A DNA stretch of 64,000 nucleotides from Pseudomonas baltica (GTDB lineage: Bacteria > Pseudomonadota > Gammaproteobacteria > Pseudomonadales > Pseudomonadaceae), in the NCBI RefSeq assembly GCF_031880315.1, contig NZ_CP134771.1:5643001-5707000 (forward strand), written 5' to 3'. Below the pieces are notes generated by a model, which saw only the letters and a program-made list of their open reading frames with translations, did no database searches and had not been told where the DNA came from. Below, piece by piece: positions 1-64,000 of the stretch. The translations under genes were made by a program, and so were the position numbers. The stretch's first letter is position 1, and the number at the start of each line of letters is the position of its first letter.

Positions 1-836
1 AAACACAGCACCGTGATGTAGATCGCCACGCCCGGCGCGATCGACATCCACGGCGCCTGTTCCATGAAATTCTTCGCGGTGTTGAGCATCGAACCCCAGG
101 ACGGCGAGGGCGGTTGCTGGCCCAGCCCGAGGAACGACAAACTGGCTTCGGCGAGAATAGCCGACGCGATGGTCAGCGTCGCTTGCACCACCAGTGGCGA
201 CAGCACGTTGGGCAGTACATAGCGCAGGATGATCCAGCGGTCGGGCAGGCCGATGGCGCGGGCGCCTTCGAGGTAATCCTCGTGGCGGATCGCTAATACC
301 TGACCGCGCGTCAGGCGGCAGAAAATCGGCATCGCCGACAGCCCGATGGCGATCATCGCGTTGGTCAGGCTTGGGCCTAAAAAGGCTCCCAAGGCAATCG
401 CCAGCACCAGGAACGGACACGATAGCAGCGCCTCCATGATGCGCGAGATGATCGCGTCGAGCTTACCGCCAAAGTAGCCAGCGATCAGCCCCAGGGGCAC
501 GCCGATGAGCATGGCGATCGCCACCGACACACCGCCCGCCAGCAACGAGCTGCGCGCACCCCACAGCAAGCGCGAAAACAGATCGCGGCCCAGTTCGTCG
601 GTGCCCAGCCAATGCAACATCGACGGCGCTTTGCGCACCAGCAGGAAGTTGGCTTTGAGCGGGTCGTACGGCGCGATCCACGGCGCCAGCAGCGCGGCCA
701 GAATGAACAGCAACAGCACCCCGGAGCCGATGACCGCGCCTTTGTTGGCGAGGAATTTACGCACGAACGGCGAGCGGCTGCGCGGCGTGAGGGTGAGGTC
801 GGTCGAGGCTGAATCGGTCGCAGCGACGAAGCTCAT
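1..836 (-). CDS. Oligopeptide-type ABC transporter permease (DppC/GsiD family), 3' end outside window
   Basis: This is the second inner-membrane permease of a peptide-type ABC importer. About 278 codons are present and the stop lies beyond the left edge. The N terminus has a short cytoplasmic part, one membrane segment rich in Leu/Ala and the periplasmic loop typical of DppC (LLAPWIAPYDPL). The ATPase-docking EAA loop is visible around 190-270 (YLEGARAIGLPDRWIILRY). The ATG at 836-834 overlaps the TGA of the upstream permease (ATGA), so the two are probably translationally coupled. It is the last visible gene of the operon starting with the GntR regulator at 6143. The substrate cannot be read from the permease. 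Confidence 0.9.
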   Translation of the reverse strand, partial: MSFVAATDSASTDLTLTPRSRSPFVRKFLANKGAVIGSGVLLLFILAALLAPWIAPYDPLKANFLLVRKAPSMLHWLGTDELGRDLFSRLLWGARSSLLAGGVSVAIAMLIGVPLGLIAGYFGGKLDAIISRIMEALLSCPFLVLAIALGAFLGPSLTNAMIAIGLSAMPIFCRLTRGQVLAIRHEDYLEGARAIGLPDRWIILRYVLPNVLSPLVVQATLTIASAILAEASLSFLGLGQQPPSPSWGSMLNTAKNFMEQAPWMSIAPGVAIYITVLC

Positions 837-1780
837 GAGGCAGTCCTCAAGCGTGGATTGATCAGGCGATAGAGCACATCGGCCAGCAGGTTGAGCAGCA
901 GGAAACCGATGGCGACGCACAGCACCACGCCTTGCACCACCGCGTAATCGCGATTGAACACGGCGTCCACAATCATCTTGCCGAACCCCGGAATGCTGAA
1001 CACCTGCTCAGTGAGCACCGCCCCGCCCAGCAGCTCGCCGAACAGCAGGGTGGTCAGGGTCACGATCGGCATCAGGGCGTTGCGCAGGGCGTGCTTGAGG
1101 ATCACCGTGCGCGGCAACAAGCCCTTGGCTCTTGCGGTGCGCACATAGTCGGCGCGCAGCACTTCGAGCATGGCGCTGCGGGTGTGGCGCATCAGCACCC
1201 CGGACAGCCCGGCGCCGAGCACGAAGGCCGGCAGAATCAGGGTCTTGAGGTTCTGCCCAACGTCCTCACCCAGCGGCACGAAGCCCGAGGCGGGTAGCCA
1301 TTGCAGCTTCACGGCGAAGATCATGATCAGCACAATCCCCAGCCAGAAGTGCGGAATCGAGATGCCCGACAGGGCAAAGATATTCGCGCCGTAATCCACC
1401 GCCGTGCCTTTGCGCACCGCAGAGATCACCCCGGTGGGAATGCCGATCAGCAGCGCGATGAGCAACGCCAGCACTGCCAGTTCCAGGGTCACCGGCAGCT
1501 TGGACGCCAGCAGGACGGTCACCGGCTGCTCGGTGCGCAGCGAGGTGCCGAAGTCGCCTTGCAGCACGTTGCCGACCCAGTGCAGGTACTGCAGCGGCAC
1601 CGGATCGTTGAGCCGGTATTTATCGCGCAGGTACGCCATCACCGCAGGGTCGCGCTCTTCGCCGGCCATGGCCAGCACCGGATCACCCGGCAGCAGTTTC
1701 TGCAGGGTGAAGACGAACAGCGACACCAGGATCAGCGTCGGAATGGCGCTGAGCAGGCGTCTGAAGATGAACGTCAGCAT
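833..1780 (-). CDS. Oligopeptide-type ABC transporter permease (DppB/GsiC family)
   Basis: First permease of the importer, 315 aa, the usual DppB length. It begins with the classic MLTFIFRRLLSAIPTLILVS anchor, followed by the periplasmic loop with LPGDPVL and a second half with about five more membrane segments. The EAA loop lies near residues 210-240 (YVRTARAKGLLPRTVILKH). The family forms a heterodimer with DppC and passes the ligand from the binding protein to the cytoplasm. An AGGAG ribosome site sits 6 bases before the ATG. It starts 25 bases after the binding-protein gene and overlaps the downstream permease by 4 bases. Confidence 0.93.
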   Translation of the reverse strand: MLTFIFRRLLSAIPTLILVSLFVFTLQKLLPGDPVLAMAGEERDPAVMAYLRDKYRLNDPVPLQYLHWVGNVLQGDFGTSLRTEQPVTVLLASKLPVTLELAVLALLIALLIGIPTGVISAVRKGTAVDYGANIFALSGISIPHFWLGIVLIMIFAVKLQWLPASGFVPLGEDVGQNLKTLILPAFVLGAGLSGVLMRHTRSAMLEVLRADYVRTARAKGLLPRTVILKHALRNALMPIVTLTTLLFGELLGGAVLTEQVFSIPGFGKMIVDAVFNRDYAVVQGVVLCVAIGFLLLNLLADVLYRLINPRLRTAS

Positions 1781-1805
1781 GCGCGCTCCTCGGCAGGTGC
1801 CCAGA

Positions 1806-3305
1806 TCATTTGAAGGCGACGTCGGTCAGGCGGATCAAGCCGTCCGGGCTTGGCACGAAGCCGCTCAGTTTGTTGCTCATGGCAATGATGCGCGGGTCGA
1901 AATACAGGTAGGTGCCCGGCACATCGACTGCCATCAAGCGCAGGGCTGCGGCGTACAGCGCCTGGCGCTGGGTTTGGTCGTTGGTGGTGCGCGCCTTGTT
2001 GAGCAGATCGTCGAGCTTGGGATCGCAGAAATGGCCGTCGTTCTGCCCGCCCTTGCAGGTGACGAATTGATGGATGTTGCCATCCGGATCAGGCCGCCCG
2101 GACCAGGCCGTCATGCCGATCTGGAAGTTGCCCGCCTGTTGCTCGCTGAGCAGCGTGGCGTACTCGGTGGCGACCAGATTGACCTTGAAGCCGGCCTCAT
2201 CGGCCATGGCCTGAACGATCTGCCCGACCTGCTGGGCGATGGGGTTGTTGGCGACTTTGAGCTCGACTTCAAGCGGCAATTTCACCCCGGCTTCGGCCAG
2301 CAGTTTTTTGCTTTGCTCCACGTCGCGCGCCGGGATCGGCAGGCTCTTGTCGTAGTACGGACTACTGGTCGGGAAAGGCTGGGCACTGGGTGCGTACAAG
2401 CCTTCAAACACCACCTGATTGATCGCGTCCCGGTCGATGGCCAGCTCGAAGGCCTGGCGCACGCGCTTGTCCTGGCCGATCGGGGTTTTCGCGCGCTCGC
2501 CATTGCTGGTGTTGTACATCAGCTGCATGTAGCCCAGCCCCGGAGTGTTGAACACCTGCAGTTTGCTGTCGGCCCTGGCGGTTTTCACGTCGGTGGGTGC
2601 CACGCGCTCGATGATGTCCAGGTCGCCGGAACGCAGGTTGGCCAGGCGCACCGAGGTGTCCGGGATCGGCAGGAAAATCACCTTGTCGAAGTGGTAGGCC
2701 TGCTTGTTCCAGTAGTTGTCGAAGCGCTCCAGCACGATGCGATCCTGCTGCACGCGCTGGACGAACTTGTAGGGCCCCGAGCAGATCGGCTTGGCGCCGA
2801 CCTCGGTGGCCGATGCCTTGGGCGCGAGCATCATGCCGGCGCGATCGGAGAGCTGCGAAATCAACGTGGCATCGGGTTGCTTGACCTTGATGGCGACGGT
2901 TTTTGCGTCGATTACCTCAACGCTCTCTACCGACGACAGTTCGCTCTTGCGCAGCGAGTCGGGCAGGGTGCGAGCGCGGTCCAGGTTGAACTTCACGGCG
3001 GCCGCGTCGAACACTTCGCCGTCGTGGAAGGTCACGCCGTCGCGCAGGGTCATGGTCAGCGTCTTGCCGTCCTCGCTCCAGTGCCAGGCGGTGGCCAGTT
3101 GCGGCACGTAGTTGAGCTGCGGGTTGATGTCCACCAGCTTGTCGCACAGGGCGGTGTAGACCAGCCTGCCGGAGTAGGTGCGCGAGCGATGCGGGTCGAG
3201 CACGTCAGGGTCATCCTGAATGCCGATGCGCAGCGTCGTTTCGGCAAAGGCAGCGTTGGCAGCGAGCAGTAGCAGGGTGCCGGTCATGAGCTGTGCGAAC
3301 TTCAT
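1806..3305 (-). CDS. Periplasmic substrate-binding protein, peptide/glutathione type (SBP_bac_5)
   Basis: A 499-aa extracytoplasmic binding protein that delivers the ligand to the two permeases downstream. Residues 1-22 are a signal peptide ending AAFA|ETTL. The mature part starts with LRIGIQDDPDVLDPHRSR and continues through the SBP family 5 fold, including SGPYKFV near 170 and the C-terminal YLYFDPRIIAMS. The open frame extends 61 codons further upstream, but the ATG at 3305 has the ribosome site GGAGAG and a proper signal peptide, so I start there. The start overlaps the TGA of the ATPase gene. The pocket cannot be assigned to dipeptides, glutathione, opines or another ligand from sequence alone. 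Confidence 0.92.
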   Translation of the reverse strand: MKFAQLMTGTLLLLAANAAFAETTLRIGIQDDPDVLDPHRSRTYSGRLVYTALCDKLVDINPQLNYVPQLATAWHWSEDGKTLTMTLRDGVTFHDGEVFDAAAVKFNLDRARTLPDSLRKSELSSVESVEVIDAKTVAIKVKQPDATLISQLSDRAGMMLAPKASATEVGAKPICSGPYKFVQRVQQDRIVLERFDNYWNKQAYHFDKVIFLPIPDTSVRLANLRSGDLDIIERVAPTDVKTARADSKLQVFNTPGLGYMQLMYNTSNGERAKTPIGQDKRVRQAFELAIDRDAINQVVFEGLYAPSAQPFPTSSPYYDKSLPIPARDVEQSKKLLAEAGVKLPLEVELKVANNPIAQQVGQIVQAMADEAGFKVNLVATEYATLLSEQQAGNFQIGMTAWSGRPDPDGNIHQFVTCKGGQNDGHFCDPKLDDLLNKARTTNDQTQRQALYAAALRLMAVDVPGTYLYFDPRIIAMSNKLSGFVPSPDGLIRLTDVAFK

Positions 3306-4420
3306 TGCTGACTCTCCAGAGATAAGGCCTGATGGCTTTTGAATAGATCCAGGCGTCGGGTATAGGCCGCGCTGGGTGTAGGGACGATCAAGGAGCCGGC
3401 CCCTGCATTGGCGATTTCGCGCCAGTAATGGCAGGCGACCTGACGCTCGCCCTCGACGCTTTCGAACAGCGGTTTGAGCTCGCGGCACAGCGGTCGAACA
3501 TGCGGGCAGCGGGTGTGAAAACGACAGCCCGACGGCGGCTTGCTGGGGCTGGGCATGTCGCCGCCGAGCACGGCGCGCGGGTGACGCAGGTCGGGGTGGC
3601 TGACCGGTACTGCGGCCATCAGCGCTTGGGTGTAAGGGTGCAGTGGCGTTTCGAACAGGGCATCGACGGGTGCCAGTTCGACGATTTCGCCCAGGTACAT
3701 CACCGCCACGCGATCGCTCATGTGGCGAATCACCGCGAGGCCGTGGGCGACGATGACCAAGGTCAGGCCGAACTGATGCTTGAGGTCTTCGAGCAGGTTG
3801 ACCACTTGCGCCTGGACCGAAACGTCCAGCGCCGACACCGGCTCGTCGCCGAGAATCAACCGCGGTTCGGAGGCCAGCGCGCGAGCGATACCGATGCGCT
3901 GGCGCTGGCCGCCGGAAAACTCATGGGGGTAGCGGCTGCCGTGTTCAGGCGCCAGGCCGACGGTGCGCAGCAGTTCGGCGACCTTGTCCTGGCGCGCGCT
4001 GCGGCTGTCATCGCGGTGCAGCCAGATCGGCTCGCCGACGATGGCTTCAACGCTCATGCGCGGGTTCAGCGAGGCGAACGGGTCCTGGAAGATGATCTGC
4101 AAGTCGCGACGTACCTGGCGCAGCTTGTCCGGGGCCAGATTGGCCAGGTTGCGGCCTTCGTAGATCACGTCGCCGGCGGTGGGTTTGAGCAGGTTGAGCA
4201 GCACCCGACCCAATGTCGATTTGCCGGAGCCGGATTCCCCCACCAGCGCCAGGGTCTCGCCCCTGCGCACGGCCAGCGATACTTCGTTGACCGCCTGCAC
4301 GGGGGGCTTTTTGCGCTGCAGCAGGCCGGTTTCACTGCTGAAGTGCTTGCTGACGGCGACGCTTTCGAGGATCGGCTTGTCAGTGTCGGGGCGCAACGCT
4401 GGATCAGGTTCCGGCTTCAT
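3302..4420 (-). CDS. Oligopeptide-type ABC transporter ATP-binding protein (DppF/OppF family)
   Basis: Cytoplasmic ATPase of 372 aa, one of two that drive the importer. It shows Walker A GESGSGKST near residue 68, signature FSGGQRQRIGIARAL near 175, Walker B LILGDEPVSALD near 200, and the C-terminal oligo_HPY region with clustered cysteines (GCRFHTRCPHVRPLC). The start is taken at the ATG at 4420 because it overlaps the upstream ATPase stop as ATGA; 45 more codons are open upstream but lie inside the neighbour. The C-terminal tail after residue 330 is longer than in E. coli DppF. Confidence 0.93.
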   Translation of the reverse strand: MKPEPDPALRPDTDKPILESVAVSKHFSSETGLLQRKKPPVQAVNEVSLAVRRGETLALVGESGSGKSTLGRVLLNLLKPTAGDVIYEGRNLANLAPDKLRQVRRDLQIIFQDPFASLNPRMSVEAIVGEPIWLHRDDSRSARQDKVAELLRTVGLAPEHGSRYPHEFSGGQRQRIGIARALASEPRLILGDEPVSALDVSVQAQVVNLLEDLKHQFGLTLVIVAHGLAVIRHMSDRVAVMYLGEIVELAPVDALFETPLHPYTQALMAAVPVSHPDLRHPRAVLGGDMPSPSKPPSGCRFHTRCPHVRPLCRELKPLFESVEGERQVACHYWREIANAGAGSLIVPTPSAAYTRRLDLFKSHQALSLESQQ

Positions 4421-5409
4421 GCAATGACTCCCACATGCTGTTCCAGCGGCACGCGAATGCACGCGGCGAAGTGCCCGGGCGAGACCTCCACCAACGGCGG
4501 ACGGGCCTGGCGACAGGCGCCGATAACGAACGGGCAACGCCCGGCAAAGCGGCAACCGCTGGGCATCTCTACCGGTGTCGGCACACGGCCGTTGATGGTT
4601 GCCAGGCGCCCTTCGCGAGGGCCGATCGACGGCATCGAGCCCATCAGCCCGATGGTGTACGGGTGTTGTGGGTCGTCGAACAGGGTCTTGACCGAGCCGC
4701 TCTCTACCACCTGCCCGGCGTACATCACCAGCACCTCGTCGGCCACTTCGGCGACCACGCCCAGGTCATGGGTGATGAGGATCATTGAGGTGCCGGTTTC
4801 GGCCTGCAGGTTGGCCACCAGTGCGAGGATCTGCGCCTGAATGGTCACGTCCAGCGCGGTGGTGGGCTCGTCGGCGATGATCAGCGCCGGGTCGTTGGCC
4901 AGCGCCATGGCAATCATCGCCCGTTGGCGCATGCCGCCGGACAACTCGTGTGGATAGGCGTCCAGGCGCTGCACGGCGTCAGGCACGCGGACTTTTTCGA
5001 GCATCTGCAGCGCCCGCTGGCGGGCTTCTTTGCGCGATAGGCCTTGATGACGCATCACGCTTTCGCCGATCTGGTCGCCGAGGGTGAACACCGGATTCAG
5101 CGACGTCATGGGCTCCTGGAAAATCATCGCCATGCGATTGCCGCGCACGTTGAGCAAGCGCTCGGCGGGCATGCCCAGCAAGGGTTCGGCCAACAGGCTG
5201 GAGGCGTTGGCGCCGACCGTGGCGGTATCGGGCAACAGCCCCATCAGGGCCATGGAGGTGACGCTCTTGCCGCAGCCGGACTCGCCGACGATGGCCAGGG
5301 TCTTGCCGGGCATCACGGCAAAGGACACACCATCGACCACATTGGCCGGCGCGCCCTTGAAACGCACGCTGAGGTTGTCGACGCTTAATACCGGGGCTTG
5401 CGGATTCAT
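4417..5409 (-). CDS. Oligopeptide-type ABC transporter ATP-binding protein (DppD/OppD family)
   Basis: The partner ATPase, 330 aa. Walker A is GESGCGKS near residue 40, the signature [12 protein letters not shown] near 157 and Walker [13 protein letters not shown] near 177. The C terminus carries the oligo_HPY cysteines ([15 protein letters not shown]). Its start overlaps the stop of the GntR regulator and its stop overlaps the start of the next ATPase, so regulator and both ATPases form one coupled unit. The order regulator-ATPase-ATPase-binding protein-permeases differs from the usual order, in which the binding protein comes first. Confidence 0.93.
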
Positions 5410-6143
5410 GAACTCGCCTCGAGGTCTTGGTGAATGACGTTGTCGAGTGCCTGTTGCAGGGCGCGCAGATGACCGCGCATGGCCGTGGCCGCCTTGACCG
5501 GGTCGCGGCGCTCGATGGCGTCGACGATGTCATCGTGGTCGTGGCTGTAGGTGCTCAGGCGATCAGTGTTGCGCGCGCGCTGGCGCAGGTCGCGCCAGGC
5601 TGGATCGAGGCGGATGGCGTCGAGCATTTCGAAGATATCCAGCATCAACCGGTTGCCCGCCGCCTCGGCAATGCCGCGGTGCAGGGCGCTGTCCCACAAC
5701 TCCAGGCCCTCGGCGTCCACTTGCTCGGCGCCTTGCTGGCGGGTGGTGCGTTCGGTGAGGCGGCGCAGTATCGCCATCTGCTCGCCGCTGGCGCGGACCG
5801 CCGCGAGGGACGCCAGCGCCGGCTCCAGATGCAACCGCGCTTCCATGACCTCACTGAAATTGGTCCGGCTCGATAATCTTGCGAAACTCATGGACGCGCT
5901 GGGCGGCGTCGGGCCCACAAAGGTGCCTTTGCCCTGGCGGCGCCAGATCTGCCCTTCGGCTTCGAGCACCGCCAGTGCCCGCCGAATCGCCCGGCGGCTC
6001 ACGCCGAACAGCACCGCCAATTCTCGCTCGGTAGGCAGCGCTCGCTGGGGGAACGCCGCATGCTGGGCCACCGTCTGCCGCAGCGCGTCGAGGGCCAACT
6101 TTGAAGCGTTATCGTGGGCTGCGTCAGTGTCGAAACGTTCCAT
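5406..6143 (-). CDS. GntR/FadR-family transcriptional regulator (FCD domain)
   Basis: A 245-aa DNA-binding regulator. A winged helix spans about residues 15-80 (TERELAVLFGVSRRAIR, then the wing RRQGKGTFVG). The C-terminal all-helical FCD ligand domain shows metal-site residues D/H in DSALHRGIAEA and the later YSHDHDDI and MRGHL. FCD proteins often bind a carboxylic acid on a metal. The ATG at 6143 follows AGGAGA, so I prefer it to a start 8 codons upstream. It is the first gene of the ABC operon and probably controls it; the leader contains repeated TTGGTTCG motifs that could be its operator. Confidence 0.9.
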   Translation of the reverse strand: MERFDTDAAHDNASKLALDALRQTVAQHAAFPQRALPTERELAVLFGVSRRAIRRALAVLEAEGQIWRRQGKGTFVGPTPPSASMSFARLSSRTNFSEVMEARLHLEPALASLAAVRASGEQMAILRRLTERTTRQQGAEQVDAEGLELWDSALHRGIAEAAGNRLMLDIFEMLDAIRLDPAWRDLRQRARNTDRLSTYSHDHDDIVDAIERRDPVKAATAMRGHLRALQQALDNVIHQDLEASS

Positions 6144-6235
6144 GATGGTTTCTCCTGACAAGCTCAAAAGGACGGTCGCTGCCGTTCAGGGCGGGGCTGA
6201 CGATAGTTAGGCGGTTGCAATAGCGATGCCAATGA

Positions 6236-6371
6236 AAATTGGTTCGGGCTTGCGGACGGTGTTCAGGAAGACTTCAGCGGAAGAACGAGAGGGGAGCGGG
6301 CCAATGCCGTATTGGTTCAAGGCTTGGTTCGCGGTACTGCTTGAATTGGTTCGCCGATAAGCGAACCAATT
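6236..6371. promoter_or_regulatory. Leader with repeated TTGGTTCG motif and one perfect dyad (candidate GntR operator)
   Basis: The 317-base gap 6144-6460 has no gene. TTGGTTC occurs at about 6239, 6312, 6324 and 6346. The last copy is half of a dyad, AATTGGTTCGC-CGATAA-GCGAACCAATT (6344-6371), followed on the + strand by five T. The dyad could be an operator for the GntR regulator that starts at 6143, a terminator on the + strand, or both. The repeats and the dyad are seen directly; the function is inferred. Confidence 0.5.
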
Positions 6372-6460
6372 TTTCTGCCCTGGGTTGCGGATGGGCGATG
6401 TTGAGGCGGGCGCATCGTTAGTGTGCGTGGCGTCAGCCTGTGAGGCGCTGTGTTCTGAAG

Positions 6461-7390
6461 TTACTGAGGTACAGGCGTCGGCAGTGCGGTGTTGTTCTGC
6501 CAGGCCTGCAAATTGGCCATTACCAGATCGGACATCGCCCGGCGGGTATCGGGGGTGGCGCTGGCCATGTGCGGGGTCAGCAACACATTCTCCAGCCCAA
6601 GCAAACCTGGGTGCGGGCGCGGCTCGTTTTCGTAGACATCCAGCGCCGCCCCCGCCAGCCGACCCTCGGCCAACGCCTGTGCGAGCGCTTGCTCATCGAC
6701 CACGCTGCCGCGCCCGACGTTGATCAAATAGCCCTGCGGCCCCAGCGCCTGCAGCACCTGCTCATCCACCAGGTGATAGCTGGCAGCACCGCCGCCAACC
6801 GCCACCACCAGAAAATCTACCGCCGCAGCCAGTTCGACCGCAGTGCTGAAATAAGCGTGATCGACCGCTTGCGGCTGGCGTCCGGTGTAGGCGATCGACA
6901 TGTCGAAGGCCTGGGCGCGGCGCGCGATGGCCTTGCCGATGCGACCCAGGCCGATGATGCCCAGGCGTGCACCGCTGACTTTGCGACTGAACGCGAAAGG
7001 CCCGTTCGCCCAGGCGCCCGAGCGCGTGAACTGGTCAGCCACTCGAGTGTTGCGGGCGATGCCAAGCAGCAGCGCCATGGCGAAGTCGGCGACGTCGTCG
7101 GTCAGTACATCGGGCGTGTGGGAGACCTGAATGCCACGCTCGCGGGCCGCCACGACGTCGACGCCGTCGTAGCCCACGCCGAGCACGGCGATGACCTCCA
7201 AGGCCGGCAGTTGCTCCAGCAATTGCCGGGTGACCGTGGATTCACCGTTGGCGACCAGCGCGCGAATATCAGCCGTCGCTGCGTTCACGCCGGTACCATC
7301 CTGGTGCGCCTCGACCACCTCGTAGGTGGCGTGCAGGGCTTCATCCAGCATGGGCGGCAGTTTGGCGATCTTAAGGACTCTTGGCTTCAT
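6461..7390 (-). CDS. D-isomer-specific 2-hydroxyacid dehydrogenase (glyoxylate/hydroxypyruvate/2-ketoaldonate reductase type)
   Basis: A 309-aa NAD(P)-dependent oxidoreductase that interconverts 2-oxoacids and D-2-hydroxyacids. The Rossmann fold is centred on GLGRIGKAIARRA near residue 150. Catalytic Arg is in NVGRGSVVDE, the Glu in ENEPRPH and the His in LTPHMAS. The start is the ATG at 7390, 20 bases inside the upstream MFS gene, whose frame it overlaps. Co-transcription with an anion:cation-symporter-type MFS carrier suggests that the carrier imports the 2-oxoacid or hydroxyacid handled here. KguD-like 2-ketogluconate reductase is one possible role, but no kinase (kguK) accompanies it. Confidence 0.88.
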   Translation of the reverse strand: MKPRVLKIAKLPPMLDEALHATYEVVEAHQDGTGVNAATADIRALVANGESTVTRQLLEQLPALEVIAVLGVGYDGVDVVAARERGIQVSHTPDVLTDDVADFAMALLLGIARNTRVADQFTRSGAWANGPFAFSRKVSGARLGIIGLGRIGKAIARRAQAFDMSIAYTGRQPQAVDHAYFSTAVELAAAVDFLVVAVGGGAASYHLVDEQVLQALGPQGYLINVGRGSVVDEQALAQALAEGRLAGAALDVYENEPRPHPGLLGLENVLLTPHMASATPDTRRAMSDLVMANLQAWQNNTALPTPVPQ

Positions 7391-8714
7391 CGAAACCTCG
7401 CGAAGGGTTGACGGGTAAAGGAGGTGCCGCACGGCGTGGACGGCCCAGATACAGACCCAGCACGCCACCTGCCAGCAGCGCCGTGGCCACCAGCAGCAGG
7501 GCATAGTCGTAGCTGTGGGTGACGTCCTTGATCAGGCCCATGACCGGCGGCAGGCCGAGGCCGGCGATATTGGCGATGGAGTTGATCAGCGCAATCGAGG
7601 CAGCCGCCGCGGCGCCGGAGAGGTACTCGGTGGTGGTCGCCCAGAACACCGGCGTCGCCGCCCAGTTCAAACCGACGGCGACCACCAGCAACCCATAGGC
7701 CAGCCACGGGTTACTGGTCGCCACCGCCAGCGCCAGCAGCACGCCGGCCAGTACCAGCGGCACGCACAGATGCCAGCCACGCTCACGCTTGCGATCCGAG
7801 TGGGTGCCGTTGAGATACATGAACACGCAAGCGAACAGGAAGGGCACTGCCGACAGCACGCTGACGGTAAAGGATTCCTGGCCCGACACCGACTTGACGA
7901 TCAAGGGCAGGAACAGCGTGATGCCGATGGTGCCGAACGCCTGCAGCAACCAGAACAGGCTCAGCAACCACACCTGGCGGCTGCGAAAGGCCGTCTGCCA
8001 GGCGGCATGATGGGAAATGGGTGTTTTGGCCTGCTCGCTGGCAATGGTGCGGCTCAGCCAGTCCTTTTGCTCGGGCTGCAGCCAGTGGGTGCTTTGCGGG
8101 GTATCGGGCAGGTAGCGCAGTACCACGATCCCCAGCACTACCGCCGGCAGGCCTTCCATCAGGAACAGCCAGCGCCAGCCGCTGACCCCGAAGTAGCCAT
8201 CCAGGTGCAGAAACGCGCCCGACAGCGGCAGGCCGATCACCGAGGCCAGCGCTGCGCCGATGTAGAAGAACGACATGGCCTTGGCCCGATCGCTGCGCGG
8301 ATACCACTGCGACAGGTAATAGATGATCCCCGGCGTGAACCCGGCCTCGGCGGCGCCCAGCAGCAGGCGCATGCCATACAGTTGGTTGGCGCTCTGCACC
8401 AGGCTCATGCCCGCGGCGACGATGCCCCAGGTAATCATGATGCGCGCAATCCAACGGCGTGCACCGACCTTGGTCAGAATCACACTGCTGGGCACTTCCA
8501 GGAGGATGTAGGTGAGGAAGAACAGACCGACGCCCAAGCCGTACATCTGCGCGGTCAGGCCTAGCTCCGCGTTCATCTGCAGGGCGGCGACGGAGATGTT
8601 CGATTTGTCGATGTAGGCGACCATGTACAGCAACATCAGGAAGGGGATCAACTTGAGGTTGAGACGCTTCATGGTGCTGGCGTGCAGGCCCGAGTCCATG
8701 GATGGCTGGTGCAT
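7371..8714 (-). CDS. MFS transporter, anion:cation symporter (ACS) family
   Basis: A 447-aa inner-membrane carrier with 12 predicted membrane segments. The N terminus reads LIPFLMLLYMVAYIDKSNIS, typical of the ACS family (phthalate, tartrate, 2-ketogluconate, hexuronate carriers). The TM2-3 loop has LTKVGARRWIARIMITWG and the segment after TM4 has FTPGIIYYLSQWYPRSDRAKA. It precedes and overlaps the 2-hydroxyacid dehydrogenase by 20 bases, so the pair is probably one operon for uptake and reduction or oxidation of an organic acid. The mRNA leader carries AACAACAA just before the ribosome site. Confidence 0.9.
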   Translation of the reverse strand: MHQPSMDSGLHASTMKRLNLKLIPFLMLLYMVAYIDKSNISVAALQMNAELGLTAQMYGLGVGLFFLTYILLEVPSSVILTKVGARRWIARIMITWGIVAAGMSLVQSANQLYGMRLLLGAAEAGFTPGIIYYLSQWYPRSDRAKAMSFFYIGAALASVIGLPLSGAFLHLDGYFGVSGWRWLFLMEGLPAVVLGIVVLRYLPDTPQSTHWLQPEQKDWLSRTIASEQAKTPISHHAAWQTAFRSRQVWLLSLFWLLQAFGTIGITLFLPLIVKSVSGQESFTVSVLSAVPFLFACVFMYLNGTHSDRKRERGWHLCVPLVLAGVLLALAVATSNPWLAYGLLVVAVGLNWAATPVFWATTTEYLSGAAAAASIALINSIANIAGLGLPPVMGLIKDVTHSYDYALLLVATALLAGGVLGLYLGRPRRAAPPLPVNPSRGFDEAKSP

Positions 8715-8726
8715 GTGGCCTCTCTA

Positions 8727-8734
8727 TTGTTGTT
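8727..8734 (-). promoter_or_regulatory. A-rich Crc/Hfq-type (CA) motif in the leader of the MFS gene
   Basis: On the coding strand the leader reads AACAACAATAGAGAGG before the ATG at 8714. AACAACAA fits the AAnAAnAA catabolite-activity motif that Hfq with Crc binds in Pseudomonas to repress translation of catabolic genes. The sequence is seen; the control is inferred. Confidence 0.45.
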
Positions 8735-8844
8735 ATGAGAGTAAGCAACGGGGATGTAGGCCCACCATAGACGAGATTGGTTAATAGCTCAATATATGAT
8801 TTGCGGTCCCATATTTAGGGATTTTATGGGTTGGGGTCCAGATG

Positions 8845-9603
8845 CTACGGCCTGACCGGGTGATCGTACTTTCGCATGATCCGCTCCAAGGCCCCCGTGT
8901 GACGCAACCTGTCCAGCGCGCTGGACCAGGCATTGACCACCTTGTCATCGGCGTCGCGGCTGAAGGCGATGTACAGCGAGGAGTGGTAGAGCTCGACCGG
9001 TATCTGACGCAAGGTACCGGCAGGGATATTCAGTTGGCGGCTGTTGTACGCCACGCCCGCTGCGGTATCGCCGACGATGAGGTCGGTGCGCTTGGCCAGC
9101 AGCATGCGGTACAGCTGCTGGTTGACGCTCGCGCTTCTGTCGAGGTTGTTGAAGCCTTGCGCCTGCAGCAGATCCGGTATCAGGCCGGCTTTGCGCGTGG
9201 TGATCTGTGGGGCTTGATGCAGCTCTTCGAGGGTGTTGACCGGCTGCTGCGCATCGGCCAACTGATAGGGGTAGATGGACTCTTCCACAATCGGCCCGAC
9301 CCATTTGTACAACGGCTCGCGCTCAGGGGTGCGGAACAGTGAGTACAGGATCGTTTTCGGGCGGGAATTCAATAGGTAGGTAGTGCGCATACTGGGCACC
9401 AGGGCAATCTCGAAGTGATCCCCGGTGAGCGCCATGATGGCTCGCACGATCTCCGTGGTCATGCCAGTGAGCTGGCCGTTCTCCTGATAGTTATAAGGTG
9501 CCCATTCTTCAGTAACGATTTGGTAGTCATCGGCTCTGGCGGGGGAGCCAGGGATACCGAGCAACATGCACAACAGCGCTAGAATGGGTATCGACCGTTT
9601 CAC
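8845..9603 (-). CDS. Periplasmic amino-acid-type binding protein (SBP_bac_3), orphan
   Basis: A 252-aa protein of the family 3 solute-binding fold. It starts at a GTG (9603) preceded by AGGA. Residues 1-24 form a signal peptide (ALLCMLLGIPGSPARA|DD). The mature part opens YQIVTEEWAPYNYQENGQLTG and keeps the family shape but without a close match to a known amino-acid binder. No permease or ATPase lies next to it, so it may work with a distant transporter or act as a sensor-type protein. It is 129 bases from the MFS start and 119 from dctM and reads in the same direction. Confidence 0.8.
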   Translation of the reverse strand: MKRSIPILALLCMLLGIPGSPARADDYQIVTEEWAPYNYQENGQLTGMTTEIVRAIMALTGDHFEIALVPSMRTTYLLNSRPKTILYSLFRTPEREPLYKWVGPIVEESIYPYQLADAQQPVNTLEELHQAPQITTRKAGLIPDLLQAQGFNNLDRSASVNQQLYRMLLAKRTDLIVGDTAAGVAYNSRQLNIPAGTLRQIPVELYHSSLYIAFSRDADDKVVNAWSSALDRLRHTGALERIMRKYDHPVRP

Positions 9604-9722
9604 GTGTCCTGCCTGATGGGCTGTGCGGAGTTCAAACTGGATGTGAATCCAGCGACCACGTGAGTATAGGTACAGACGTTGCCAGACACACGAAATCCGC
9701 GACAGCCGCTGCGCAGGAGCGT

Positions 9723-11006
9723 TTATGGCATCCCCAGCCACTTGGGCAGCGCCAGCGAGATGATCGGCACATAGGTGATCAGGATCAGGAACATCAACAG
9801 GATCGACAGCCACGGCAGCGCCGCGCGGATCGTCTGCCCCAACGTCAGGCCCGTGACCGCCGAGGTCACGAACAGGTTCAGGCCCACCGGCGGATGCACC
9901 AGGCCGATCTCCATGTTGACCACCATGACAATGCCCAGATGGATCGGGTCGATGCCCAGTTTCGTCGCGATCGGGAAAAAGATCGGCGCCAGGATCAGGA
10001 TGATCGCCGACGGCTCCATGAAGCTGCCGGCCACCAGCAAGACGATGTTGACCATGATCAGAAAACCGATCGGCGTCAGTCCCTCGGACACCACCCAGTT
10101 GGTGATCTGCTGTGGAATCTGCTCGGTGGTCAGCACGTGGGCGAACAGCATCGCATTGGCGATGATGAACAACAGCATGATGGTCAGCCGGCCCGATTCG
10201 AGCAGCACTTTGGGGCAGTCGCGCAAGCGCATGTCCTTGTACACGAACAGCGCGATAAAGGCCGAGTACACCGCCGCCACCGCTGCCGCTTCCGTGGGCG
10301 TGAACAGGCCGCTGTAGATGCCGCCGAGGATGATTACCAGCAACAGCAGGCCCCAGAAGGCCCGGCGTGCGGTGGCTAGCCACTCGCCAATACTCACGCG
10401 CGGTTGGGCTGGGAGCTTCTTGATGCGGGCGACGATATAGATCACCACCATCAGCACCACGCCCAGCAGGATGCCGGGTACCACCCCGGCCATGAACAGC
10501 TTGCCGACCGAGGTTTCGGTCGCGGCCGAATACACCACCATCACGATCGACGGCGGAATGAGGATGCCCAGCGTACCGGCGTTGCAGATGATTCCCGCGC
10601 CGAATTCCTTGGGGTAGCCCGAGCGCACCATGCCAGCGACTGCGATCGAACCGACGGCCGCCACGGTGGCCGGCGAGGAGCCGGACAGCGCTGCGAACAG
10701 CATGCACGCCAGCACCGCCGCAATGGCCAGGCCGCCACGGATATGGCCGACGCAGGCGTTGGCAAAGTCGATCAGGCGCTTGGCCACGCCACCGGTGGTC
10801 ATGAATGCGCCAGACAGCAAAAAGAACGGTATGGCCAGAAAGGTGTAGCTGTCGGAGGTCTCGAACAGCTTTATCGCCAGCGAGCTCAGGGAGTCGTGGC
10901 TGAACAGCAGAATCGATACCGCCCCCGACAGCCCCAGCGAGATTGCGATCGGCACGCCCAGGAACATGAACACGAAGAGCAGCAAAAACAGGCAGATCAC
11001 CGTCAT
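9723..11006 (-). CDS. dctM: C4-dicarboxylate TRAP transporter large permease DctM
   Basis: A 427-aa inner-membrane protein with about 12 segments. It is the ion-coupled channel subunit of a tripartite TRAP importer for succinate, fumarate and malate. Landmarks are FLFVFMFLGVPIAISLGLSG at the N terminus, GGVAKRLIDFANACVGHIRG near residue 95, and the C-terminal MVVNMEIGLVHPPVGLNLFV motif typical of DctM. The start codon shares one base with the dctQ stop (TGATG), so translation is coupled. The dctP-dctQ-dctM order and sequences match the Pseudomonas C4-dicarboxylate system. Confidence 0.95.
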   Translation of the reverse strand: MTVICLFLLLFVFMFLGVPIAISLGLSGAVSILLFSHDSLSSLAIKLFETSDSYTFLAIPFFLLSGAFMTTGGVAKRLIDFANACVGHIRGGLAIAAVLACMLFAALSGSSPATVAAVGSIAVAGMVRSGYPKEFGAGIICNAGTLGILIPPSIVMVVYSAATETSVGKLFMAGVVPGILLGVVLMVVIYIVARIKKLPAQPRVSIGEWLATARRAFWGLLLLVIILGGIYSGLFTPTEAAAVAAVYSAFIALFVYKDMRLRDCPKVLLESGRLTIMLLFIIANAMLFAHVLTTEQIPQQITNWVVSEGLTPIGFLIMVNIVLLVAGSFMEPSAIILILAPIFFPIATKLGIDPIHLGIVMVVNMEIGLVHPPVGLNLFVTSAVTGLTLGQTIRAALPWLSILLMFLILITYVPIISLALPKWLGMP

Positions 11007-11638
11007 CAGTGTTGCTCCTCGCTCGGGTTGGCCAGCTTCGTCGCCTCGCGAGCTTCGTCCGCCAGGCCCAGGCCGGTCTGGCGACCGGTGTAGAGGCGAT
11101 AGAAGATTTCCAGATAACGGGCAATGATCAGGGCAAAGCCGAAGGGCACGATGGCGGTGATGTAGCCGACCTTGACCCCGTAGCGGTCCAGGTCTTCAGC
11201 ACCGACCCCTGCCACCAACAACGCCGACACCCATTTGTAGCTCGCCGCCAGCAATAGTCCGGCGTAGGCCATGCAACAGGCACAGGCGAGCATCGACAGC
11301 AAACGCTGCACCGGTTTGCTGGTCTTTTTCACCAGCACGTCGACGCCCAGGTGGCCGGCAGTACGCACGCCGTAGCTGATGCCGAAAAAGATCAGCCAGC
11401 CGAACAACGCCTTGGTCAGGGCCACGCTCCAGGTCATCCCCTGGGCGTAGCTCATCAGATGATCGCCGACGCTGGCCAGCGCATCGCTGGCGAATGGGAC
11501 CTTGTCGCTCAGGGTGTAGAACAGCGTGTAGAGGTTGTTCAGCGCCACGTAGGTGAAGGTTACCAGGGTCATGGCGGCCAGCAGGAAGGCGATCATGCCT
11601 TCCTCGAAGCGCTCCCAGATTCGTCTGAGTGATTGCAT
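11006..11638 (-). CDS. dctQ: C4-dicarboxylate TRAP transporter small permease DctQ
   Basis: A 210-aa four-helix membrane subunit that anchors DctM. The N-terminal WERFEEGMIAFLLAAMTLVT is characteristic of Pseudomonas DctQ. I start at the ATG at 11638 (MQSLRRIWERFEEG); the frame is open 22 codons further but without a ribosome site. It lies downstream of dctP, separated by 156 bases that contain a long REP-type hairpin, and overlaps dctM by one base. Confidence 0.94.
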   Translation of the reverse strand: MQSLRRIWERFEEGMIAFLLAAMTLVTFTYVALNNLYTLFYTLSDKVPFASDALASVGDHLMSYAQGMTWSVALTKALFGWLIFFGISYGVRTAGHLGVDVLVKKTSKPVQRLLSMLACACCMAYAGLLLAASYKWVSALLVAGVGAEDLDRYGVKVGYITAIVPFGFALIIARYLEIFYRLYTGRQTGLGLADEAREATKLANPSEEQH

Positions 11639-11711
11639 CGGTGTTCTCCGATCAGGGCATGTGCAGGGCCGGTGAGGACGCGCAAACAGGGGCTGATAAG
11701 GCATGACTGGA

Positions 11712-11790
11712 GGGCCCTATCGCGGGCAAGCCTCGCTCCCACAGTGCAAACAGTTCCCTGTGGGAGCGAGGCTTGCCCGCGAAGGGGCCC
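11712..11790. repeat. Paired REP-type hairpin between dctP and dctQ
   Basis: Two inverted copies of the common Pseudomonas sequence TGTGGGAGCGAGGCTTGCCC lie at 11721-11743 and 11759-11781, with a 15-base loop. The stem extends outward through GGGCCC on both sides. The hairpin stands right after the dctP stop (11795), where such elements can stabilise the binding-protein mRNA and lower expression of the membrane genes downstream. Confidence 0.9.
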
Positions 11791-11794
11791 GACC

Positions 11795-12808
<1,014 letters not shown>

Positions 12809-12816
12809 TTATTGTT
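12809..12816 (-). promoter_or_regulatory. A-rich Crc/Hfq-type (CA) motif in the dctP leader
   Basis: The coding strand reads ACAACAATAAAAAAGGAG, so AACAATAA (fits AAnAAnAA) runs directly into the Shine-Dalgarno sequence. Binding of Hfq-Crc here would block ribosome access. Inferred from the motif and position only. Confidence 0.5.
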
Positions 12817-12911
12817 GTATGAGAAGCCTCTATGGGCCTCTTTATCCAACCAACCAGCGATCAGTATCGGCCTAAGATGGGTCAATCCGTTGCGTGTTGA
12901 GAATTAGCTTT

Positions 12912-12955
12912 TCGATAACCCAGCGTTCGTTGCACACGAACGCTGGCGCTATCGA
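12912..12955. promoter_or_regulatory. Long dyad upstream of dctP (candidate activator site)
   Basis: CCAGCGTTCG (12920-12929) and CGAACGCTGG (12937-12946) form a perfect 10-base inverted repeat, with outer arms TCGATA and TATCGA. It lies about 120 bases upstream of the dctP start in a 357-base gap (12794-13150) without a gene. No T-run follows, so it is not a typical terminator. A binding site for a dicarboxylate regulator is possible. I could not see a convincing -24/-12 promoter beside it. Confidence 0.35.
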
Positions 12956-13150
12956 GTAGTCATGAGGCCAGGCATCGCCACCCGAAGGGTCTGGTCCAGA
13001 ATGCACGAGAGCGGGTGGTCATGGTTTTATCGCGTATCAGTCATCCGCACGGCTCTTGGTACATACCCGCGCTTTGACTTCACTGCCCTGTGCGGGCCAC
13101 AGTATTGCGCCCATCAAACGCGGTAGCCCCTTGAACAAGGACATACAGAA

Positions 13151-13585
13151 ATGCTGACAGGACAGTGCCTGTGCGGGGCAGTGGCTTTCTCCCTGAGCAC
13201 AGAGCCGCTTTATTTCTATCGGTGCCACTGCTCGCTGTGCCGCCGACAAACTGGCACGGGTTATAACTGCGCGACGATCGTCACTGAATCCAGTTTCAAG
13301 TGGCAGGCAGAGGAGGGCGCAATAAACAGCTGGGTCAAATCCAGCGGCTATCGGAACGACTTCTGCAGACAATGCGGTTCGACGGTGCCCAATGCCTTGC
13401 GGGGCTCGCGTTATGTGTGGGTGCCATTGGGGTTGTTGGCAGCGCAGAGCAGCGCCATGGCATGTGTGGGGGATTATTGCGTAGGGGATGCGATGCCGTG
13501 GGATACAGTGCGGTCCGGGCATGTTTTTGAGGCTGCGGTGGAATCGCTGGAGTCGCTGATCAGGGCTTTGCGGGTTGAGGGTTGA
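13151..13585 (+). CDS. GFA-family zinc protein (glutathione-dependent formaldehyde-activating enzyme-like)
   Basis: A 144-aa protein of the GFA/CENP-V fold. The metal-binding cysteines are visible: GQCLCGAV at 4-9, CHCSLCRRQTG near 29-34, and FCRQCGSTV near 78-81. The family binds zinc; a few members were linked to S-hydroxymethylglutathione formation but most have no known function. The ATG follows AAGGA at a 9-base distance. It stands alone, convergent with the HTH gene at 13636. Confidence 0.85.
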   Translation: MLTGQCLCGAVAFSLSTEPLYFYRCHCSLCRRQTGTGYNCATIVTESSFKWQAEEGAINSWVKSSGYRNDFCRQCGSTVPNALRGSRYVWVPLGLLAAQSSAMACVGDYCVGDAMPWDTVRSGHVFEAAVESLESLIRALRVEG

Positions 13586-13596
13586 GGGGCTGAGGT

Positions 13597-13619
13597 GGAG
13601 CGGTATTGCGGACCGCTCC
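13597..13619. terminator. Hairpin between convergent genes
   Basis: GGAGCGGT and ACCGCTCC form an 8-base stem with a 7-base loop between the GFA gene and the HTH gene. No T-run follows on either strand, so a role in termination is only suggested by position. Confidence 0.3.
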
Positions 13620-13635
13620 GCGACGCTGGCGAACA

Positions 13636-13875
13636 TTACGGCTTCAGCGCTTTAGCCTCTGCAGCCAGACACTCAAGCGCAAACTGCTCGGTATACGTCA
13701 TCTGAATCGGCGTGGTTTCGCCCTTCACGGTCCGTTCACCCTCTAGGATGTAGCGAATGCGCTTGTCAGTCACACCGATGCGCTTGGCGATCCATGAGGG
13801 TGTCTGCCCAATGCGCGAAATCAGCTTGTCGGCATATTCCGTGGAAGGGTTGTAGTGTTCTGCGTTGGGTGTCAT
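13636..13875 (-). CDS. Small helix-turn-helix protein
   Basis: A 79-aa protein with a central helix-turn-helix (LISRIGQTPSWIAKRIGVTD, then KRIRYILEGER). The rest is acidic to neutral and ends at LAAEAKALKP. It resembles short Cro-like or phage-type regulators, but no partner gene or phage module is near. The ATG at 13875 is chosen because a GGA ribosome site precedes it and the helix-turn-helix is complete; the frame is open 26 codons further. Target unknown. Confidence 0.65.
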   Translation of the reverse strand: MTPNAEHYNPSTEYADKLISRIGQTPSWIAKRIGVTDKRIRYILEGERTVKGETTPIQMTYTEQFALECLAAEAKALKP

Positions 13876-14005
13876 GTAACGTCCAGATAAAAGTGATTCG
13901 TTATGCGCACACGGTGCGCTAATTATTGGATTGTGTCGCGGGCTCAATGACATTGTTCAGCGGTGACGCCAAGCGCGCTCAACGCTGCATCGCCTGGCCG
14001 CACCT

Positions 14006-15133
14006 TCAGCCCGGCGCCACCGCGCGCCTGAGGGTAATGCGCGTCAGCTCCGAAGGCACGCCCAGGCGTATGGCAAAACCAGGCCAGAGGGCCGTGCCGT
14101 TGTTGACGTACAGCTGCATGCCATCGACATCATAGAACCCGGACACGAAGCCCTCGTTGGCGCGGGCGATGATCAGGTCGAGTGGGCGGATCATGCCGCC
14201 GTGGGTATGGCCCGACAACTGCAGCGCCACGCCTTGGCGGGCGGCTTGCCGGGCGTTGCGCGGTTGGTGGTCGAGCAGAATGATCGGCGCATCGGCGGGG
14301 GCTCCGGCCAGAGCCTGTTGCAGGTCTGGCCCCGGCAAGCCGGCGCGCGGCGCGCTCAGGTCGGTGACCCCGGCGATGACCAATTGCGCACCGTTGCGTT
14401 GGATTACCGAGTGGCTGTTGGTCAGGCGCTTCATGCCCAGCGAGACGAAATACTGCATCCACTCCTCGTTGTCGAAGAAGTACTCGTGGTTGCCGGGGAT
14501 CACATACACCCCATCGGCCGCGTGCAGGTCCCGCAGCGGCTCGACGTCCCGCGTGCGCGCGCTGAGCGGGCCGTCGATCAGGTCGCCAGTGATTACGATC
14601 AGGTTGACCCCCAGCGCGTTCGAGCGCTCCACCACCGCGCGCGCCCACGGCTCGTTGAACAGCCGAGTGATGTGCATGTCGGTCAGTTGCAACAGCGTGT
14701 AGCCGTCGAACTGCGGGGGGAGATCTTTGATCGCCACTTCGATATCTTTCACCGGCGGCACGCGCACCGCTTGCTGTACGCCAACGGCTGCCAGTATCAG
14801 CGCCGCGGTCCCCAAGGCATAGCGCAGCGTGGCGGGTATGGTCAGCCATTGGCGGCGCACCAGCATCGTCAGCAGCGTGCCCAGGTCGACGACAATCTGC
14901 AGCACCGCGATCAGCAATATCGCGCCGAACGCCCAGTTAAAAAACATCAGCACAGCGCGCGGAAACTCCGGCGAGAACACGCTGCCGGACGAGAACCTGG
15001 CATACAGGTGGTACTGCGAAGCGAGCAGCAGCACCAGCGCACTGGCCAACCTGACGGGCAAGGGCCATGGCATGGGCCAGATGAACCGAACGATCACATA
15101 CAGGCAAGGGGTGCTGAACATAACGTGAAACAT
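14006..15133 (-). CDS. Membrane-anchored metallophosphoesterase (YkuE-like)
   Basis: A 375-aa protein. The first ~150 residues hold four or so hydrophobic segments (for example LYVIVRFIWPMPWPL and LMFFNWAFGAILLIAVL). The C-terminal calcineurin-like domain shows the di-metal motifs in order: LTDMHITR, TGDLIDG, PGNHEYF, LDHQPRN and SGHTHGG. It likely hydrolyses a phosphodiester on one face of the inner membrane; related proteins act on UDP-diacylglucosamine or unknown lipids. The ATG at 15133 has AGGAG 7 bases upstream, so I reject the longer open frame. Confidence 0.87.
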   Translation of the reverse strand: MFHVMFSTPCLYVIVRFIWPMPWPLPVRLASALVLLLASQYHLYARFSSGSVFSPEFPRAVLMFFNWAFGAILLIAVLQIVVDLGTLLTMLVRRQWLTIPATLRYALGTAALILAAVGVQQAVRVPPVKDIEVAIKDLPPQFDGYTLLQLTDMHITRLFNEPWARAVVERSNALGVNLIVITGDLIDGPLSARTRDVEPLRDLHAADGVYVIPGNHEYFFDNEEWMQYFVSLGMKRLTNSHSVIQRNGAQLVIAGVTDLSAPRAGLPGPDLQQALAGAPADAPIILLDHQPRNARQAARQGVALQLSGHTHGGMIRPLDLIIARANEGFVSGFYDVDGMQLYVNNGTALWPGFAIRLGVPSELTRITLRRAVAPG

Positions 15134-15308
15134 CAAGTTGCTCCTGCGACCCTGATGGTCGGCGCGCATGGCGAAAAGGCTTTGAAAGGGCTTTGCCAGA
15201 GAGGTTGAGATCAATTGCCAGGGCGATACGTTCATATCGAGCGGGGATTTTTCGGTGCAGCAGGCGTTGAGCGAGGAGGGGCTGCTGTAACGCCCGGATC
15301 GACAACTG

Positions 15309-16541
15309 TCAGGCTTTAGCCACCAGCAGCCCGCGCTGCACCCGCCGCACCAGATAGACCGCAACCACCGTGGTGGCGACCAGGCAATAGCCCACCACGT
15401 CGAAGTGCAGCACCTTGCCGTCCGCGCCGATCATGACGATATGCCCGGCCAACAGCGAGGCAAAGCCGCCAGACAACTGCTGGATAGCCGAGCTGACGGC
15501 GTTGAACGCGCCGCGATGGGAGGGCGCAGGGACGCCAGCGACCATGGCCTGGAAGGGGATCAGCCGCGAGAAGATCCCCACGAACAGCGCCGCGTTGATC
15601 AGGATGACCCAAGGCAACGGCACGTTGGACAGGTGTGTGTAAAGCGTGACCATGACGATGGTCAGTGCGCTGCCGAGGTAGAACACCGGGAGCTTGCCGA
15701 CGGTATCGCTGGCGCGGCCGATCAAGGGCCCCGCGACGATGGTGCACAGCCCGGTGAGCAGGTAGACGGTGGGCAGGCTGGTGATGTCGATGCCCAGGTT
15801 GTTAACGGTGAAGGCGCTGCTGAATGGCATCAGCATGTAGCCGCCGGTGGTCAGCAGCCCGGTGGCGGCGAAGGCGGCCCAGTGCTGCGGGGCCGTCAGG
15901 GTGTTGAACAGATGCCGAAAGGCGCTGTGCTCCTGCGGGGCTTTGAGGTGGTCGGCGACGGGCCGCATCACCAGCCCAATCACCAGCCCGCCGGCCGCGC
16001 CCATGGCGGCCAGCAGCAGGAAGGGCGCGTGCCAGCCCCAATGGTTGGCCAGGTACAGGCCCACGGGCAGGCCGAGCACCTGGCTGGCGGCGAATGCAGT
16101 CTGCAGCACTCCCATGACCCGGCCCCGCGATTGCGGGGCGAACAGGTCGGCGGCGATGGCCAGCACGATCGAGCCGATCACCCCGGCGAAGATGCCGGTG
16201 ACCACGCGCGCCAGCAACAAGGTCTCGAAGCTGGCAGCCAGACCACACCACAGCGTGCCCAGGACGAATCCGCCGTAGAAAAACAGCAGCAGTTTCTTGC
16301 GATCGAAGCGATCGGCAAAGCCTGCGGTGATCAAGCCGCTCAGCCCGGCAGCGAACGCGTACGAACTGACCACCAGGCTGAACTGGCTGGCGGACATGCT
16401 CAGCGCCGGCATGATCATCGCACCCAGCGGGGCCATGAGCATGAAATCGATAATGACTGCGAACTGCAGGGTGGCCAGCAGGCCGACGACGAATTTTTGA
16501 TAGCGGCTGAAGGGCGTCAAAGCGGTAACGTCGGAGGTCAT
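15309..16541 (-). CDS. MFS transporter, AraJ/YdhP-like exporter type
   Basis: A 410-aa carrier with 12 membrane segments. After TM1 comes the fold seen in drug or sugar efflux proteins (SQFSLVVSSYAFAAGLSGLI) and the conserved loop GFADRFDRKKLLL between TM2 and TM3. The start is uncertain: the ATG at 16541 fits the family length but has only a weak GAG before it, and an ATG 15 codons upstream is also open. No operon partner. Substrate unknown. Confidence 0.8.
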   Translation of the reverse strand: MTSDVTALTPFSRYQKFVVGLLATLQFAVIIDFMLMAPLGAMIMPALSMSASQFSLVVSSYAFAAGLSGLITAGFADRFDRKKLLLFFYGGFVLGTLWCGLAASFETLLLARVVTGIFAGVIGSIVLAIAADLFAPQSRGRVMGVLQTAFAASQVLGLPVGLYLANHWGWHAPFLLLAAMGAAGGLVIGLVMRPVADHLKAPQEHSAFRHLFNTLTAPQHWAAFAATGLLTTGGYMLMPFSSAFTVNNLGIDITSLPTVYLLTGLCTIVAGPLIGRASDTVGKLPVFYLGSALTIVMVTLYTHLSNVPLPWVILINAALFVGIFSRLIPFQAMVAGVPAPSHRGAFNAVSSAIQQLSGGFASLLAGHIVMIGADGKVLHFDVVGYCLVATTVVAVYLVRRVQRGLLVAKA

Positions 16542-16663
16542 CGATGGGCTCGGGCTGAAATGTACGCAAAGCGGGCCGCCAATCATGGGGGAAAAGCGCC
16601 GGATAAAGAACCCTTGTCAGCGATTTGCGGCCTGGTCGCTGTCGAGGCCCTTGAGCGCCCCCT

Positions 16664-17152
16664 TCAAGCGCGAATGTCGCGAGCGTTCTTTTTCTGCAGG
16701 ATCGTCGATGCTTCGTTGTAGTCACGCTGAAAGGCGTCGCTGCTGATCCAGGTCACCGCAGCGTCTTCGTCTTCGCCGTAAAAGATCTGACGATAGACGA
16801 TCAGCAGCCCCATCATGAAATCGGTCGCCGGCTCCGGCGCTTCCTCGGCGACGACCAGCTCCAACACCGGGTACTGCAGGAATATCAGACACATCGCCAA
16901 CAGGCTGATGCCTTCGCCGACTTTCATTGCCTGGAAAAGATCGTCGAACTGGGCCGGGTCGAAGCCGTTCTCTTCGATATCCTTGAAGTCGAAGGTGCTC
17001 AGATCGATTTCAACGTCATCGAAGGGCTCATTGATCAACGGGTTGGCCAGCAGTGGATGGACGACGTTGGCTTTAGGTTTGCTCGAACGATTTTGCTTGG
17101 CCTTGGCTTTGGCCCGCTGGGCACGTTTTTGCTGTTTGTCGGGGGAAGCCAT
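16664..17152 (-). CDS. Conserved hypothetical protein with basic N terminus
   Basis: A 162-aa protein I do not recognise. Residues 3-28 are Lys/Arg/Gln-rich (KQQKRAQRAKAKAKQNR). An acidic stretch follows (EPFDDVEIDLSTFDFKDIEE), then a mostly helical part with a hydrophobic patch (SLLAMCLIFLQYPVLELVV). The charge pattern suggests a nucleic-acid-bound or self-associating cytoplasmic protein. It stands alone between an MFS gene and the Rieske oxygenase. Confidence 0.7.
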   Translation of the reverse strand: MASPDKQQKRAQRAKAKAKQNRSSKPKANVVHPLLANPLINEPFDDVEIDLSTFDFKDIEENGFDPAQFDDLFQAMKVGEGISLLAMCLIFLQYPVLELVVAEEAPEPATDFMMGLLIVYRQIFYGEDEDAAVTWISSDAFQRDYNEASTILQKKNARDIRA

Positions 17153-17271
17153 GAGGCGTGTTCCTTGGTCGGGACAGGATAATCAGGCCCGTATTGTATT
17201 CAGTCTTGCGGGGTTCGTCGGCGTTGGCGGGCAGATTTATTTGGCAGATGCGGGCGGCGATCAATCGAAGT

Positions 17272-18336
17272 TCAGGTCGCTGTACTGGCGATCAAGCTTT
17301 CAGAGGCGTGCCGATCTTCAGCGCTTTGCAAGGCGATGCGCCTCGCCAGTTCGCGCCGAAACTTGATCGGCCCTGCGTCGCTGGGCAGGTTTATCGGCGC
17401 TGTGCGGGGGTTGAGCATGCCTTTGTGTACGGCCGCCAGCACCGCGCGGTCTTCGGCAAAGGCATGCTGGACATCTTCATCGAATCGACGTGATACAGCC
17501 TCGTTGTCGGGGTCAAAGTTGCGCATCTGGAACCAGTAATAGCGGGTGGTGTGCGCGTCGACCGGCGTCATGAAGTTGTAGGAGTTCATCAAGAACACCT
17601 CTTCGTGCATCGGCGCGTCATCGTGCCCGGTGCCGGCGGGGGTAAACACCGCCTTGATGATGGCCTGGCAGGGGAACTGGACTTCGTAATGCTGCAGTCG
17701 GTCGCACGGCCCGGCGAAGGTCACGAACTGGGCGTAGAACGGCGCCACCTCGACGTTGCGCATCCAGCGCGAGACGATCACACCATTGGCTGTTTCGGTC
17801 ACGGTGACCGGCTCCGACGCACAGGCCGCATTGCCGAAGGACGATTGATGCACCCACGCGACATGGGACGGGTCGAGCAGGTTGTCGGTCATGTACAGGT
17901 AGTTGCACGGCACGGTCATGCTGGCCCCGCAGCTGAGCCCCCATAACGGATCACCCCATTCGGGTACCTCGCACAGGCTGGCCGGGTCTGCCAATGCCGG
18001 GTCGCCCATCCACAGCCAGACGAGGCCGTAGCGCACCTGCAGCGGATAGCTGTGAACCTTGGCCCTGGCCGGGATTCTGGCGCTGGTGGGCGCACGGGTG
18101 CAGGTGCCCTCGCTGTCGAAGGTGAGGCCGTGATAGCCACACTCGACCTGGTCGCCGTCCAGGCGCCCCATCGACAACGGCAGCTTGCGGTGCGGACAGG
18201 CGTCTTCGAGTGCTTTGATTTGCCCATCGGCTTTGCGAAACAGCACCACGGGCTCGCTCAGCAAGGTAGTCGGGAACAGGCCGTCACCGATTTCATTCTC
18301 GCTGGCAGCCACGTACCAGGCGTTGCGTAAGTACAT
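17272..18336 (-). CDS. Rieske non-haem iron oxygenase, VanA-like O-demethylase family
   Basis: A 354-aa oxygenase component, the length of vanillate O-demethylase VanA. It begins MYLRNAWYVAASENEI. The Rieske [2Fe-2S] site is CPHRKLPLS plus CGYHGL (residues about 47-69), and the mononuclear iron site is DNLLDPSHVAWVH (D-x2-H-x4-H, about 148-160). Such enzymes need a ferredoxin reductase (VanB type), which is not next to it. It ends 6 bases after the M14-like gene and probably shares its transcript, so its substrate may be released or prepared by that hydrolase. Calling it vanA itself would go beyond the evidence. Confidence 0.86.
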   Translation of the reverse strand: MYLRNAWYVAASENEIGDGLFPTTLLSEPVVLFRKADGQIKALEDACPHRKLPLSMGRLDGDQVECGYHGLTFDSEGTCTRAPTSARIPARAKVHSYPLQVRYGLVWLWMGDPALADPASLCEVPEWGDPLWGLSCGASMTVPCNYLYMTDNLLDPSHVAWVHQSSFGNAACASEPVTVTETANGVIVSRWMRNVEVAPFYAQFVTFAGPCDRLQHYEVQFPCQAIIKAVFTPAGTGHDDAPMHEEVFLMNSYNFMTPVDAHTTRYYWFQMRNFDPDNEAVSRRFDEDVQHAFAEDRAVLAAVHKGMLNPRTAPINLPSDAGPIKFRRELARRIALQSAEDRHASESLIASTAT

Positions 18337-18341
18337 TCGGG

Positions 18342-19496
18342 TTACTCCTGCGGCGAAGTTGACAAGTCTGCGCGTGGCGTTTTCGGGGTGTAATCCTGAT
18401 GGATCAGCGCGGTCAGCGCGCGCTCCCAGATTTGCCGGGTGCGCAGCCCGACCAGCGCCTGCCAGTCGCTGTCGTCAGGATAGAATTGCTCCAACAGCCC
18501 GCGCTTGATCATCTGGCCTTGCTCGCTCAGCGGATCACCGTGCAAGTGCAGCCAGTGATCGGCACGCAATTGGGCATGCATCGGTGGCCCTGGCCAGGTG
18601 CCGCACTCGATCACGAACGGCATCAGCTGGACCTCGGGCAGCGCGTCGAGCAATGCCTGCGAGGTGTAGCCGGTAGACGTGGCGGCCACCCCGGTATCGC
18701 TCAATGTATTGGCTGCGGTGATCAGGGTGTACAACCACGGGCCGAACAGCGACTGCGCATCCGGCAGTGCCGGGTAGGCCGATTGGACGATGGTCATCAG
18801 CATCGGATGACCGTATTCACCCGCGCCGGTGTGCAGGTCGAAGGTCATGGCCACTTTGGCGCTGCCCAGGTGTGTCGCGAGGATCTGCCGGAGTGTCTGA
18901 TTGGACCAGCTCGGGGCGTGGCCACCGAAGAACAGACCGTCGGCAAACTGATATTGCCCGGCACCGACGATCGCCATCAGTTGCGCCCAGCCATGCTCCT
19001 CCACCAGCGCGTTGAACCGCGCATCGGCCTGCGCGCGCGACGGGCCCTCGAGATCGGTGCAGGTGTAGACATCGTGGATTGCCGCATACGCGGCGTTGTC
19101 GGGCAGTGGCTGGGTGAAGTCGATGTAGTTGCGGTTGAGGTCGATATTGTCTTCGTTGACCCGGCGCATCCAGGCGGTGCCCCAGGGGTTGATCAGGTGG
19201 ATCATCAGGATCGCGACGTCGTCCGGCAGTTCGCGGGTGCCGTAGGTTTCGAGCCATTGGCTCTGGCAGTCCGAGCCGTAGTAGCCCTCGACGCCGTGGG
19301 TGCCACTAAGTGTCACCAGCACCCGTTCGGCCCTCGGGTTGCCCAGCCAGGCGACGTCGGTGCTCAGTGACTCGCCGAACGGGCCCGGCAGTGGGTGATC
19401 GTAGCGCGACAGGGACGCCCCGGCTTGGGTGGCGGCGTGCACGAAACGCTCGCGCAAGCCGCAATAGCTGGGGTGATTCGGGAAAGCATCAGGCAT
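18342..19496 (-). CDS. DUF2817 / M14-like metallopeptidase or amidohydrolase
   Basis: A 384-aa protein of the DUF2817 family, related to M14 zinc carboxypeptidases. The putative metal ligands are in SGTHGVEGYYG (H and E near 65) and in FDLHTGAGEYG (H near 220); the candidate catalytic Glu is in FVIECGT. The region INPWGTAWMRRVNEDNIDLN is typical of the family. The start is the ATG at 19496; a GTG 6 codons upstream is also open and neither has a strong ribosome site. It lies between the binding-protein gene and the Rieske oxygenase on one strand, suggesting a shared pathway for an amide- or peptide-linked compound. Confidence 0.8.
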   Translation of the reverse strand: MPDAFPNHPSYCGLRERFVHAATQAGASLSRYDHPLPGPFGESLSTDVAWLGNPRAERVLVTLSGTHGVEGYYGSDCQSQWLETYGTRELPDDVAILMIHLINPWGTAWMRRVNEDNIDLNRNYIDFTQPLPDNAAYAAIHDVYTCTDLEGPSRAQADARFNALVEEHGWAQLMAIVGAGQYQFADGLFFGGHAPSWSNQTLRQILATHLGSAKVAMTFDLHTGAGEYGHPMLMTIVQSAYPALPDAQSLFGPWLYTLITAANTLSDTGVAATSTGYTSQALLDALPEVQLMPFVIECGTWPGPPMHAQLRADHWLHLHGDPLSEQGQMIKRGLLEQFYPDDSDWQALVGLRTRQIWERALTALIHQDYTPKTPRADLSTSPQE

Positions 19497-19533
19497 GACT
19501 ATGACTCGCAACACTGGGCCGCACGGGGGGTGC

Positions 19534-20307
19534 TCAGCCGTTATAGATATCGAAGCTGAAGTATTTTTTCTGGATGGCGTCGTAGGTGCCGTTTTCGTGC
19601 ATCGCGCGCAACGCCGAGTTGATCGCGTCGATCAGCGCCTTGTTGGATTTTTCGATGCCGATACCCACGCCTTCACCCAGAAAGGCGACGTCTTTGACTG
19701 GCTCGCCGGCGAAGGCATAGCCCGCGCCTTGGGCGGTCTTCAAAAAGCCCATGTCGCCGACCACCGAATCAGTGAACGTGGCGTCGATGCGGCCATTGAG
19801 CAGCTCGGGGTAGATGAGCTCCTGGTTGGCGTAGCTCACCACGTTGACCCCTTTAGAGGCCCATTTGGCTTTTGCGTAGGCCTCCTGAGTGGTGCCTTGG
19901 GCAACGCCGATGGTCTTGCCGGCCAGCGACTCAGGGGTAGGCTGCAGCGTACTGCCGGCTTTGGCGATCATTCGGCTCGGGGACAGATACAGCTTGTCGC
20001 TGAACGCCACCTGCCTGGCGCGGGTTTCGTTGATGCTCATCGCCGACAGGATCGCATCGAATTTGTGCGCCTTGAGCGCCGGGATGATGCTGTCGAAGCC
20101 GGTTTCCACCCACACGCATTTGGCTTTCAGTTGCGCACAGATGGCGTTGCCCAGATCGATGTCGAAGCCTTGGAGTGTGTTATCTGCCGTTTTGGATTCA
20201 AAGGGGGCGAACGTCGGGTCCACGCCGAATCGAATCGTGGTGAGGTCTTTGCTGAAGGCAGTGGTCGAGGCGATGGCGAGTAGAACGGTGGCGATGAGTC
20301 TTTTCAT
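19534..20307 (-). CDS. Periplasmic basic-amino-acid-type binding protein (ArgT/HisJ-like)
   Basis: A 257-aa family 3 binding protein. Signal peptide residues 1-20 (KRLIATVLLAIASTTAFS|KD). The mature part shows the LAO/HisJ pattern: RFGVDPTFAPFESK, GFDIDLGNAICAQL, FDAILSAMSINETRARQVAF and the closing YDAIQKKYFSFDIY. The family binds lysine, arginine, ornithine or histidine. No permease or ATPase lies nearby. It starts 202 bases after the LysR gene and precedes the M14-like gene by 37 bases, which suggests it feeds the same pathway as the hydrolase and oxygenase. Confidence 0.85.
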   Translation of the reverse strand: MKRLIATVLLAIASTTAFSKDLTTIRFGVDPTFAPFESKTADNTLQGFDIDLGNAICAQLKAKCVWVETGFDSIIPALKAHKFDAILSAMSINETRARQVAFSDKLYLSPSRMIAKAGSTLQPTPESLAGKTIGVAQGTTQEAYAKAKWASKGVNVVSYANQELIYPELLNGRIDATFTDSVVGDMGFLKTAQGAGYAFAGEPVKDVAFLGEGVGIGIEKSNKALIDAINSALRAMHENGTYDAIQKKYFSFDIYNG

Positions 20308-20509
20308 GTGCGCGTTTTCCGACTGGACATATGCGGCACAGGGCGACAGGCAGCGCGGCAATGCGCGCAAGGTCGACCTGTGGTGATTGGCAGCAAAACG
20401 GAAAAGCAACGGTGTTCAGGCTAATTATTATGGGCAACTCATGGCGTCAACATAGCCGACTTTAAGTGTAGAGAACAGCTCAGTAAAACTGGTCAATGGT
20501 TTAGAAAAA

Positions 20510-21442
20510 CTAAACATAAAGCCGTTGGTTTGCCTCATGTTGGTCTTTGCCACGCGCGACCAGCCACCGATGGAAGTCCCGACCCCAGGGTTTCTCGAAG
20601 GCGCTGTTGCTCCAGATCAGATAGTAGGAGGAGGGCAGGAACAGCGGGCGAGCCAGTGGCATGACCAGGTGCCCGGCCTCGAGGTCCGCGCACACCATGG
20701 CGTACTGCGCGAGAACGAACCCTCGGTTTTCAATGGCGGCCTGTATGGCCATGGATGACAGTGAAAACACGCGATGACCATCGTTCAACGTCGCGCAATC
20801 GACCTGCTGGGCGTCGAACCAGTCGCGCCAGGAGGGCGGTGAGGCGAAGCTGGGTAGCCAGTCCACCGACAGCAGCGGGTACTCGAGGAGCTGCTCTGCA
20901 TGGATGATCGGCGCTTGTTTGTCGAGCAGACCCGGGCTGCAGACCGGCACGATGCAGTCGCGGAACAATTCGATTGCATTGCCCGTGTCCGGCACCCCGT
21001 CACCGTAAGTGATGCGAAAGTCGATCGCGTAGCCATCGGTGGCGGGCTCGGCGTGGCGGGCCTCTAGAAACAGATCGACGTGGGGGAATCGATCCTGCCA
21101 GGTGTATACCTGCGGGACCAGCCATTTGGACATCAGCGAAGGCAACCCGCTGACGCGCAGGTTGCTGGTGTTTTTCGCCAGTTCCACTTCGGCTCTACCT
21201 ACCTGCAAACTCTCGAAAGCGGCGGCGCAATTGCGGTGATAACGCTCGCCCACGGCAGTCAGGCGGATGCGCTTGCCATCCTTTACCGTGAGGCTCATCC
21301 CGAGGCTGTCCTCGAGGATTTTCATCTGCTGACTGACCGCGCCGGTCGAAATCCCGAGGCGACGCGCCGCCTCGGCAATGCCGCCGCAGCGACCGACGAT
21401 ATTGAAGATCTGCAGGGCTCTCAGGGGCGGCAAATTATCCAT
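20510..21442 (-). CDS. LysR-family transcriptional regulator (GcvA-like)
   Basis: A 310-aa regulator. The helix-turn-helix covers about residues 18-45 (GGIAEAARRLGISTGAVSQ) with the family's PPLRALQIFN start. The C-terminal two-lobed effector domain follows. It has the GcvA/AmpR-type tail rather than the CbbR type. It lies upstream of, and in line with, the binding protein, M14-like and Rieske genes, so it is a candidate regulator of that group; the 202-base gap below it is long enough to carry their promoter. Confidence 0.88.
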   Translation of the reverse strand: MDNLPPLRALQIFNIVGRCGGIAEAARRLGISTGAVSQQMKILEDSLGMSLTVKDGKRIRLTAVGERYHRNCAAAFESLQVGRAEVELAKNTSNLRVSGLPSLMSKWLVPQVYTWQDRFPHVDLFLEARHAEPATDGYAIDFRITYGDGVPDTGNAIELFRDCIVPVCSPGLLDKQAPIIHAEQLLEYPLLSVDWLPSFASPPSWRDWFDAQQVDCATLNDGHRVFSLSSMAIQAAIENRGFVLAQYAMVCADLEAGHLVMPLARPLFLPSSYYLIWSNSAFEKPWGRDFHRWLVARGKDQHEANQRLYV

Positions 21443-21602
21443 GCAGTGTCCGTGGGGAAGTGGGTGATGCCTGGATTATTGGACGGATGCTGGTCGCTGT
21501 GAAGCGCCACGTGTTTCTTGAGGGCACGCAATGAGCAAGAAGCGGATAGCGCAGCCGGTCATGCATCCGCTCTCATGCGTCTCTACATGACAGGAGACGC
21601 CC

Positions 21603-22070
21603 ATGACTTTTCGTATTTCCGGACTTTCCCCCGAACCCTTTCAGGCGTTGTTTGGCCTGCCCGATCAGGCGCTGGCAGCGCTCGGCGTCAAACGCTATCA
21701 GGTCGACAGCGACCCTGGTTTTCCTGACCGCATCGAGTTGAAAGACGCCCAGATAGGCCAAAGCGTGCTGTTGCTCAACCATGTTTGCCAGCCAGCCGAT
21801 ACGCCATACCGGGCCTCGCACGCGATCTTCGTGCGTGAAGGCGCCACGCAGGTTTATGACGCCGTGGGACAGGTGCCTGAGGCCATGCGTATCCGCCTGC
21901 TGTCGCTGCGTGCTTACGCCGACAGCGGGATGATGATCGACGCCGATGTCGTCGCAGGGACAGACATAGAAGCCGTGATTGCACGAATGTTCGCCGATCC
22001 GCAGGTCAGCTATATTCATGTGCATCATGCCAAGCGAGGGTGTTATGCGGCGCGGATAGATCGGGTGTGA
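21603..22070 (+). CDS. DUF1203 protein
   Basis: A 155-aa protein of the DUF1203 family of unknown function. It opens MTFRISGLSPEPFQALFGL and contains the family features RASHAIFVREG and SYIHVHHAKRGCYAARIDRV at the C terminus, rich in His and Cys. The ATG follows AGGAGACGCCC. It is divergent from the LysR gene, with 160 bases between them. The family is cytoplasmic, and nothing nearby gives its role. Confidence 0.85.
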   Translation: MTFRISGLSPEPFQALFGLPDQALAALGVKRYQVDSDPGFPDRIELKDAQIGQSVLLLNHVCQPADTPYRASHAIFVREGATQVYDAVGQVPEAMRIRLLSLRAYADSGMMIDADVVAGTDIEAVIARMFADPQVSYIHVHHAKRGCYAARIDRV

Positions 22071-22222
22071 CGGCGCATCACTTGTCTGCGATCTGCGCCG
22101 GGTGTGTCGAGCGCAGATAAAATCTTCCTCTCGCCAGTCCGGTTCAACTAGCATGGCGACCCCAAGCCCTGCGTGCACGACGCGTAGGGCACCTGCAGAA
22201 CCATTAATTTGCCTGTTCGCCC

Positions 22223-22987
22223 ATGACTGCCTTCTACCTGAAATTATTCATTACGCCCGCTTTGATGCTCGCCATTTCGCTGGCGGGCCATCGCTGGGGA
22301 ACCCGCCTCGCGGGCCTTCTCTCTGGATTGCCCGTCACTTCAGCGCTGATCATGCTGTTTCTCACCCTCGAACAAGGCAGCGAATTCGCGCTGAGGGCGA
22401 TTCCCGGGGCATTGGCTGGGCTGACTGCAGTCCAGGCGACCTACCTGTGCTATGTCGTCGTGGCACGACGTGTTCGCGTCCCCGTCGCGTGCATGGCGGC
22501 CTTGGCAACGTATGCCGCGATGGCTGCCCTGATGAGCCGTTTGGAAAGCCTGATGGTGCCGGTCATCGTGACGCTGATCCTGATCGCCTCGATCATCCTC
22601 GTCACTTCGCGACAGGTACGCACGACCGCTGCGCTGTTGGTGCCGGTGCCAAGCTGGGTGATCCCGATGCGCATGCTGACAGCGACATTGCTGCTGCTGG
22701 CGATCACCGCCAGCGCCGCGTGGCTCGGGCCTGTCGCCAGCGGGATGCTGGCGCCGATTCCGGTCATTGCCTGGCCGTTGACGGTATTCGCTCACGTTCA
22801 GGGCGGTAGGCAGGAAATGAGCAAGATCATCAGGGGCAACGCCATTGGCGGTGTGGGCGTTCTGGGGTTCTATCTGGTTCTGAAAGGGGGGCTGGTGCAA
22901 TGGGGAGGGCTCGCGGCCATTGCCGCTGCGGTGATGCTGGCGGTGCTGGCGACGTTTTTGTTGGCGAGGGTGCTGGACAGGCGTTGA
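22223..22987 (+). CDS. Integral membrane protein of unknown function
   Basis: A 254-aa protein that is almost entirely hydrophobic, with about eight membrane segments. Glycine-rich motifs GHRWGTRLAGLLSGLPVTSA near residue 22 and GPVASGMLAPIPVIAWPL near 172 suggest two related halves, as in small transporters of the GlpM type. No family can be named safely. The ribosome site is weak. It reads in the same direction as the DUF1203 gene after a 152-base gap. Confidence 0.72.
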   Translation: MTAFYLKLFITPALMLAISLAGHRWGTRLAGLLSGLPVTSALIMLFLTLEQGSEFALRAIPGALAGLTAVQATYLCYVVVARRVRVPVACMAALATYAAMAALMSRLESLMVPVIVTLILIASIILVTSRQVRTTAALLVPVPSWVIPMRMLTATLLLLAITASAAWLGPVASGMLAPIPVIAWPLTVFAHVQGGRQEMSKIIRGNAIGGVGVLGFYLVLKGGLVQWGGLAAIAAAVMLAVLATFLLARVLDRR

Positions 22988-23064
22988 GTGATCCTGGTTG
23001 ATGGCTGCCGCCTATGACAGGCGACTTCTGGCCCACAGCGCTCATCCTCTCGTGACTATTGGGA

Positions 23065-23457
23065 TCAGGTGCCCACAGCATTTATCAGTTCGCGCCAGAC
23101 ATCCCTTGCTGTCTGCTCCGAGGTTAAGACTTGTACTTTTGGATGCCAGAACTGCCCCTCAATTACGATGCATTCCAGGGTAGAGTCCTGAAACGTAAAG
23201 ACATAATGGATGGCATCTTCTGGAAACCGCTGTTTATCGTGCTGCGGATGAATGGCGTTTCTCTGCTCAAGCTCTGCTAGCCAAGGCGAATTATCTATTC
23301 GATGAATTTGGTAATGCTTTAGGCCAAGAGGCCTGCGTATGTACTGAGTGCTAAAATGCCTTTTTTGCGCACATGTACGCGAAATCTGAACCGGGAACCC
23401 TCTGCTCACAGCAAAGATTTCAAGCTCAGCCCCGTACTGTTCTGCTGCGGAAACCAT
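23065..23457 (-). CDS. Hypothetical protein in AT-richer island
   Basis: A 130-aa protein that I do not recognise. It is soluble and mixed alpha/beta in appearance, with HYVFTFQDSTLECIVIEGQF as the most strand-like part and a Trp-rich end (ARDVWRELINAVG). Codon use is visibly less GC-rich than in the flanking core genes. The start could be the ATG at 23457 or a GTG 15 codons upstream. It is divergent from the small gene at 23585. Such singletons are common as immunity or defence cargo, but nothing here proves that. Confidence 0.55.
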   Translation of the reverse strand: MVSAAEQYGAELEIFAVSRGFPVQISRTCAQKRHFSTQYIRRPLGLKHYQIHRIDNSPWLAELEQRNAIHPQHDKQRFPEDAIHYVFTFQDSTLECIVIEGQFWHPKVQVLTSEQTARDVWRELINAVGT

Positions 23458-23584
23458 GGCCGTTTTTTTCAGCAGAATCGGCCGAAAGGAGTCACTGGAC
23501 ACCTATGCCGTCAGTAGCTAGCCTCAGCCGTCACCGACATTCAGGTGTCTCACGTACATCCAAAAGTCAGGAAACGGCACACCT

Positions 23585-23899
23585 ATGGCCTACGAAATCC
23601 ACATTGTCAGATCGATGGAAATAGCTCTTGAAGAATGGCAATTACTTTGCGCAAGTGATCCGTCACTGAAGCTAGAAAACGAGTTGGCTCGCAGAAATTC
23701 CTTTACAGGTGAAACCATTGTTTCCAGCGGGAAAAATTTAGCAGCGTGGACGTCTCCACTAACACAGCAACAGTATCTCTTCGATTATCGGAGGGGGATG
23801 ATTTCCTTCGTCTACAGTGATGCGGCAATCATAAAGGCCAAGGAAATTGCGAGAGCTCTCGGAGCCAGTGTTGAAGGTGACGAAGGCGAGGCATATTGA
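23585..23899 (+). CDS. Small hypothetical protein in AT-richer island
   Basis: A 104-aa acidic protein with no signal peptide. An AGGAAA site precedes the ATG. It has a strand-helix look: EEWQLLCASDPSLKLENEL, then WTSPLTQQQYLFDYRRGMIS and a C-terminal helix IIKAKEIARALGASVEG. The size and composition resemble immunity proteins of polymorphic toxin systems, yet no toxin gene is present in the window. Function unknown. Confidence 0.6.
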   Translation: MAYEIHIVRSMEIALEEWQLLCASDPSLKLENELARRNSFTGETIVSSGKNLAAWTSPLTQQQYLFDYRRGMISFVYSDAAIIKAKEIARALGASVEGDEGEAY

Positions 23900-23968
23900 A
23901 AACAGCTTGATGACGGATGTTCTCTAGCTTCCTATCAGCGGATTTCAGCTGCTAGCCGCTGACAGGCC

Positions 23969-23996
23969 GCTTTGGGTTGTGGATTCAACCCAAAGC
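23969..23996. terminator. Bidirectional terminator-like hairpin between convergent genes
   Basis: GCTTTGGGTT (23969-23978) pairs perfectly with AACCCAAAGC (23987-23996) over an 8-base loop. It sits between the stop of the gene ending at 23899 and the stop of the one ending at 24002, and TTTC follows on the + strand. Confidence 0.6.
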
Positions 23997-24001
23997 TTTC
24001 A

Positions 24002-24523
24002 TCAAATTGAGGTAACGAAGCGCGTTTCGAGGCCCACGTTTACTGGCGGTAGCGCATTAATCAACACGACGGCATCGTCGCCCTGGTTAAGGTAAATCAA
24101 GAAGTCACCAGTCTCGAACGTAACTCTGAATCCGGCCAGCCAAGACTCGTGTCCGCTGAAAGAGTCAAGAATTCCCTCGACTGCGCAAATTTTAGTGTTC
24201 CCAAGGTGCGTTGCTGATAAACCTGCGAGCAGATTTTCCCTTTTCCAAGAGCAGGCCGCGTTCGGCTCTATCTCGAAAGCTGTCGGCGTATCCGACGGCA
24301 ACAAGTCCGCGCCTACTCTCTCGCCGTCACTCAAGAGATACATTGATAAAACTTCTCGCTCGCCAAAATGCCACTCTAGAGCACCTATGTCTCTCAGTTC
24401 TTTCTCGTCGTTGAAGTAATACTGGTCGTGCAGCAGCTTGCTCAGGCGCTTTCCCAAAAGCGAGCGTGCGTTTTGAAGGTCTTGTACAGCCCTTGCTGGG
24501 GACGGGGAGTAGCGGCCAGACAT
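24002..24523 (-). CDS. Hypothetical soluble protein in AT-richer island
   Basis: About 173 aa from the chosen ATG at 24523, which has GAGA shortly before it; the frame is open for 56 more codons. I do not recognise it. It is acidic, with helical (RAVQDLQNARSLLGKRLSKL) and strand-like parts (GFRVTFETGDFLIYLNQGDD). No signal peptide or membrane segment. It resembles immunity-type proteins only in size and charge. Confidence 0.55.
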   Translation of the reverse strand: MSGRYSPSPARAVQDLQNARSLLGKRLSKLLHDQYYFNDEKELRDIGALEWHFGEREVLSMYLLSDGERVGADLLPSDTPTAFEIEPNAACSWKRENLLAGLSATHLGNTKICAVEGILDSFSGHESWLAGFRVTFETGDFLIYLNQGDDAVVLINALPPVNVGLETRFVTSI

Positions 24524-24797
24524 CGGGTATCTCATACAGGTGGGAAGAGTGGCAGATACTACATAAACGCCGTTACGGCTGCTTTTGGCAGGGAGCTTCC
24601 AGTTGCAACAGATTGCGCTCGCCGTATGGTGGTCAGTCCCTCTCCTATACCGTACCTGCTGCCGCCAAGCGCCGCTGGCCATCAACTGCACCCTAGCCCG
24701 GCCATCGCATCGATACAGCCAATGCCGGTGGCATCGCCCCGCTGTGCAATCAGGTCTGCGCGTTCACCAACACCCCACTTTCAACGTGCGCAGGCCA

Positions 24798-25337
24798 CTA
24801 CTTCAGCGTAAACGCAGCCTTCAACGGCAGCACAACATTCCGGACGTTATCCTTGAGGCTCACTTCCACCTTCCAGACCCCTCTAGGGTCGTCGGTCTCC
24901 CCACTGAACGCGATCACTGGCGCTGCGAGATAGAGGTTATTGGGCTTTCCCAGCAGCCGCTGTTGAAGACAGACCACTGCTTTTTGATCCACCGCCAGCG
25001 AACCGTCCGGCTTGGTCACCTTCAAATCGCAGGTTACGTTGGCTTCCTGGTTTGCGTTCAACTTCGGATTGGCCAGGAAAATCAACGTGAATAGCTTTTG
25101 CCCTTGGGTCACAACGCTTGTTGCCTGGAAGTGGGGCACCGTTTCAGGCGATGTATTCCACTTTTCCTCCCAATCTAGATCGGCAGTGAGCAACAGCGAC
25201 CCACCAAACTCATCAACGGTTCGTCGTGATTCAGTGTCGGGGGTGGGATTTCCTTTTGCGTCTTTCCAGTAGCCAGCGTGCGCGCTAGACCAGGCCAGCG
25301 ATGTGGCGATGAGGGCGGTAAGTAATTGGCGGTTCAC
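24798..25337 (-). CDS. Exported hypothetical protein
   Basis: A 179-aa protein with a clear signal peptide, MNRQLLTALIATSLAWSSAHA|G. The mature part is beta-rich with LLLTADLDWEEKWNTSP and KLFTLIFLANPKLN, two cysteines (CDLKV and VCLQQ) that could form a disulfide, and a closing VEVSLKDNVRNVVLPLKAAF. It looks like a small immunoglobulin-like or chaperone-like periplasmic domain. No family recognised. Downstream is the gene at 24523 on the same strand. Confidence 0.65.
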   Translation of the reverse strand: MNRQLLTALIATSLAWSSAHAGYWKDAKGNPTPDTESRRTVDEFGGSLLLTADLDWEEKWNTSPETVPHFQATSVVTQGQKLFTLIFLANPKLNANQEANVTCDLKVTKPDGSLAVDQKAVVCLQQRLLGKPNNLYLAAPVIAFSGETDDPRGVWKVEVSLKDNVRNVVLPLKAAFTLK

Positions 25338-25797
25338 TTGAGGCGTCCTGTCAATGGGGGCGGTCCGTAATAACGCTCACGGTATCCACCCATGCTCGCT
25401 GGAGTCAATTACAGAACCCCACGCTGGTGCGGGACTGGGGAAAGCCAGGGAAGCAAATGGCAAAACGAAACACTTAGTTTAGATCCTTTAAAAGGGAGCT
25501 ATCGACCCAAGCCGGCGTTTCTTGGCTCGCAGTGCATACGCTGTCAGTGGTTGGACGTCATTTATCCATCTAAGGTTCTGTCTGCTTCGGGTCGTTTTCT
25601 GCCCGTCGCGATAGGCAGTAATCGGCAAAAAGCGGTTACCGCCACGCTCAGCATGCGGCCGACTAGATCGACTAGCACAATTTCCGGGAATAGATCTAAG
25701 CTTGCAAATCGATTGGCCAGCAAGCGCTCTGCGCCGATGAACGAGCGAAATGTACTGCTGCCGATTTCTCAGGGTCATATCCGCTAAAGGAACCAAC
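25338..25797. other. 460-base gap with a decayed dispersed repeat
   Basis: I find no supported gene here. GGTCGTTTTCTGCCCGTCGC at 25590-25609 matches, with a few changes and in inverted orientation, the sequence at 27298-27318 (CGTGACGGGCAGAAAACCGC). This looks like a degenerate copy of a dispersed intergenic repeat. Confidence 0.4.
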
Positions 25798-26196
25798 ATG
25801 ATCTCTCACATTTTTTTAGGTATCGGTGATTTTGATCGCGCCTATAGCTTTTACTCCAGGCTAATGGCCGAACTCGGCCTCAAACTCAAGTTTTGCGATG
25901 CGAGTAAACCTTGGGCAGGCTGGATCGCTAAAGACTCGCCCCGTCCAGTCTTTGTCATAGGCAGACCCTTTGACGATAACGCGAGCGATCCGGGAAACGG
26001 TCACATGGTGGCTCTCCTTGCACCAGATCGAGAAGCAGTCAGAAAGAGCTACTCAACAGCTCTAGCGACAGGTGGAATCTGTGAAGGAGAGCCCGGGTTG
26101 AGGCCCCACTACCACCCTGACTACTATGGCGCCTACTTTCGAGACCCGGACGGCAACAAGATTTGTATCTGCTGCCACGATGCAGTATCAGTTTAA
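25798..26196 (+). CDS. VOC-family (glyoxalase/dioxygenase fold) protein
   Basis: A 132-aa protein of the vicinal-oxygen-chelate fold. It starts MISHIFLGIGDFDRAYSFYS with the first metal His, has HMVALLAPDREAV in the middle and ends with YYGAYFRDPDGNKICICCH, which carries the family's C-terminal signature. The start is the ATG at 25798 with AAAGGAACC before it; an upstream start at 25750 lacks a site. Substrate unknown: members include lactoylglutathione lyase, fosfomycin-resistance proteins and extradiol dioxygenases. Confidence 0.85.
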   Translation: MISHIFLGIGDFDRAYSFYSRLMAELGLKLKFCDASKPWAGWIAKDSPRPVFVIGRPFDDNASDPGNGHMVALLAPDREAVRKSYSTALATGGICEGEPGLRPHYHPDYYGAYFRDPDGNKICICCHDAVSV

Positions 26197-26388
26197 TAGA
26201 TAGCTCATGATGGCCATGTTGCATTCAACGGAGCGGCGTCAGCGTGCGCTCATACGGTCTGAGTGAAAGCACGTGGCCGCGACTGACGGCTCCCATAGTG
26301 GACATAATTTTGATACGAAGGCTGACATCGGCATCTGAGTAGGTAGCCAGATGTGCCTGACTACTAAAGAGCGTTCCGACGCAACCCT

Positions 26389-27177
26389 TCACCCCCAAGT
26401 TTCTTTCAACACAGAGCGAAACAGTTCGGAAAGCAATGGCTCAACTTCTTTGCGTTCGCTACGGATCGGCTTGATGGTTTCAAGTCGATGCAGTTCACGC
26501 TCAATAAATTGCTGGATGGGGATGATCTGGGGCGATAGGCCCATCTCCGGAGACGCGCGCTTAATCGCAAGTAAGTCATCAATAGCTTGCTGAAGCTCGG
26601 GCTCTCTTTCGATACTACCGCGTAGCTTGTCAAACTCTATGGGGGCGGGCGTATCAAACTGTTCCAGCCAACGCACCGATAACAAGGGGCGCAATACGTA
26701 AAAGTATTTTTTCAGCGGTACCTGAGGGCTCTGCAAATACCCCCTATAGTTGGTTTTGGCCATGCTGCGATAATGGTAGATGCCACTCTCTACCGAATAC
26801 ACGTGCGGTAGTAACTCTTTAGCTCGCTCATGAAGGGATCCAGAGTGTTCGTAAATGATGGTCGACTGTACCCACTCCACAAAGCCTGGGTTTGATTTCC
26901 AGAATAGCCTAAGCGCTTTTCTTAGATCCCAGCCATTGATGTCCATGTCGTCAATGATCGGATACTCGATGACGTCGCGTTGCTCTTCAAGGCCGACCGA
27001 GAGATACCACTCAGGTTTATTTACGTAGATGAAGCGCGCGTCGTAGTCACTGTTGGGAGATGCAAATCCCCAGGCGCGACTGCCAGACTCAACCGCTAAA
27101 AGAATTTTTACATCATGCTCGTCCTCCGCGCGTCGTAGGCGGCTTCGAACCTCTTCCTGAACAGCCATAGAAACCAT
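26389..27177 (-). CDS. RlaP/YcgL-type nucleotidyltransferase (DNA polymerase beta superfamily)
   Basis: A 262-aa protein of the PF10127 family, a predicted nucleotidyltransferase often linked to RNA repair. The catalytic region is SGSRAWGFASPNSDYDARF near residues 32-50, with the GS and the D-x-D type acidic pair. The rest is helical, with FRSVLKETWG at the end. No RNA ligase, RtcB or other repair gene is adjacent. The first ATG (27177) and one 3 codons later are both possible. It lies in the AT-richer stretch and may have been acquired. Confidence 0.8.
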   Translation of the reverse strand: MVSMAVQEEVRSRLRRAEDEHDVKILLAVESGSRAWGFASPNSDYDARFIYVNKPEWYLSVGLEEQRDVIEYPIIDDMDINGWDLRKALRLFWKSNPGFVEWVQSTIIYEHSGSLHERAKELLPHVYSVESGIYHYRSMAKTNYRGYLQSPQVPLKKYFYVLRPLLSVRWLEQFDTPAPIEFDKLRGSIEREPELQQAIDDLLAIKRASPEMGLSPQIIPIQQFIERELHRLETIKPIRSERKEVEPLLSELFRSVLKETWG

Positions 27178-27297
27178 GAGCTAACTCTAACTAGATGATA
27201 TTCGATTGCACGCTACTCATTCGGAGGCGGACTGTCCAGTGGTCGCATCTGGCCGATGCAACTGTTCGCGACCGATCGCTATCCCAAACCGGTCATT

Positions 27298-27318
27298 CGT
27301 GACGGGCAGAAAACCGCC
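27298..27318. repeat. Decayed dispersed repeat copy
   Basis: CGTGACGGGCAGAAAACCGC repeats, inverted, the sequence near 25590-25610. The 225-base gap 27178-27402 otherwise holds no visible gene. Confidence 0.35.
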
Positions 27319-27402
27319 AAAATCTTCCCATCACAACACACCGGAAATGGCCCAAGGCGCTCATCGTAAATTTACAAAAGAAGGGCATGATTTTCGCTGT
27401 TT

Positions 27403-28320
27403 TCAGCGTCGCGCAGACAGCTGTTGCGGCGCCAAAAATGCATCGTGGAAATAGTTACGAAACGCCTGCATCGCCGGGCTGAATTCGCGCTCGCGATGCC
27501 ACGCCAGTCCGACACTCATCGGCGTCACCTTGTCGGTGACTGTCAGGGTTTCGATGCGTTTTCCTTCCAGTGACCAGGGGCGGTGCACCAAGTCCGAGAG
27601 GATTGCCACGCCGCTGCCATTGGCGACCATGCTGCGCACCGCTTCGACTGAACTGGTCCGCACCCGCACGTTTGGCTGCTGTCGCGCATGTTCCCAGTAG
27701 CGCATGGCACTTTGTTCGGCTTCGTCAACGGTCAGCAGAACGTAAGGTTCCTTCGCAACGTCGGCGAGGCTGACTGCCGAACGCTCACACAGGGGATGGC
27801 GGCTGGGCAGCCATAACCGGCGCTCGGAGTTGAAGAGAATCTCCGAGACGATGTCCGGGTGAGTGAGGTTTGCGGTGAGCACCACTGCCATGTCGAATCG
27901 ACCTTCCAGCAGACCCTGCTCGATGGCCGTCCGCTCTTGTTCGTGGACTTCGATGGCCACGTCCGGATGCCAGTGTTCAAGCCGTTGCAGGTGGTGCGGC
28001 AGAAAGTAACCGATCACCGTATAGCTCGCTGCCAAGCGCAATACACCACTGGCGCGGATGTCCGGCAACGGGCTGTTCAACGCGTCATCGACGCTGCGCA
28101 AAATCACGTAGGCCCGATTCAAAAAGTGCCGCCCGGCGTCGGTCAGGCTCATGCCCTGGGCCGAGCGCTGGAACAACAGCGTGCCAAGGATGCTTTCCAG
28201 TTCCTTGATCGCCGTGGTAACCGCCGACTGGGAAATATTCAAATGAATCGCGGCCTGAGAGATTTGCCCGATCTCGGCGGTGGCGACGAAATAACGGACT
28301 TGGCGCAGGGTCAGGGACAT
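27403..28320 (-). CDS. LysR-family regulator divergent from the pxp/biotin cluster
   Basis: A 305-aa regulator. The N-terminal winged helix starts MSLTLRQVRYFVATAEIGQI, with recognition helix region AAIHLNISQSAVTTAIKEL. The start is the ATG at 28320 because GGAG lies 6 bases upstream; an ATG two codons earlier is open. The effector domain follows the usual two-lobe layout. It is divergent from pxpA with 125 bases between starts, the standard arrangement for a LysR activator and its target operon. Confidence 0.9.
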   Translation of the reverse strand: MSLTLRQVRYFVATAEIGQISQAAIHLNISQSAVTTAIKELESILGTLLFQRSAQGMSLTDAGRHFLNRAYVILRSVDDALNSPLPDIRASGVLRLAASYTVIGYFLPHHLQRLEHWHPDVAIEVHEQERTAIEQGLLEGRFDMAVVLTANLTHPDIVSEILFNSERRLWLPSRHPLCERSAVSLADVAKEPYVLLTVDEAEQSAMRYWEHARQQPNVRVRTSSVEAVRSMVANGSGVAILSDLVHRPWSLEGKRIETLTVTDKVTPMSVGLAWHREREFSPAMQAFRNYFHDAFLAPQQLSARR

Positions 28321-28350
28321 GAGCACTCCGGGTGACGAGGTATCTGTTTT

Positions 28351-28370
28351 TCAGAAGATATCTCATCTGA
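28351..28370. promoter_or_regulatory. Imperfect dyad in the divergent LysR/pxpA promoter
   Basis: TCAGAAGATATCTCATCTGA has matching TCAGA/TCTGA ends around an AGATATCT core, as expected for a LysR-type T-N11-A site. It sits midway between the two starts. Position and symmetry only. Confidence 0.4.
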
Positions 28371-28445
28371 TAATAGATCTTCCCAAGGGGTTAACAGGAA
28401 TCTAACTTGACCTGCATGAAGTCACAAGCGTCGGGAGCAAGCGTG

Positions 28446-29204
28446 ATGCAGGCAGTAGATTTCAACTCTGACATGGGCGAAGGCTTTGGCCCTTGGACCA
28501 TCGGCGATGGCGTCGACAATGAGCTGATGGGCTTCATCAGTTCGGCCAACATCGCCACCGGATTTCATGCCGGCGACCCCAGCACCATGCGTCGTACCGT
28601 CGAGCAGGCCAAGCGCCTGGGCGTGGCCATCGGCGCGCATCCGGGGTTTCGCGACTTGGTTGGTTTTGGCCGTCGGCACATCAATGCGCCGGCCCAGGAA
28701 CTGGTCGACGATATGCTCTATCAGTTGGGCGCCTTGCGTGAACTCGCCCGGGTCCAAGGCGTGGCCCTGCAACACATCAAACCCCACGGCGCGCTCTACA
28801 TGCACCTGGCCCGAGACGAAGAGGCCGCCCGCTTGCTGGTGGAGAACCTCCAACGTCTGGAACCGGAGTTGCTGCTGTATTGCATGCCCGATTCTGTGAT
28901 CTGGCGGGTTGCCACGGAACTCGGCCAACCGGTGATCCGCGAGTTCTACGCCGACCGCGAATACGACCTCAGCGGCTCCATCGTCTTCACCCGCAACGTG
29001 CGGGCTTACGACCCGGCCCACGTCGCCGAGCGAGTGCTGCGTGCTTGCCAACAAGGCGTGGTGCGCACCGTCGAGGGCGAAGACCTGGCGATTGAGTTCG
29101 ATTCCATCTGCTTGCACAGCGACACACCGGGCGCCCTGGCGTTGGTCGAAGCCACGCGCAAGGCACTTGATGGCGCGGGCATAGAGGTACGAGCACCGCG
29201 CTGA
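28446..29204 (+). CDS. pxpA: LamB/YcsF family hydrolase, 5-oxoprolinase subunit A-like
   Basis: A 252-aa protein of the LamB/YcsF (PxpA) family. It opens with [15 protein letters not shown], has [29 protein letters not shown] and HIKPHGALY, and ends with [16 protein letters not shown], all family signatures that form the active site in a TIM-like barrel. In E. coli and B. subtilis PxpABC hydrolyses 5-oxoproline with ATP. The start is the ATG at 28446 after GGGAGC. Here it is followed by biotin carrier and biotin carboxylase genes, so the pathway may act on a different lactam or amide. Confidence 0.9.
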
Positions 29205-29298
29205 GACCAATCGAAAACACTTGGCACACAGATGCCAGGGTTTGCACTCTGATTCATTTTTTGCCTGCCTTTCTACAACTATTCCAAGAGGAACAGAC

Positions 29299-29544
29299 AT
29301 GGCCGAACACACTGTTATCACCCCGTTGCCGGGAACCTTCTATCGCAAAGCCACCCCGGAATCGACGAACTTCGTCGAGGTTGGTGCGCAGGTCAGCGCC
29401 GACACGGTGATTGGTCTGATCGAGGTTATGAAGCAGTTCTCCGAACTGTCCGCCGGGACGGCCGGTCGCCTCAGTGCCTTTCTGGTAGAAGACGGTGATC
29501 CGGTGGAACCGGGTCAAGTCGTCGCAACCCTCGACGACGAGTGA
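29299..29544 (+). CDS. Biotin carboxyl carrier-like protein (biotinyl domain)
   Basis: An 81-aa single-domain biotinyl protein. The domain covers the whole chain, from TPLPGTFYRKATP to DGDPVEPGQVVATLDD. The biotin-accepting lysine is K45 in IEVMKQFSEL, where usual carriers have EAMKM; Val and Gln flank the Met-Lys pair. AccB of fatty-acid synthesis is about twice as long, so this is a dedicated carrier. AAGAGGAAC precedes the ATG. It lies between pxpA and the biotin carboxylase, 10 bases before the latter. Confidence 0.88.
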   Translation: MAEHTVITPLPGTFYRKATPESTNFVEVGAQVSADTVIGLIEVMKQFSELSAGTAGRLSAFLVEDGDPVEPGQVVATLDDE

Positions 29545-29554
29545 GGGTGCGATC

Positions 29555-30928
29555 ATGACGCAAGCCATTCATAAATTACTGATCGCGAACCGTGGCGAGA
29601 TCGCCGTACGGATTATCCGCGCCGCCAAAGAATTGGGGATACCCACCGTTGCTGCGTGCAGTGAGGCGGACGTTGATTCCCAGGCTGCGCGCATGGCCGA
29701 TGTGGTGCACATTCTCGGCCCGGCCCGTGCCGACAAAAGTTACCTGAACATCGAGGCCTTGCTCGGCGCGTTGAAAACCACGGGCGCCAACGCAGTCCAT
29801 CCCGGTTACGGCTTTCTGTCGGAGAACGCCGATTTCGCCGAAGCAGTAGTGGCTGCCGGCGCCATTTTCGTCGGCCCGAGCGCGGAGACGATCCGGCGCA
29901 TGGGCGATAAAGCCGAGGCGCGGCGCACGGCGCAAGCCGCTGGCGTGCCGGTGGTGCCGGGTTCGCCGGGTGAACTGTTCGACGTTGAATCGGCGCTCAA
30001 GGCTGCCGAATCCGTTGGCTTCCCGCTGTTGATCAAAGCTTCGGCCGGTGGCGGCGGGCGCGGTATTCGGCTGGCGGAAAACGCCGAGCAACTGAGCGAA
30101 GAATTCCCCCGTTCCCAGCGCGAAGCCCAAGCGGCGTTTGGCAATGGAGCGGTGTACCTGGAGCGATTTATCAGCCGGGCCCGGCATATTGAAGTGCAGG
30201 TGCTGGGCGACGGTCAGCACGCCGTGCATTTGTTTGAACGCGAGTGTTCGCTGCAACGGCGCCGGCAGAAAATCTTCGAAGAAGCGCCGTCGCCAGTCCT
30301 CAGCCGGCAGCAACGGGAAACGCTGTGCGCCAGCGCCGTTCGCCTGACCGAATCCCTGGGCTACAAGGGCGCCGGCACCCTGGAATACCTGTATGACGAT
30401 GCCACCGGTGAGTTCTTCTTTATCGAGATGAACACGCGGATTCAGGTGGAGCACCCGGTCAGCGAACTGATCACGGGCATCGACCTGGTCCAGGCCATGT
30501 TGCGCATCGCTCGCGGCGAGCCGCTGGGTTTCAAGCAAAGCGACATCCGACTCAACGGCGCCGCCCTGCAAATGCGCCTGAACGCCGAAGACCCGGCGCG
30601 GGATTTCTTCCCCAGCCCAGGCGTGGTCGAGGAACTGACCTGGCCGCAGGGCGAGGGCATCCGCGTCGACACACATCTGTATCAAGGCTACCGCGTGCCG
30701 CCGTACTATGACTCGCTGCTGGCGAAGCTGATTGTTCACGGCGCGGATCGCGCCGAAGCCTTGGCCCGTGCTCGGGTTGCGGTAAGGCGGACCACGCTTA
30801 CCGGCATGGCCAGCACTTTGGCCTTGCACGGTGAACTGCTGGAACAACCGTGGCTGCACAGCGCCGACTTTCACACCGGCACCCTGGAAACCTGGCTGGC
30901 CGAGCGCTGCAACGCAGGTGATGCATGA
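29555..30928 (+). CDS. Biotin carboxylase subunit (AccC-like) of the pxp-linked carboxylase
   Basis: A 457-aa ATP-grasp enzyme that carboxylates biotin with ATP and bicarbonate. Residues 7-20 read LLIANRGEIAVRII, the glycine-rich ATP loop is KASAGGGGRGIR near 170, and the catalytic stretch EMNTRIQVEHPVSE is near 290. Length equals AccC. The start follows a weak GAG; its stop overlaps the pxpB start as ATGA. The housekeeping accC normally stands beside accB, so this copy is probably the BC subunit of a split urea-carboxylase-like enzyme. Confidence 0.92.
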   Translation: MTQAIHKLLIANRGEIAVRIIRAAKELGIPTVAACSEADVDSQAARMADVVHILGPARADKSYLNIEALLGALKTTGANAVHPGYGFLSENADFAEAVVAAGAIFVGPSAETIRRMGDKAEARRTAQAAGVPVVPGSPGELFDVESALKAAESVGFPLLIKASAGGGGRGIRLAENAEQLSEEFPRSQREAQAAFGNGAVYLERFISRARHIEVQVLGDGQHAVHLFERECSLQRRRQKIFEEAPSPVLSRQQRETLCASAVRLTESLGYKGAGTLEYLYDDATGEFFFIEMNTRIQVEHPVSELITGIDLVQAMLRIARGEPLGFKQSDIRLNGAALQMRLNAEDPARDFFPSPGVVEELTWPQGEGIRVDTHLYQGYRVPPYYDSLLAKLIVHGADRAEALARARVAVRRTTLTGMASTLALHGELLEQPWLHSADFHTGTLETWLAERCNAGDA

Positions 30929-31797
30929 GTACTCCTATCCGCTACAGCTTTGGCGCCGACGAGCATTTGTTTGCCGAAGTCAGCGACAGCATGTCCCTGG
31001 ACGCTTTCTTCAAAGGTCTGGCCGTCACCCGCGCCGTGGAACGCCTGGCGCTGGATGGCGTGCTCGATATCTGCCTGGCTAACGCGTCATTCCAGATTCG
31101 TTTCGACCCGGATCGCATCGCCCCTCACACCTTGCTCGAAGCGGTAAAAATCGCCGAGGCCGGGGCCGTCGCCGAGCGCACGTTGCACACGCGCATCATC
31201 GAGATTCCCGTGCTTTACAACGACCCTTGGACCCACGAAACCCTGATGCGTTTTCGCGATCGCCATCAAGACCCGAGCGCCACGGACCTGGAATACGCCG
31301 CACGAATCAACGGTCTGGCCGACGTCGATGCATTCATCGCGGCCCACAGTGGTGCGCCGTGGTTTGTCTCGATGGTCGGCTTCGTTGCCGGGTTGCCATT
31401 CATGTTCCAGATGGTCGAGCGCGAGCGTCAGTTGCAGGTGCCCAAGTACCTGCGCCCGCGCACCGACACACCGAAATTGACCCTTGGTCACGGCGGTTGC
31501 TTTGGTTGCATCTACTCAGTGCGCGGCGCCGGCGGTTATCAGATGTTTGGTGTCACGCCCGCGCCGATCTACGACCCGCAACAGAACCTCGCGTACCTGA
31601 AAGAACACATGGTGTTTTTCCGTCCAGGCGACATCGTGCAGTTCAAACCGATGGACCGTGAAGCCTATGACCGAGCGGTGGCCGAAGTGGAAGCCGGTTG
31701 CTTTGATCTGCGGATTCGGCCGGTGGAGTTTTCACTGGACGCGTTCCTCGCCGATCCCGTTGGCTATCCCAAGTCGTTGCAGGAGGTGTTGGCATGA
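30925..31797 (+). CDS. pxpB: KipI/allophanate hydrolase subunit 1 family protein, 5-oxoprolinase subunit B-like
   Basis: A 290-aa AHS1-domain protein, longer than the ~220 aa of E. coli PxpB. The core is recognisable in PWFVSMVGFVAGLPFMFQM and in GGCFGCIYSVRGAGGYQMFG. An extra C-terminal tail (CFDLRIRPVEFSLDAFLADP) looks like the end of the AHS1 part of urea carboxylase. In that enzyme the AHS1 and AHS2 domains form the carboxyltransferase. The gene overlaps the biotin carboxylase and pxpC by four bases each, so all are translated together. Confidence 0.88.
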   Translation: MSTPIRYSFGADEHLFAEVSDSMSLDAFFKGLAVTRAVERLALDGVLDICLANASFQIRFDPDRIAPHTLLEAVKIAEAGAVAERTLHTRIIEIPVLYNDPWTHETLMRFRDRHQDPSATDLEYAARINGLADVDAFIAAHSGAPWFVSMVGFVAGLPFMFQMVERERQLQVPKYLRPRTDTPKLTLGHGGCFGCIYSVRGAGGYQMFGVTPAPIYDPQQNLAYLKEHMVFFRPGDIVQFKPMDREAYDRAVAEVEAGCFDLRIRPVEFSLDAFLADPVGYPKSLQEVLA

Positions 31798-32768
31798 TCA
31801 AGGTCCTCAAACCCGGCCTCGCCACTTCGGTACAAGACCTGGGCCGCGAAGGGTATTACCACTTGGGCATTCCGCCGTCCGGCGCGCTTGATCAATACGC
31901 CTTGAGCGCGGCCAATCAATTGGTCGGCAACCCGGCAGGTCTGGCGGCGCTGGAATGCACGCTGCTCGGGCCTGAGTTGGAGTTTCAGCAGGATGCATTG
32001 GTGGCGGTCAGCGGCGCGCACATGACGCCACGGGTCGATGGCGTGGAAATGCACCATGACACCGCGTTCACTGTGAAGGCCGGGCAAGTGCTGCGCTTTG
32101 ACTTTCCCAAGGCTGGTGCCCGCGCTTATATCGCGGTGGCCGGCGGTATTGATGTGCCGATGGTGCTCGGCAGTCGCGCCACCTATGCGCTGGGCGCGCT
32201 CGGCGGTTTCAAGGGGCGAAGCCTGGTTGCAGGCGACGAATTGCCGGTGGGCATCGCCAGTGGCAAGAGCCGCGCCGGGGCCAGTTTGCCCATGGTGTTA
32301 CGGCAATCATTGGGTGGCGAAATCACCCTGCGGGTGGTGCCCGGTTTGTACTACCACCGCTTGACTGAATCGGCTGCGAAGAGCTTTTTCGCCGAGCCGT
32401 GGACGGTGGGTTCGGAAGCCGACCGCATCGGCTATCGCTTCAAGGGCGGCAGCGCGCTGAGCTTTCAGCCGCGGGAGCAGCCGTTCGGCGCCGGTTCCGA
32501 TCCGTCGAACATCGTCGACAGTTGCTACCCGATCGGCTCGATCCAGGTGCCCGCCGGGCTCGAACCCATCGTGCTGCACCGTGATGCGGTGTCCGGTGGC
32601 GGCTACGCGATGATTGGCACGGTGATCAGCGCTGACCTCGATTTGATCGGCCAAATGCAACCCAACCAGAAGGCCCGCTTTGTCGCGGTAACCCTCGAAG
32701 GGGCGCTGGAAGCGCGACGTTCCCATAAGAAAAAACTCAGCTGCCTGAGCAAGCTGTTTCCTTCCTGA
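31794..32768 (+). CDS. pxpC: KipA/allophanate hydrolase subunit 2 family protein, 5-oxoprolinase subunit C-like
   Basis: A 324-aa AHS2-domain protein. It opens IKVLKPGLATSVQDLGREGY, has GIPPSGALDQYALSAANQLV near residue 25, a middle YIAVAGGIDVPMVLGSRATY and the closing VLHRDAVSGGGYAMIGTV, the full family layout. With PxpB it forms a heteromer that binds the substrate. Translation is coupled to pxpB. The last ten residues (KKLSCLSKLF) are basic and not typical, perhaps a strain-specific tail. Confidence 0.9.
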   Translation: MIKVLKPGLATSVQDLGREGYYHLGIPPSGALDQYALSAANQLVGNPAGLAALECTLLGPELEFQQDALVAVSGAHMTPRVDGVEMHHDTAFTVKAGQVLRFDFPKAGARAYIAVAGGIDVPMVLGSRATYALGALGGFKGRSLVAGDELPVGIASGKSRAGASLPMVLRQSLGGEITLRVVPGLYYHRLTESAAKSFFAEPWTVGSEADRIGYRFKGGSALSFQPREQPFGAGSDPSNIVDSCYPIGSIQVPAGLEPIVLHRDAVSGGGYAMIGTVISADLDLIGQMQPNQKARFVAVTLEGALEARRSHKKKLSCLSKLFPS

Positions 32769-32814
32769 TTCTGCCCGCCGCCTAGCGCGGGCCATGCCAA
32801 ACGGTACGCCAACG

Positions 32815-32830
32815 CCGCGCTTCGGCGCGG
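32815..32830 (+). other. UUCG tetraloop hairpin between pxpC and the permease
   Basis: CCGCGC-TTCG-GCGCGG forms a very stable hairpin in the 111-base gap before the permease gene. It could protect or attenuate the transcript. No T-run follows, so it is not a clear terminator. Confidence 0.35.
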
Positions 32831-32879
32831 TGACGGCTGCCCGCGCTTCAACCTTTGACTGGCTTTGGAGTTCACGCAT

Positions 32880-34202
32880 ATGGCTGCTTTATCGCAATCG
32901 AGTCAAACCGGGGAAGACCCGGCGCATCATCCTGTCTCCACCGAAGCGCGCATGGGCCGTCTGTCCCTGACCATGGCTTGGTGGGCGGTGTGCAGCGCGA
33001 TGTTTTACATCGTGGTGGGTGCTTCATTGGCGTTGTCGTTCGGTGCGCGCAATGCGCTGATCGGCATGGTCCTGTCGGTGATCAGTTATGGACTGGTCAA
33101 CAGCGTGCTCAGCCGTTTTGCGATTCGCAGCGGCTTGTCGGTGGCGTTGTTTTCACGGCTATTGTTCGGCAGCACCGGGGCGTGCCTGGCGACGTTGATT
33201 TTCTTCTCGACCGCGATCTATTACGCGGTGTTCGAAGGTTCGGTGATCGCCGTCGCACTCAATCACCTGTACCCGGAACTGGTCTATCCGCTGGCGGCAT
33301 TGGCGGTGGTGCTCTACAGCGTGCCGATGATCCTGGGCAGCGTGCAGCACTGGCTGGACAAGCTCAACGGCGTGTTGCTGCCCGTGTACCTCGGTGGTTT
33401 GCTGGTGGCGGTGGGGCTATCGATCAGCCGTTACGGCTACCAGCCGCAATGGCTGGATTTCGGCCCGGCAACGCCCAGTGCATTCGGCTGGTGGGATTGT
33501 TTTGTCGCCTACATGGGCGTCTGGGTGTTGATGCTGTTCACCTTCGACTATGCGCGTTTCGGCAAACCTGAAGACGCCGAGTATCACGGTCGCTGGAACT
33601 TCGGCATGCCGTTCTACGCGGTGACATTTCTGCTCAACGGCGCGGCGGGCATTTACCTGGTCAGCAGCATTCCCCACGAAGGGGCGCTGAACGAAGTCTC
33701 GGTGGTGATGGCGGTTTTGCAGTTGATGGGCCTGTGGGGTTTGCTTTTTGTCTGGGCAACGCAAACCAGGATCAATACTGCCAACTACTACTTGGCGACC
33801 CTGAACATGCAGGCATTCTTTGGTCGATTTGGCCTTCGCGGTTCTTACCTGATGTGGGCAGTGGCGGTGGGGGTGATCGTCTACGGCTTGATGCTCGCGG
33901 ACGTGTTTGCCTACATCCTCAAGGCGCTGGCCTATCAGGGGATTTTCGTGGTGGCCTGGGTGGGTGTGGCGTTAGCGCAGATTGTCTACGGACGCAGTGA
34001 CGTGGCAGCGCTCGAACGGGCGGTCGCGTTTAACCCGGTGGGCTTGACGGCCTGGTTTGGCGCCACCGCATGGGGTCTTGTGTTGATGTTTTCCGGCGGC
34101 GGCCTGAGCAGCTTTTCCGCACCATCTACCGTGATAGTTGCATTTGCCTTGCAAGCAGGCTTATCCCATCGAAGCCGGTTGCGGTTACGGTTGGCAGACT
34201 AG
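32880..34202 (+). CDS. NCS1-family permease (cytosine/purine/hydantoin/allantoin type)
   Basis: A 440-aa carrier with 12 membrane segments. The first segments (TMAWWAVCSAMFYIVVGASL) and the TM6-7 region (FTFDYARFGKPEDAEYHGRW, TFLLNGAAGIYLV) match the purine-cytosine permease family, which imports nitrogen heterocycles by cation symport. The start is the ATG at 32880, with GGAG 9 bases upstream; an in-frame TTG is further up. It follows pxpC on the same strand and is likely the uptake system for the substrate of the biotin-dependent cluster, which supports a cyclic amide such as a lactam, hydantoin or pyrimidine derivative. Confidence 0.85.
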   Translation: MAALSQSSQTGEDPAHHPVSTEARMGRLSLTMAWWAVCSAMFYIVVGASLALSFGARNALIGMVLSVISYGLVNSVLSRFAIRSGLSVALFSRLLFGSTGACLATLIFFSTAIYYAVFEGSVIAVALNHLYPELVYPLAALAVVLYSVPMILGSVQHWLDKLNGVLLPVYLGGLLVAVGLSISRYGYQPQWLDFGPATPSAFGWWDCFVAYMGVWVLMLFTFDYARFGKPEDAEYHGRWNFGMPFYAVTFLLNGAAGIYLVSSIPHEGALNEVSVVMAVLQLMGLWGLLFVWATQTRINTANYYLATLNMQAFFGRFGLRGSYLMWAVAVGVIVYGLMLADVFAYILKALAYQGIFVVAWVGVALAQIVYGRSDVAALERAVAFNPVGLTAWFGATAWGLVLMFSGGGLSSFSAPSTVIVAFALQAGLSHRSRLRLRLAD

Positions 34203-34335
34203 AGTTTTGCAATCACTCATCCCGTACCCGCCTGCTCTAACAAGGTAGAGCGGGCAATGGAGGCTCATTACGAATTCGCTGATGGGTTACCTTTAGAGCG
34301 TTGCGTCCACCGGTTGAATCTACAACCCAAAGCGG

Positions 34336-34749
34336 TCAGTCAGATTTTGAGCGACAGCCAGATGACTTGTCCCAGAGGGCTGCGGAATCGACGTGGACGT
34401 GCTTTTGTTTGTGGGGCTGGAATGGCGTATCAAGCGTGCCTAGCGCTACCGAAATCCAGTCGGCAAATTCACCCTCACAACGTGACCAGAACAGGGTCGA
34501 ACCGCACTCTGCACAGAACTCGCGCAACACCGTCTGCGAGGATGCATAGGTCTTGAGGTTGTTGGCGCCGCGAAGAATTCTTAGCGCGCTACGCGGAACG
34601 CTGCCATACGATGCAAACGCTGCTCCGTGAGCCTTGCGGCACTGGCTGCAATGACAATGGCTTACTGCTTTGGGAGGGACGAGCAACTCATAACCGACCT
34701 CTGCGCAAAGGCAGCTTCCTTGATATGCCCCTGGCATTTGTTTCTCCAT
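34336..34749 (-). CDS. GFA-family zinc protein
   Basis: A 137-aa GFA/CENP-V fold protein. Zinc ligands are visible: GSCLCAEVGYE, CHCSQCRKAHG and FCAECGSTLFW, in the same order as in the gene at 13151, with which it shares the family but little else. It ends in a polar tail (KHVHVDSAALWDKSSG). The ATG at 34749 has a GTTTTG-type poor ribosome site. Stand-alone gene next to a toxin remnant. Function unknown for most of the family. Confidence 0.83.
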   Translation of the reverse strand: MEKQMPGAYQGSCLCAEVGYELLVPPKAVSHCHCSQCRKAHGAAFASYGSVPRSALRILRGANNLKTYASSQTVLREFCAECGSTLFWSRCEGEFADWISVALGTLDTPFQPHKQKHVHVDSAALWDKSSGCRSKSD

Positions 34750-34830
34750 GCGGTCAAAACAACTAGTGTAACCGCCCCGAACTCAATCCGCAGAAAGACC
34801 GCCTTTGACCGAGTGCGATCGACTATCAGA

Positions 34831-35195
34831 TCAGCAATCTTTTCGAAGCGGGCAAGCAGCCAGGGATAGGCATCCACAGTCTATGCAGCCACCCAATTTG
34901 TCTCGCAACATCATTAACGTGGCTCCTTTGGCGTGTTTGATGTCCCGTTTTTGATCCGTCTTATTGCTACCGTAAAGCATCAGACAGCTTGTCTGGCCTG
35001 ATCGGACGTGATGCACCCGGTAGCCAGGACCCACGAAAGCACGCACTTCACTCAGACCGTTGCCGACGGGCTCTGTATCACCAAAGTTTCCGTTTTGTGC
35101 CTGCAACATCCTGACGGTTACGGCTGATTTTCCTTGGACGTTTTTGATCCCGCCCAGCCAACCAGTAATTCTGGCGTGGTATCGATTGCGTACAT
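34831..35195 (-). pseudogene. Frameshifted HigB/RelE-type toxin remnant
   Basis: The lower frame reads IKNVQGKSAVTVRMLQAQNG, then NFGDTEPVGNGLSEVRAFVG, PGYRVHHV and TDQKRDIKHAKG, the classic sequence of a HigB-like (RelE/ParE superfamily) mRNA interferase. The start MYAIDTTPE (ATG at 35195) is in another frame. The two frames join if one T is restored in GAATTACTGG (near 35163-35171), giving the expected PEFTGWLGGIKN. After HAKG the sequence loses similarity, and an ATG there (with AAGGAG before it) opens only a short, truncated frame where the antitoxin should be. It is a decayed toxin-antitoxin pair unless a sequencing error explains the shift. Confidence 0.8.
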
Positions 35196-35316
35196 GGGTT
35201 TATCGTTTTCGGTCATGCGTCAAAAGTGGCCTAGTGGCCACACCTGTCCGATGCGCGCCTGTCGCGCGAACGCTTGGGCGGCGTCGACTTTGGAAGAGGA
35301 CGCAGCCACCGCGCAC

Positions 35317-36573
35317 TCACTGTTTAGCTGTGCCTTTAGAAAGCTCCATGATCATGCGCGTCAGCAGGTAAATCCGTGGCGAGACGCTTTCGACTTCGGC
35401 GTATTCTTCGGGGGTATGGATGTTGCCGCCGACGATGCCAAAACCGTCCAGCGTCGGCACGCCAACACTGGCGGCCAGGCTTGCATCGGCTGCGCCGCCG
35501 CTGCCTTCGAGGGTCAGCGTACGGCCCAGTTCGCCGTAGATGCCTTGAGCGACAGCCACCAACTTGTCGGTTTCGGCGGTTTGCGGCATGGGTGGCAGGC
35601 CACGAATCAGCTGGGTCGACACTTCGGTTTCCGGGATCAGTTTGTCAGCCGATACTCGCGCGAGATCCTTTTCGATCCGGTCGAACTCTTCCGGCACGGC
35701 TACGCGCACATCGGCCTTGGCGCTGGCTCGATCAGGGATGACATTGGTGCGGTCACCGGCATTGATCACAGTAAAGTTGATGGTGGTCTTCTTCTCGGCA
35801 TCGCCCAGTTTCCCTAGTTGCAGAATCTGGTGTGCCGCTTCCATCGCCGCGTTACGGCCCAGCTCCGGTGCAACGCCCGCATGGGACGCCTTGCCCTTCA
35901 CGTCGACCACTGCTGTCGCACTGCCTTTACGCCAGACAACCAGGCCGTCAGCGGGGCGACCCGGCTCCAGGTTCAGCGTCACATCGTGCTGCCTGGCGGT
36001 TTTCTTGATCAGGTCGGTCGCAGCGTCCGAACCGGTTTCCTCGCTGGCGTCCAGCAGGAAGGTGATCTGCGCGTAGTCGGTAAACTTCAGGTTTTTCAGA
36101 ATCTGCAGCGCGTAAATCCCGGCGACAATGCCGCCCTTGTCGTCCATCACCCCGGGACCATAAGCGCGTCCATCCTTGATGTGGAAAGGCCGGGCGGCGG
36201 CCGAGCCTTCCTTGAACACCGTGTCCATGTGCGCCATGAGCAAGATCTTCGCTTTGCCCGTGCCCTTGAGCGTGGCGATCACATGGTTGCTTTTGTCAGG
36301 GGGCGTATTGGGGAAGGTCTCAATGGTCGCTCCGAGCTTTTTCAATTCATCGACGACCATGGCGCTCACCTTGCTCAGCCCCGGCTCGTAACCGGAGCCG
36401 GAATCGATATTGACCAATTGCTCCAACAGCTTCAGCGCAGGCTCCTTGGCTTGCTCGGCGCCAGCCTGAACCAGTTTGTCGGGCGTCGCCGCCTGAGCGA
36501 GGGAGCCGCCACCAAAAGTGACAGCAAGCGCCAAAGCACAGGCAATGGCAGAGCGCGAAAGCATTAACGGCAT
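35317..36573 (-). CDS. M20 metallopeptidase, glutamate carboxypeptidase (CPG2)-like
   Basis: A 418-aa exported zinc peptidase related to Pseudomonas carboxypeptidase G2. Signal peptide residues 1-27 end SLAQA|ATPD. Metal-site motifs appear in order: LLMAHMDTVF, GPGVMDDKGG, DASEETGS, LNLEPGRPAD and GNIHTPEEYAE. The lid/dimerisation domain starts near 210 (VDVKGKASHAGVAPELG). It likely removes C-terminal glutamate from folates or other N-acyl glutamates. The start at 36573 follows AAGGA and gives a proper signal peptide. It stands alone, 145 bases from the SorC regulator stop. Confidence 0.92.
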   Translation of the reverse strand: MPLMLSRSAIACALALAVTFGGGSLAQAATPDKLVQAGAEQAKEPALKLLEQLVNIDSGSGYEPGLSKVSAMVVDELKKLGATIETFPNTPPDKSNHVIATLKGTGKAKILLMAHMDTVFKEGSAAARPFHIKDGRAYGPGVMDDKGGIVAGIYALQILKNLKFTDYAQITFLLDASEETGSDAATDLIKKTARQHDVTLNLEPGRPADGLVVWRKGSATAVVDVKGKASHAGVAPELGRNAAMEAAHQILQLGKLGDAEKKTTINFTVINAGDRTNVIPDRASAKADVRVAVPEEFDRIEKDLARVSADKLIPETEVSTQLIRGLPPMPQTAETDKLVAVAQGIYGELGRTLTLEGSGGAADASLAASVGVPTLDGFGIVGGNIHTPEEYAEVESVSPRIYLLTRMIMELSKGTAKQ

Positions 36574-36718
36574 GGGTCGTTCCTTGAGTGTGACGGATTT
36601 ATCAAAAGATCTCGGCGATTCCAAACGCAGATGCGCCGTGGCTTGAAGTTGCGGCTTTAACCGTAAGATTGCGTCCACTGAGAATGTGGTGTAGCGCCAG
36701 TAATGCGGGCTCGTTTGC

Positions 36719-37675
36719 CTACTCCTCCCGCAACCCCTGCGCCGTATTCAAATCCGTCACCAGCACATCCACGAAGCCGCCCTTGAGCGCGCCACGAATT
36801 GCCTGAACCTTGCGGCTCCCGCCCGCCAAGGCCAGCACGCGTGGCACGCTGTGCAGCTTGGGCAATGCCATTGACACGACGAACTCCTCGTCTTCGCCGA
36901 GCACGGGCTTGCCGTTGGCGTCGAAGTAGCGCAGGCAGATGTCTCCCACCGCGCCGCGCTCGGCGAGCACCCGCAACATTTCCTCGGTGTAGTAGTTGCC
37001 GCTGTTGCGTAGCAGTTGCGACGGCTCCAGTTCACCGACGCCGACAATGGCCAGGGTGACGCTGTCGAAGCGCTCGATGACTTCGCGCACTTCGTCCATC
37101 TGCATGATGCGTTCGCGGCTTTGCACGGACTGCTCGATACTCTGCGAGGGCAGCAAGTAGGCGGGGCAGTTGAGCAGCGTGGCCAGGCGCTGGGTCAGCA
37201 GGGTGGCTTCGAAGGCACCCTTGTTGCCGACCCCGCCTAGCAGTTGCACCACTTCGCGGGCGGCCTGGCGGCCCGGCAGGCTGTGCAGGTGCCCGACCAT
37301 GGCACGAATCGTGGAACTCCAGGATGAAATACCGATGCTGTCATCGGCGTTCAAGGTGGTTTCCAGATAATGAGCGGCGGCCGAGCCAATCGCCTGCTTG
37401 ATGCTTTCTTCGTCGTCAGGCACTGTCGCTTCGACCACGATCACCCGGCGCACGCCGTAGCGTTGCTGCAGTTCGCGTTCAAGTTCCAGATGCAGCCCCT
37501 GGGGGCGCATCACGGTAATCTTCACCACGCCGTCCTGCAGCGCGCGTTGCAAGGCGCGGCTGATGAAGGACTGCGAGAGGTCGAGCTGTGCCGAGATCTG
37601 CGACTGCTTCAAGCCTTCCTCGTAATAGAGGCTGGCAATTTTGGTAATCAGACGCAGTTCTTCGATCTGGCTCAT
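36719..37675 (-). CDS. SorC/DeoR-type sugar-binding transcriptional regulator
   Basis: A 318-aa regulator. The N-terminal helix-turn-helix (ITKIASLYYEEGLKQSQISA, then LDLSQSFISRAL) is typical of the SorC family, and the large C-terminal domain (from residue 60) is the sugar-phosphate-binding fold with LLGGVGNKGAFEATLLTQRLA and GICL-type phosphate loop VGDICLRYFD. The start at 37675 follows GAGAG. It is the last gene of the leftward sugar operon, 63 bases after the SDR, and is the obvious regulator of the whole divergent locus, probably sensing a phosphorylated intermediate. Confidence 0.9.
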   Translation of the reverse strand: MSQIEELRLITKIASLYYEEGLKQSQISAQLDLSQSFISRALQRALQDGVVKITVMRPQGLHLELERELQQRYGVRRVIVVEATVPDDEESIKQAIGSAAAHYLETTLNADDSIGISSWSSTIRAMVGHLHSLPGRQAAREVVQLLGGVGNKGAFEATLLTQRLATLLNCPAYLLPSQSIEQSVQSRERIMQMDEVREVIERFDSVTLAIVGVGELEPSQLLRNSGNYYTEEMLRVLAERGAVGDICLRYFDANGKPVLGEDEEFVVSMALPKLHSVPRVLALAGGSRKVQAIRGALKGGFVDVLVTDLNTAQGLREE

Positions 37676-37738
37676 GACTCTCTCGATGACGGGCTTGTAC
37701 AGTAACAATCAGTTCACTACCGCCTGCATCATAACAAA

Positions 37739-38539
37739 TCAGGACATGATCAAGCCGCCGTCGATATTGATCGCCTGGCCAGTCAGGTAGGCGGCGTCGT
37801 CGCTCGCCAGGAACGCCACCAAGCCTGCCACGTCTTCGGGTTTGCCGGCGCGGCGCATGGGGATATTGCCGACCCATTCAGCCATCAGCTCGCCTTTGGC
37901 GTATTGCTTGTGCTCGGTGCTGAGGATCTGCCCCCATACACGGTCGTTGTACTCCCACATCTCGCTTTCGATGATGCCTGGGCAGAAGGCGTTGACGGTG
38001 ATGCCATGGCGCGCGAGTTCCAGCGACAGGCTCTGGGTGATGCCGATCACGCCCATCTTGCTCGCCGCATAATGCGGGGTGTAGACAAAGCCCTGGCGGC
38101 CCTGGCCGGAGGAGGTGTTGATCAGCCGGCCGCTGCCCTGTTTGACCATGTACTTGGCAGCTTCTCGGCAGCAAAGCCAGACGGCGGTGGTGTTGACCTG
38201 CAGCACCTTGTCGAAGTCGCTGCGGGGCATGCTGTCGAAGTGGTCGATGGTGATGATGCCCGCGTTCTGCACCGACACGTCGATGCTGGCGAAGCGCTCG
38301 AATGCGGCAGCGTACATCTGCACCACCTGTGCTTCATCGGTGACGTCGACGCCCAGCGCCAAAATCTGTGCGCCATGCCTGCCGGCGATCTGCTCGGCCG
38401 TGGCGGTCACACGAGCCAAGTCGTTGGACGCCATGACCAGATTCGCCCCTTCCCGGGCGAAGCGCTCGGCGATGCCGGCACCGATGCCGCGGCAGGCGCC
38501 GGTGATGACGATGGTCTTGCCAGTGAATCGTTGCGACAT
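37739..38539 (-). CDS. SDR-family sugar/polyol dehydrogenase (first of two)
   Basis: A 266-aa short-chain dehydrogenase. The cofactor loop is TGACRGIGAGIAERF near residue 12, NAG is in VQNAGIITI, the catalytic Ser in INTSSGQGRQG and the Tyr-Lys pair in HYAASKMGV. AGGAG lies 8 bases before the ATG. It looks like a NAD-dependent polyol or sugar dehydrogenase (sorbitol, xylitol or tetritol class). It follows the other SDR by 22 bases. Two oxidoreductases in one operon suggest two oxidation steps, or oxidation of two related substrates, before the kinase. Confidence 0.88.
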   Translation of the reverse strand: MSQRFTGKTIVITGACRGIGAGIAERFAREGANLVMASNDLARVTATAEQIAGRHGAQILALGVDVTDEAQVVQMYAAAFERFASIDVSVQNAGIITIDHFDSMPRSDFDKVLQVNTTAVWLCCREAAKYMVKQGSGRLINTSSGQGRQGFVYTPHYAASKMGVIGITQSLSLELARHGITVNAFCPGIIESEMWEYNDRVWGQILSTEHKQYAKGELMAEWVGNIPMRRAGKPEDVAGLVAFLASDDAAYLTGQAINIDGGLIMS

Positions 38540-38561
38540 GTCATGCACTCCTGAGGTGGGC

Positions 38562-39326
38562 TTACCAGCAGACGAAGCCACCGTCGACGATCAGGTCGAC
38601 GCCGGTGCAGAAGGACGCGGCCTGACTGGCCAGAAAGATCGCCGGGCCGACGATCTCCTCGACGGCGGCCATGCGTCCCATCGGCGTGGTTTGCTCGAAG
38701 ATTTTTACCTGCTCGGCGACTTCCGGGCGCGAGTTCATGGGCGTAGCGGTGTAGCCCGGGCTGATGCAGTTGACACGCAGGCCCTGGTCGGCCCACTCCA
38801 TGGCCAGGCTTTTGCTGAGATGGATGACCCCGGCCTTGGACGTGTTGTAGTGGGCCTGCAGCAGCCCGCGGTTGACGATGCTGCCGGACATCGAGGCAAT
38901 GTTGACGATGGCGCCTTTGCCGCGCGGCAGCATCACCGCCGCCTGTGCTTGGCAACTGAGGAAGACGCCCGTCAGGTTGACGTCGAGCATGCTCTGCCAG
39001 CGCTGCAGCGTCAGCTCTTCGGCGGCTTGGGCATTGGCGATGCCTGCGCAGTTGACCGCGACGCTCAGCTCGCCCAGTTGGCTTTCACAGCTGGCCACGG
39101 CGGTTTCCAGACTGGCCTTGTCGGTGACGGTGCCGCTCAAGGCCAAGGCACGACGGCCCAGCGCCTGGATACGTTCTACGGTCTGGCCAATGCCGGCACT
39201 GCCGGGCAGGTCGAAGCACGCCACGTCGGCGCCCGCCTGGGCCAGGCCCACGGCAATGGCCTGGCCAATGCCGCTACCGGCACCCGTGACGAATGCGGTT
39301 TGCCCATCGAGTCGAAAAATTTGCAT
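38562..39326 (-). CDS. SDR-family sugar/polyol dehydrogenase (second of two)
   Basis: A 254-aa short-chain dehydrogenase. The cofactor loop is TGAGSGIGQAIAVGLAQAG near residue 14, followed by NCAGIANAQ, the catalytic Ser in NIASMSGSIVNRG and the Tyr-x3-Lys in AHYNTSKAGV. The stretch IVNIASMSGSIVNRGL is like arabinitol, mannitol and threitol dehydrogenases. Its closest role is a polyol 2-dehydrogenase giving a ketose, the form that the FGGY kinase in the divergent operon would phosphorylate. The leader has an A-rich Crc-type motif before GGAG. Confidence 0.88.
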   Translation of the reverse strand: MQIFRLDGQTAFVTGAGSGIGQAIAVGLAQAGADVACFDLPGSAGIGQTVERIQALGRRALALSGTVTDKASLETAVASCESQLGELSVAVNCAGIANAQAAEELTLQRWQSMLDVNLTGVFLSCQAQAAVMLPRGKGAIVNIASMSGSIVNRGLLQAHYNTSKAGVIHLSKSLAMEWADQGLRVNCISPGYTATPMNSRPEVAEQVKIFEQTTPMGRMAAVEEIVGPAIFLASQAASFCTGVDLIVDGGFVCW

Positions 39327-39336
39327 ACAGGCTCCG

Positions 39337-39344
39337 TTATTTTT
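39337..39344 (-). promoter_or_regulatory. A-rich Crc/Hfq-type motif before the SDR gene
   Basis: The coding strand reads CCAAAAAATAACGGAGCC. AAAAATAA fits AAnAAnAA and abuts the GGAG site of the SDR starting at 39326. Confidence 0.4.
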
Positions 39345-39364
39345 TGGTTTTGTAGGGGGAGGGC

Positions 39365-40888
39365 TCAGGCCGTGGCCAGCTCCATGACGGTCACCGGCGT
39401 GGCCTGCCCGCGCTCAAGAATGCCCATCTGCCGGCCGCGACTCATGACCATCACCCGATGCGACAGGCCGAGTACTTCGTCGAGGTCGGAGCTGACCACG
39501 ATCACCGCCATGCCGGTGGCCGCCAGCTGTGCGATCACCTCGTAGATGGCTGCGCGGGCGCCGACGTCGATGCCGCGGGTCGGCTCATCGAGAATGAATA
39601 CCTTGGGGTTGCGCGCCAGCCACTTGGCGATGACGACCTTCTGCTGGTTACCGCCCGAAAGGTTCGACACCGCCTGTTCAGGTTGGCCCTTGACGCCTAG
39701 CCGGGCAACGGCCTTGAGGGCGAAATCGCGCAGGCTGGCCGGCATCACCCAGCCCTTGCCCTCGATCAGATCGGTGTTGCCATAGGCGAGGTTGTCTTCG
39801 ATGCGGTGGCTGACGATCACGCCTTGCTGTTTACGATCCTCGGGCACCAGCACCACGCCGGCCTGGATCGCCTCATAAGGGTTGGCAAAATGCCGGTCCT
39901 GGCCTTCGAGCTGCAGGTGGCCCTGGATGTTCTGGGCTGCTCCGGCAATGGCCCGTACCAGCTCGGTACGCCCGGCGCCGACCACCCCGGCGATGCCGAA
40001 CACTTCGCCGGCTCGCACGCTGAACTCGATACCGTGCAGGGCGAATTCACGGCAGGTCAGGTCCTTGATCTGCAGCACTACCCGCGCGGACGGCTCGGTC
40101 ATCTTCGGGAAAATCCGCTCCAGGCTGCGCCCCACCATTTCCTCGACCAACTGGCGCACTGGCAACTGGGCCGTGGCATGCACGGAAATCTGCCGGCCGT
40201 CGCGCAACACCAGCACGCGGTCGGCGATGCGGGCGATTTCTTCCAGGCGATGGCTGATGTAGATGAACGAAACGCCTTCAGCCTTGAGCCGCTCGACCTG
40301 CTTGAACAGCAACTCGGTCTCCTCGCCACCGAGCGCTGCGGTGGGTTCGTCGAGAATCAGCAGGCGCGCCTTGAGAGTCAGGGCCTTGGCGATCTCCACC
40401 AGTTGCTGGGCGGCGACGCTCAGCCCGGCGACCTTGCGCGACGCCGGCACATTCAGGCCAAGGCGTTGCAGTTGCTTGTCGGCTTGCGCCTCGATGTATT
40501 CGCGGTCGACCCGCCCGTTGCGCATGGGCAGTCGGCCAACGAACATATTTTCGGCGATCGATAGCTCGGGCAGCAGGCGAATCTCCTGATGAATGAGGCC
40601 GATCCCGGCATCCAGTGCGGCCCCAGGAGTGGCTGGGGCATAGGGCTGTCCGAGCCAGGTCATGCTGCCGCCCGCATCGGGCTGCACTACGCCGGCGATG
40701 ATCGATGACAAGGTCGACTTGCCGGCGCCGTTCTCACCCAGCAGGGCCAGGACTTCGCCGGGGCGGATGTCGGCGTCGATCCCCGCCAGCACCTGCACGC
40801 CAGCGTAGTTTTTGCCGATATTGCGCAGGCACAGGGCGGCTTCGCCGGTCGTCGATGATTCAGTAACGTCTGCTGTGAGGGCGTGCAT
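39365..40888 (-). CDS. Ribose-type sugar ABC transporter ATP-binding protein (two ATPase domains)
   Basis: A 507-aa double ATPase of the RbsA/XylG family. The first domain has Walker A GENGAGKST near residue 50, signature region LSVAAQQLVEIAKAL and Walker B LLILDEPTAALG. The second has the usual degenerate Walker A (GVVGAGRTE), the signature LSGGNQQKVVIAKWL and Walker B FILDEPTRGIDVG. I start at the ATG at 40888; a TTG 6 codons upstream overlaps the binding-protein stop as TTGA and is also possible. It powers the RbsC-type permease encoded two genes upstream. Confidence 0.92.
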   Translation of the reverse strand: MHALTADVTESSTTGEAALCLRNIGKNYAGVQVLAGIDADIRPGEVLALLGENGAGKSTLSSIIAGVVQPDAGGSMTWLGQPYAPATPGAALDAGIGLIHQEIRLLPELSIAENMFVGRLPMRNGRVDREYIEAQADKQLQRLGLNVPASRKVAGLSVAAQQLVEIAKALTLKARLLILDEPTAALGGEETELLFKQVERLKAEGVSFIYISHRLEEIARIADRVLVLRDGRQISVHATAQLPVRQLVEEMVGRSLERIFPKMTEPSARVVLQIKDLTCREFALHGIEFSVRAGEVFGIAGVVGAGRTELVRAIAGAAQNIQGHLQLEGQDRHFANPYEAIQAGVVLVPEDRKQQGVIVSHRIEDNLAYGNTDLIEGKGWVMPASLRDFALKAVARLGVKGQPEQAVSNLSGGNQQKVVIAKWLARNPKVFILDEPTRGIDVGARAAIYEVIAQLAATGMAVIVVSSDLDEVLGLSHRVMVMSRGRQMGILERGQATPVTVMELATA

Positions 40889-40902
40889 GGTCACCGTCCG
40901 GC

Positions 40903-41832
40903 TCAAGGGTGCTGTTTGATGAAGGGCTCGACGTTGTCCTTGGTGGTCAGCACGGCGGGCAGCAATTGCTCTTTGGGTACGGGCTTGCCGGCCTTGAAGT
41001 CAATGGCCGAACTCACCGCCAGGCGACCCATGGCTTGGGTCTGCTGGGTCATGGTGGCTTGCAGCACGCCACTGGCAACGGCCTTGAGCGCAGCAGCGTC
41101 ACCGTCGAAACCGACAATGGTCACCGGGTGGTCGAGGTTGCCGACCTTGACGGCCTGGGCGGCGCCCAATGCCATGGCATCGGCACGTCCGAAGAACACG
41201 GTGATGTTGGGGTCGCGTTGAAGCATGTCCTGGGCCACGGCGAAGCCTTTGTCCTGAGCCCACTCGGCCGGCTGCTGGGCAACCACCTTGAGGTCGGGAA
41301 AGGCTTTGAGGCCTTCATCAAAACCCTTGGCGCGGTCGTTTTCCGGGGTGGTGCCGATCTGCCCTTGCAAAATGGCTACGCGGCCTTTGCCTTGGGTGAC
41401 CTTGCCCACGTATTCGGCCAGGGCCTTGGCGCCGGCCACGCTGTCGCTGGCGATAAAGGTGTCGCCCGGTGCGTCCGGCGCGTTGCGATCGACGGCGATC
41501 ACCGGGATACCCGCCGCCTTGGCTGCTTTCACCGGCACACCGGCGGCGGTGGCGCCGGCCGGAATATAGATCAGCACGTCGATCTGGCGGGTGATCAGGT
41601 CTTCGATCTGGCTAACCTGGGTGGCGGAGTTGCCCTGGGCATCGACCGTGATGACTTTCACCCCCTTGGCCTTGCCTTCGGCTTCTACCGATTGTTTGAT
41701 CTGGTTGAAAAAGTCGGCCTGCAGGTTGGCGACCGCCAGGCCAATGGTCAGGTCCTTGGCCTGGGCGGTGCCGGCGGCAACGGTGGCAGCACAGAGAGCG
41801 CAGGCGAGCAGCAGTTTACGGGTCTTGAACAT
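40903..41832 (-). CDS. Periplasmic sugar-binding protein (RbsB family)
   Basis: A 309-aa periplasmic-binding-protein type I fold. Signal peptide residues 1-25 end GTAQA|KDLT. The mature part opens TIGLAVANLQADFFNQIKQ and shows VITVDAQGNSATQVSQIEDL, IPVIAVDRNAPDA, and FGRADAMALGAAQAV, the pattern of ribose, xylose and tetritol binders. The Asp-Arg-Asn (VDRNAP) and late Asp (GFDGDAA) are ligand-contact positions in the family. It lies between permease and ATPase genes. The leader holds an A-rich Crc-type motif just ahead of AGGAG. Confidence 0.92.
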   Translation of the reverse strand: MFKTRKLLLACALCAATVAAGTAQAKDLTIGLAVANLQADFFNQIKQSVEAEGKAKGVKVITVDAQGNSATQVSQIEDLITRQIDVLIYIPAGATAAGVPVKAAKAAGIPVIAVDRNAPDAPGDTFIASDSVAGAKALAEYVGKVTQGKGRVAILQGQIGTTPENDRAKGFDEGLKAFPDLKVVAQQPAEWAQDKGFAVAQDMLQRDPNITVFFGRADAMALGAAQAVKVGNLDHPVTIVGFDGDAAALKAVASGVLQATMTQQTQAMGRLAVSSAIDFKAGKPVPKEQLLPAVLTTKDNVEPFIKQHP

Positions 41833-41847
41833 GGCAATGACTCCTGG

Positions 41848-41855
41848 TTTTTATT
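41848..41855 (-). promoter_or_regulatory. A-rich Crc/Hfq-type motif before the sugar-binding protein
   Basis: The coding strand reads ACAATAAAAACCAGGAG. AATAAAAA fits AAnAAnAA and sits immediately before the ribosome site of the gene starting at 41832. Confidence 0.45.
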
Positions 41856-41881
41856 GTGGTGCTACGGGTATGGGGCGAGTG

Positions 41882-42898
41882 CTATGCACGATCGTTACGG
41901 CGGCGCAGGGTGTCGAGCGTGACGGCCAGGGCGATCACCACACCGATCACGACTTGCTGAATGAATGGCGAAACGCCTAGCAGATTCAGACCGTTGCGCA
42001 GCACGCCGATAATCAATACGCCGACCAGGGTGCCGCCGATGCCACCCACACCACCGCTCAGGCTGGCGCCGCCAATGACCACGGCAGCAATCGCGTCCAG
42101 CTCCATGGTCAGGCCCGCGCTGGGCTGCGAGGAGTCGAGGCGCGCGGCCATGGTCACCGCAGCGATACCGGCCAGGGCGCCGCTCAGGGCGTAGACCCAA
42201 AGCGTAATCTTGCGCACCTTGATGCCCGACAGACGCGCTACCTCGGCGCTGCCGCCGATGGCATAGAGGTTGCGCCCTCCGGCGCGGTAGCGCAGGTACA
42301 CCCAGGCACCGGCAGAGAGCAGCAGAAACAGGCCAACAGTGGCGGACAGAAAGCCGAAATGCCGCACCGTGGCCAACGCGGTGAACCAGTCCGGAAACCC
42401 GACAATCTGCCGGCCCTCGGTGAGGATATTGGCCAGCCCGCGCGCCACGGACATCATCGTCAGGGTGGCGATGAAGGCGGGCAGGCGGGCATAGGAAATC
42501 ATCAGCCCGGACACCAGCCCTGCCAGCATGCCGGTGCCAATTGCCAGCACGATGGCCAGGCCTAGCGGCACGCCGACGTCCTGATATAGCCAACCGAGCA
42601 TCATCATCGAAAACGCCAGTACCGAACCGACCGACAGGTCGATGCCGCCAATCACGATCACCGCTGTCATGCCTAGGGCGAGAATGCCCAGCACGGTGAC
42701 TTGGTCGAGGATGTTGAGGCCGTTGCGGACCGAGAAGAAGTAGTCGGAACTGAAGGAGAAGACCAGCACCAGCAATGCCAGGCCAATAAGCGGCCCGCCG
42801 ATGTTGTTGGGAAGCAGTTTGACCAGACGTGAGCGGCTGGCGCGTTTGCCGGCCGATTCAGAGGTGCCGGAATTAGGAACCGAAACGTTACCGTCCAC
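41882..42898 (-). CDS. Ribose-type sugar ABC transporter permease (RbsC family)
   Basis: A 338-aa membrane protein with about ten segments. The family core is seen in VTVLGILALGMTAVIVIGGIDLSVGSVLA near residue 50-75, and in the C-terminal ELDAIAAVVIGGASLSGGVG. It starts at a GTG (42898), since AGGAG lies 8 bases upstream and no nearer ATG fits. It is the first gene of the leftward operon, an unusual place for a permease. The N-terminal 25 residues are polar and strain-specific. Confidence 0.92.
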   Translation of the reverse strand: MDGNVSVPNSGTSESAGKRASRSRLVKLLPNNIGGPLIGLALLVLVFSFSSDYFFSVRNGLNILDQVTVLGILALGMTAVIVIGGIDLSVGSVLAFSMMMLGWLYQDVGVPLGLAIVLAIGTGMLAGLVSGLMISYARLPAFIATLTMMSVARGLANILTEGRQIVGFPDWFTALATVRHFGFLSATVGLFLLLSAGAWVYLRYRAGGRNLYAIGGSAEVARLSGIKVRKITLWVYALSGALAGIAAVTMAARLDSSQPSAGLTMELDAIAAVVIGGASLSGGVGGIGGTLVGVLIIGVLRNGLNLLGVSPFIQQVVIGVVIALAVTLDTLRRRNDRA

Positions 42899-42913
42899 GG
42901 GGTGTTCTCCTGA

Positions 42914-42921
42914 TTATTTTT
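42914..42921 (-). promoter_or_regulatory. A-rich Crc/Hfq-type motif before the sugar permease
   Basis: The coding strand reads CCAAAAAAAATAATCAGGAG. AAAAATAA fits AAnAAnAA and lies just before the ribosome site of the permease. Confidence 0.45.
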
Positions 42922-42979
42922 TTTGGAGTACAGGTTCTGACATGCCCGCCGCACAGTAAAACCTGCGGCTTTGTCAGCA

Positions 42980-43121
42980 CTGAATAAATATGCGTGGCTG
43001 AATTTCAATTCAGGTTCGGCCTGCGGTGGATGATTGTCAAGCAATTTAATTATCCGAGCCACCTCTTGACCGTCGGAAAAAAAAGGGCCTAAATATATTT
43101 GCACAACTGAATAAATATTCA
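42980..43121. promoter_or_regulatory. Divergent sugar-locus promoter with repeated CTGAATAAATAT
   Basis: The 274-base gap 42899-43172 separates the two divergent operons and is AT-rich. The 12-mer CTGAATAAATAT occurs at 42980-42991 and again at 43107-43118. The second copy extends to the near-palindrome TGAATAAATATTCA (43108-43121). Spaced by 127 bases, one near each operon, they are candidate operators for the SorC-type regulator. Confidence 0.55.
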
Positions 43122-43172
43122 ATAAAGCGATCCTGCTGCCGCCCCCGCGAGGCAGCTCACGAGGGACAGTTC

Positions 43173-44006
43173 ATGAATGGTTTCCGGTACGACGCCACGC
43201 AGATTCGCGAAAGAGCCCGGTTGATCCGGCAGCACATCATCCACCTCAATGCCAACTCCCCAGCCGGTGGTCACACCGGTGCTGACCTTTCGGAAGCGGA
43301 CATCCTCGCCACCTTGTACTTTCGGATACTCGACGTGGCGCCTGAACGCACCCAGGACCCTGAGCGCGATATCTATATCCAGAGCAAAGGCCACGGCGTC
43401 GGCGGTTTGTATTGCACCCTGGCGGAGGCGGGCTACATCCCACTTGACTGGCTGGCGACCTACCAGCACTTCAATTCACACCTGCCAGGCCACCCGGTCC
43501 GCCAGAAAACCCCTGGCATCGAGCTCAACACCGGTGCTCTGGGCCACGGCTTGCCGGTCGCTGTGGGGCTTGCGCTGGCGGCTAAGATGTCCGGCAGCCA
43601 ACGGCGCATCTATGTGTTGACGGGGGATGGCGAGTTGGCCGAAGGCTCCAACTGGGAAGCGGCCATGTGTGCGGCCAAATACAAGCTCGACAATCTCTTC
43701 GTGATCGTCGACAAAAACAAACTGCAACTCGCGGGCTTGACCGCCGATATCATGCCGCTCGACCCGCTGGACGTGAAATGGGCGGCGTTCGGGTTCACCG
43801 TCAGTGAGTGTGACGGCAATGATCCGGCGCAGTTGATCGAGCACTTGGAGGCCATGCAGGGGCGCAGTGGTGCGCCGCAGGTATTGATTGCTCATACCGT
43901 CAAGGGCAAGGGTGTTTCGTTCATCGAAGCGCGTCCCGAATGGCACCACCGGGTGCCCAAAGGCGATGAAATCGCCGCTGCGCTGGAGGAACTGAGCCAT
44001 GTCTGA
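43173..44006 (+). CDS. Transketolase N-terminal subunit (split transketolase, AptA-like)
   Basis: A 277-aa protein equal to the thiamine-diphosphate pyrophosphate-binding half of transketolase. Landmarks: HLNANSPAGGHTGADLSEAD near residue 25, IQSKGHGVGGLYCTL, the GDG motif in LTGDGELAEGSNWEAAMCAA, and VIVDKNKLQLAG closing the metal site. It needs the next gene for activity and overlaps it by 8 bases. Split transketolases serve catabolic pathways, among them apulose-4-phosphate transketolase (AptA/AptB) of D-apiose breakdown. The reaction would move a two-carbon unit from a ketose phosphate to an aldose phosphate. Confidence 0.9.
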   Translation: MNGFRYDATQIRERARLIRQHIIHLNANSPAGGHTGADLSEADILATLYFRILDVAPERTQDPERDIYIQSKGHGVGGLYCTLAEAGYIPLDWLATYQHFNSHLPGHPVRQKTPGIELNTGALGHGLPVAVGLALAAKMSGSQRRIYVLTGDGELAEGSNWEAAMCAAKYKLDNLFVIVDKNKLQLAGLTADIMPLDPLDVKWAAFGFTVSECDGNDPAQLIEHLEAMQGRSGAPQVLIAHTVKGKGVSFIEARPEWHHRVPKGDEIAAALEELSHV

Positions 44007-44934
44007 AGCCGAGCATTTCGCAACCATCATGACCGATGCCTTTATCGCCGCCGTGGACGCCGGCATCGACCTGGTGCCCGTGGTCAGCGATTCCACCTCG
44101 ACGGCCAAGATCAGCCCCTTCGTCAAGCGTTTCCCCGAGCGCCTGATCAACGTTGGTATCGCCGAACAGACGTTGGTGGGCGTGGCCGCCGGTCTGGCCT
44201 TGGGCGGCAAGGTGGCGGCTACCTGCAACGCCGCGCCCTTTCTGATTTCCCGCGCGAATGAACAGATCAAGGTAGACGTGTGCTACAACCAGGCCAACGT
44301 CAAGATGTTCGGCCTGAATGCCGGTGCCAGCTACGGCCCGTTGGCCAGCACCCACCACAGCATCGACGATATTTCGGTGATGCGCGGCTTTGGCAACGTG
44401 CAGATTTTTGCCCCGGCCGATCCCCTGGAATGCCGGCAAATTGCCGATTACGCGTTGCGCCATGTGGGCCCGGTGTATATCCGCCTGGATGGCAAGCCGC
44501 TGCCGTCGTTGCACAGCAGCGATTACCGATTCGTTGCGGGTCAGGTCGACGTGCTGCGCCAAGGCGCCGACGTGACGATCGTTGCCCTTGGTTCGGTGGT
44601 GCATGAGGCTGTCGACGCCGCCGGTCTGCTCGCCGACAAGGGCGTGGCCGCGCAGGTCGTCAACCTGTCCTCGATTCGGCCGCTGAACCGGGAAGCACTG
44701 CTTGAAGCGCTCACCGGCAAGGGCGGGGTGGTGACAGTAGAAGAGCACAACATCAATGGCGGCGTCGGCAGCGTGGTCGCTGAAGTGCTGGCCGAGGCCG
44801 GGCTGGGCGTGCCGCTGATTCGCTTGGGTATCGCCGACGGCGAGTACGCCGCCGCAGGGGGGCGCGAGGCCACCCGGGCCTTGCATTGCATCGATGCCGC
44901 CGGTATTGCTGCCGCCGCGTTGCGGTTGTGCTGA
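43999..44934 (+). CDS. Transketolase C-terminal subunit (split transketolase, AptB-like)
   Basis: A 311-aa protein with the pyrimidine-binding and C-terminal domains of transketolase. The catalytic Glu that activates thiamine diphosphate is in INVGIAEQTLVGVAAG near residue 55. Other marks: ASYGPLASTHHSIDDISVMR, FAPADPLECRQIADYAL and the C-terminal-domain strand VVTVEEHNINGGVGSVVAEVL. The start overlaps the N-terminal subunit by 8 bases. It ends 10 bases before the kinase. The heteromer would act on the phosphoketose made by that kinase. Confidence 0.9.
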   Translation: MSEAEHFATIMTDAFIAAVDAGIDLVPVVSDSTSTAKISPFVKRFPERLINVGIAEQTLVGVAAGLALGGKVAATCNAAPFLISRANEQIKVDVCYNQANVKMFGLNAGASYGPLASTHHSIDDISVMRGFGNVQIFAPADPLECRQIADYALRHVGPVYIRLDGKPLPSLHSSDYRFVAGQVDVLRQGADVTIVALGSVVHEAVDAAGLLADKGVAAQVVNLSSIRPLNREALLEALTGKGGVVTVEEHNINGGVGSVVAEVLAEAGLGVPLIRLGIADGEYAAAGGREATRALHCIDAAGIAAAALRLC

Positions 44935-44944
44935 GGGCCATGAA

Positions 44945-46438
44945 ATGAGCGATCGCACGCCCTTGATTCTGGCTATTGATGAAGGCACCAGCAACGCCAA
45001 GGCGGTGCTGGTCAACCTGCATGGCCAAGTGGTCGCGCGGGCCTCCAGGCCCCTGGGACTCAGCCACCCGCAGCCGGGTTTTTCCGAGCAGGACCCAGAA
45101 GAGATCTGGACCAGCACCCTGGCCAGCATCGAGGAATGCCTGGCCCAGGTGGCGTGCCCCGTCGATGCCCTGGCCATCAGCAATCAGCGTGAATCGGTAT
45201 TGGCCTGGAGCCGGCATACAGGCGCCGCCCTGGCCCCCTGCGTCAGCTGGCAATGCCGACGCTCGCTGCCCTTGTGCACCGAGTTGCATGCGCAAGGCCA
45301 CGAAGCCGGTGTGCTCGCCAAGACCGGCCTGACCCTGGACCCGATGTTTTCGGCTGGCAAAATGCGCTGGCTGCTCGACCAGTTGCCCGATGGCCATGCC
45401 CGCGCCGCCGCAGGCGAGATCTGCCTGGGCACCGTGGACAGCTGGCTGCTGTGGAAATTGAGCGGCGGCCAAGTCTTTGCCACCGACCCGTCCAACGCGG
45501 CGCGTACGCAGCTCTACAACCTGCACACCGGTGATTGGGACGACGAGTTGCTGGCGCTGTTCGGCATCCCTCGTCAGGCGCTGGCGAAAATTTTACCGAG
45601 CGCGGGTTTTTTTGCCGAGACCGTGGCGTTGGGCACGCTGCCAGCCGGGCTGGCCGTGCTGTCGATGATCGGTGACTCCCATGCCGCGCTGTATGGGCAG
45701 GGCGGTTTTGTCCCCGGGCGGGTCAAGGCCACGCTGGGCACCGGCTCGTCATTGATGACGCCCATGGCGGGGCCGCTGGCCTCAGCCCACGGCCTGTCGA
45801 CCACGCTGGCTTGGCACGATGGCAGCACGCCCACCTTTGCCTTGGAGGGCAATATCGTCCACACCGGCGCGGCCGTGCAGTGGGCGGCAAAGCTGCTAGC
45901 CAGTGACGCACCCGGCGCCGAGTCGTTGGACGCGCTGACCGAGCAGGCCGCCGCGTTACCTGACAACGGCGGTGTGTACTTTGTCCCGGCGCTGTCCGGG
46001 CTCGGTGCGCCGCATTGGCAGGCGCATGCTCGTGGAGTGATCTGCGGCCTGACCGAAGCCAGTTCGCGAGCCCATATCGTGCGCGCTTCACTGGAGTCGA
46101 TCGGCTACCAGATACGGGACGTGTTCGAGGCCATGGAACATGATATCGGCGAGCCGCTCAGGGAGATCTGGGTCGATGGCGGTGCTACGCGCAACCGCTG
46201 GCTGATGCAGTTTCTCGCTGACCTGCTGAGTCGTCCGGTCATCCGCAGCCTTTCACCGGAAGTTTCGGCGTTAGGCGCTGCGCACCTCGCGGGCAAGGCC
46301 TTGGGCCTTTGGACTGATCAGGATGCGCTGCTGGCGCTGGACCGCCCCCGCGAACGCTTCGAGCCTAACCCGCATCGGGCGTTGCAAGGGCAGTACGAAG
46401 CGTGGCAACAGGCGTTGCGGCGGGCGTTGGTGGTGTAG
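44945..46438 (+). CDS. FGGY-family carbohydrate kinase
   Basis: A 497-aa kinase of the glycerol/xylulose kinase superfamily. The ATP site starts LAIDEGTSNAKAVLVN at residue 9, with HPQPGFSEQDPEEIW near 42, ISNQRESVLAW near 78 and the C-terminal nucleotide motif EIWVDGGATRNRWLMQFLAD near 405. The sequence is nearer to glycerol kinase and apulose kinase type than to xylulokinase. It probably phosphorylates the ketose delivered by the SDR enzymes, giving the transketolase substrate. It is the third gene of the rightward operon; candidates for the substrate are apulose, erythrulose, xylulose or ribulose. Confidence 0.88.
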   Translation: MSDRTPLILAIDEGTSNAKAVLVNLHGQVVARASRPLGLSHPQPGFSEQDPEEIWTSTLASIEECLAQVACPVDALAISNQRESVLAWSRHTGAALAPCVSWQCRRSLPLCTELHAQGHEAGVLAKTGLTLDPMFSAGKMRWLLDQLPDGHARAAAGEICLGTVDSWLLWKLSGGQVFATDPSNAARTQLYNLHTGDWDDELLALFGIPRQALAKILPSAGFFAETVALGTLPAGLAVLSMIGDSHAALYGQGGFVPGRVKATLGTGSSLMTPMAGPLASAHGLSTTLAWHDGSTPTFALEGNIVHTGAAVQWAAKLLASDAPGAESLDALTEQAAALPDNGGVYFVPALSGLGAPHWQAHARGVICGLTEASSRAHIVRASLESIGYQIRDVFEAMEHDIGEPLREIWVDGGATRNRWLMQFLADLLSRPVIRSLSPEVSALGAAHLAGKALGLWTDQDALLALDRPRERFEPNPHRALQGQYEAWQQALRRALVV

Positions 46439-46585
46439 CGATTACGCGCCGCCGCCCGGAGGCGAACTGGCCGAAAGCGGTCTGTTTCAACGCCCTGGAA
46501 GCCTAAGCCGCGAGGCTGCCATTCGACCGGCAGTAGCGCCTGCGACTGGCGCCAAAGTCCAGGCCTTGGCGCCCGCCATTCCCTG

Positions 46586-48982
46586 TCACACCGCCGTCTT
46601 GTTCGGGTCATCACTGATCAGCACCATGCTTTGCGGGGTCGACAGGGCCACGCCGACATCGCGCAAGCGGCCCAGCACGGTGAACAGCAGGTCGCTACGA
46701 GTACCGCCAACGGAGCGGGGGCTGTTGACGTAGCCGCTCACGCTGATGATCAGCCCGGTGGTAGTCAGGTCCTTGAAGGAGACCGAGGGCGCTGGCGTGT
46801 CGAGCACCGCTTCATGCTCGGTAAAGGCGCTGAGCAGCAACTCGCGGATCTGCATGACATCGGTGTCGAGCGGCAGGGTCAGGGTGATGCCGACGACCCC
46901 GAGGGCGTTGCCCATGGTCACGTTGCGCACGTTCTGGGTGATGAACTGCGAGTTGGGCACGATCACCGTGGAGCGGTCCGACATCTGGATTTCGGTGGCG
47001 CGCACGTTGATCCGGCGAATGTCGCCTTCGACCCCGGCCAGGCTGACCCAGTCGCCCACCTTGACCGGCCGTTCGGTGAGCAGGATCAGCCCGGAGATGA
47101 AGTTCTGCACGATCGCCTGCAGGCCAAAGCCTATCCCGACCGACAGCGCACTGACCACCCAGGTCAGGTTGGTGAGGCTGATATGCAAGGTCGACATCAC
47201 CACGCCCGCCAGCAACACCATGCCCACGTAGCCCACCAGCGTCACCAGCGAGGCGCGCATGCCGGCGTCCAGGTTGGTTTCTGGCAGCAGGCTTTCGCCC
47301 AGCCATTCCTTGAGCACGCGCAGGCTCAGCAGGCCGGCGGCCAGCAGTACCAGGGCCAGCAGGATGTCGCCGGGCAGGATGTTGAGGTTGCCCAACGGTT
47401 TGTCGCTGAGGCCGACCTGGGTCAAGCCTTCGAGCAACTCGCCAGGGCTCGAACCCGATGGCAGGAACGCCAGCAATAGCGCGGTGGCCAGCAGCAACGT
47501 GCGCCCGATACCTGCCAGCAGCGTGCTGGCCTGGGCCTGGTGGCGCTCGGACAAGCCCAGCACCGAACCCAGTGCCAGGCCGCCCGGCAACTTCGGCGAC
47601 AGCAGGGTTTCACAGAGGTCGCCAAAGAAGGCGATCAGCAGATAGGCCGTGGCTGCCACGGCGCTCATCCACAGCAGCTTGACCGCCAGAAAGTAGGCCA
47701 GTGTCAGGTAGCCGCCCAACAGCGCCAGCAGGCTGAATCCCACCCATACGGCCGCGATGAAAGGCAGCAATCCGGTCACGCCAGCGGGACGCGCCAGCTC
47801 GTGGCGGCGGCGGGTGCGGCGATAGCGCAGCAGGCCGAAGATATACACCAGCGCGATGGCCAGCGCTGTCAGGCCGTTGACCGCCACCGTGAGCGCCAAG
47901 GTGCTGGCGATCACGCTGTTGATCCGCTCCTGAGTGCCGATGATCACCAGCGCCAGTGCCAGCACGGTGGGGAAGTAGCCCAGCGCGGCGGCGATCGGAT
48001 CAGGGATGTGCGGCAAGCGCCACGACGGGTACGCGACCATCAACAGCGCGCGGCCCAGGCCGACGATGAAGGCGCAGAAGATCACCAGCGTCTGCAATTG
48101 GCCGAGCAGGTTGACGACATCGGCGCTCAGCACCGCGTTGCTGGTAATGCCCCAGCGCAACAGGGAGGTGGCCGCGGCAATGGTGACGATGGTCGACAGG
48201 CCCACGGCCAGCGCCAGCGCGCTGCGGCGCAGGCGGCCTTCGGGCAGCCAGCGGATCATGGCCCAGATGAGCAACCGCTCGAGCAAGCGCCGGCCCGCCA
48301 CCCACAATACGAGCGCAGCAATCACCACCGTGCCGAAGAACATCCGCTTGCCGGGCGCCAGCGCCGTGGCGAACACGCCGCGGACATCGTCCATCAGCCC
48401 TTGGATGCGGCCCAGGTCGTCGTCGGTCGGGCGGATCAGGCTGGACCAGAACGCCGAGCTCAACGGGCTGGCCGAACGGGTACTGATCTGCGAGTCGAAC
48501 AGGCTGCGCCGCAGACTGACGATCTGGGTCGCCAGGTCGCGGGCTGACTGGCCGAGGGCGGTGGTCTGGGTTTGGTCCTTGACCAGCGCGGTCTGCTGCG
48601 CCGTCAAGGTTCTGCGCTGAGCGCTGAACGCTGGAGTTTCATCGGGCTGTACCGGGCCGAGGATCTTCAGCTGGTCTTGCAGGTGCTCCAGCTCCGTGGC
48701 CTGCTGGGAAGACAGATCATCGACTTGCTTCTGCACCTGCAGCGCGCCTTGGCGTAGGGTCGAGAGCAGGTCGTCATTGGCGCTGACCGTGACTTTCTGG
48801 CGAATCTGATCCAGCTGATCGCTGAGCGCGTCCAGGGTCGGTGCCTCGGCCTGGTCCGCAGAGTCGCTGACACTGGCAGCGCTGCTGGCCGCAGGCGCCG
48901 GGCTAGCAGCTTGAGCACAGACTGGCAGGGTAATGCAGAGCAACATCAGGGCGAGCAGCCCGGATGATAAACGGTTGAACAT
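46586..48982 (-). CDS. Large MscS-family mechanosensitive channel (DUF3772 type)
   Basis: A 798-aa inner-membrane protein. Signal peptide residues 1-25 (LLALMLLCITLPVCAQA|AS). A periplasmic coiled-coil DUF3772 region spans about 35-190 (LDQIRQKVTVSANDDLLSTL, then QKQVDDLSSQQATELEHLQD). About ten membrane segments follow from 215, and the MscS pore helix and beta domain lie near 575-690 (GIGFGLQAIVQNFISGLILL, VGDWVSLAGVEGDIRRINVR, VIVPNSQFITQNV). It likely opens under membrane tension to release solutes. The ATG at 48982 is chosen since AGAGAG precedes it. It is convergent with the FGGY kinase. Confidence 0.9.
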   Translation of the reverse strand: MFNRLSSGLLALMLLCITLPVCAQAASPAPAASSAASVSDSADQAEAPTLDALSDQLDQIRQKVTVSANDDLLSTLRQGALQVQKQVDDLSSQQATELEHLQDQLKILGPVQPDETPAFSAQRRTLTAQQTALVKDQTQTTALGQSARDLATQIVSLRRSLFDSQISTRSASPLSSAFWSSLIRPTDDDLGRIQGLMDDVRGVFATALAPGKRMFFGTVVIAALVLWVAGRRLLERLLIWAMIRWLPEGRLRRSALALAVGLSTIVTIAAATSLLRWGITSNAVLSADVVNLLGQLQTLVIFCAFIVGLGRALLMVAYPSWRLPHIPDPIAAALGYFPTVLALALVIIGTQERINSVIASTLALTVAVNGLTALAIALVYIFGLLRYRRTRRRHELARPAGVTGLLPFIAAVWVGFSLLALLGGYLTLAYFLAVKLLWMSAVAATAYLLIAFFGDLCETLLSPKLPGGLALGSVLGLSERHQAQASTLLAGIGRTLLLATALLLAFLPSGSSPGELLEGLTQVGLSDKPLGNLNILPGDILLALVLLAAGLLSLRVLKEWLGESLLPETNLDAGMRASLVTLVGYVGMVLLAGVVMSTLHISLTNLTWVVSALSVGIGFGLQAIVQNFISGLILLTERPVKVGDWVSLAGVEGDIRRINVRATEIQMSDRSTVIVPNSQFITQNVRNVTMGNALGVVGITLTLPLDTDVMQIRELLLSAFTEHEAVLDTPAPSVSFKDLTTTGLIISVSGYVNSPRSVGGTRSDLLFTVLGRLRDVGVALSTPQSMVLISDDPNKTAV

Positions 48983-49179
48983 GCTGATTCTCTCTTCGGC
49001 GTTGAGCGCGATGGCGGGTAAAGAGACCATCCGGTGGCACCCTGGTGCGCAAGGGTACAGCAAAGCGGATATCTCGCGCCTGCATCGCCTTTAAGTTGCC
49101 GGGTTGCGGATTGAACCGCAACTGAACTGTCGAGCCCCGGTGTGGACTGAACTTAACCACCCCTGAAGGAGCAAGCACA

Positions 49180-49428
49180 ATGAACCACGACCCTTCCAAC
49201 CATCGCGACGCCGAGCGCCTCCACCAGCGCGTGGCTGAAAAGTTGGGCATTACCGCCGATGAACTGACAACGTGGATGATCAACGAGATCGACCGGGTGA
49301 CCGAGGGCGGCAAGGAAGTCGGCCACATGGTGGTGTTCCGCGAGTCGACCCCGCCTGAAGTGCTCGACAAGGTTCAGCACAAGCAGAGCCAGTTCACGGC
49401 GATGACAGGCCCGATCGATCCGGAGTGA
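49180..49428 (+). CDS. Small conserved hypothetical protein
   Basis: An 82-aa protein with a strong AAGGAG ribosome site. It looks like two helices and a hairpin: RDAERLHQRVAEKLGITADE, then TTWMINEIDRVTEGGKEVGH and MVVFRESTPPEVLDKVQHK. No signal peptide or known domain. It is divergent from the MscS gene (197 bases) and precedes the lipoprotein operon. Confidence 0.7.
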   Translation: MNHDPSNHRDAERLHQRVAEKLGITADELTTWMINEIDRVTEGGKEVGHMVVFRESTPPEVLDKVQHKQSQFTAMTGPIDPE

Positions 49429-49631
49429 GTACTTGGCGGCTCGTCTGGTGTGACTCGCACCCTTGGCCTCGTTCGTCGTGCATGGGACGGCCGATCTGAA
49501 ACCTGAACGTAAAGTTAGTGGCGCTATGCCATCTATGCAATTACTCTGCTTCCCGCTTGCACCGTCCAAGCCGTGGCAGGGAGCCCTTGGTGTTGATTCC
49601 TGGCCGCGTTGTCCCTCTGCCAGGAATTATC

Positions 49632-50267
49632 ATGTTGTTCCGTCCTTTGGCGCTTTGCGCACTTTCTGTACTGGCCGCCACGTTGAGCGGGTGCATCACG
49701 CAACCTGCTTCGGTGGTCAGCGAGCCGTTGCAACCCAAGCCCGGTGAGCCGGTGGTCTACCTCGTGGGTGCCATTGGCCCGCTCAACGCTGCCAGTGCTA
49801 CCTGGCAAGATCAGCAACTGCTATTGCGCAAGCGCGGCTCCGAATATGGAGCGGCAGCGGTCTGGCACCGGCAGCTCGACAGGTTTACGCCCCAGGACGT
49901 CAAGGACAGCGGCAGCGCCAGTGTTTTCGTGCTGGCACTCAAGCCCGGCGATTACGAACTCTATGACGCACGGTTCTCGACACTGGAGTCTGTCTCCGGG
50001 GTAGGCACGCTGTCGCGGTCGCAGGCACCGCGTGAAAAATTCAACCTGCCGCTGCGCCTGGCAGCTGGCAAGGCGTACTACCTGGGCGAATTTCGTTCTT
50101 ACTGCGTTGCCTCGTCCGGTTGCACTTACCTGTGGCGTGACCAACGTCGCCGCGATCAAGCCATTGCCCAGCTCCAGGTCCCGGGCCTGCCGAGCCTGCA
50201 AGCCCTGCCGTTGAACCTCGACAACGCCCGACCTTACATTCTTCCGGCCGCGCGGGTAATGCCATGA
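49632..50267 (+). CDS. Lipoprotein of unknown function (first of three coupled)
   Basis: A 211-aa protein with a lipoprotein signal: CALSVLAATLSGC, so Cys19 is the lipid anchor. The mature part is beta-rich (VVYLVGAIGPLNAASATWQD, VFVLALKPGDYELYDARFS, LRLAAGKAYYLGEFRSYCV) and has a cysteine pair (YCVASSGCTY). It resembles DUF2846-type lipoproteins in the layout of a cell-surface or periplasm-facing beta sandwich, but I cannot assign a family. Its stop overlaps the next gene's start (ATGA). Confidence 0.72.
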   Translation: MLFRPLALCALSVLAATLSGCITQPASVVSEPLQPKPGEPVVYLVGAIGPLNAASATWQDQQLLLRKRGSEYGAAAVWHRQLDRFTPQDVKDSGSASVFVLALKPGDYELYDARFSTLESVSGVGTLSRSQAPREKFNLPLRLAAGKAYYLGEFRSYCVASSGCTYLWRDQRRRDQAIAQLQVPGLPSLQALPLNLDNARPYILPAARVMP

Positions 50268-50782
50268 AATACATTCTGATTGCTCTGGGATCGACCCTGT
50301 TGGCTGGCTGCGCGGTGACCAATACCTTGCCCGAGCGCCCTGCGCCCGACGGCCAGGACTACCTGGCACCTATCCACGTCATGGTCGATTCGCCCCTCGA
50401 TGCGGCCAATGTGCGCAACAGCTTGCGTGAAACCGGTGTGTTCCGAACCGTGGAAGCGGGAGCGGCGGCGCCTGGCGGCTACAGCGTGCGCGCGCGCCTT
50501 GACAGCACTCGTGACATTTCCACACCGCTGCTTTTCCTCTCCGTTGCCACCTTGTTTCTGATCCCCATACCCCAGACGTATGACACGCAAATCGACTACA
50601 CCCTGATGCACGACGATGTGGCCTTGAAGCAATACCATTACCGAAATGTCACGCGCAAATACACCTGGTTGCTGGACCAGGGTAGCGAAATGCAAGGGCA
50701 GAACCTGGACCGCATCAGCCAGGCATTCGCCGCCGATGTGCAGCGCGACCACCTGCTGCCGAGCGTGGGGTATACCCAATGA
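50264..50782 (+). CDS. Lipoprotein of unknown function (second of three coupled)
   Basis: A 172-aa protein with lipobox LLAGC (Cys16). A short fold with a hydrophobic stretch in the middle (LLFLSVATLFLIPIPQTYD) follows a GYSVRARLDS segment, then DYTLMHDDVALKQYHYRN and a C-terminal helix. The gene shares this layout with its downstream neighbour, so the two are tandem paralogues. Start overlaps the upstream stop; stop overlaps the downstream start. Confidence 0.72.
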   Translation: MKYILIALGSTLLAGCAVTNTLPERPAPDGQDYLAPIHVMVDSPLDAANVRNSLRETGVFRTVEAGAAAPGGYSVRARLDSTRDISTPLLFLSVATLFLIPIPQTYDTQIDYTLMHDDVALKQYHYRNVTRKYTWLLDQGSEMQGQNLDRISQAFAADVQRDHLLPSVGYTQ

Positions 50783-51324
50783 AGCGCCTGCTGATCGTTG
50801 CGCCCCTAGTGCTGATGTTAGGTGGCTGCGAGACCAATCTGGGCACACTCGACTACAAGGCTCAGGAACAGTACGTGCCCATGAACCTGGTGTTACCGCC
50901 TGTGTATCTTCGGATTCAGGAAGACGACCAGGCCCAACTGGTCAGCGCGCTCAAGGGCACAGGAGCGTTCTCGTTTCTGGATGGCGGCTACAACCCCAAC
51001 GGCTATAGCCTGGAAATCAGCGAAAGCCATGTGCCGGCCAACATAGCGGAGGTTTTCCTCGGGGTTTTGACGCTGTTCACGCTGCCGTTGCCGTATCACT
51101 ACCACGACGGCCTTTCAGGCGACATCCGTAAAGATGGTCACCTGCTCAAGCACTACACCTACGTCCGTGACGGGTCGAGCGTGATGGCCTGGTACGTTCC
51201 GTCAAGTGTCACAGTCAATCGGCGCGAGATGCTTGGGGATTTGCTGCGGGACATGGAGCGAGATCGGGTGGTGCCTTTCGCACCTGCGCAGGCGGCAGGT
51301 GCTAGAGGTTTTACCACTCGCTGA
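50779..51324 (+). CDS. Lipoprotein of unknown function (third of three coupled, paralogue of the second)
   Basis: A 181-aa protein with lipobox MLGGC (Cys16). The middle hydrophobic stretch FLGVLTLFTLPLPYHYHDG and the following KHYTYVRDGSSVMAWYV match positions in the previous gene (LSVATLFLIPIPQTYD and QYHYRNVTRKYTW). The C terminus is a basic/acidic helix followed by an Ala/Pro-rich tail. It is coupled to the second lipoprotein by ATGA. Function unknown; envelope location is inferred from the lipobox. Confidence 0.72.
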   Translation: MKRLLIVAPLVLMLGGCETNLGTLDYKAQEQYVPMNLVLPPVYLRIQEDDQAQLVSALKGTGAFSFLDGGYNPNGYSLEISESHVPANIAEVFLGVLTLFTLPLPYHYHDGLSGDIRKDGHLLKHYTYVRDGSSVMAWYVPSSVTVNRREMLGDLLRDMERDRVVPFAPAQAAGARGFTTR

Positions 51325-51374
51325 AGATGATCAGCACAGATCAATGCTCAGCTTGATGTCGGCGACCGAATGCT

Positions 51375-52145
51375 TCACCAGACGATGGCCTGGTCATCCC
51401 AGGCCCAGAAGCTTCCGCTATCGGACGGTCCATGTGCACTCACCAATTCGATAATCCTATCTGCCGAGAACGCCGGTTCAAAGAGCTGGCCATCTGGTAC
51501 GTTCGCTTGAAAGGGCAGCGACAAGTTCGTGTCCGTGGTGCCCGGGTGTATCGCCAGCACGGTAGACGCAGCGTTGAGGCGCTTCAATTCGATACTGGCG
51601 GTATGCAGCAGTTGGTTGAGCGCCGCTTTGCTGGCCCGGTAGCTGTACCAGCCGCCCAACCGGTTATCGCCGATAGAACCCACCCTCGCGGAGAGCGCCA
51701 CGAAGGTTGAAGGCTGTTTGCGCAGTAACGGGAGCAGGTGTTTAAGCAGTAGCACGGGGGCAAAGGTGTTGGTCGCAAAACTCGCCTGCAGGCCTGCCAG
51801 CGTCAGTTGCGCCAGGCCCTTTTCTGCTGTGGCGCCGTCCTGATGAAGGATGCCCAGCGTACTGATCACCAGGTGCAGATGTTCGCATGATTCGATAACT
51901 TCGCTGGCGAGTGCTTGCAACGATTGTTCGCTGCGTGCGTCGCAGTCGACTCGCTTCAGACGATGGCCATATTGATCAGCCAGCGTTGCCAGCGTTCCGG
52001 AGGTAGTGGCTGCGCGCGATACGGCCCATACCTGAGCGACGTCATCGCGAGCAAGCAGCGCCGCGCAGAGGGCCAAGCCGATACCTTGACTGGCCCCACA
52101 TACCATAACGTGAGCGTCGTCGTGCAGTGCGGGGAGCAGACTCAT
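51375..52145 (-). CDS. SDR-family oxidoreductase (CsgA/C-factor-like)
   Basis: About 256 aa. The cofactor loop is VCGASQGIGLALCAALLAR near residue 15. The catalytic Ser-Tyr-Lys set is LSARVGSIGDNRLGGW and YSYRASKAALN. The lineage is the CsgA/C-factor branch of SDRs, which is widespread in Pseudomonas and of unknown substrate. The start is uncertain: the ATG at 52145 or the one 7 codons upstream. It lies 61 bases below the MFS gene on the same strand. Confidence 0.82.
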   Translation of the reverse strand: MSLLPALHDDAHVMVCGASQGIGLALCAALLARDDVAQVWAVSRAATTSGTLATLADQYGHRLKRVDCDARSEQSLQALASEVIESCEHLHLVISTLGILHQDGATAEKGLAQLTLAGLQASFATNTFAPVLLLKHLLPLLRKQPSTFVALSARVGSIGDNRLGGWYSYRASKAALNQLLHTASIELKRLNAASTVLAIHPGTTDTNLSLPFQANVPDGQLFEPAFSADRIIELVSAHGPSDSGSFWAWDDQAIVW

Positions 52146-52206
52146 GGAGTACCTATACGCCAGCATGACGGGAGTGGTGATACGACAGCAGGTCAGGCCA
52201 CCAGGT

Positions 52207-53400
52207 TCAGGTGTGGGGCGCAGCGACGGGCACTGGCTGGCGCAGCGGGATCACCCCCAAAATCTGCACGGCCATCAGTGCACCAAACAGCATCAAGGCA
52301 GTGAGATTACGGTCGAAATCCAGGTAACCGGTCAGCATCGCCCCGGCGGCGCCGCAGAGCATCATCGTGCACCCCATGAGGCTGGAGGTGGTGGCGGCGC
52401 GATCCGGAAACAGCATGAGCGTTTTCGCAACGATGTTGGAATACAGCAGCCCTTGGCCGTAGTTGACCACCAGAATGCCGGACAATATCAAGGGCACATT
52501 CAACGACAGCGGCGTCACTGCCATCAGCAGGATACCGGTCGCGGAAATCGCCAGGCCTGCGACCATGCGCCGGCCGACACTGCAGGCGCGCATGAGCCAG
52601 CGATTGGTCAGTGTGCCCAGCAAATAGGCAAGGCCCGCCGCAAGCGCCGTCAGCCCGAAGAACCCTGGCCCGCGATGCAAATCTTGTTGCACCAGAAACG
52701 GGCCGACGATGTTCCAGACCAGAAACATCGCCTGGCTGCTGCCCATGGCCAGCACCGCGCATTGGAAACCCCGGTGGCCAAGAATCAGGCCGTAGCCGGC
52801 GACGGACTTTTTCATGCTGCGCCGGTGCTCGGAGGCCAGCGACTCACGCAACCGCAGGCTTGCGATCAATAGCACCCCGCTATAGGCCGCATACAGTGCG
52901 AAGTTCCAGCGCCAGCTCGCGTACTGCTCGATCAGCCCACCGATAAAGGGCGCCAGCACCGGCCCCAACCCCCATGCCAGGCTCATGTACACCACCGCGT
53001 TCATGAATCGCTCGCCCTTGACGGTGTCCACCAGCATGGCCCGCGAGGCGACCTGGCTACCGCCGATGGCAAAGCCTTGCAGCGCCCTGGCCAGCAAAAA
53101 GGTCTGGATATCGGTGGCGACCATCGCCAGCAGGCTGGCCAGCACGAACATCGCCATCCCCGGCAGCAAAGCGTTCAGGCGGCCGTGACTGTCGGCAATC
53201 AGCCCGAAAATCAGCTGACCCAGCGCGTAGGCCACCAGCGTGATGGAGATGCTGCTCTGCATGACCGAGTCGCTGACCTGCATCTGCGCGGCGATGGCCG
53301 GCATGCTGGGCGCGAACAGGTCGATGGCGATGCCCGATACGCTGTTGATCAGCGGCGCTATGACAACGACGTAGCCTGCGTAATCGCGTATGGGTTTCAT
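52207..53400 (-). CDS. MFS drug-resistance transporter, Bcr/CflA type
   Basis: A 397-aa exporter with 12 membrane segments. The family marks are IAIDLFAPSMPAIAAQMQVS at the end of TM1, LIFGLIADSHGRLN after TM2, and GFAIGGSQVASRAMLVDT after TM4. It probably exports drugs or small metabolites by proton antiport. The ATG at 53400 is chosen for its fit to the family start; 21 more codons are open. It may be co-transcribed with the SDR below. The 279 bases upstream hold no gene I can support. Confidence 0.85.
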   Translation of the reverse strand: MKPIRDYAGYVVVIAPLINSVSGIAIDLFAPSMPAIAAQMQVSDSVMQSSISITLVAYALGQLIFGLIADSHGRLNALLPGMAMFVLASLLAMVATDIQTFLLARALQGFAIGGSQVASRAMLVDTVKGERFMNAVVYMSLAWGLGPVLAPFIGGLIEQYASWRWNFALYAAYSGVLLIASLRLRESLASEHRRSMKKSVAGYGLILGHRGFQCAVLAMGSSQAMFLVWNIVGPFLVQQDLHRGPGFFGLTALAAGLAYLLGTLTNRWLMRACSVGRRMVAGLAISATGILLMAVTPLSLNVPLILSGILVVNYGQGLLYSNIVAKTLMLFPDRAATTSSLMGCTMMLCGAAGAMLTGYLDFDRNLTALMLFGALMAVQILGVIPLRQPVPVAAPHT

Positions 53401-53679
53401 CAAGGGGCCGGGCAGAGGGGAGGAGGGCCAGCGGGTTGTAGCATTACGGGGCGAAGGTGGCAACCGTGTAGCGGGGGAGGAAATTGCAGGTCGTCTCTGG
53501 CTGCGCGGCCTGGCCGAGGCGGCTGGGGTTACGCTCTGTCTGCACTACATCGACGCTGCCTGTCGTGCCAGGCGGCACGTTCGCAACGGGGGCGGTCATT
53601 TGCCAGGTTCGCTTCTGGCCTGCTGCCGTGCCGATGCCGGTGCCGAGCAGCTGTCGGCATCGGCTATCGTCACCGGCAA

Positions 53680-53904
53680 TCAGCGATGGGAAACGGACGT
53701 CACCTGCGAGAGGTAGAGCGATTGCTTCGTGCCCGCAGCGTCGACGAACTGGTAGCGGCCATTTTTGTATTCAGGTGCTGTAGCGGCGGTGATGTGCTGC
53801 CCGGAAGCGGTGTGGAACACGGCGCCGACAGAGCCGGCGGGGTTGGAGGCGCAGCCAGCGAGGAGAGAGAGGATGGCTGCCGAACAGAACATTGCGATTT
53901 TCAT
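53680..53904 (-). CDS. Small YgdI/YgdR-like lipoprotein
   Basis: A 74-aa protein with signal MKIAMFCSAAILSLLAGC (Cys18 anchor). The mature part is a single small beta fold, VFHTASGQHITAATAPEYKN, then GRYQFVDAAGTKQSLYLSQV, resembling the SH3-like domain of YgdI/YgdR. These are abundant small envelope lipoproteins of unknown function. It reads left, toward the MFS gene, and is divergent from msrB across 371 bases that show nothing else clear. Confidence 0.72.
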   Translation of the reverse strand: MKIAMFCSAAILSLLAGCASNPAGSVGAVFHTASGQHITAATAPEYKNGRYQFVDAAGTKQSLYLSQVTSVSHR

Positions 53905-54275
53905 GGGTCGTACCTTAATGTGGGGGAGAAATAGCGCTGAGCGGGTGCCTCCTAATCATTAGGTGTACTGACCGAGTGTTTCCGTGTAATCGCGGCCCGC
54001 TAACCCTATCTACGACAACGGCTGATCTTTGGTTCTCCCTGGGTGATGGCATATTGCTATTTATGCGACAGACGGTAGGTCAGGGGGCTATGGGCATCGG
54101 GCCAGCTTCGCCAGCGCCACTCAACCCCTTTGATCCAGTGCGCGCAACTTCGCCAGCAATCCTCACCAAGGGCAGCCAGAGTTATCACAGATCGTTTAAC
54201 TCTCAAGGAGGATTTGGCGATCCCCATGGTCCTACTCTATGTGTCTCAGCGGGTATCCACACAGGGGAAAAGACC
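53905..54275. other. 371-base divergent gap without a visible gene
   Basis: The + strand frame that continues into msrB is open from 53976, but it lacks a ribosome site and family similarity. The gap must hold the two promoters; I see no convincing boxes, repeats or RNA. Confidence 0.5.
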
Positions 54276-54806
54276 ATGTACTCACGGCGTAATTTTCTGC
54301 TAGGCAGCATGGTGGTTGGCGGCGGGTTGGGGGCGCTGGCCCTGAGCGGCGGGTTCCCACGGCTATTTTCCAGCGGCGCCGGGCTGGTCAGCCAGGCCGA
54401 CGCCGCGCAGGTATTCGAAGTGACCCACACCACCGAGCAGTGGCACGCGATCCTCAGCCCCGAGCAATACAAGGTGCTGCGCGAAGCGGACACCGAGCGC
54501 CCCTACACCAGCCCGCTGAACGACGAGCACCGCGATGGCACCTTCGCCTGCGCGGGCTGCGAGCTGGCGTTGTTCTCCTCGGCGAGCAAATTCGACAGTC
54601 ACACTGGCTGGCCCAGCTTCTGGACACCGCTGGACAAGGCTGTGGGCGTGAGTGACGACCGGTCCTTCGGCGTGTTGCGCCAAGAGGTGCATTGCGCCCG
54701 GTGTGGTGGCCACTTGGGCCACGTTTTCGACGACGGGCCGAGGCCCACGGGCCTGCGCTACTGCATGAATGGCCTGGCGATGAAGTTCGAGGCGAAGGCC
54801 GCCTGA
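54276..54806 (+). CDS. msrB: Peptide-methionine (R)-S-oxide reductase with Tat signal
   Basis: A 176-aa MsrB. It reduces methionine-R-sulfoxide in proteins. The N terminus MYSRRNFLLGSMVVGGGLGA is a twin-arginine signal, with a likely cut after SQADA, so the enzyme works in the periplasm. The domain has the two zinc CxxC pairs (CAGC and CARC), the substrate site HTGWPSFW and the catalytic Cys in RYCMNGLAM. A GGGGA site precedes the ATG. Most MsrB proteins are cytoplasmic; no msrA is adjacent. Confidence 0.92.
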   Translation: MYSRRNFLLGSMVVGGGLGALALSGGFPRLFSSGAGLVSQADAAQVFEVTHTTEQWHAILSPEQYKVLREADTERPYTSPLNDEHRDGTFACAGCELALFSSASKFDSHTGWPSFWTPLDKAVGVSDDRSFGVLRQEVHCARCGGHLGHVFDDGPRPTGLRYCMNGLAMKFEAKAA

Positions 54807-54885
54807 TTTGCCGGCTGCATATACACTTGAACTGTTGGGTAAACCCGAACAGAATACGCAGCGTGTATATCAGGTTGGGTTTAGC

Positions 54886-56154
54886 ATGCCTCAGCAAGTC
54901 ATCCTCCGCGACGCCATGCGTCGTTTGAATCTCACCCGCGATGGGCTTTCACAGCGCCTGGGTGTCACGCGTCGCGCCCTGGATAGCTGGATGCTGCCGG
55001 ATCATTCGGCGGAAATGCGCAAGATGCCGGACATCGCCAGGCGCTTCATCCTCGAACTCCTGAAGGGCTTGGCACCTGCCCCGCAGAGCGTAGAGCAGCA
55101 GCCCGCCAACTCCGAACGGGCTCATCACCTGTTATCGGTGGACGGCTACACCCGCGATTCGGTCGAAGACCTGCTGCGCGTCGCCGATATCATGCAGCCG
55201 ATCGCCCGCCGGCAGAAAACCACACGGGTGCTGGACGGTGCGGTGCTGGCGAACCTGTTTTTCGAGGCCAGCACCCGTACTCGCTTGAGCTTCAGCGCGG
55301 CCTTCGCTCGCCTGGGTGGCTCGGTATGCGATACCACCGGCTTCACGTTCTCGTCGATGGCCAAGGGCGAGTCGATCCAGGACACCAGTCGGGTCATCAG
55401 CGGTTACGCCGATGCCATCGTCGTGTGCCATCCCGAGCTGGGCGCCGTGGCCGAGTTCGCCCAGGCCACCCATGTGCCGGTCATCAATGCCGGCGATGGC
55501 CCGGGCGAGCATCCCAGCCAGGCGCTGCTGGATCTCTACACCATCCAACGGGAATTCTCGCGTTTCAGCAAGTTGATCGATGGCGCCAGGATCGTCTTCG
55601 TCGGCGACCTGAAATACGGTCGCACCGTGCACTCGTTGAGCAAACTGCTGGCGCTGTACCGCAACCTGCGCCTGACGTTCGTGTCGCCCGGGTCGCTGAT
55701 GATGCCCAGCGCCTTGATCGAGAAACTCGCCGGCCAGGGCCATCATATCGAGCAGACCCAGGACCTGGCCCAGGCACTGGCCGGGGCGGACGTGGTATAC
55801 GCCACGCGCATCCAGAAGGAACGCTTCGCGCAGGAAGAAACACTGGAAGGCTATAGCGCCGACTTCCAGATCAACTCGGCCGTGGTCAACCGTTACTGCG
55901 GCGCTGACACCCTGATCATGCACCCGCTGCCAAGGGATTCTCGGCCGGGCGCCAATGACCTGAGCGTCGACTTGAATCGCGATTCACGCTTGGCGATCTT
56001 CAAGCAGACGGACAATGGCGTGGCAGTACGCATGGCCATATTTGCCACGCTGCTGGGGGTTCAGGATCAAGTGCCTCACTCGTTGCGGGAAGTGGGCTGG
56101 CGGGTGCCGGTGTATCTGGCGCCGGAGGATGAAGTGCCGTACAGCGATCAATAA
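54886..56154 (+). CDS. Aspartate carbamoyltransferase-like protein with N-terminal HTH domain
   Basis: A 422-aa protein. Residues 1-75 carry a Cro/C1-like helix-turn-helix (MRRLNLTRDGLSQRLGVTRR, then ALDSWMLP). From about 85 on it is a full ATCase catalytic chain: carbamoyl-phosphate site FFEASTRTRLSFSAAF, VINAGDGPGEHPSQALLDLY, the aspartate-domain VFVGDLKYGRTVHSL and HPLPRDSRPGAND. The housekeeping Pseudomonas PyrB has no such N-terminal domain, so this is a paralogue. The start is the ATG at 54886; an in-frame ATG lies 26 codons upstream, inside the msrB tail. It may make carbamoylaspartate, or regulate genes in response to the pathway. Confidence 0.87.
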   Translation: MPQQVILRDAMRRLNLTRDGLSQRLGVTRRALDSWMLPDHSAEMRKMPDIARRFILELLKGLAPAPQSVEQQPANSERAHHLLSVDGYTRDSVEDLLRVADIMQPIARRQKTTRVLDGAVLANLFFEASTRTRLSFSAAFARLGGSVCDTTGFTFSSMAKGESIQDTSRVISGYADAIVVCHPELGAVAEFAQATHVPVINAGDGPGEHPSQALLDLYTIQREFSRFSKLIDGARIVFVGDLKYGRTVHSLSKLLALYRNLRLTFVSPGSLMMPSALIEKLAGQGHHIEQTQDLAQALAGADVVYATRIQKERFAQEETLEGYSADFQINSAVVNRYCGADTLIMHPLPRDSRPGANDLSVDLNRDSRLAIFKQTDNGVAVRMAIFATLLGVQDQVPHSLREVGWRVPVYLAPEDEVPYSDQ

Positions 56155-56218
56155 GCGCTATCGCTAATCGCCACACGCTATTCCATACTTCGCCCTCGCC
56201 ATTCAATCAGGCCCAGTG

Positions 56219-57106
56219 ATGATACGAGAGCTGAAAACCTTCATCAGCGTCGCCCGGCGCGGCACGTTCGCGGCGGCGGGGCAGGAGGTCGGGCTGACGC
56301 AGTCGGCCGTCAGCGCGCAGATCAGGAATCTCGAGGAAGCCTTGGGCGTCAAGCTGTTCGATCGCACCGGGCGCGCGGCGACGCTCAATTCGGCGGGCCT
56401 GCGCGCGGTGCCGCTGGCCGAGGAGATCCTTCAGACGTTCCTGCGCATGGGCGCACCGGACAGCGCCAACGACTACCGCGGCGCGCTGCGCATCGGCGCC
56501 ATCGGCACTGTGCAGACCGGCATCCTGCCGCAGGTGCTGGTGGCCCTTAAAGCCAAGGCGCCGTTCATTGAAGCGACACTGGTGCCGGGCGTGTCCCTGA
56601 ACCTGCTCAGTCAGGTGGATGCCGGCGAAGTCGACCTCGCCATGCTGATCAATCCTCCCTTCGCGCTGCCCAAGGATCTGCATGCCGAGGTCATCGCTCG
56701 CGAGCCCTTCGTGCTGATCACCCCTAAAGCGCTGAAGAAAGGCGACCCGCTGCAGATCCTGCGCGAGCAGCCGCTGATCCGCTACGACCGCGGCTCGTTC
56801 GGGGGGCGGTTGGTGACGCAGTTCTTGCGTGAGCACAAGCTCAATGTCCAGCACGCGCTGGAGCTCGACGAGCTGGATGCCATCGCCAAGATGGTCCGCA
56901 GTGGGCTTGGCGTGGCACTGGTGCCGATGGCCGGGCTGTGGCTGGAACATGCCTCTGACGTGCGGGTGATCGACCTGGGCAAGTTGACGTTCTACCGCGA
57001 GATCGTGCTGTTGGCCAAATACCATCAACGCCATGGGGCGCTGTTTTCGTTGTTTCGCAACTGCGTGGTAGACGCCATGGCGCGTCAGGCGGCAAAAGGT
57101 GGGTAA
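56219..57106 (+). CDS. LysR-family transcriptional regulator
   Basis: A 295-aa regulator. Helix-turn-helix at about residues 16-40 (GTFAAAGQEVGLTQSAVSAQ) with the start MIRELKTFISVARR. The effector domain has LRIGAIGTVQTGILPQVLVA near 90. A GTG one codon upstream is also possible. It lies between the ATCase-like gene and the VOC gene in the same direction. Its target may be the VOC protein and the MFS carrier downstream. Confidence 0.87.
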   Translation: MIRELKTFISVARRGTFAAAGQEVGLTQSAVSAQIRNLEEALGVKLFDRTGRAATLNSAGLRAVPLAEEILQTFLRMGAPDSANDYRGALRIGAIGTVQTGILPQVLVALKAKAPFIEATLVPGVSLNLLSQVDAGEVDLAMLINPPFALPKDLHAEVIAREPFVLITPKALKKGDPLQILREQPLIRYDRGSFGGRLVTQFLREHKLNVQHALELDELDAIAKMVRSGLGVALVPMAGLWLEHASDVRVIDLGKLTFYREIVLLAKYHQRHGALFSLFRNCVVDAMARQAAKGG

Positions 57107-57275
57107 TGCGGCGCGCCCGGTCCTGGCGCATTGCCGAGCTTTATGGGTGTAACTAACCGCCTTGAACCCTTGATTGATCAAAAATATCGTTGCTCAGAAC
57201 GCAAGATATCCGCTTTCCTGGCGGCGCTATCTCATCAAGAATCGGCTCACGAAAAACACCGACAGGGTACCCACC

Positions 57276-57701
57276 GTGAGCCTTTCTCCTTTTCACCTCG
57301 CCATTCCCGTGTATGACCTCGCCGCCGCGCGCCACTTCTATGGCGACGTGTTCGGCCTGTCCGAAGGACGCTCAAGCGAACAGTGGGTCGACTTCGATTT
57401 CTACGGTCATCAACTGGTGATCCATGAGCATCCGAAAACCGTCTCGCAGGAATCGGTGCACTCCAATGCGGTCGACGGCCACGATGTGCCGGTGCCGCAT
57501 TTCGGCATCATCCTGCAGTGGGATCAGTGGGAAGCTTTGGCCGAGCGCCTGCGGGCCCGGGAAACCCAGTTCGTGATCGAACCCTATGTGCGGTTCAAGG
57601 GCCAGGTCGGCGAGCAGGCGACGATGTTTTTGTTCGATCCGTGCGGCAATGCCCTGGAATTCAAGGCGTTCAAGGACATGAGCCTGTTGTTTGCCAAGTA
57701 A
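57276..57701 (+). CDS. VOC-family protein (glyoxalase/extradiol dioxygenase fold)
   Basis: A 141-aa protein with the vicinal-oxygen-chelate fold. It starts at a GTG (57276): [20 protein letters not shown], with the first metal His, then [18 protein letters not shown] and the closing [17 protein letters not shown] with the final Glu. AGGG precedes the start. Such proteins act as lyases, epimerases or dioxygenases on small organics; no substrate can be named. It is followed by the MFS gene after 245 bases. Confidence 0.82.
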
Positions 57702-57924
57702 CGCCCGGTAACCTCTGAACGGCCGTCGCCAGCAGCGCGACGGCGAGTTACTTCGACGAGGGCCAGAAATTTTCCTATATTGTCTTACTAAATAGGTTTC
57801 ATGTCGTTTTATAGATCCATAAAATGAATTGTAAGGGTAAATAGTATTACTATATAGTTGGTTATGTGCTTCGAATGGCAGCGCCTGTGCGCTAGCCACT
57901 CGAGCAGCAACAGCCTCACCCCAT

Positions 57925-57932
57925 AAAAATAA
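57925..57932 (+). promoter_or_regulatory. A-rich Crc/Hfq-type motif before the MFS gene
   Basis: CATAAAAATAATCGAGGTG precedes the ATG at 57947. AAAAATAA fits AAnAAnAA and lies just before the GAGG ribosome site. Confidence 0.42.
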
Positions 57933-57946
57933 TCGAGGTGCGCACC

Positions 57947-59272
57947 ATGACCGCTACCGCTATCCCGGTCGCTCAAGTCGACGCCGATTCGCTGGAAGAC
58001 AGCATCTACCGCCGGGTCAGCTGGCGCATCGTGCCGCTGTTCATCGCGTGTTTTCTGTTCGCCTATCTGGATCGCGTAAATATCAGCTTCGCCAAGCTGC
58101 AGATGGCCAGCGACCTGGGGTTCAGCGAGACGGTCTATGGCCTGGGCGCCAGCCTGTTCTTCGTTGGTTACTTCCTGTTCGAGGTGCCCAGCAACATCCT
58201 TCTGCACAAGATCGGCGCGCGCATCTGGATCGCGCGGATCATGGTGTCCTGGGGCATTGCCTCGGCGTGCATGATGTTCGTGCAGACTGAATTCTGGTTC
58301 TACACGCTGCGGTTCCTGATCGGCGTGATGGAGGCGGGGTTTGTCCCTGGTGTGCTGTATTTCTTCACTCAGTGGTACCCGAATACGCGACGGGCACGGG
58401 TCAATTCCTATTTCAAGAGTTCGATTTGCCTATGTGGCATCGTCGGCGGGCCGATTGCCGGGCTGATCCTCGCGCACTTCGACGGTGCCATGGGCCTGGC
58501 CGGGTGGCGCTGGTTGTTTCTGCTTGAGGGCATCCCGTCGGTGTTGTTGGGCGCCGTGGTGTTGTGGCGGGTCAAGGACCGTATCGAGGATGTCACCTGG
58601 CTCAACGCTCAGGAAAAACAGGTGGTGCTCGACCGCATGGCCAAGGAGGCCCAACCGCAGACGCCGCAGACCCTTAAGGACGTCTGGAAGGAGCCTGCCA
58701 CTTACGTGATGTCGGCCATTTACCTATGTCTGGTGATGGCGCTGACCGGCTTGCTGTTCTGGATGCCGCAGTTGATCAAGAGCGCGGGCGTACTGGACAC
58801 CGTCAATATCGGCCTGCTGACGGTGATTCCTTACGTGGGTGCGGTGATCGGCAATCTGCTGATCGGCGCCAGCTCCGACCGCCATGGCGAACGCCGCTGG
58901 CACATGGCGGGCTGCGCCAGCCTCACCGCCGCGGGCTATCTGGTGTGCGCGTTGTTTCCCGCGCAATTGTTGGCGCTGATGATCGGCATGACCATGATCA
59001 TGACCGGCATCATTGCCTGGATGCCAATCTTCTGGACCATTCCTCCGCGTTTTCTTACCGGCCTGGCCGCGGCAGCGGGTATCGCGCTGATCAACTCGCT
59101 GGGGCAGTTGGGCGGGATCATCGCGCCGTTCATGGTGGGGCGTATCAAGGACCTGACCGGCACCGCGACCCCGGCGCTGTTTGCCTTGTGCGCGGTGAGC
59201 GTGCTGGCGGTGGTGCTGATTCTTTGGGGCATTGCGCCGCGCCTGTATGCGCGCGCGAACACCCACGATTGA
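57947..59272 (+). CDS. MFS transporter, anion:cation symporter (ACS) family
   Basis: A 441-aa carrier with 12 membrane segments, of the same family as the one at 7371-8714. It has IACFLFAYLDRVNISFAKLQ in TM1, HKIGARIWIARIMVSWGI after TM2 and GVLYFFTQWYPNTRRARVNS after TM4. The start is the ATG at 57947 with GAGGTG before it; a GTG three codons upstream overlaps. It imports an organic anion such as a phthalate, vanillate-type or sugar acid compound. No catabolic enzyme lies next to it except the VOC protein upstream. Confidence 0.88.
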   Translation: MTATAIPVAQVDADSLEDSIYRRVSWRIVPLFIACFLFAYLDRVNISFAKLQMASDLGFSETVYGLGASLFFVGYFLFEVPSNILLHKIGARIWIARIMVSWGIASACMMFVQTEFWFYTLRFLIGVMEAGFVPGVLYFFTQWYPNTRRARVNSYFKSSICLCGIVGGPIAGLILAHFDGAMGLAGWRWLFLLEGIPSVLLGAVVLWRVKDRIEDVTWLNAQEKQVVLDRMAKEAQPQTPQTLKDVWKEPATYVMSAIYLCLVMALTGLLFWMPQLIKSAGVLDTVNIGLLTVIPYVGAVIGNLLIGASSDRHGERRWHMAGCASLTAAGYLVCALFPAQLLALMIGMTMIMTGIIAWMPIFWTIPPRFLTGLAAAAGIALINSLGQLGGIIAPFMVGRIKDLTGTATPALFALCAVSVLAVVLILWGIAPRLYARANTHD

Positions 59273-59369
59273 GCCTGGGGGAGGGAGGTGGCACCAGCGG
59301 TCAGTGACTTCCTGCGGAAAAAACGGATAATGGCGGCCATTTATCTGCTCGTCATTCTGGTAATTCCGC

Positions 59370-61562
59370 ATGGAAATCAAAGTCAATTTTCTCGACAACC
59401 TTCGACTTGAAGCCAAGTTCGACGACTTCACGGTGGTGGCCGATCAGCCTATTCGCTACAAGGGCGATGGCTCGGCCCCCGGTCCGTTCGATTACTTCCT
59501 GGCTTCGTCGGCGTTGTGTGCGGCTTACTTCGTCAAGTTGTATTGCAACACGCGCAATATCCCTACCGATAACATCCGCCTGTCGCAAAACAATATTGTC
59601 GACCCCGAGGACCGCTACAAGCAGATTTTCAAGATCCAGGTCGAGTTGCCGGCGGATATCAGCGCCAAGGATCGCCAAGGCATCTTGCGTTCCATCGAGC
59701 GTTGCACGGTCAAGAAGGTGGTGCAGACCGGGCCTGACTTCATCATTGAAGAAGTCGAAAATCTCGACGCCGATGCCCAGGCGTTGCTGATCCCCGGTTC
59801 CACTGACGGCGCGGGCACCTTTATTGCCGGTAAAGATCTGCCGCTGGAGCAGACCATCGCCGATATGTCCGGGATCCTGGCCGGCCTGGGCATGAAGATC
59901 GAAATCGCTTCGTGGCGCAATATCGTGCCCAACGTGTGGTCGCTGCATATCCGCGATGCGCAATCGCCGATGTGTTTCACCAACGGCAAGGGCGCGACCA
60001 AGGAGGGCGCCTTGGCGTCGGCATTGGGCGAATTTATCGAGCGGCTCAATTGCAACTTCTTCTATAACGATCAGTTCTGGGGTGAGGACATCGCCAACGC
60101 AGCGTTCGTGCATTACCCGAACGAGCGCTGGTTCAAGCCAGGCGCTAAAGATGCGCTGCCCAAGGAGATCCTCGACGAGTATTGCCTGGAGATCTACAAC
60201 CCCGACGGCGAGCTGCGGGGTTCGCACTTGTATGACACCAACTCGGGCAACGTAGAGCGCGGTATCTGCTCGCTGCCGTTTGTGCGTCAGTCGGATGGCG
60301 AGGAGGTCTACTTTCCCTCCAACCTGATCGAAAACCTGTACCTCAGTAATGGCATGAGTGCCGGCAACACGCTGGTTGAAGCGCAGGTGCAGTGTTTGTC
60401 GGAGATCTTCGAGCGCGCGGTCAAGCGGGAGATTCTCGAAGGTGAAATTGCCCTGCCGGATGTGCCGCAAGACGTGCTGGCGAAATACCCCGGCATCCTC
60501 GCTGGCATCGAGGCACTGGAGACGCAGGGCTTCCCGGTATTGGTCAAGGACGCTTCACTTGGCGGCCAGTATCCGGTGATGTGCGTGACGTTGATGAACC
60601 CGCGTACTGGCGGTGTATTTGCCTCGTTCGGTGCGCACCCAAGCTTTGAGGTGGCGCTGGAGCGCAGCCTGACCGAATTGCTGCAAGGCCGCAGCTTCGA
60701 GGGCCTCAACGATCTGCCGCAGCCGACCTTTGAAAGCCACGCGTTGACCGAACCGAACAACTTCGTCGAGCATTTCATTGATTCCAGCGGCGTGGTGTCG
60801 TGGCGCTTTTTCAGTGCCAAGGCCGATGTCGACTTCGTCGAGTGGGATTTTTCCGGTGAGGGGCAAGACTCCAACGCTCAGGAAGCGGCGACGCTGTTCG
60901 GCATCCTCGAAGACATGGGCAAGGAAGTGTACATGGCGGTGTACGAGCATATCGGCGCAAAAGCCTGCCGCATTCTGGTGCCGGACTATTCGGAGATCTA
61001 TCCGATAGAGGATCTGATCTGGGACAACACCAACAAGGCGCTGTTTTTCCGCGCTGACATCCTCAACTTGCACAGCCTCGACAACCGGGCTCTCAGGGCG
61101 CTGGCCAAGCGTCTGGAGGAGAGCGAACTGGACGATTACACCGACATCAAGACCTTGATCGGCATCGAGTTCGACGACAACACGGCGTGGGGGCAGTTGA
61201 CGATTCTGGAATTGAAACTGCTGATCTATCTGGCTGTGAAGAAGTTCGATGACGCCAAGGAGCTGGTCGAGGCCTTCCTGCAATTCAATGACAACACTGC
61301 CGAGCGCGGATTGTTTTATCAGGCCCTGAATGCGGTGTTGGAAGTACGCATGGACGACGAGTTGGAGTTGGCCGATTACGAGGTCAACTTCCGCCGGATG
61401 TTCGGTAATCCGCGGATGGACGCGGTGTTGGGTTCGGTGGATGGCAGCGTGCGGTTTTACGGTTTGACGCCCACCAGTTTGAAGTTGGAAGGACTGGATC
61501 GGCATTTGCGATTGATCGACAGTTATAAAAAACTGCACGCGGCGCGGGGCGGGGAGGTTTGA
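59370..61562 (+). CDS. OsmC-YcaO fusion protein
   Basis: A 730-aa two-domain protein. Residues 1-140 are an OsmC-like domain (NLRLEAKFDDFTVVADQPIR, PGPFDYFLASSALCAAYFVK; the Cys could be redox-active). Residues about 150-730 are a YcaO domain (GKGATKEGALASALGEFIER, NLYLSNGMSAGNTLVEAQVQ and the ATP-site Glu cluster in CLSEIFERAVKREI). E. coli YcaO lacks the OsmC part and helps RimO methylthiolate ribosomal protein S12. The C-terminal helical repeat ends YKKLHAARGGEV. The ribosome site is weak. It stands alone. Confidence 0.9.
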   Translation: MEIKVNFLDNLRLEAKFDDFTVVADQPIRYKGDGSAPGPFDYFLASSALCAAYFVKLYCNTRNIPTDNIRLSQNNIVDPEDRYKQIFKIQVELPADISAKDRQGILRSIERCTVKKVVQTGPDFIIEEVENLDADAQALLIPGSTDGAGTFIAGKDLPLEQTIADMSGILAGLGMKIEIASWRNIVPNVWSLHIRDAQSPMCFTNGKGATKEGALASALGEFIERLNCNFFYNDQFWGEDIANAAFVHYPNERWFKPGAKDALPKEILDEYCLEIYNPDGELRGSHLYDTNSGNVERGICSLPFVRQSDGEEVYFPSNLIENLYLSNGMSAGNTLVEAQVQCLSEIFERAVKREILEGEIALPDVPQDVLAKYPGILAGIEALETQGFPVLVKDASLGGQYPVMCVTLMNPRTGGVFASFGAHPSFEVALERSLTELLQGRSFEGLNDLPQPTFESHALTEPNNFVEHFIDSSGVVSWRFFSAKADVDFVEWDFSGEGQDSNAQEAATLFGILEDMGKEVYMAVYEHIGAKACRILVPDYSEIYPIEDLIWDNTNKALFFRADILNLHSLDNRALRALAKRLEESELDDYTDIKTLIGIEFDDNTAWGQLTILELKLLIYLAVKKFDDAKELVEAFLQFNDNTAERGLFYQALNAVLEVRMDDELELADYEVNFRRMFGNPRMDAVLGSVDGSVRFYGLTPTSLKLEGLDRHLRLIDSYKKLHAARGGEV

Positions 61563-61658
61563 AGGGGTTGTAGTGCGCTCATCTAGTTGGCGACTGCGAT
61601 TCGGTTTTGTGGTTTGGCTTTGTGGTTTGGCATGTGGGGGTGGGAGATTGGCGAGTGG

Positions 61659-61871
61659 CCCTTTGCTGCGGGCCTGTGCGGCTCGCCCTGTCCATTGGCC
61701 CTTCGCTTAGGCTCAGGGTACCCGCGTTCCGGCACCTGAAGAGAGGGCACGGCGCAATAGGCCATCCATGGCCTAACGCGCCTGACCCGGCATCCTGCCG
61801 GGATCGCCCTCTCTTCAGGCACCTCCACGCGGCCTGCTGGAGGGGCGAGCCGCACAGGCCCGCAGCAAAGG
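61659..61871. repeat. Long hairpin element 1 (MITE-like)
   Basis: A 28-base perfect inverted repeat bounds the element: CCTTTGCTGCGGGCCTGTGC... at 61659-61686 and its complement at 61844-61871. Inside, GGCACCTGAAGAGAGGGC (61731-61748) pairs with GCCCTCTCTTCAGG (61806-61819), and GGCCATCCATGGCC is near-palindromic. No protein gene. This fits a non-autonomous mobile repeat. Confidence 0.75.
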
Positions 61872-61923
61872 ACCAGCCGAGATTTGAGCGATTTCATGAA
61901 AGAGCAGACACCACCAATGTCAC

Positions 61924-62150
61924 TGTTCTGCTTTCGAGTCGGCTTTGGGGTCGCGGCCCCCTTTCAGCAGGCCGCGCTTCGACGCACTGGCGAGGGGATA
62001 GCCGGCATGGATGCCGGCTAAGCCCCGTTGGGCCACGGAAGGCCCATCGGGGCGTGCCCCTCGCCAGTGCGTCGAAGCGCGGGCACCCTGAGCTAAAGCG
62101 AAGGGCCAATGGCGGGGGCCGCAACCCCAAGGCCGGCTCGAAAGCAGAAC
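61924..62150. repeat. Long hairpin element 2 (MITE-like)
   Basis: Outer arms GTTCTGCTTTCGAG at 61924 and the complement ending at 62150 are nearly perfect through about 35 bases. A 24-base perfect inner inverted repeat runs from GCGCTTCGACGCACTGGCGA (61974-61997) to its partner at 62057-62080. It shares with element 1, in opposite orientation, a ~34-base module (CCATTGGCCCTTCGCTT...; 61692-61726 and 62078-62112). Confidence 0.75.
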
Positions 62151-62203
62151 CACCCCAATCCCAACCCCCCAACAACGCAACCCTATTTCAGAGCCAGACA
62201 CTG

Positions 62204-62893
62204 TCAAGCCGCCAACTCGATCAGATACGCCCCCTCGTTACGCACATTGCCCACATCCTTGCTGACCTTGAACCACTCGAATTCCCCCGTCGGCCGACTG
62301 CCTTCTCGGGCGATTTCCGCTGCCCTGGCCGCCGGCAGCTCCGGGTCCAGCCATTCCCGGGCCATCTCAGGCGCCAGCACCAATGGCCGGCGATCGTGGA
62401 TATCCACCATCCCGCTATCGCTGGCCGCGGTAATGATCACGAAGCCATCGCCCTCGTGGGGCTCCAATCCTGGCCGCACTTGGCCCAGCGCCGCGAAGAA
62501 CATCGGCTCCGCGGTTTTCAGGCGGATGAAATACGGTTGTTTCTTTTTCGGATCGAGCGGGTCCTTCACCCATTCGAACCAGCCGTTGGCCGGTGCAAGC
62601 ATCCGCCCGTGAGGCCACAGCTCCTTGAAAAACCGGCCGGTCATCGCTGTCTCGACGCGGGCATTGATGGGCGCCGGTCGCTTGTCCTTCGCCCAGGAGG
62701 GGCACCAACCCCACTTGACCTTGTCGATGTTCAAGCCGCCTTCTGCCGCGCGAATCACTTGCACACGGGTCGTCGGCGCGACGTTGTAACGCGCGACCGG
62801 CCACAGGTCGTAGCCATTGATGACCAACTGCTCTGGCGCCAGGGCCTTGAGGTAGTGGTCCATGGATTCGTAGATCGAGTAGCGTCCGCACAT
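62204..62893 (-). CDS. SOS response-associated peptidase family protein (SRAP; YedK/HMCES)
   Basis: A 229-aa SRAP-domain protein. The catalytic Cys2 follows the initiator Met (MCGRYSIYES); it forms a thiazolidine link with abasic sites in single-stranded DNA. Other active-site residues are in INARVETAMTG (Asn and Glu) and MVDIHDRRPLVLA (His). The start is fixed by the need for Cys2. It is divergent from umuDC across a LexA box and so is probably damage-induced. It shields abasic sites during replication. Confidence 0.92.
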   Translation of the reverse strand: MCGRYSIYESMDHYLKALAPEQLVINGYDLWPVARYNVAPTTRVQVIRAAEGGLNIDKVKWGWCPSWAKDKRPAPINARVETAMTGRFFKELWPHGRMLAPANGWFEWVKDPLDPKKKQPYFIRLKTAEPMFFAALGQVRPGLEPHEGDGFVIITAASDSGMVDIHDRRPLVLAPEMAREWLDPELPAARAAEIAREGSRPTGEFEWFKVSKDVGNVRNEGAYLIELAA

Positions 62894-62953
62894 GGTGTCA
62901 CCCGTCGAAATGTTTCTCATAGGAGATTGACCGCACGCGGCCAAAAACGTTAA

Positions 62954-62969
62954 CTGTATATACATACAG
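62954..62969. promoter_or_regulatory. LexA box between SRAP and umuDC
   Basis: CTGTATATACATACAG is a perfect CTG-N10-CAG LexA site, palindromic at the ends. It lies 24 bases before the umuD start and 61 bases before the SRAP start, so one repressor can control both. Confidence 0.88.
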
Positions 62970-62992
62970 CTTATCCGCACAAGGCATGCATC

Positions 62993-63424
62993 ATGAGTGT
63001 CACTATCCTCGGCCCCGCACTGACCGGCGGCGATCCGCTGCCGCTTTATTCTTTCCATGTGCCTGCGGGGTTCCCTTCGCCGGCGGCGGATCACATCGAA
63101 AAGCATATCTCGCTGGACGAACTGTTCGACATCCGCGCCCCCCACGTCTACCTGGTCAAGATCGAGGGCGACAGCATGCAGGGCGCGGGCATCTATTGTG
63201 GCGACCTGGTCATCGTCGACCGCAGTGTGTACGCCGAGCACGGCGACATCGTCATCGCCGCGCTCAACAGCGAGCCGGTGTGCAAGCGCCTGCACATGTT
63301 GGGCAACGACGTCATGCTCAAGTCCGAGAACACCAAATATCCGCCGCGTTATGTGATGGAAGGTGACGAACTGGTGATCTGGGGCGTAGTGAAATACAGC
63401 GTGCGCGACCATGCCAGAGCATGA
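62993..63424 (+). CDS. umuD: UmuD-like translesion polymerase subunit (S24 self-cleaving)
   Basis: A 143-aa protein of the LexA/UmuD superfamily. The self-cleavage site is the A25-G26 bond in [10 protein letters not shown], the nucleophile is Ser61 in [11 protein letters not shown] and the general base Lys98 in SEPVCKRLH, matching E. coli UmuD (S60, K97). After RecA-stimulated cleavage it forms UmuD' and partners UmuC as polymerase V. It is downstream of a LexA box and overlaps umuC by 14 bases. Confidence 0.93.
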
Positions 63425-64000
63425 ACCGACTTTTGCCCTGATCGACTGCAATAGTTTTTACGCCAGTTGCGAGCGAGTGTTTAGGCCGGACCTAGCCAAG
63501 ACGCCGATCGTGGTGCTGTCGAACAACGACGGCTGTGTGATCGCCCGCAGTTATGATGCCAAACCCTTCGTGAAAATGGCCGCGCCGTATTTTCAGATCA
63601 AGGACGACCTGCGCCGCCATGGCGTGATGGCGTTCAGCAGCAACTATGCGCTGTACGGCGACATGAGCGAGCGGGTGATGACCATCATCGAGTCCATGGT
63701 GCCGGCCGTCGAGGTCTACAGCATCGACGAGGCCTTTGCCGATTTGACAGGCCTGCCTGGCGATTTGACGGCCTTCGGGCGCAGCATCCGCGCCACTATC
63801 TACAAGCGCACCGGCATTCCGGTCGGAGTCGGCATCGCGCGCACCAAGACCCTCGCCAAGCTGGCCAACCATACCGCCAAGCGCCTGCTGGCCAAGACTG
63901 GCGGAGTGGTAGATATCTGCGACCCCTTCAAGCGCGACTGGACGCTACGCAACACGGATGTTGGTGAAGTCTGGGGCATCGGCCGGCGCATGACCGCGCA
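63411..64000 (+). CDS. umuC: UmuC, DNA polymerase V catalytic subunit, cut by window end
   Basis: The first 196 codons of a Y-family polymerase. It starts [20 protein letters not shown] with the catalytic Asp12 at the start of the palm; further marks are [18 protein letters not shown], the second metal-site pair in [13 protein letters not shown] (SIDEA near residue 104-108) and the fingers/thumb start [16 protein letters not shown]. The start codon lies within the umuD end. The gene copies past DNA lesions. The C-terminal part is outside the window. Known umuC-like genes are integration targets for mobile elements, which cannot be judged here. Confidence 0.93.

Follow-up and report, generated by a model that had tools for sequence, protein, structure and literature searches.

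How a bacterium might feed a branched ketose to its kinase and transketolase with two dehydrogenases in place of an isomerase is the question raised by a locus in a 64,000-nucleotide stretch of Pseudomonas baltica DNA (contig NZ_CP134771.1; the whole stretch is called the window here). Apiose is a branched plant sugar. A transketolase pathway for D-apiose in Pectobacterium, with AplK, AptAB and the isomerase ApsI, was reportedly described by Carter et al. in 2018. The original prediction for the locus held that it has the kinase and split transketolase of such a pathway without its isomerase.

Gene content and layout

Nine genes lie at 36719-46438, and all agree in position and identity with the first account of the locus: a SorC regulator, two SDR dehydrogenases (SDR1 and SDR2), a CUT2 transporter, a split transketolase and a glycerol-kinase-like FGGY kinase. 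They form two divergent units, one on the minus strand in the order permease-SBP-ATPase-SDR2-SDR1-SorC and one on the plus strand in the order tktN-tktC-kinase. From the ORF translations, the probable starts are ATG 37675 for SorC, ATG 38539 for SDR1 and ATG 44945 for the kinase (497 aa). The features are as follows, with identities to the E. coli SE15 proteins.

36719-37675, minus: SorC/DeoR-type sugar-binding transcriptional regulator (PF04198, 196.9 bits; 57% to the SE15 regulator)
37739-38539, minus: SDR1, classical SDR, proposed D-apiose reductase (79% to ECSF_RS02675)
38562-39326, minus: SDR2, polyol-dehydrogenase-like, proposed apiitol 2-dehydrogenase (NF004774 above cut-off; 62% to ECSF_RS02670)
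39365-40906, minus: CUT2 sugar ABC transporter ATPase (AraG/XylG/RbsA-type; 37% to the E. coli ATPase)
40903-41832, minus: CUT2 periplasmic sugar-binding protein, SBP (PF13407; 27% to the E. coli SBP)
41882-42898, minus: CUT2 permease (PF02653; 35% to the E. coli permease)
42981-43012, no strand: two weaker operator-like sites, TGAATAAATATGCG (42981-42994) and TGAATTTCAATTCA (42999-43012), 2 mismatches each
43108-43121, no strand: operator-like palindrome TGAATAAATATTCA, exact match to TGAATANNTATTCA
43173-44006, plus: AptA-like, N-terminal (ThDP-binding) split transketolase subunit (PF00456; 68% to E. coli AptA)
43999-44934, plus: AptB-like, C-terminal split transketolase subunit (PF02779 and PF02780; 70% to E. 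coli AptB)
44945-46438, plus: AplK-like FGGY kinase, glycerol-kinase subfamily, its substrate pocket changed (49% to E. coli AplK)

The genes are not grouped by chance, because relatives of tktC at least 79% identical recur within the genus in 33 of 398 genomes (the window's own among them) and the nine-gene arrangement is kept in 11 of the 12 of these loci whose surroundings were read at length; a contig edge truncates the remaining one (L040). A class-wide genome sample searched at E 1e-90 gave no match beyond the window's own genome (1 of 369).

Kinship with D-apiose clusters

The locus shares with Pectobacterium the AplK- and AptAB-like proteins, a related SorC and an operator-like site, and differs from it in having SDR1 and SDR2 instead of ApsI, a xylose-isomerase-like protein. 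The cluster of E. coli SE15 (ECSF_RS02670-02715) likewise combines two SDRs, an FGGY kinase, SorC, a split transketolase and a CUT2 transporter, and lacks ApsI. The six non-transport genes find one-to-one best matches there (SDRs 79% and 62%, AptA 68%, AptB 70%, AplK 49%, SorC 57%); these are one-way best hits against the SE15 cluster proteins, and the enzymes are hence apparent orthologues. Thus the proposed kinship to apulose kinase and the two-subunit apulose-4-phosphate transketolase holds, as does the view that two dehydrogenases stand in for an isomerase. The E. coli cluster differs in gene order, in the position of the kinase and in its transporter, which is of another CUT2 lineage (27-37% identity) and not orthologous to that of the window. 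A DUF2291 gene, which the E. coli cluster carries but which is not a known hallmark of it, is absent from the window's cluster ORFs.

According to PMC13001218, carriers of the SE15-type cluster use D-apiose as sole carbon source and K-12 does not grow on it; growth is recorded there for carriers among E. coli, E. fergusonii and P. carotovorum, and the cluster of E. coli SE15/ST131 is described as having two oxidoreductases and no ApsI. By comparison of gene content, the Pseudomonas locus appears to be of this same isomerase-less form, and since the form is already in print for Escherichia in that paper, the suggestion of an undescribed variant falls. A search of open-licence papers found no report of Pseudomonas growing on D-apiose.

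The transketolase and kinase genes fit these assignments. Among solved structures AptA is closest to 6yak, a transketolase with a split chain, and in a quick transketolase tree the AptA/AptB-like pair sits in a supported 63-row clade with the Pectobacterium and E. coli proteins, so placed as a predicted AptA/AptB enzyme. The kinase, a predicted AplK, is altered at the GlpK residues that we take to form the glycerol pocket, in the same way as other AplK-like kinases (83 rows, repeat loci L113 and L118 included). It scores 472.8 and 478.4 bits against curated glycerol-kinase models with cut-offs of 590.35 and 498; identity with GlpK was rejected on these missed cut-offs and replaced pocket residues, and a plain glycerol or xylulose kinase locus on missed curated scores and the changed pocket. 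A GlpK-like kinase, 42% identical, is encoded elsewhere in the genome.

Because the locus matches the E. coli apiose cluster, D-apiose appears by far the likeliest input, and threitol, erythritol and pentitols, named among the possible inputs in the original prediction, lack support as foremost candidates. It is very improbable that, after a change of transporter, Pseudomonas takes in another branched or straight sugar or an alditol (threitol, erythritol, xylitol or another pentitol): transporter subunits just 27-37% identical to those of E. coli and an SBP whose ligand is not readable from sequence comparison leave room for such a switch, but both SDRs, AptA and AptB keep 62-79% identity with their E. 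coli counterparts, the operator-like site is common to both, and the kinase pocket residues match those of other AplK-like kinases. The original prediction had the pathway begin with an alditol; the comparison favours an aldose as input, with an alditol as intermediate, and apiitol may also be a second input.

Two dehydrogenases in the probable role of an isomerase

At E 0.001, no homologue of Pectobacterium ApsI was found in the cluster or the whole own genome, and none of the fucose-isomerase-like (FucI-like) protein across the same genome; both queries recovered their targets in other genomes, the own-genome searches running without an internal positive control. The missing isomerase of the original prediction is thus borne out. 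With these empty searches an ApsI- or FucI-like isomerase elsewhere in the genome was rejected, other families being liable to escape them. Across 22 SDR-pair genomes (21 with SDR1 and SDR2, one with SDR1 and the alternative partner SDR3), a search at E 1e-20 with positive controls gave no ApsI orthologue, one 36% paralogue and one FucI-like match.

We consider it probable, on sequence comparison, that the locus is a pair of operons for D-apiose catabolism in which two SDRs replace the isomerase. Its enzymes are apparent orthologues of those in a cluster whose carriers use apiose for growth, two known isomerase types are absent, and isomerase and SDR pair are exchanged among relatives. D-apiose would be taken up by the CUT2 transporter and reduced at C1 by SDR1 to D-apiitol, which SDR2 would oxidise at C2 to apulose, the two enzymes together taking over the conversion otherwise made by ApsI. 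Apulose would become apulose 4-phosphate through the FGGY kinase, and AptAB would pass a two-carbon unit of the latter to glyceraldehyde 3-phosphate, yielding DHAP and xylulose 5-phosphate, with SorC governing both units through TGAATANNTATTCA. The apiitol route, the assignment of its steps to the SDRs and the cofactors are what we infer as most likely.

SDR1 has the NADP(H)-type glycine motif TGACRGIG, with an Arg in the motif in 43 of 45 aligned rows and no acid at the position of the SDR2 Asp, whereas SDR2 has the NAD-type motif FDL, with the Asp after beta 2 in all 35 rows (repeat loci L113 and L118 are included in both sets). Neither SDR has an aldose reductase as its closest match; the best hits are SDRs of the FabG, L-iditol dehydrogenase and polyol dehydrogenase types, and among solved structures the SDRs and the SBP find only general SDR or sugar-binding relatives.

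Apiose reductase (EC 1.1.1.114), said to come from work on Aerobacter aerogenes around 1970, has to our knowledge long been without an assigned gene. If the apiitol route is true, the two SDRs would be candidate genes for this orphan enzyme; among the open-licence matches listed, none ties a gene to it. The reversible reduction of D-apiose with NADH to D-apiitol is itself already known (KEGG R03577; PMC1686944), and a different apiose branch is treated in PMC6302742. Since the known reaction is written with NADH and the SDR1 motif is NADP-type, the roles may be reversed, with NAD-type SDR2 as apiose reductase and SDR1 converting apiitol to apulose, or the route may be dicarbonyl, with C2 oxidised and then C1 reduced; we hold this to be distinctly improbable, for SDR2 is the exchanged member, with another SDR in its place in 10 loci among the best 80 of 579, and SDR1 is constant. 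The pairing in which NADPH-driven reduction is coupled with NAD-driven oxidation is moreover the favoured one. The replacing SDR (SDR3) belongs, where scanned (L132), to the GolD/DthD family and is polyol-dehydrogenase-like.

Isomerisation through a reductase/dehydrogenase pair is familiar from fungal xylose use, and reduction by SDR1 followed by oxidation by SDR2, if true, would be a bacterial instance; it would also explain how apiose-growing E. coli clones manage without an isomerase. In the plant cell wall, apiose forms cross-links in the pectin RG-II (PMC10952590), and apiose-using bacteria may therefore gain a niche on plants.

Exchange among relatives and the operator-like sites

The distribution was followed in 80 named loci, the best 80 of 579 ranked by closeness to E. 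coli AptB, so that the counts lean toward its kin; genes were sorted by identity thresholds (SDR1 50, SDR2 60, SDR3 45, ApsI 40 and FucI-like 35%), and L108, L113 and L118 repeat L040, L047 and L050. Of these 80 clusters, 63 contain ApsI, a FucI-like protein or a pair of SDRs. Eight of the remaining 17 are enteric clusters without a contig-end cut; seven of the eight genomes have an ApsI relative (86-88%) elsewhere, and six have SDR1 elsewhere, five of them with ApsI too. SDR1 stands beside SDR3 and a transporter in all three such regions read, and SDR pairs in genomes with an unlinked SDR1 may serve another input. Vibrio salinus has a FucI-like cluster beside an SDR one, and searches of a further genome with AptAB and AplK relatives (L123) yielded no ApsI, FucI-like protein or close SDR1.

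Enteric FucI-like clusters (e.g. Citrobacter freundii L072) resemble the window's in AptAB, AplK-like kinase, SorC and CUT2 transporter, and differ in having a 472-aa Fucose_iso_C protein and no SDRs; this protein, for which a search of solved structures at E 0.001 came back empty, would under the apiitol route be a candidate further type of apiose isomerase. Clusters of the Erwinia/Dickeya/Burkholderia type (e.g. L132) share SDR1 (59-90% identical to that of E. coli or of the window), an FGGY kinase and a split transketolase, and differ in a second SDR of the GolD/DthD family (L132), a more divergent transketolase and the lack of a TGAATANNTATTCA site.

At least 5 changes between SDRs and isomerases are needed on the transketolase tree, counts that disregard rows with none of these genes. 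The tree has 81 rows, took 4 of the 11 Pseudomonas loci outside the named set and omitted L084, L105 and L121 (short) and L108 and L113 (repeats); being a quick search, it leaves 25 of its 78 inner branches unresolved and joins long branches to one another. SDR clusters thus appear to tend to replace the isomerase gene among relatives, which argues against conversion of apiose by a promiscuous host sugar isomerase, with the SDRs handling a second input (e.g. apiitol) or side products. V. salinus and five enteric genomes do carry both an isomerase (ApsI in the enteric ones) and SDR1, and the SDR3 of L132, like SDR2, resembles a polyol dehydrogenase; yet a single dehydrogenase would be enough for apiitol, and each of the 33 named loci with SDR1 (among the best 80 of 579) also holds a second SDR. 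We judge this explanation unlikely. The fuller reading, in which the SDR pair is a redox 'isomerase' working through free D-apiitol, one SDR is apiose reductase, and the pair has been repeatedly swapped, under a conserved SorC operator, with two or more mutually unrelated apiose isomerases (ApsI and the fucose-isomerase-like protein), is one toward which we lean slightly.

The palindrome TGAATANNTATTCA, a putative SorC operator, is absent from 10 of 10 SDR1+SDR3 loci, and precedes aptA with at most 1 mismatch in all 34 SDR1+SDR2 loci among the matches listed (repeats L113 and L118 included). In 5 of the 7 genomes whose apsI lies apart from the cluster it is found upstream of that gene as well, and it could be a simple marker of the regulon. 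The copy at 43108-43121 is the sole exact match in the 6.63-Mb genome, where a reversed control pattern also occurs once; at up to 2 mismatches the window has 4 matches against 0.42 expected. Some Pseudomonas loci have a second site with 1 mismatch.

The locus and its counterpart in E. coli SE15

All nine genes named in the original prediction are present in the window. The minus strand encodes, tightly packed, a permease, a sugar-binding protein, an ATPase, the short-chain dehydrogenases SDR2 and SDR1, and a SorC-type regulator, and the plus strand, divergent from this transporter/SDR unit, carries two transketolase subunit genes that overlap by 8 bp, followed by the gene of an FGGY kinase. 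Among 398 genomes of the genus, 33 (own genome counted) carry a tktC relative at 79% identity or more, and all nine genes have the same arrangement in 11 of the 12 such loci that were read widely, the remaining one ending at a contig end.

The encoded proteins were compared by BLASTP with the D-apiose cluster of E. coli SE15, a region delimited by locus tags given in PMC13001218. Identities to the counterparts are 79% for SDR1, 62% for SDR2, 68% and 70% for the split transketolase subunits AptA (tktN) and AptB (tktC), 49% for the apulose kinase AplK and 57% for SorC, whereas the transporter subunits share only 27-37% identity. According to that paper, E. coli and E. fergusonii carriers of the cluster grew with D-apiose as sole carbon source and K-12 did not; apsI, the D-apiose isomerase gene of Pectobacterium, is absent from the Escherichia cluster, and its replacement by two oxidoreductases is a hypothesis for which biochemistry is called for (PMC13001218). 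The match thus bears out the central idea of the original prediction, that dehydrogenases stand in for the isomerase of apiose catabolism, but the suggestion of an undescribed variant falls away, because a cluster without apsI and with two oxidoreductases had already been described in Escherichia. The word Pseudomonas does not occur in the main text of PMC13001218. From these comparisons, the Pseudomonas locus very probably encodes the D-apiose pathway in its isomerase-less form, served by a transporter of its own.

Proposed route from apiose

In D-apiose, C1 is an aldehyde and C2 a secondary alcohol, and in apulose C2 is a ketone; a C1 reductase followed by a C2 dehydrogenase would lead from apiose through apiitol to apulose. 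SDR1 is the constant partner among relatives and SDR2 is swapped for another SDR, which points, with modest confidence, to SDR1 as the apiose reductase and SDR2 as the apiitol dehydrogenase. Reduction of apiose to apiitol with NADH is KEGG R03577 (PMC1686944). Klebsiella pneumoniae ATCC 13883 has the SDR1+SDR2 form, SDR2 there running past the end of the stretch. This occurrence would fit the enzyme of that reduction, EC 1.1.1.114, which was reportedly purified from Aerobacter aerogenes around 1970 and is not known to have a gene assigned.

In SDR enzymes, an Arg in the glycine motif generally goes with NADP(H) and an Asp after beta 2 with NAD. SDR1 has the Arg and no acid at the position of SDR2's Asp in 43 of 45 aligned rows (exceptions L095 and L106), and SDR2 has the Asp in 35 of 35, suggesting NADP(H) as cofactor for SDR1 and NAD for SDR2. 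The kinase, a glycerol-kinase relative, differs from the genome's own GlpK-like kinase at three pocket positions; among 83 aligned AplK-like kinases, Gln is replaced by Ser and Phe by Ser in all, and Tyr by Leu or Met in 78. AptAB would then cleave apulose 4-phosphate to DHAP and xylulose 5-phosphate, as Carter et al. are said to have found.

Exchange of SDR pair and isomerase among relatives

Of 579 named genome loci with an AptB relative, the best 80 were sorted by what could convert apiose to apulose. Among these 80, SDR1+SDR2 occurs in 22, SDR1+SDR3 in 10, a fucose-isomerase-like protein in 28 and ApsI in 2, with one mixed case (Vibrio salinus, two neighbouring clusters) and 17 'none' loci lacking all of these in the cluster. 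At one locus, L132, SDR3 passes the score cut-off of the GolD/DthD family. Of the 'none' loci, seven (L061, L100, L108, L128, L134, L137 and L140) are on short contigs or close to where a contig ends, and eight are enteric clusters, in whose genomes an ApsI relative (86-88%) is encoded elsewhere in seven and SDR1 (80-84%) in six, including the sole one without ApsI. A genome search for the alphaproteobacterial 'none' locus L123 gave no FucI-like protein, no ApsI and a best SDR1 match of only 33%.

Genomes with an SDR pair were searched at E 1e-20, 22 in all: those of 21 of the 22 SDR1+SDR2 loci (L068 left out) and that of L120. With the positive controls scoring in both searches, no ApsI orthologue was found in these 22 (one 36% paralogue was), and a fucose-isomerase-like match occurred only in V. 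salinus. A quick tree built from AptA joined to AptB requires no fewer than five changes between SDR and isomerase forms. This pattern would be expected of an SDR pair and isomerases with one and the same function; exclusion is incomplete, however, since five enteric genomes have both ApsI and SDR1, and V. salinus has both cluster types. The two V. salinus clusters (L095 and L102), both apiose-type, lie next to each other on a single contig; one carries an SDR pair and the other the fucose-isomerase-like protein.

The fucose-isomerase-family protein (472 aa, L072:12457-13875), with relatives in 28 of the best 80 of 579 loci and in L102, is found in enteric, Yersinia, Vibrio and planctomycete clusters without SDR1. 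The Fucose_iso_C domain is present in five of five such proteins tested, and the nearest family is sulfoquinovose isomerase, far under its cut-off (111 versus 700 bits); the protein is a candidate isomerase for apiose, with no relationship to ApsI. Directly after aptB in the 'none' locus of Marinomonas alcarazii lies a 190-aa ORF (L097:10999-11571), RpiB/LacA-like by eye and perhaps a further isomerase type.

Three clusters (L151, L152 and L153) read SDR3-SBP-DUF2291-ATPase-permease-SDR1, and the surrounding stretch gave neither a kinase nor a transketolase match; their genomes encode AplK/AptAB elsewhere, and the clusters may supply apulose to these in trans or serve another input. Other Pseudomonas split-transketolase clusters (L058:9327-16939 and L053) have a transketolase 35-38% identical and a CUT2 transporter related at 44-59%. 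Their SDR is a different one and the stretch contains no match to AplK-like kinases, so that they probably serve another substrate.

A putative SorC operator

An operator-like palindrome lies between the permease gene and tktN.

43108-43121, operator-like palindrome TGAATAAATATTCA, permease-tktN gap

The pattern TGAATANNTATTCA has a single exact copy in the 6.63-Mb genome, as does a reversed control pattern. Plain shuffling of the 600 bp upstream of aptA in the window gave the exact site in 0 of 5000 replicates and a site with at most one mismatch in 5 of 5000. Scanning up to 600 bp upstream of aptA with at most one mismatch located the site in 34 of 34 SDR1+SDR2 loci (two being repeats), 19 of 28 fucose-isomerase-like, both ApsI and the one mixed locus, 10 of 17 'none' loci (L059 here replacing L108) and none of 10 SDR1+SDR3 loci. 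No SorC relative was seen in nine of these last ten; the tenth, L120, has one (53%) and lacks the site. Seven genomes encode apsI away from the cluster. In five of them the exact site stands just upstream of apsI, which ties the unlinked isomerase gene to the cluster's regulon; in the remaining two, apsI is beside transporter genes and the 8.5 kb examined contained no site. This distribution supports the palindrome as a putative SorC operator.

Elsewhere in the window, the TwoAYGGAY RNA family (RF01731; gathering score 43) is matched twice in divergent orientation, at 61715-61839 on the minus strand (49.5 bits) and 61965-62089 on the plus strand (60.7 bits).
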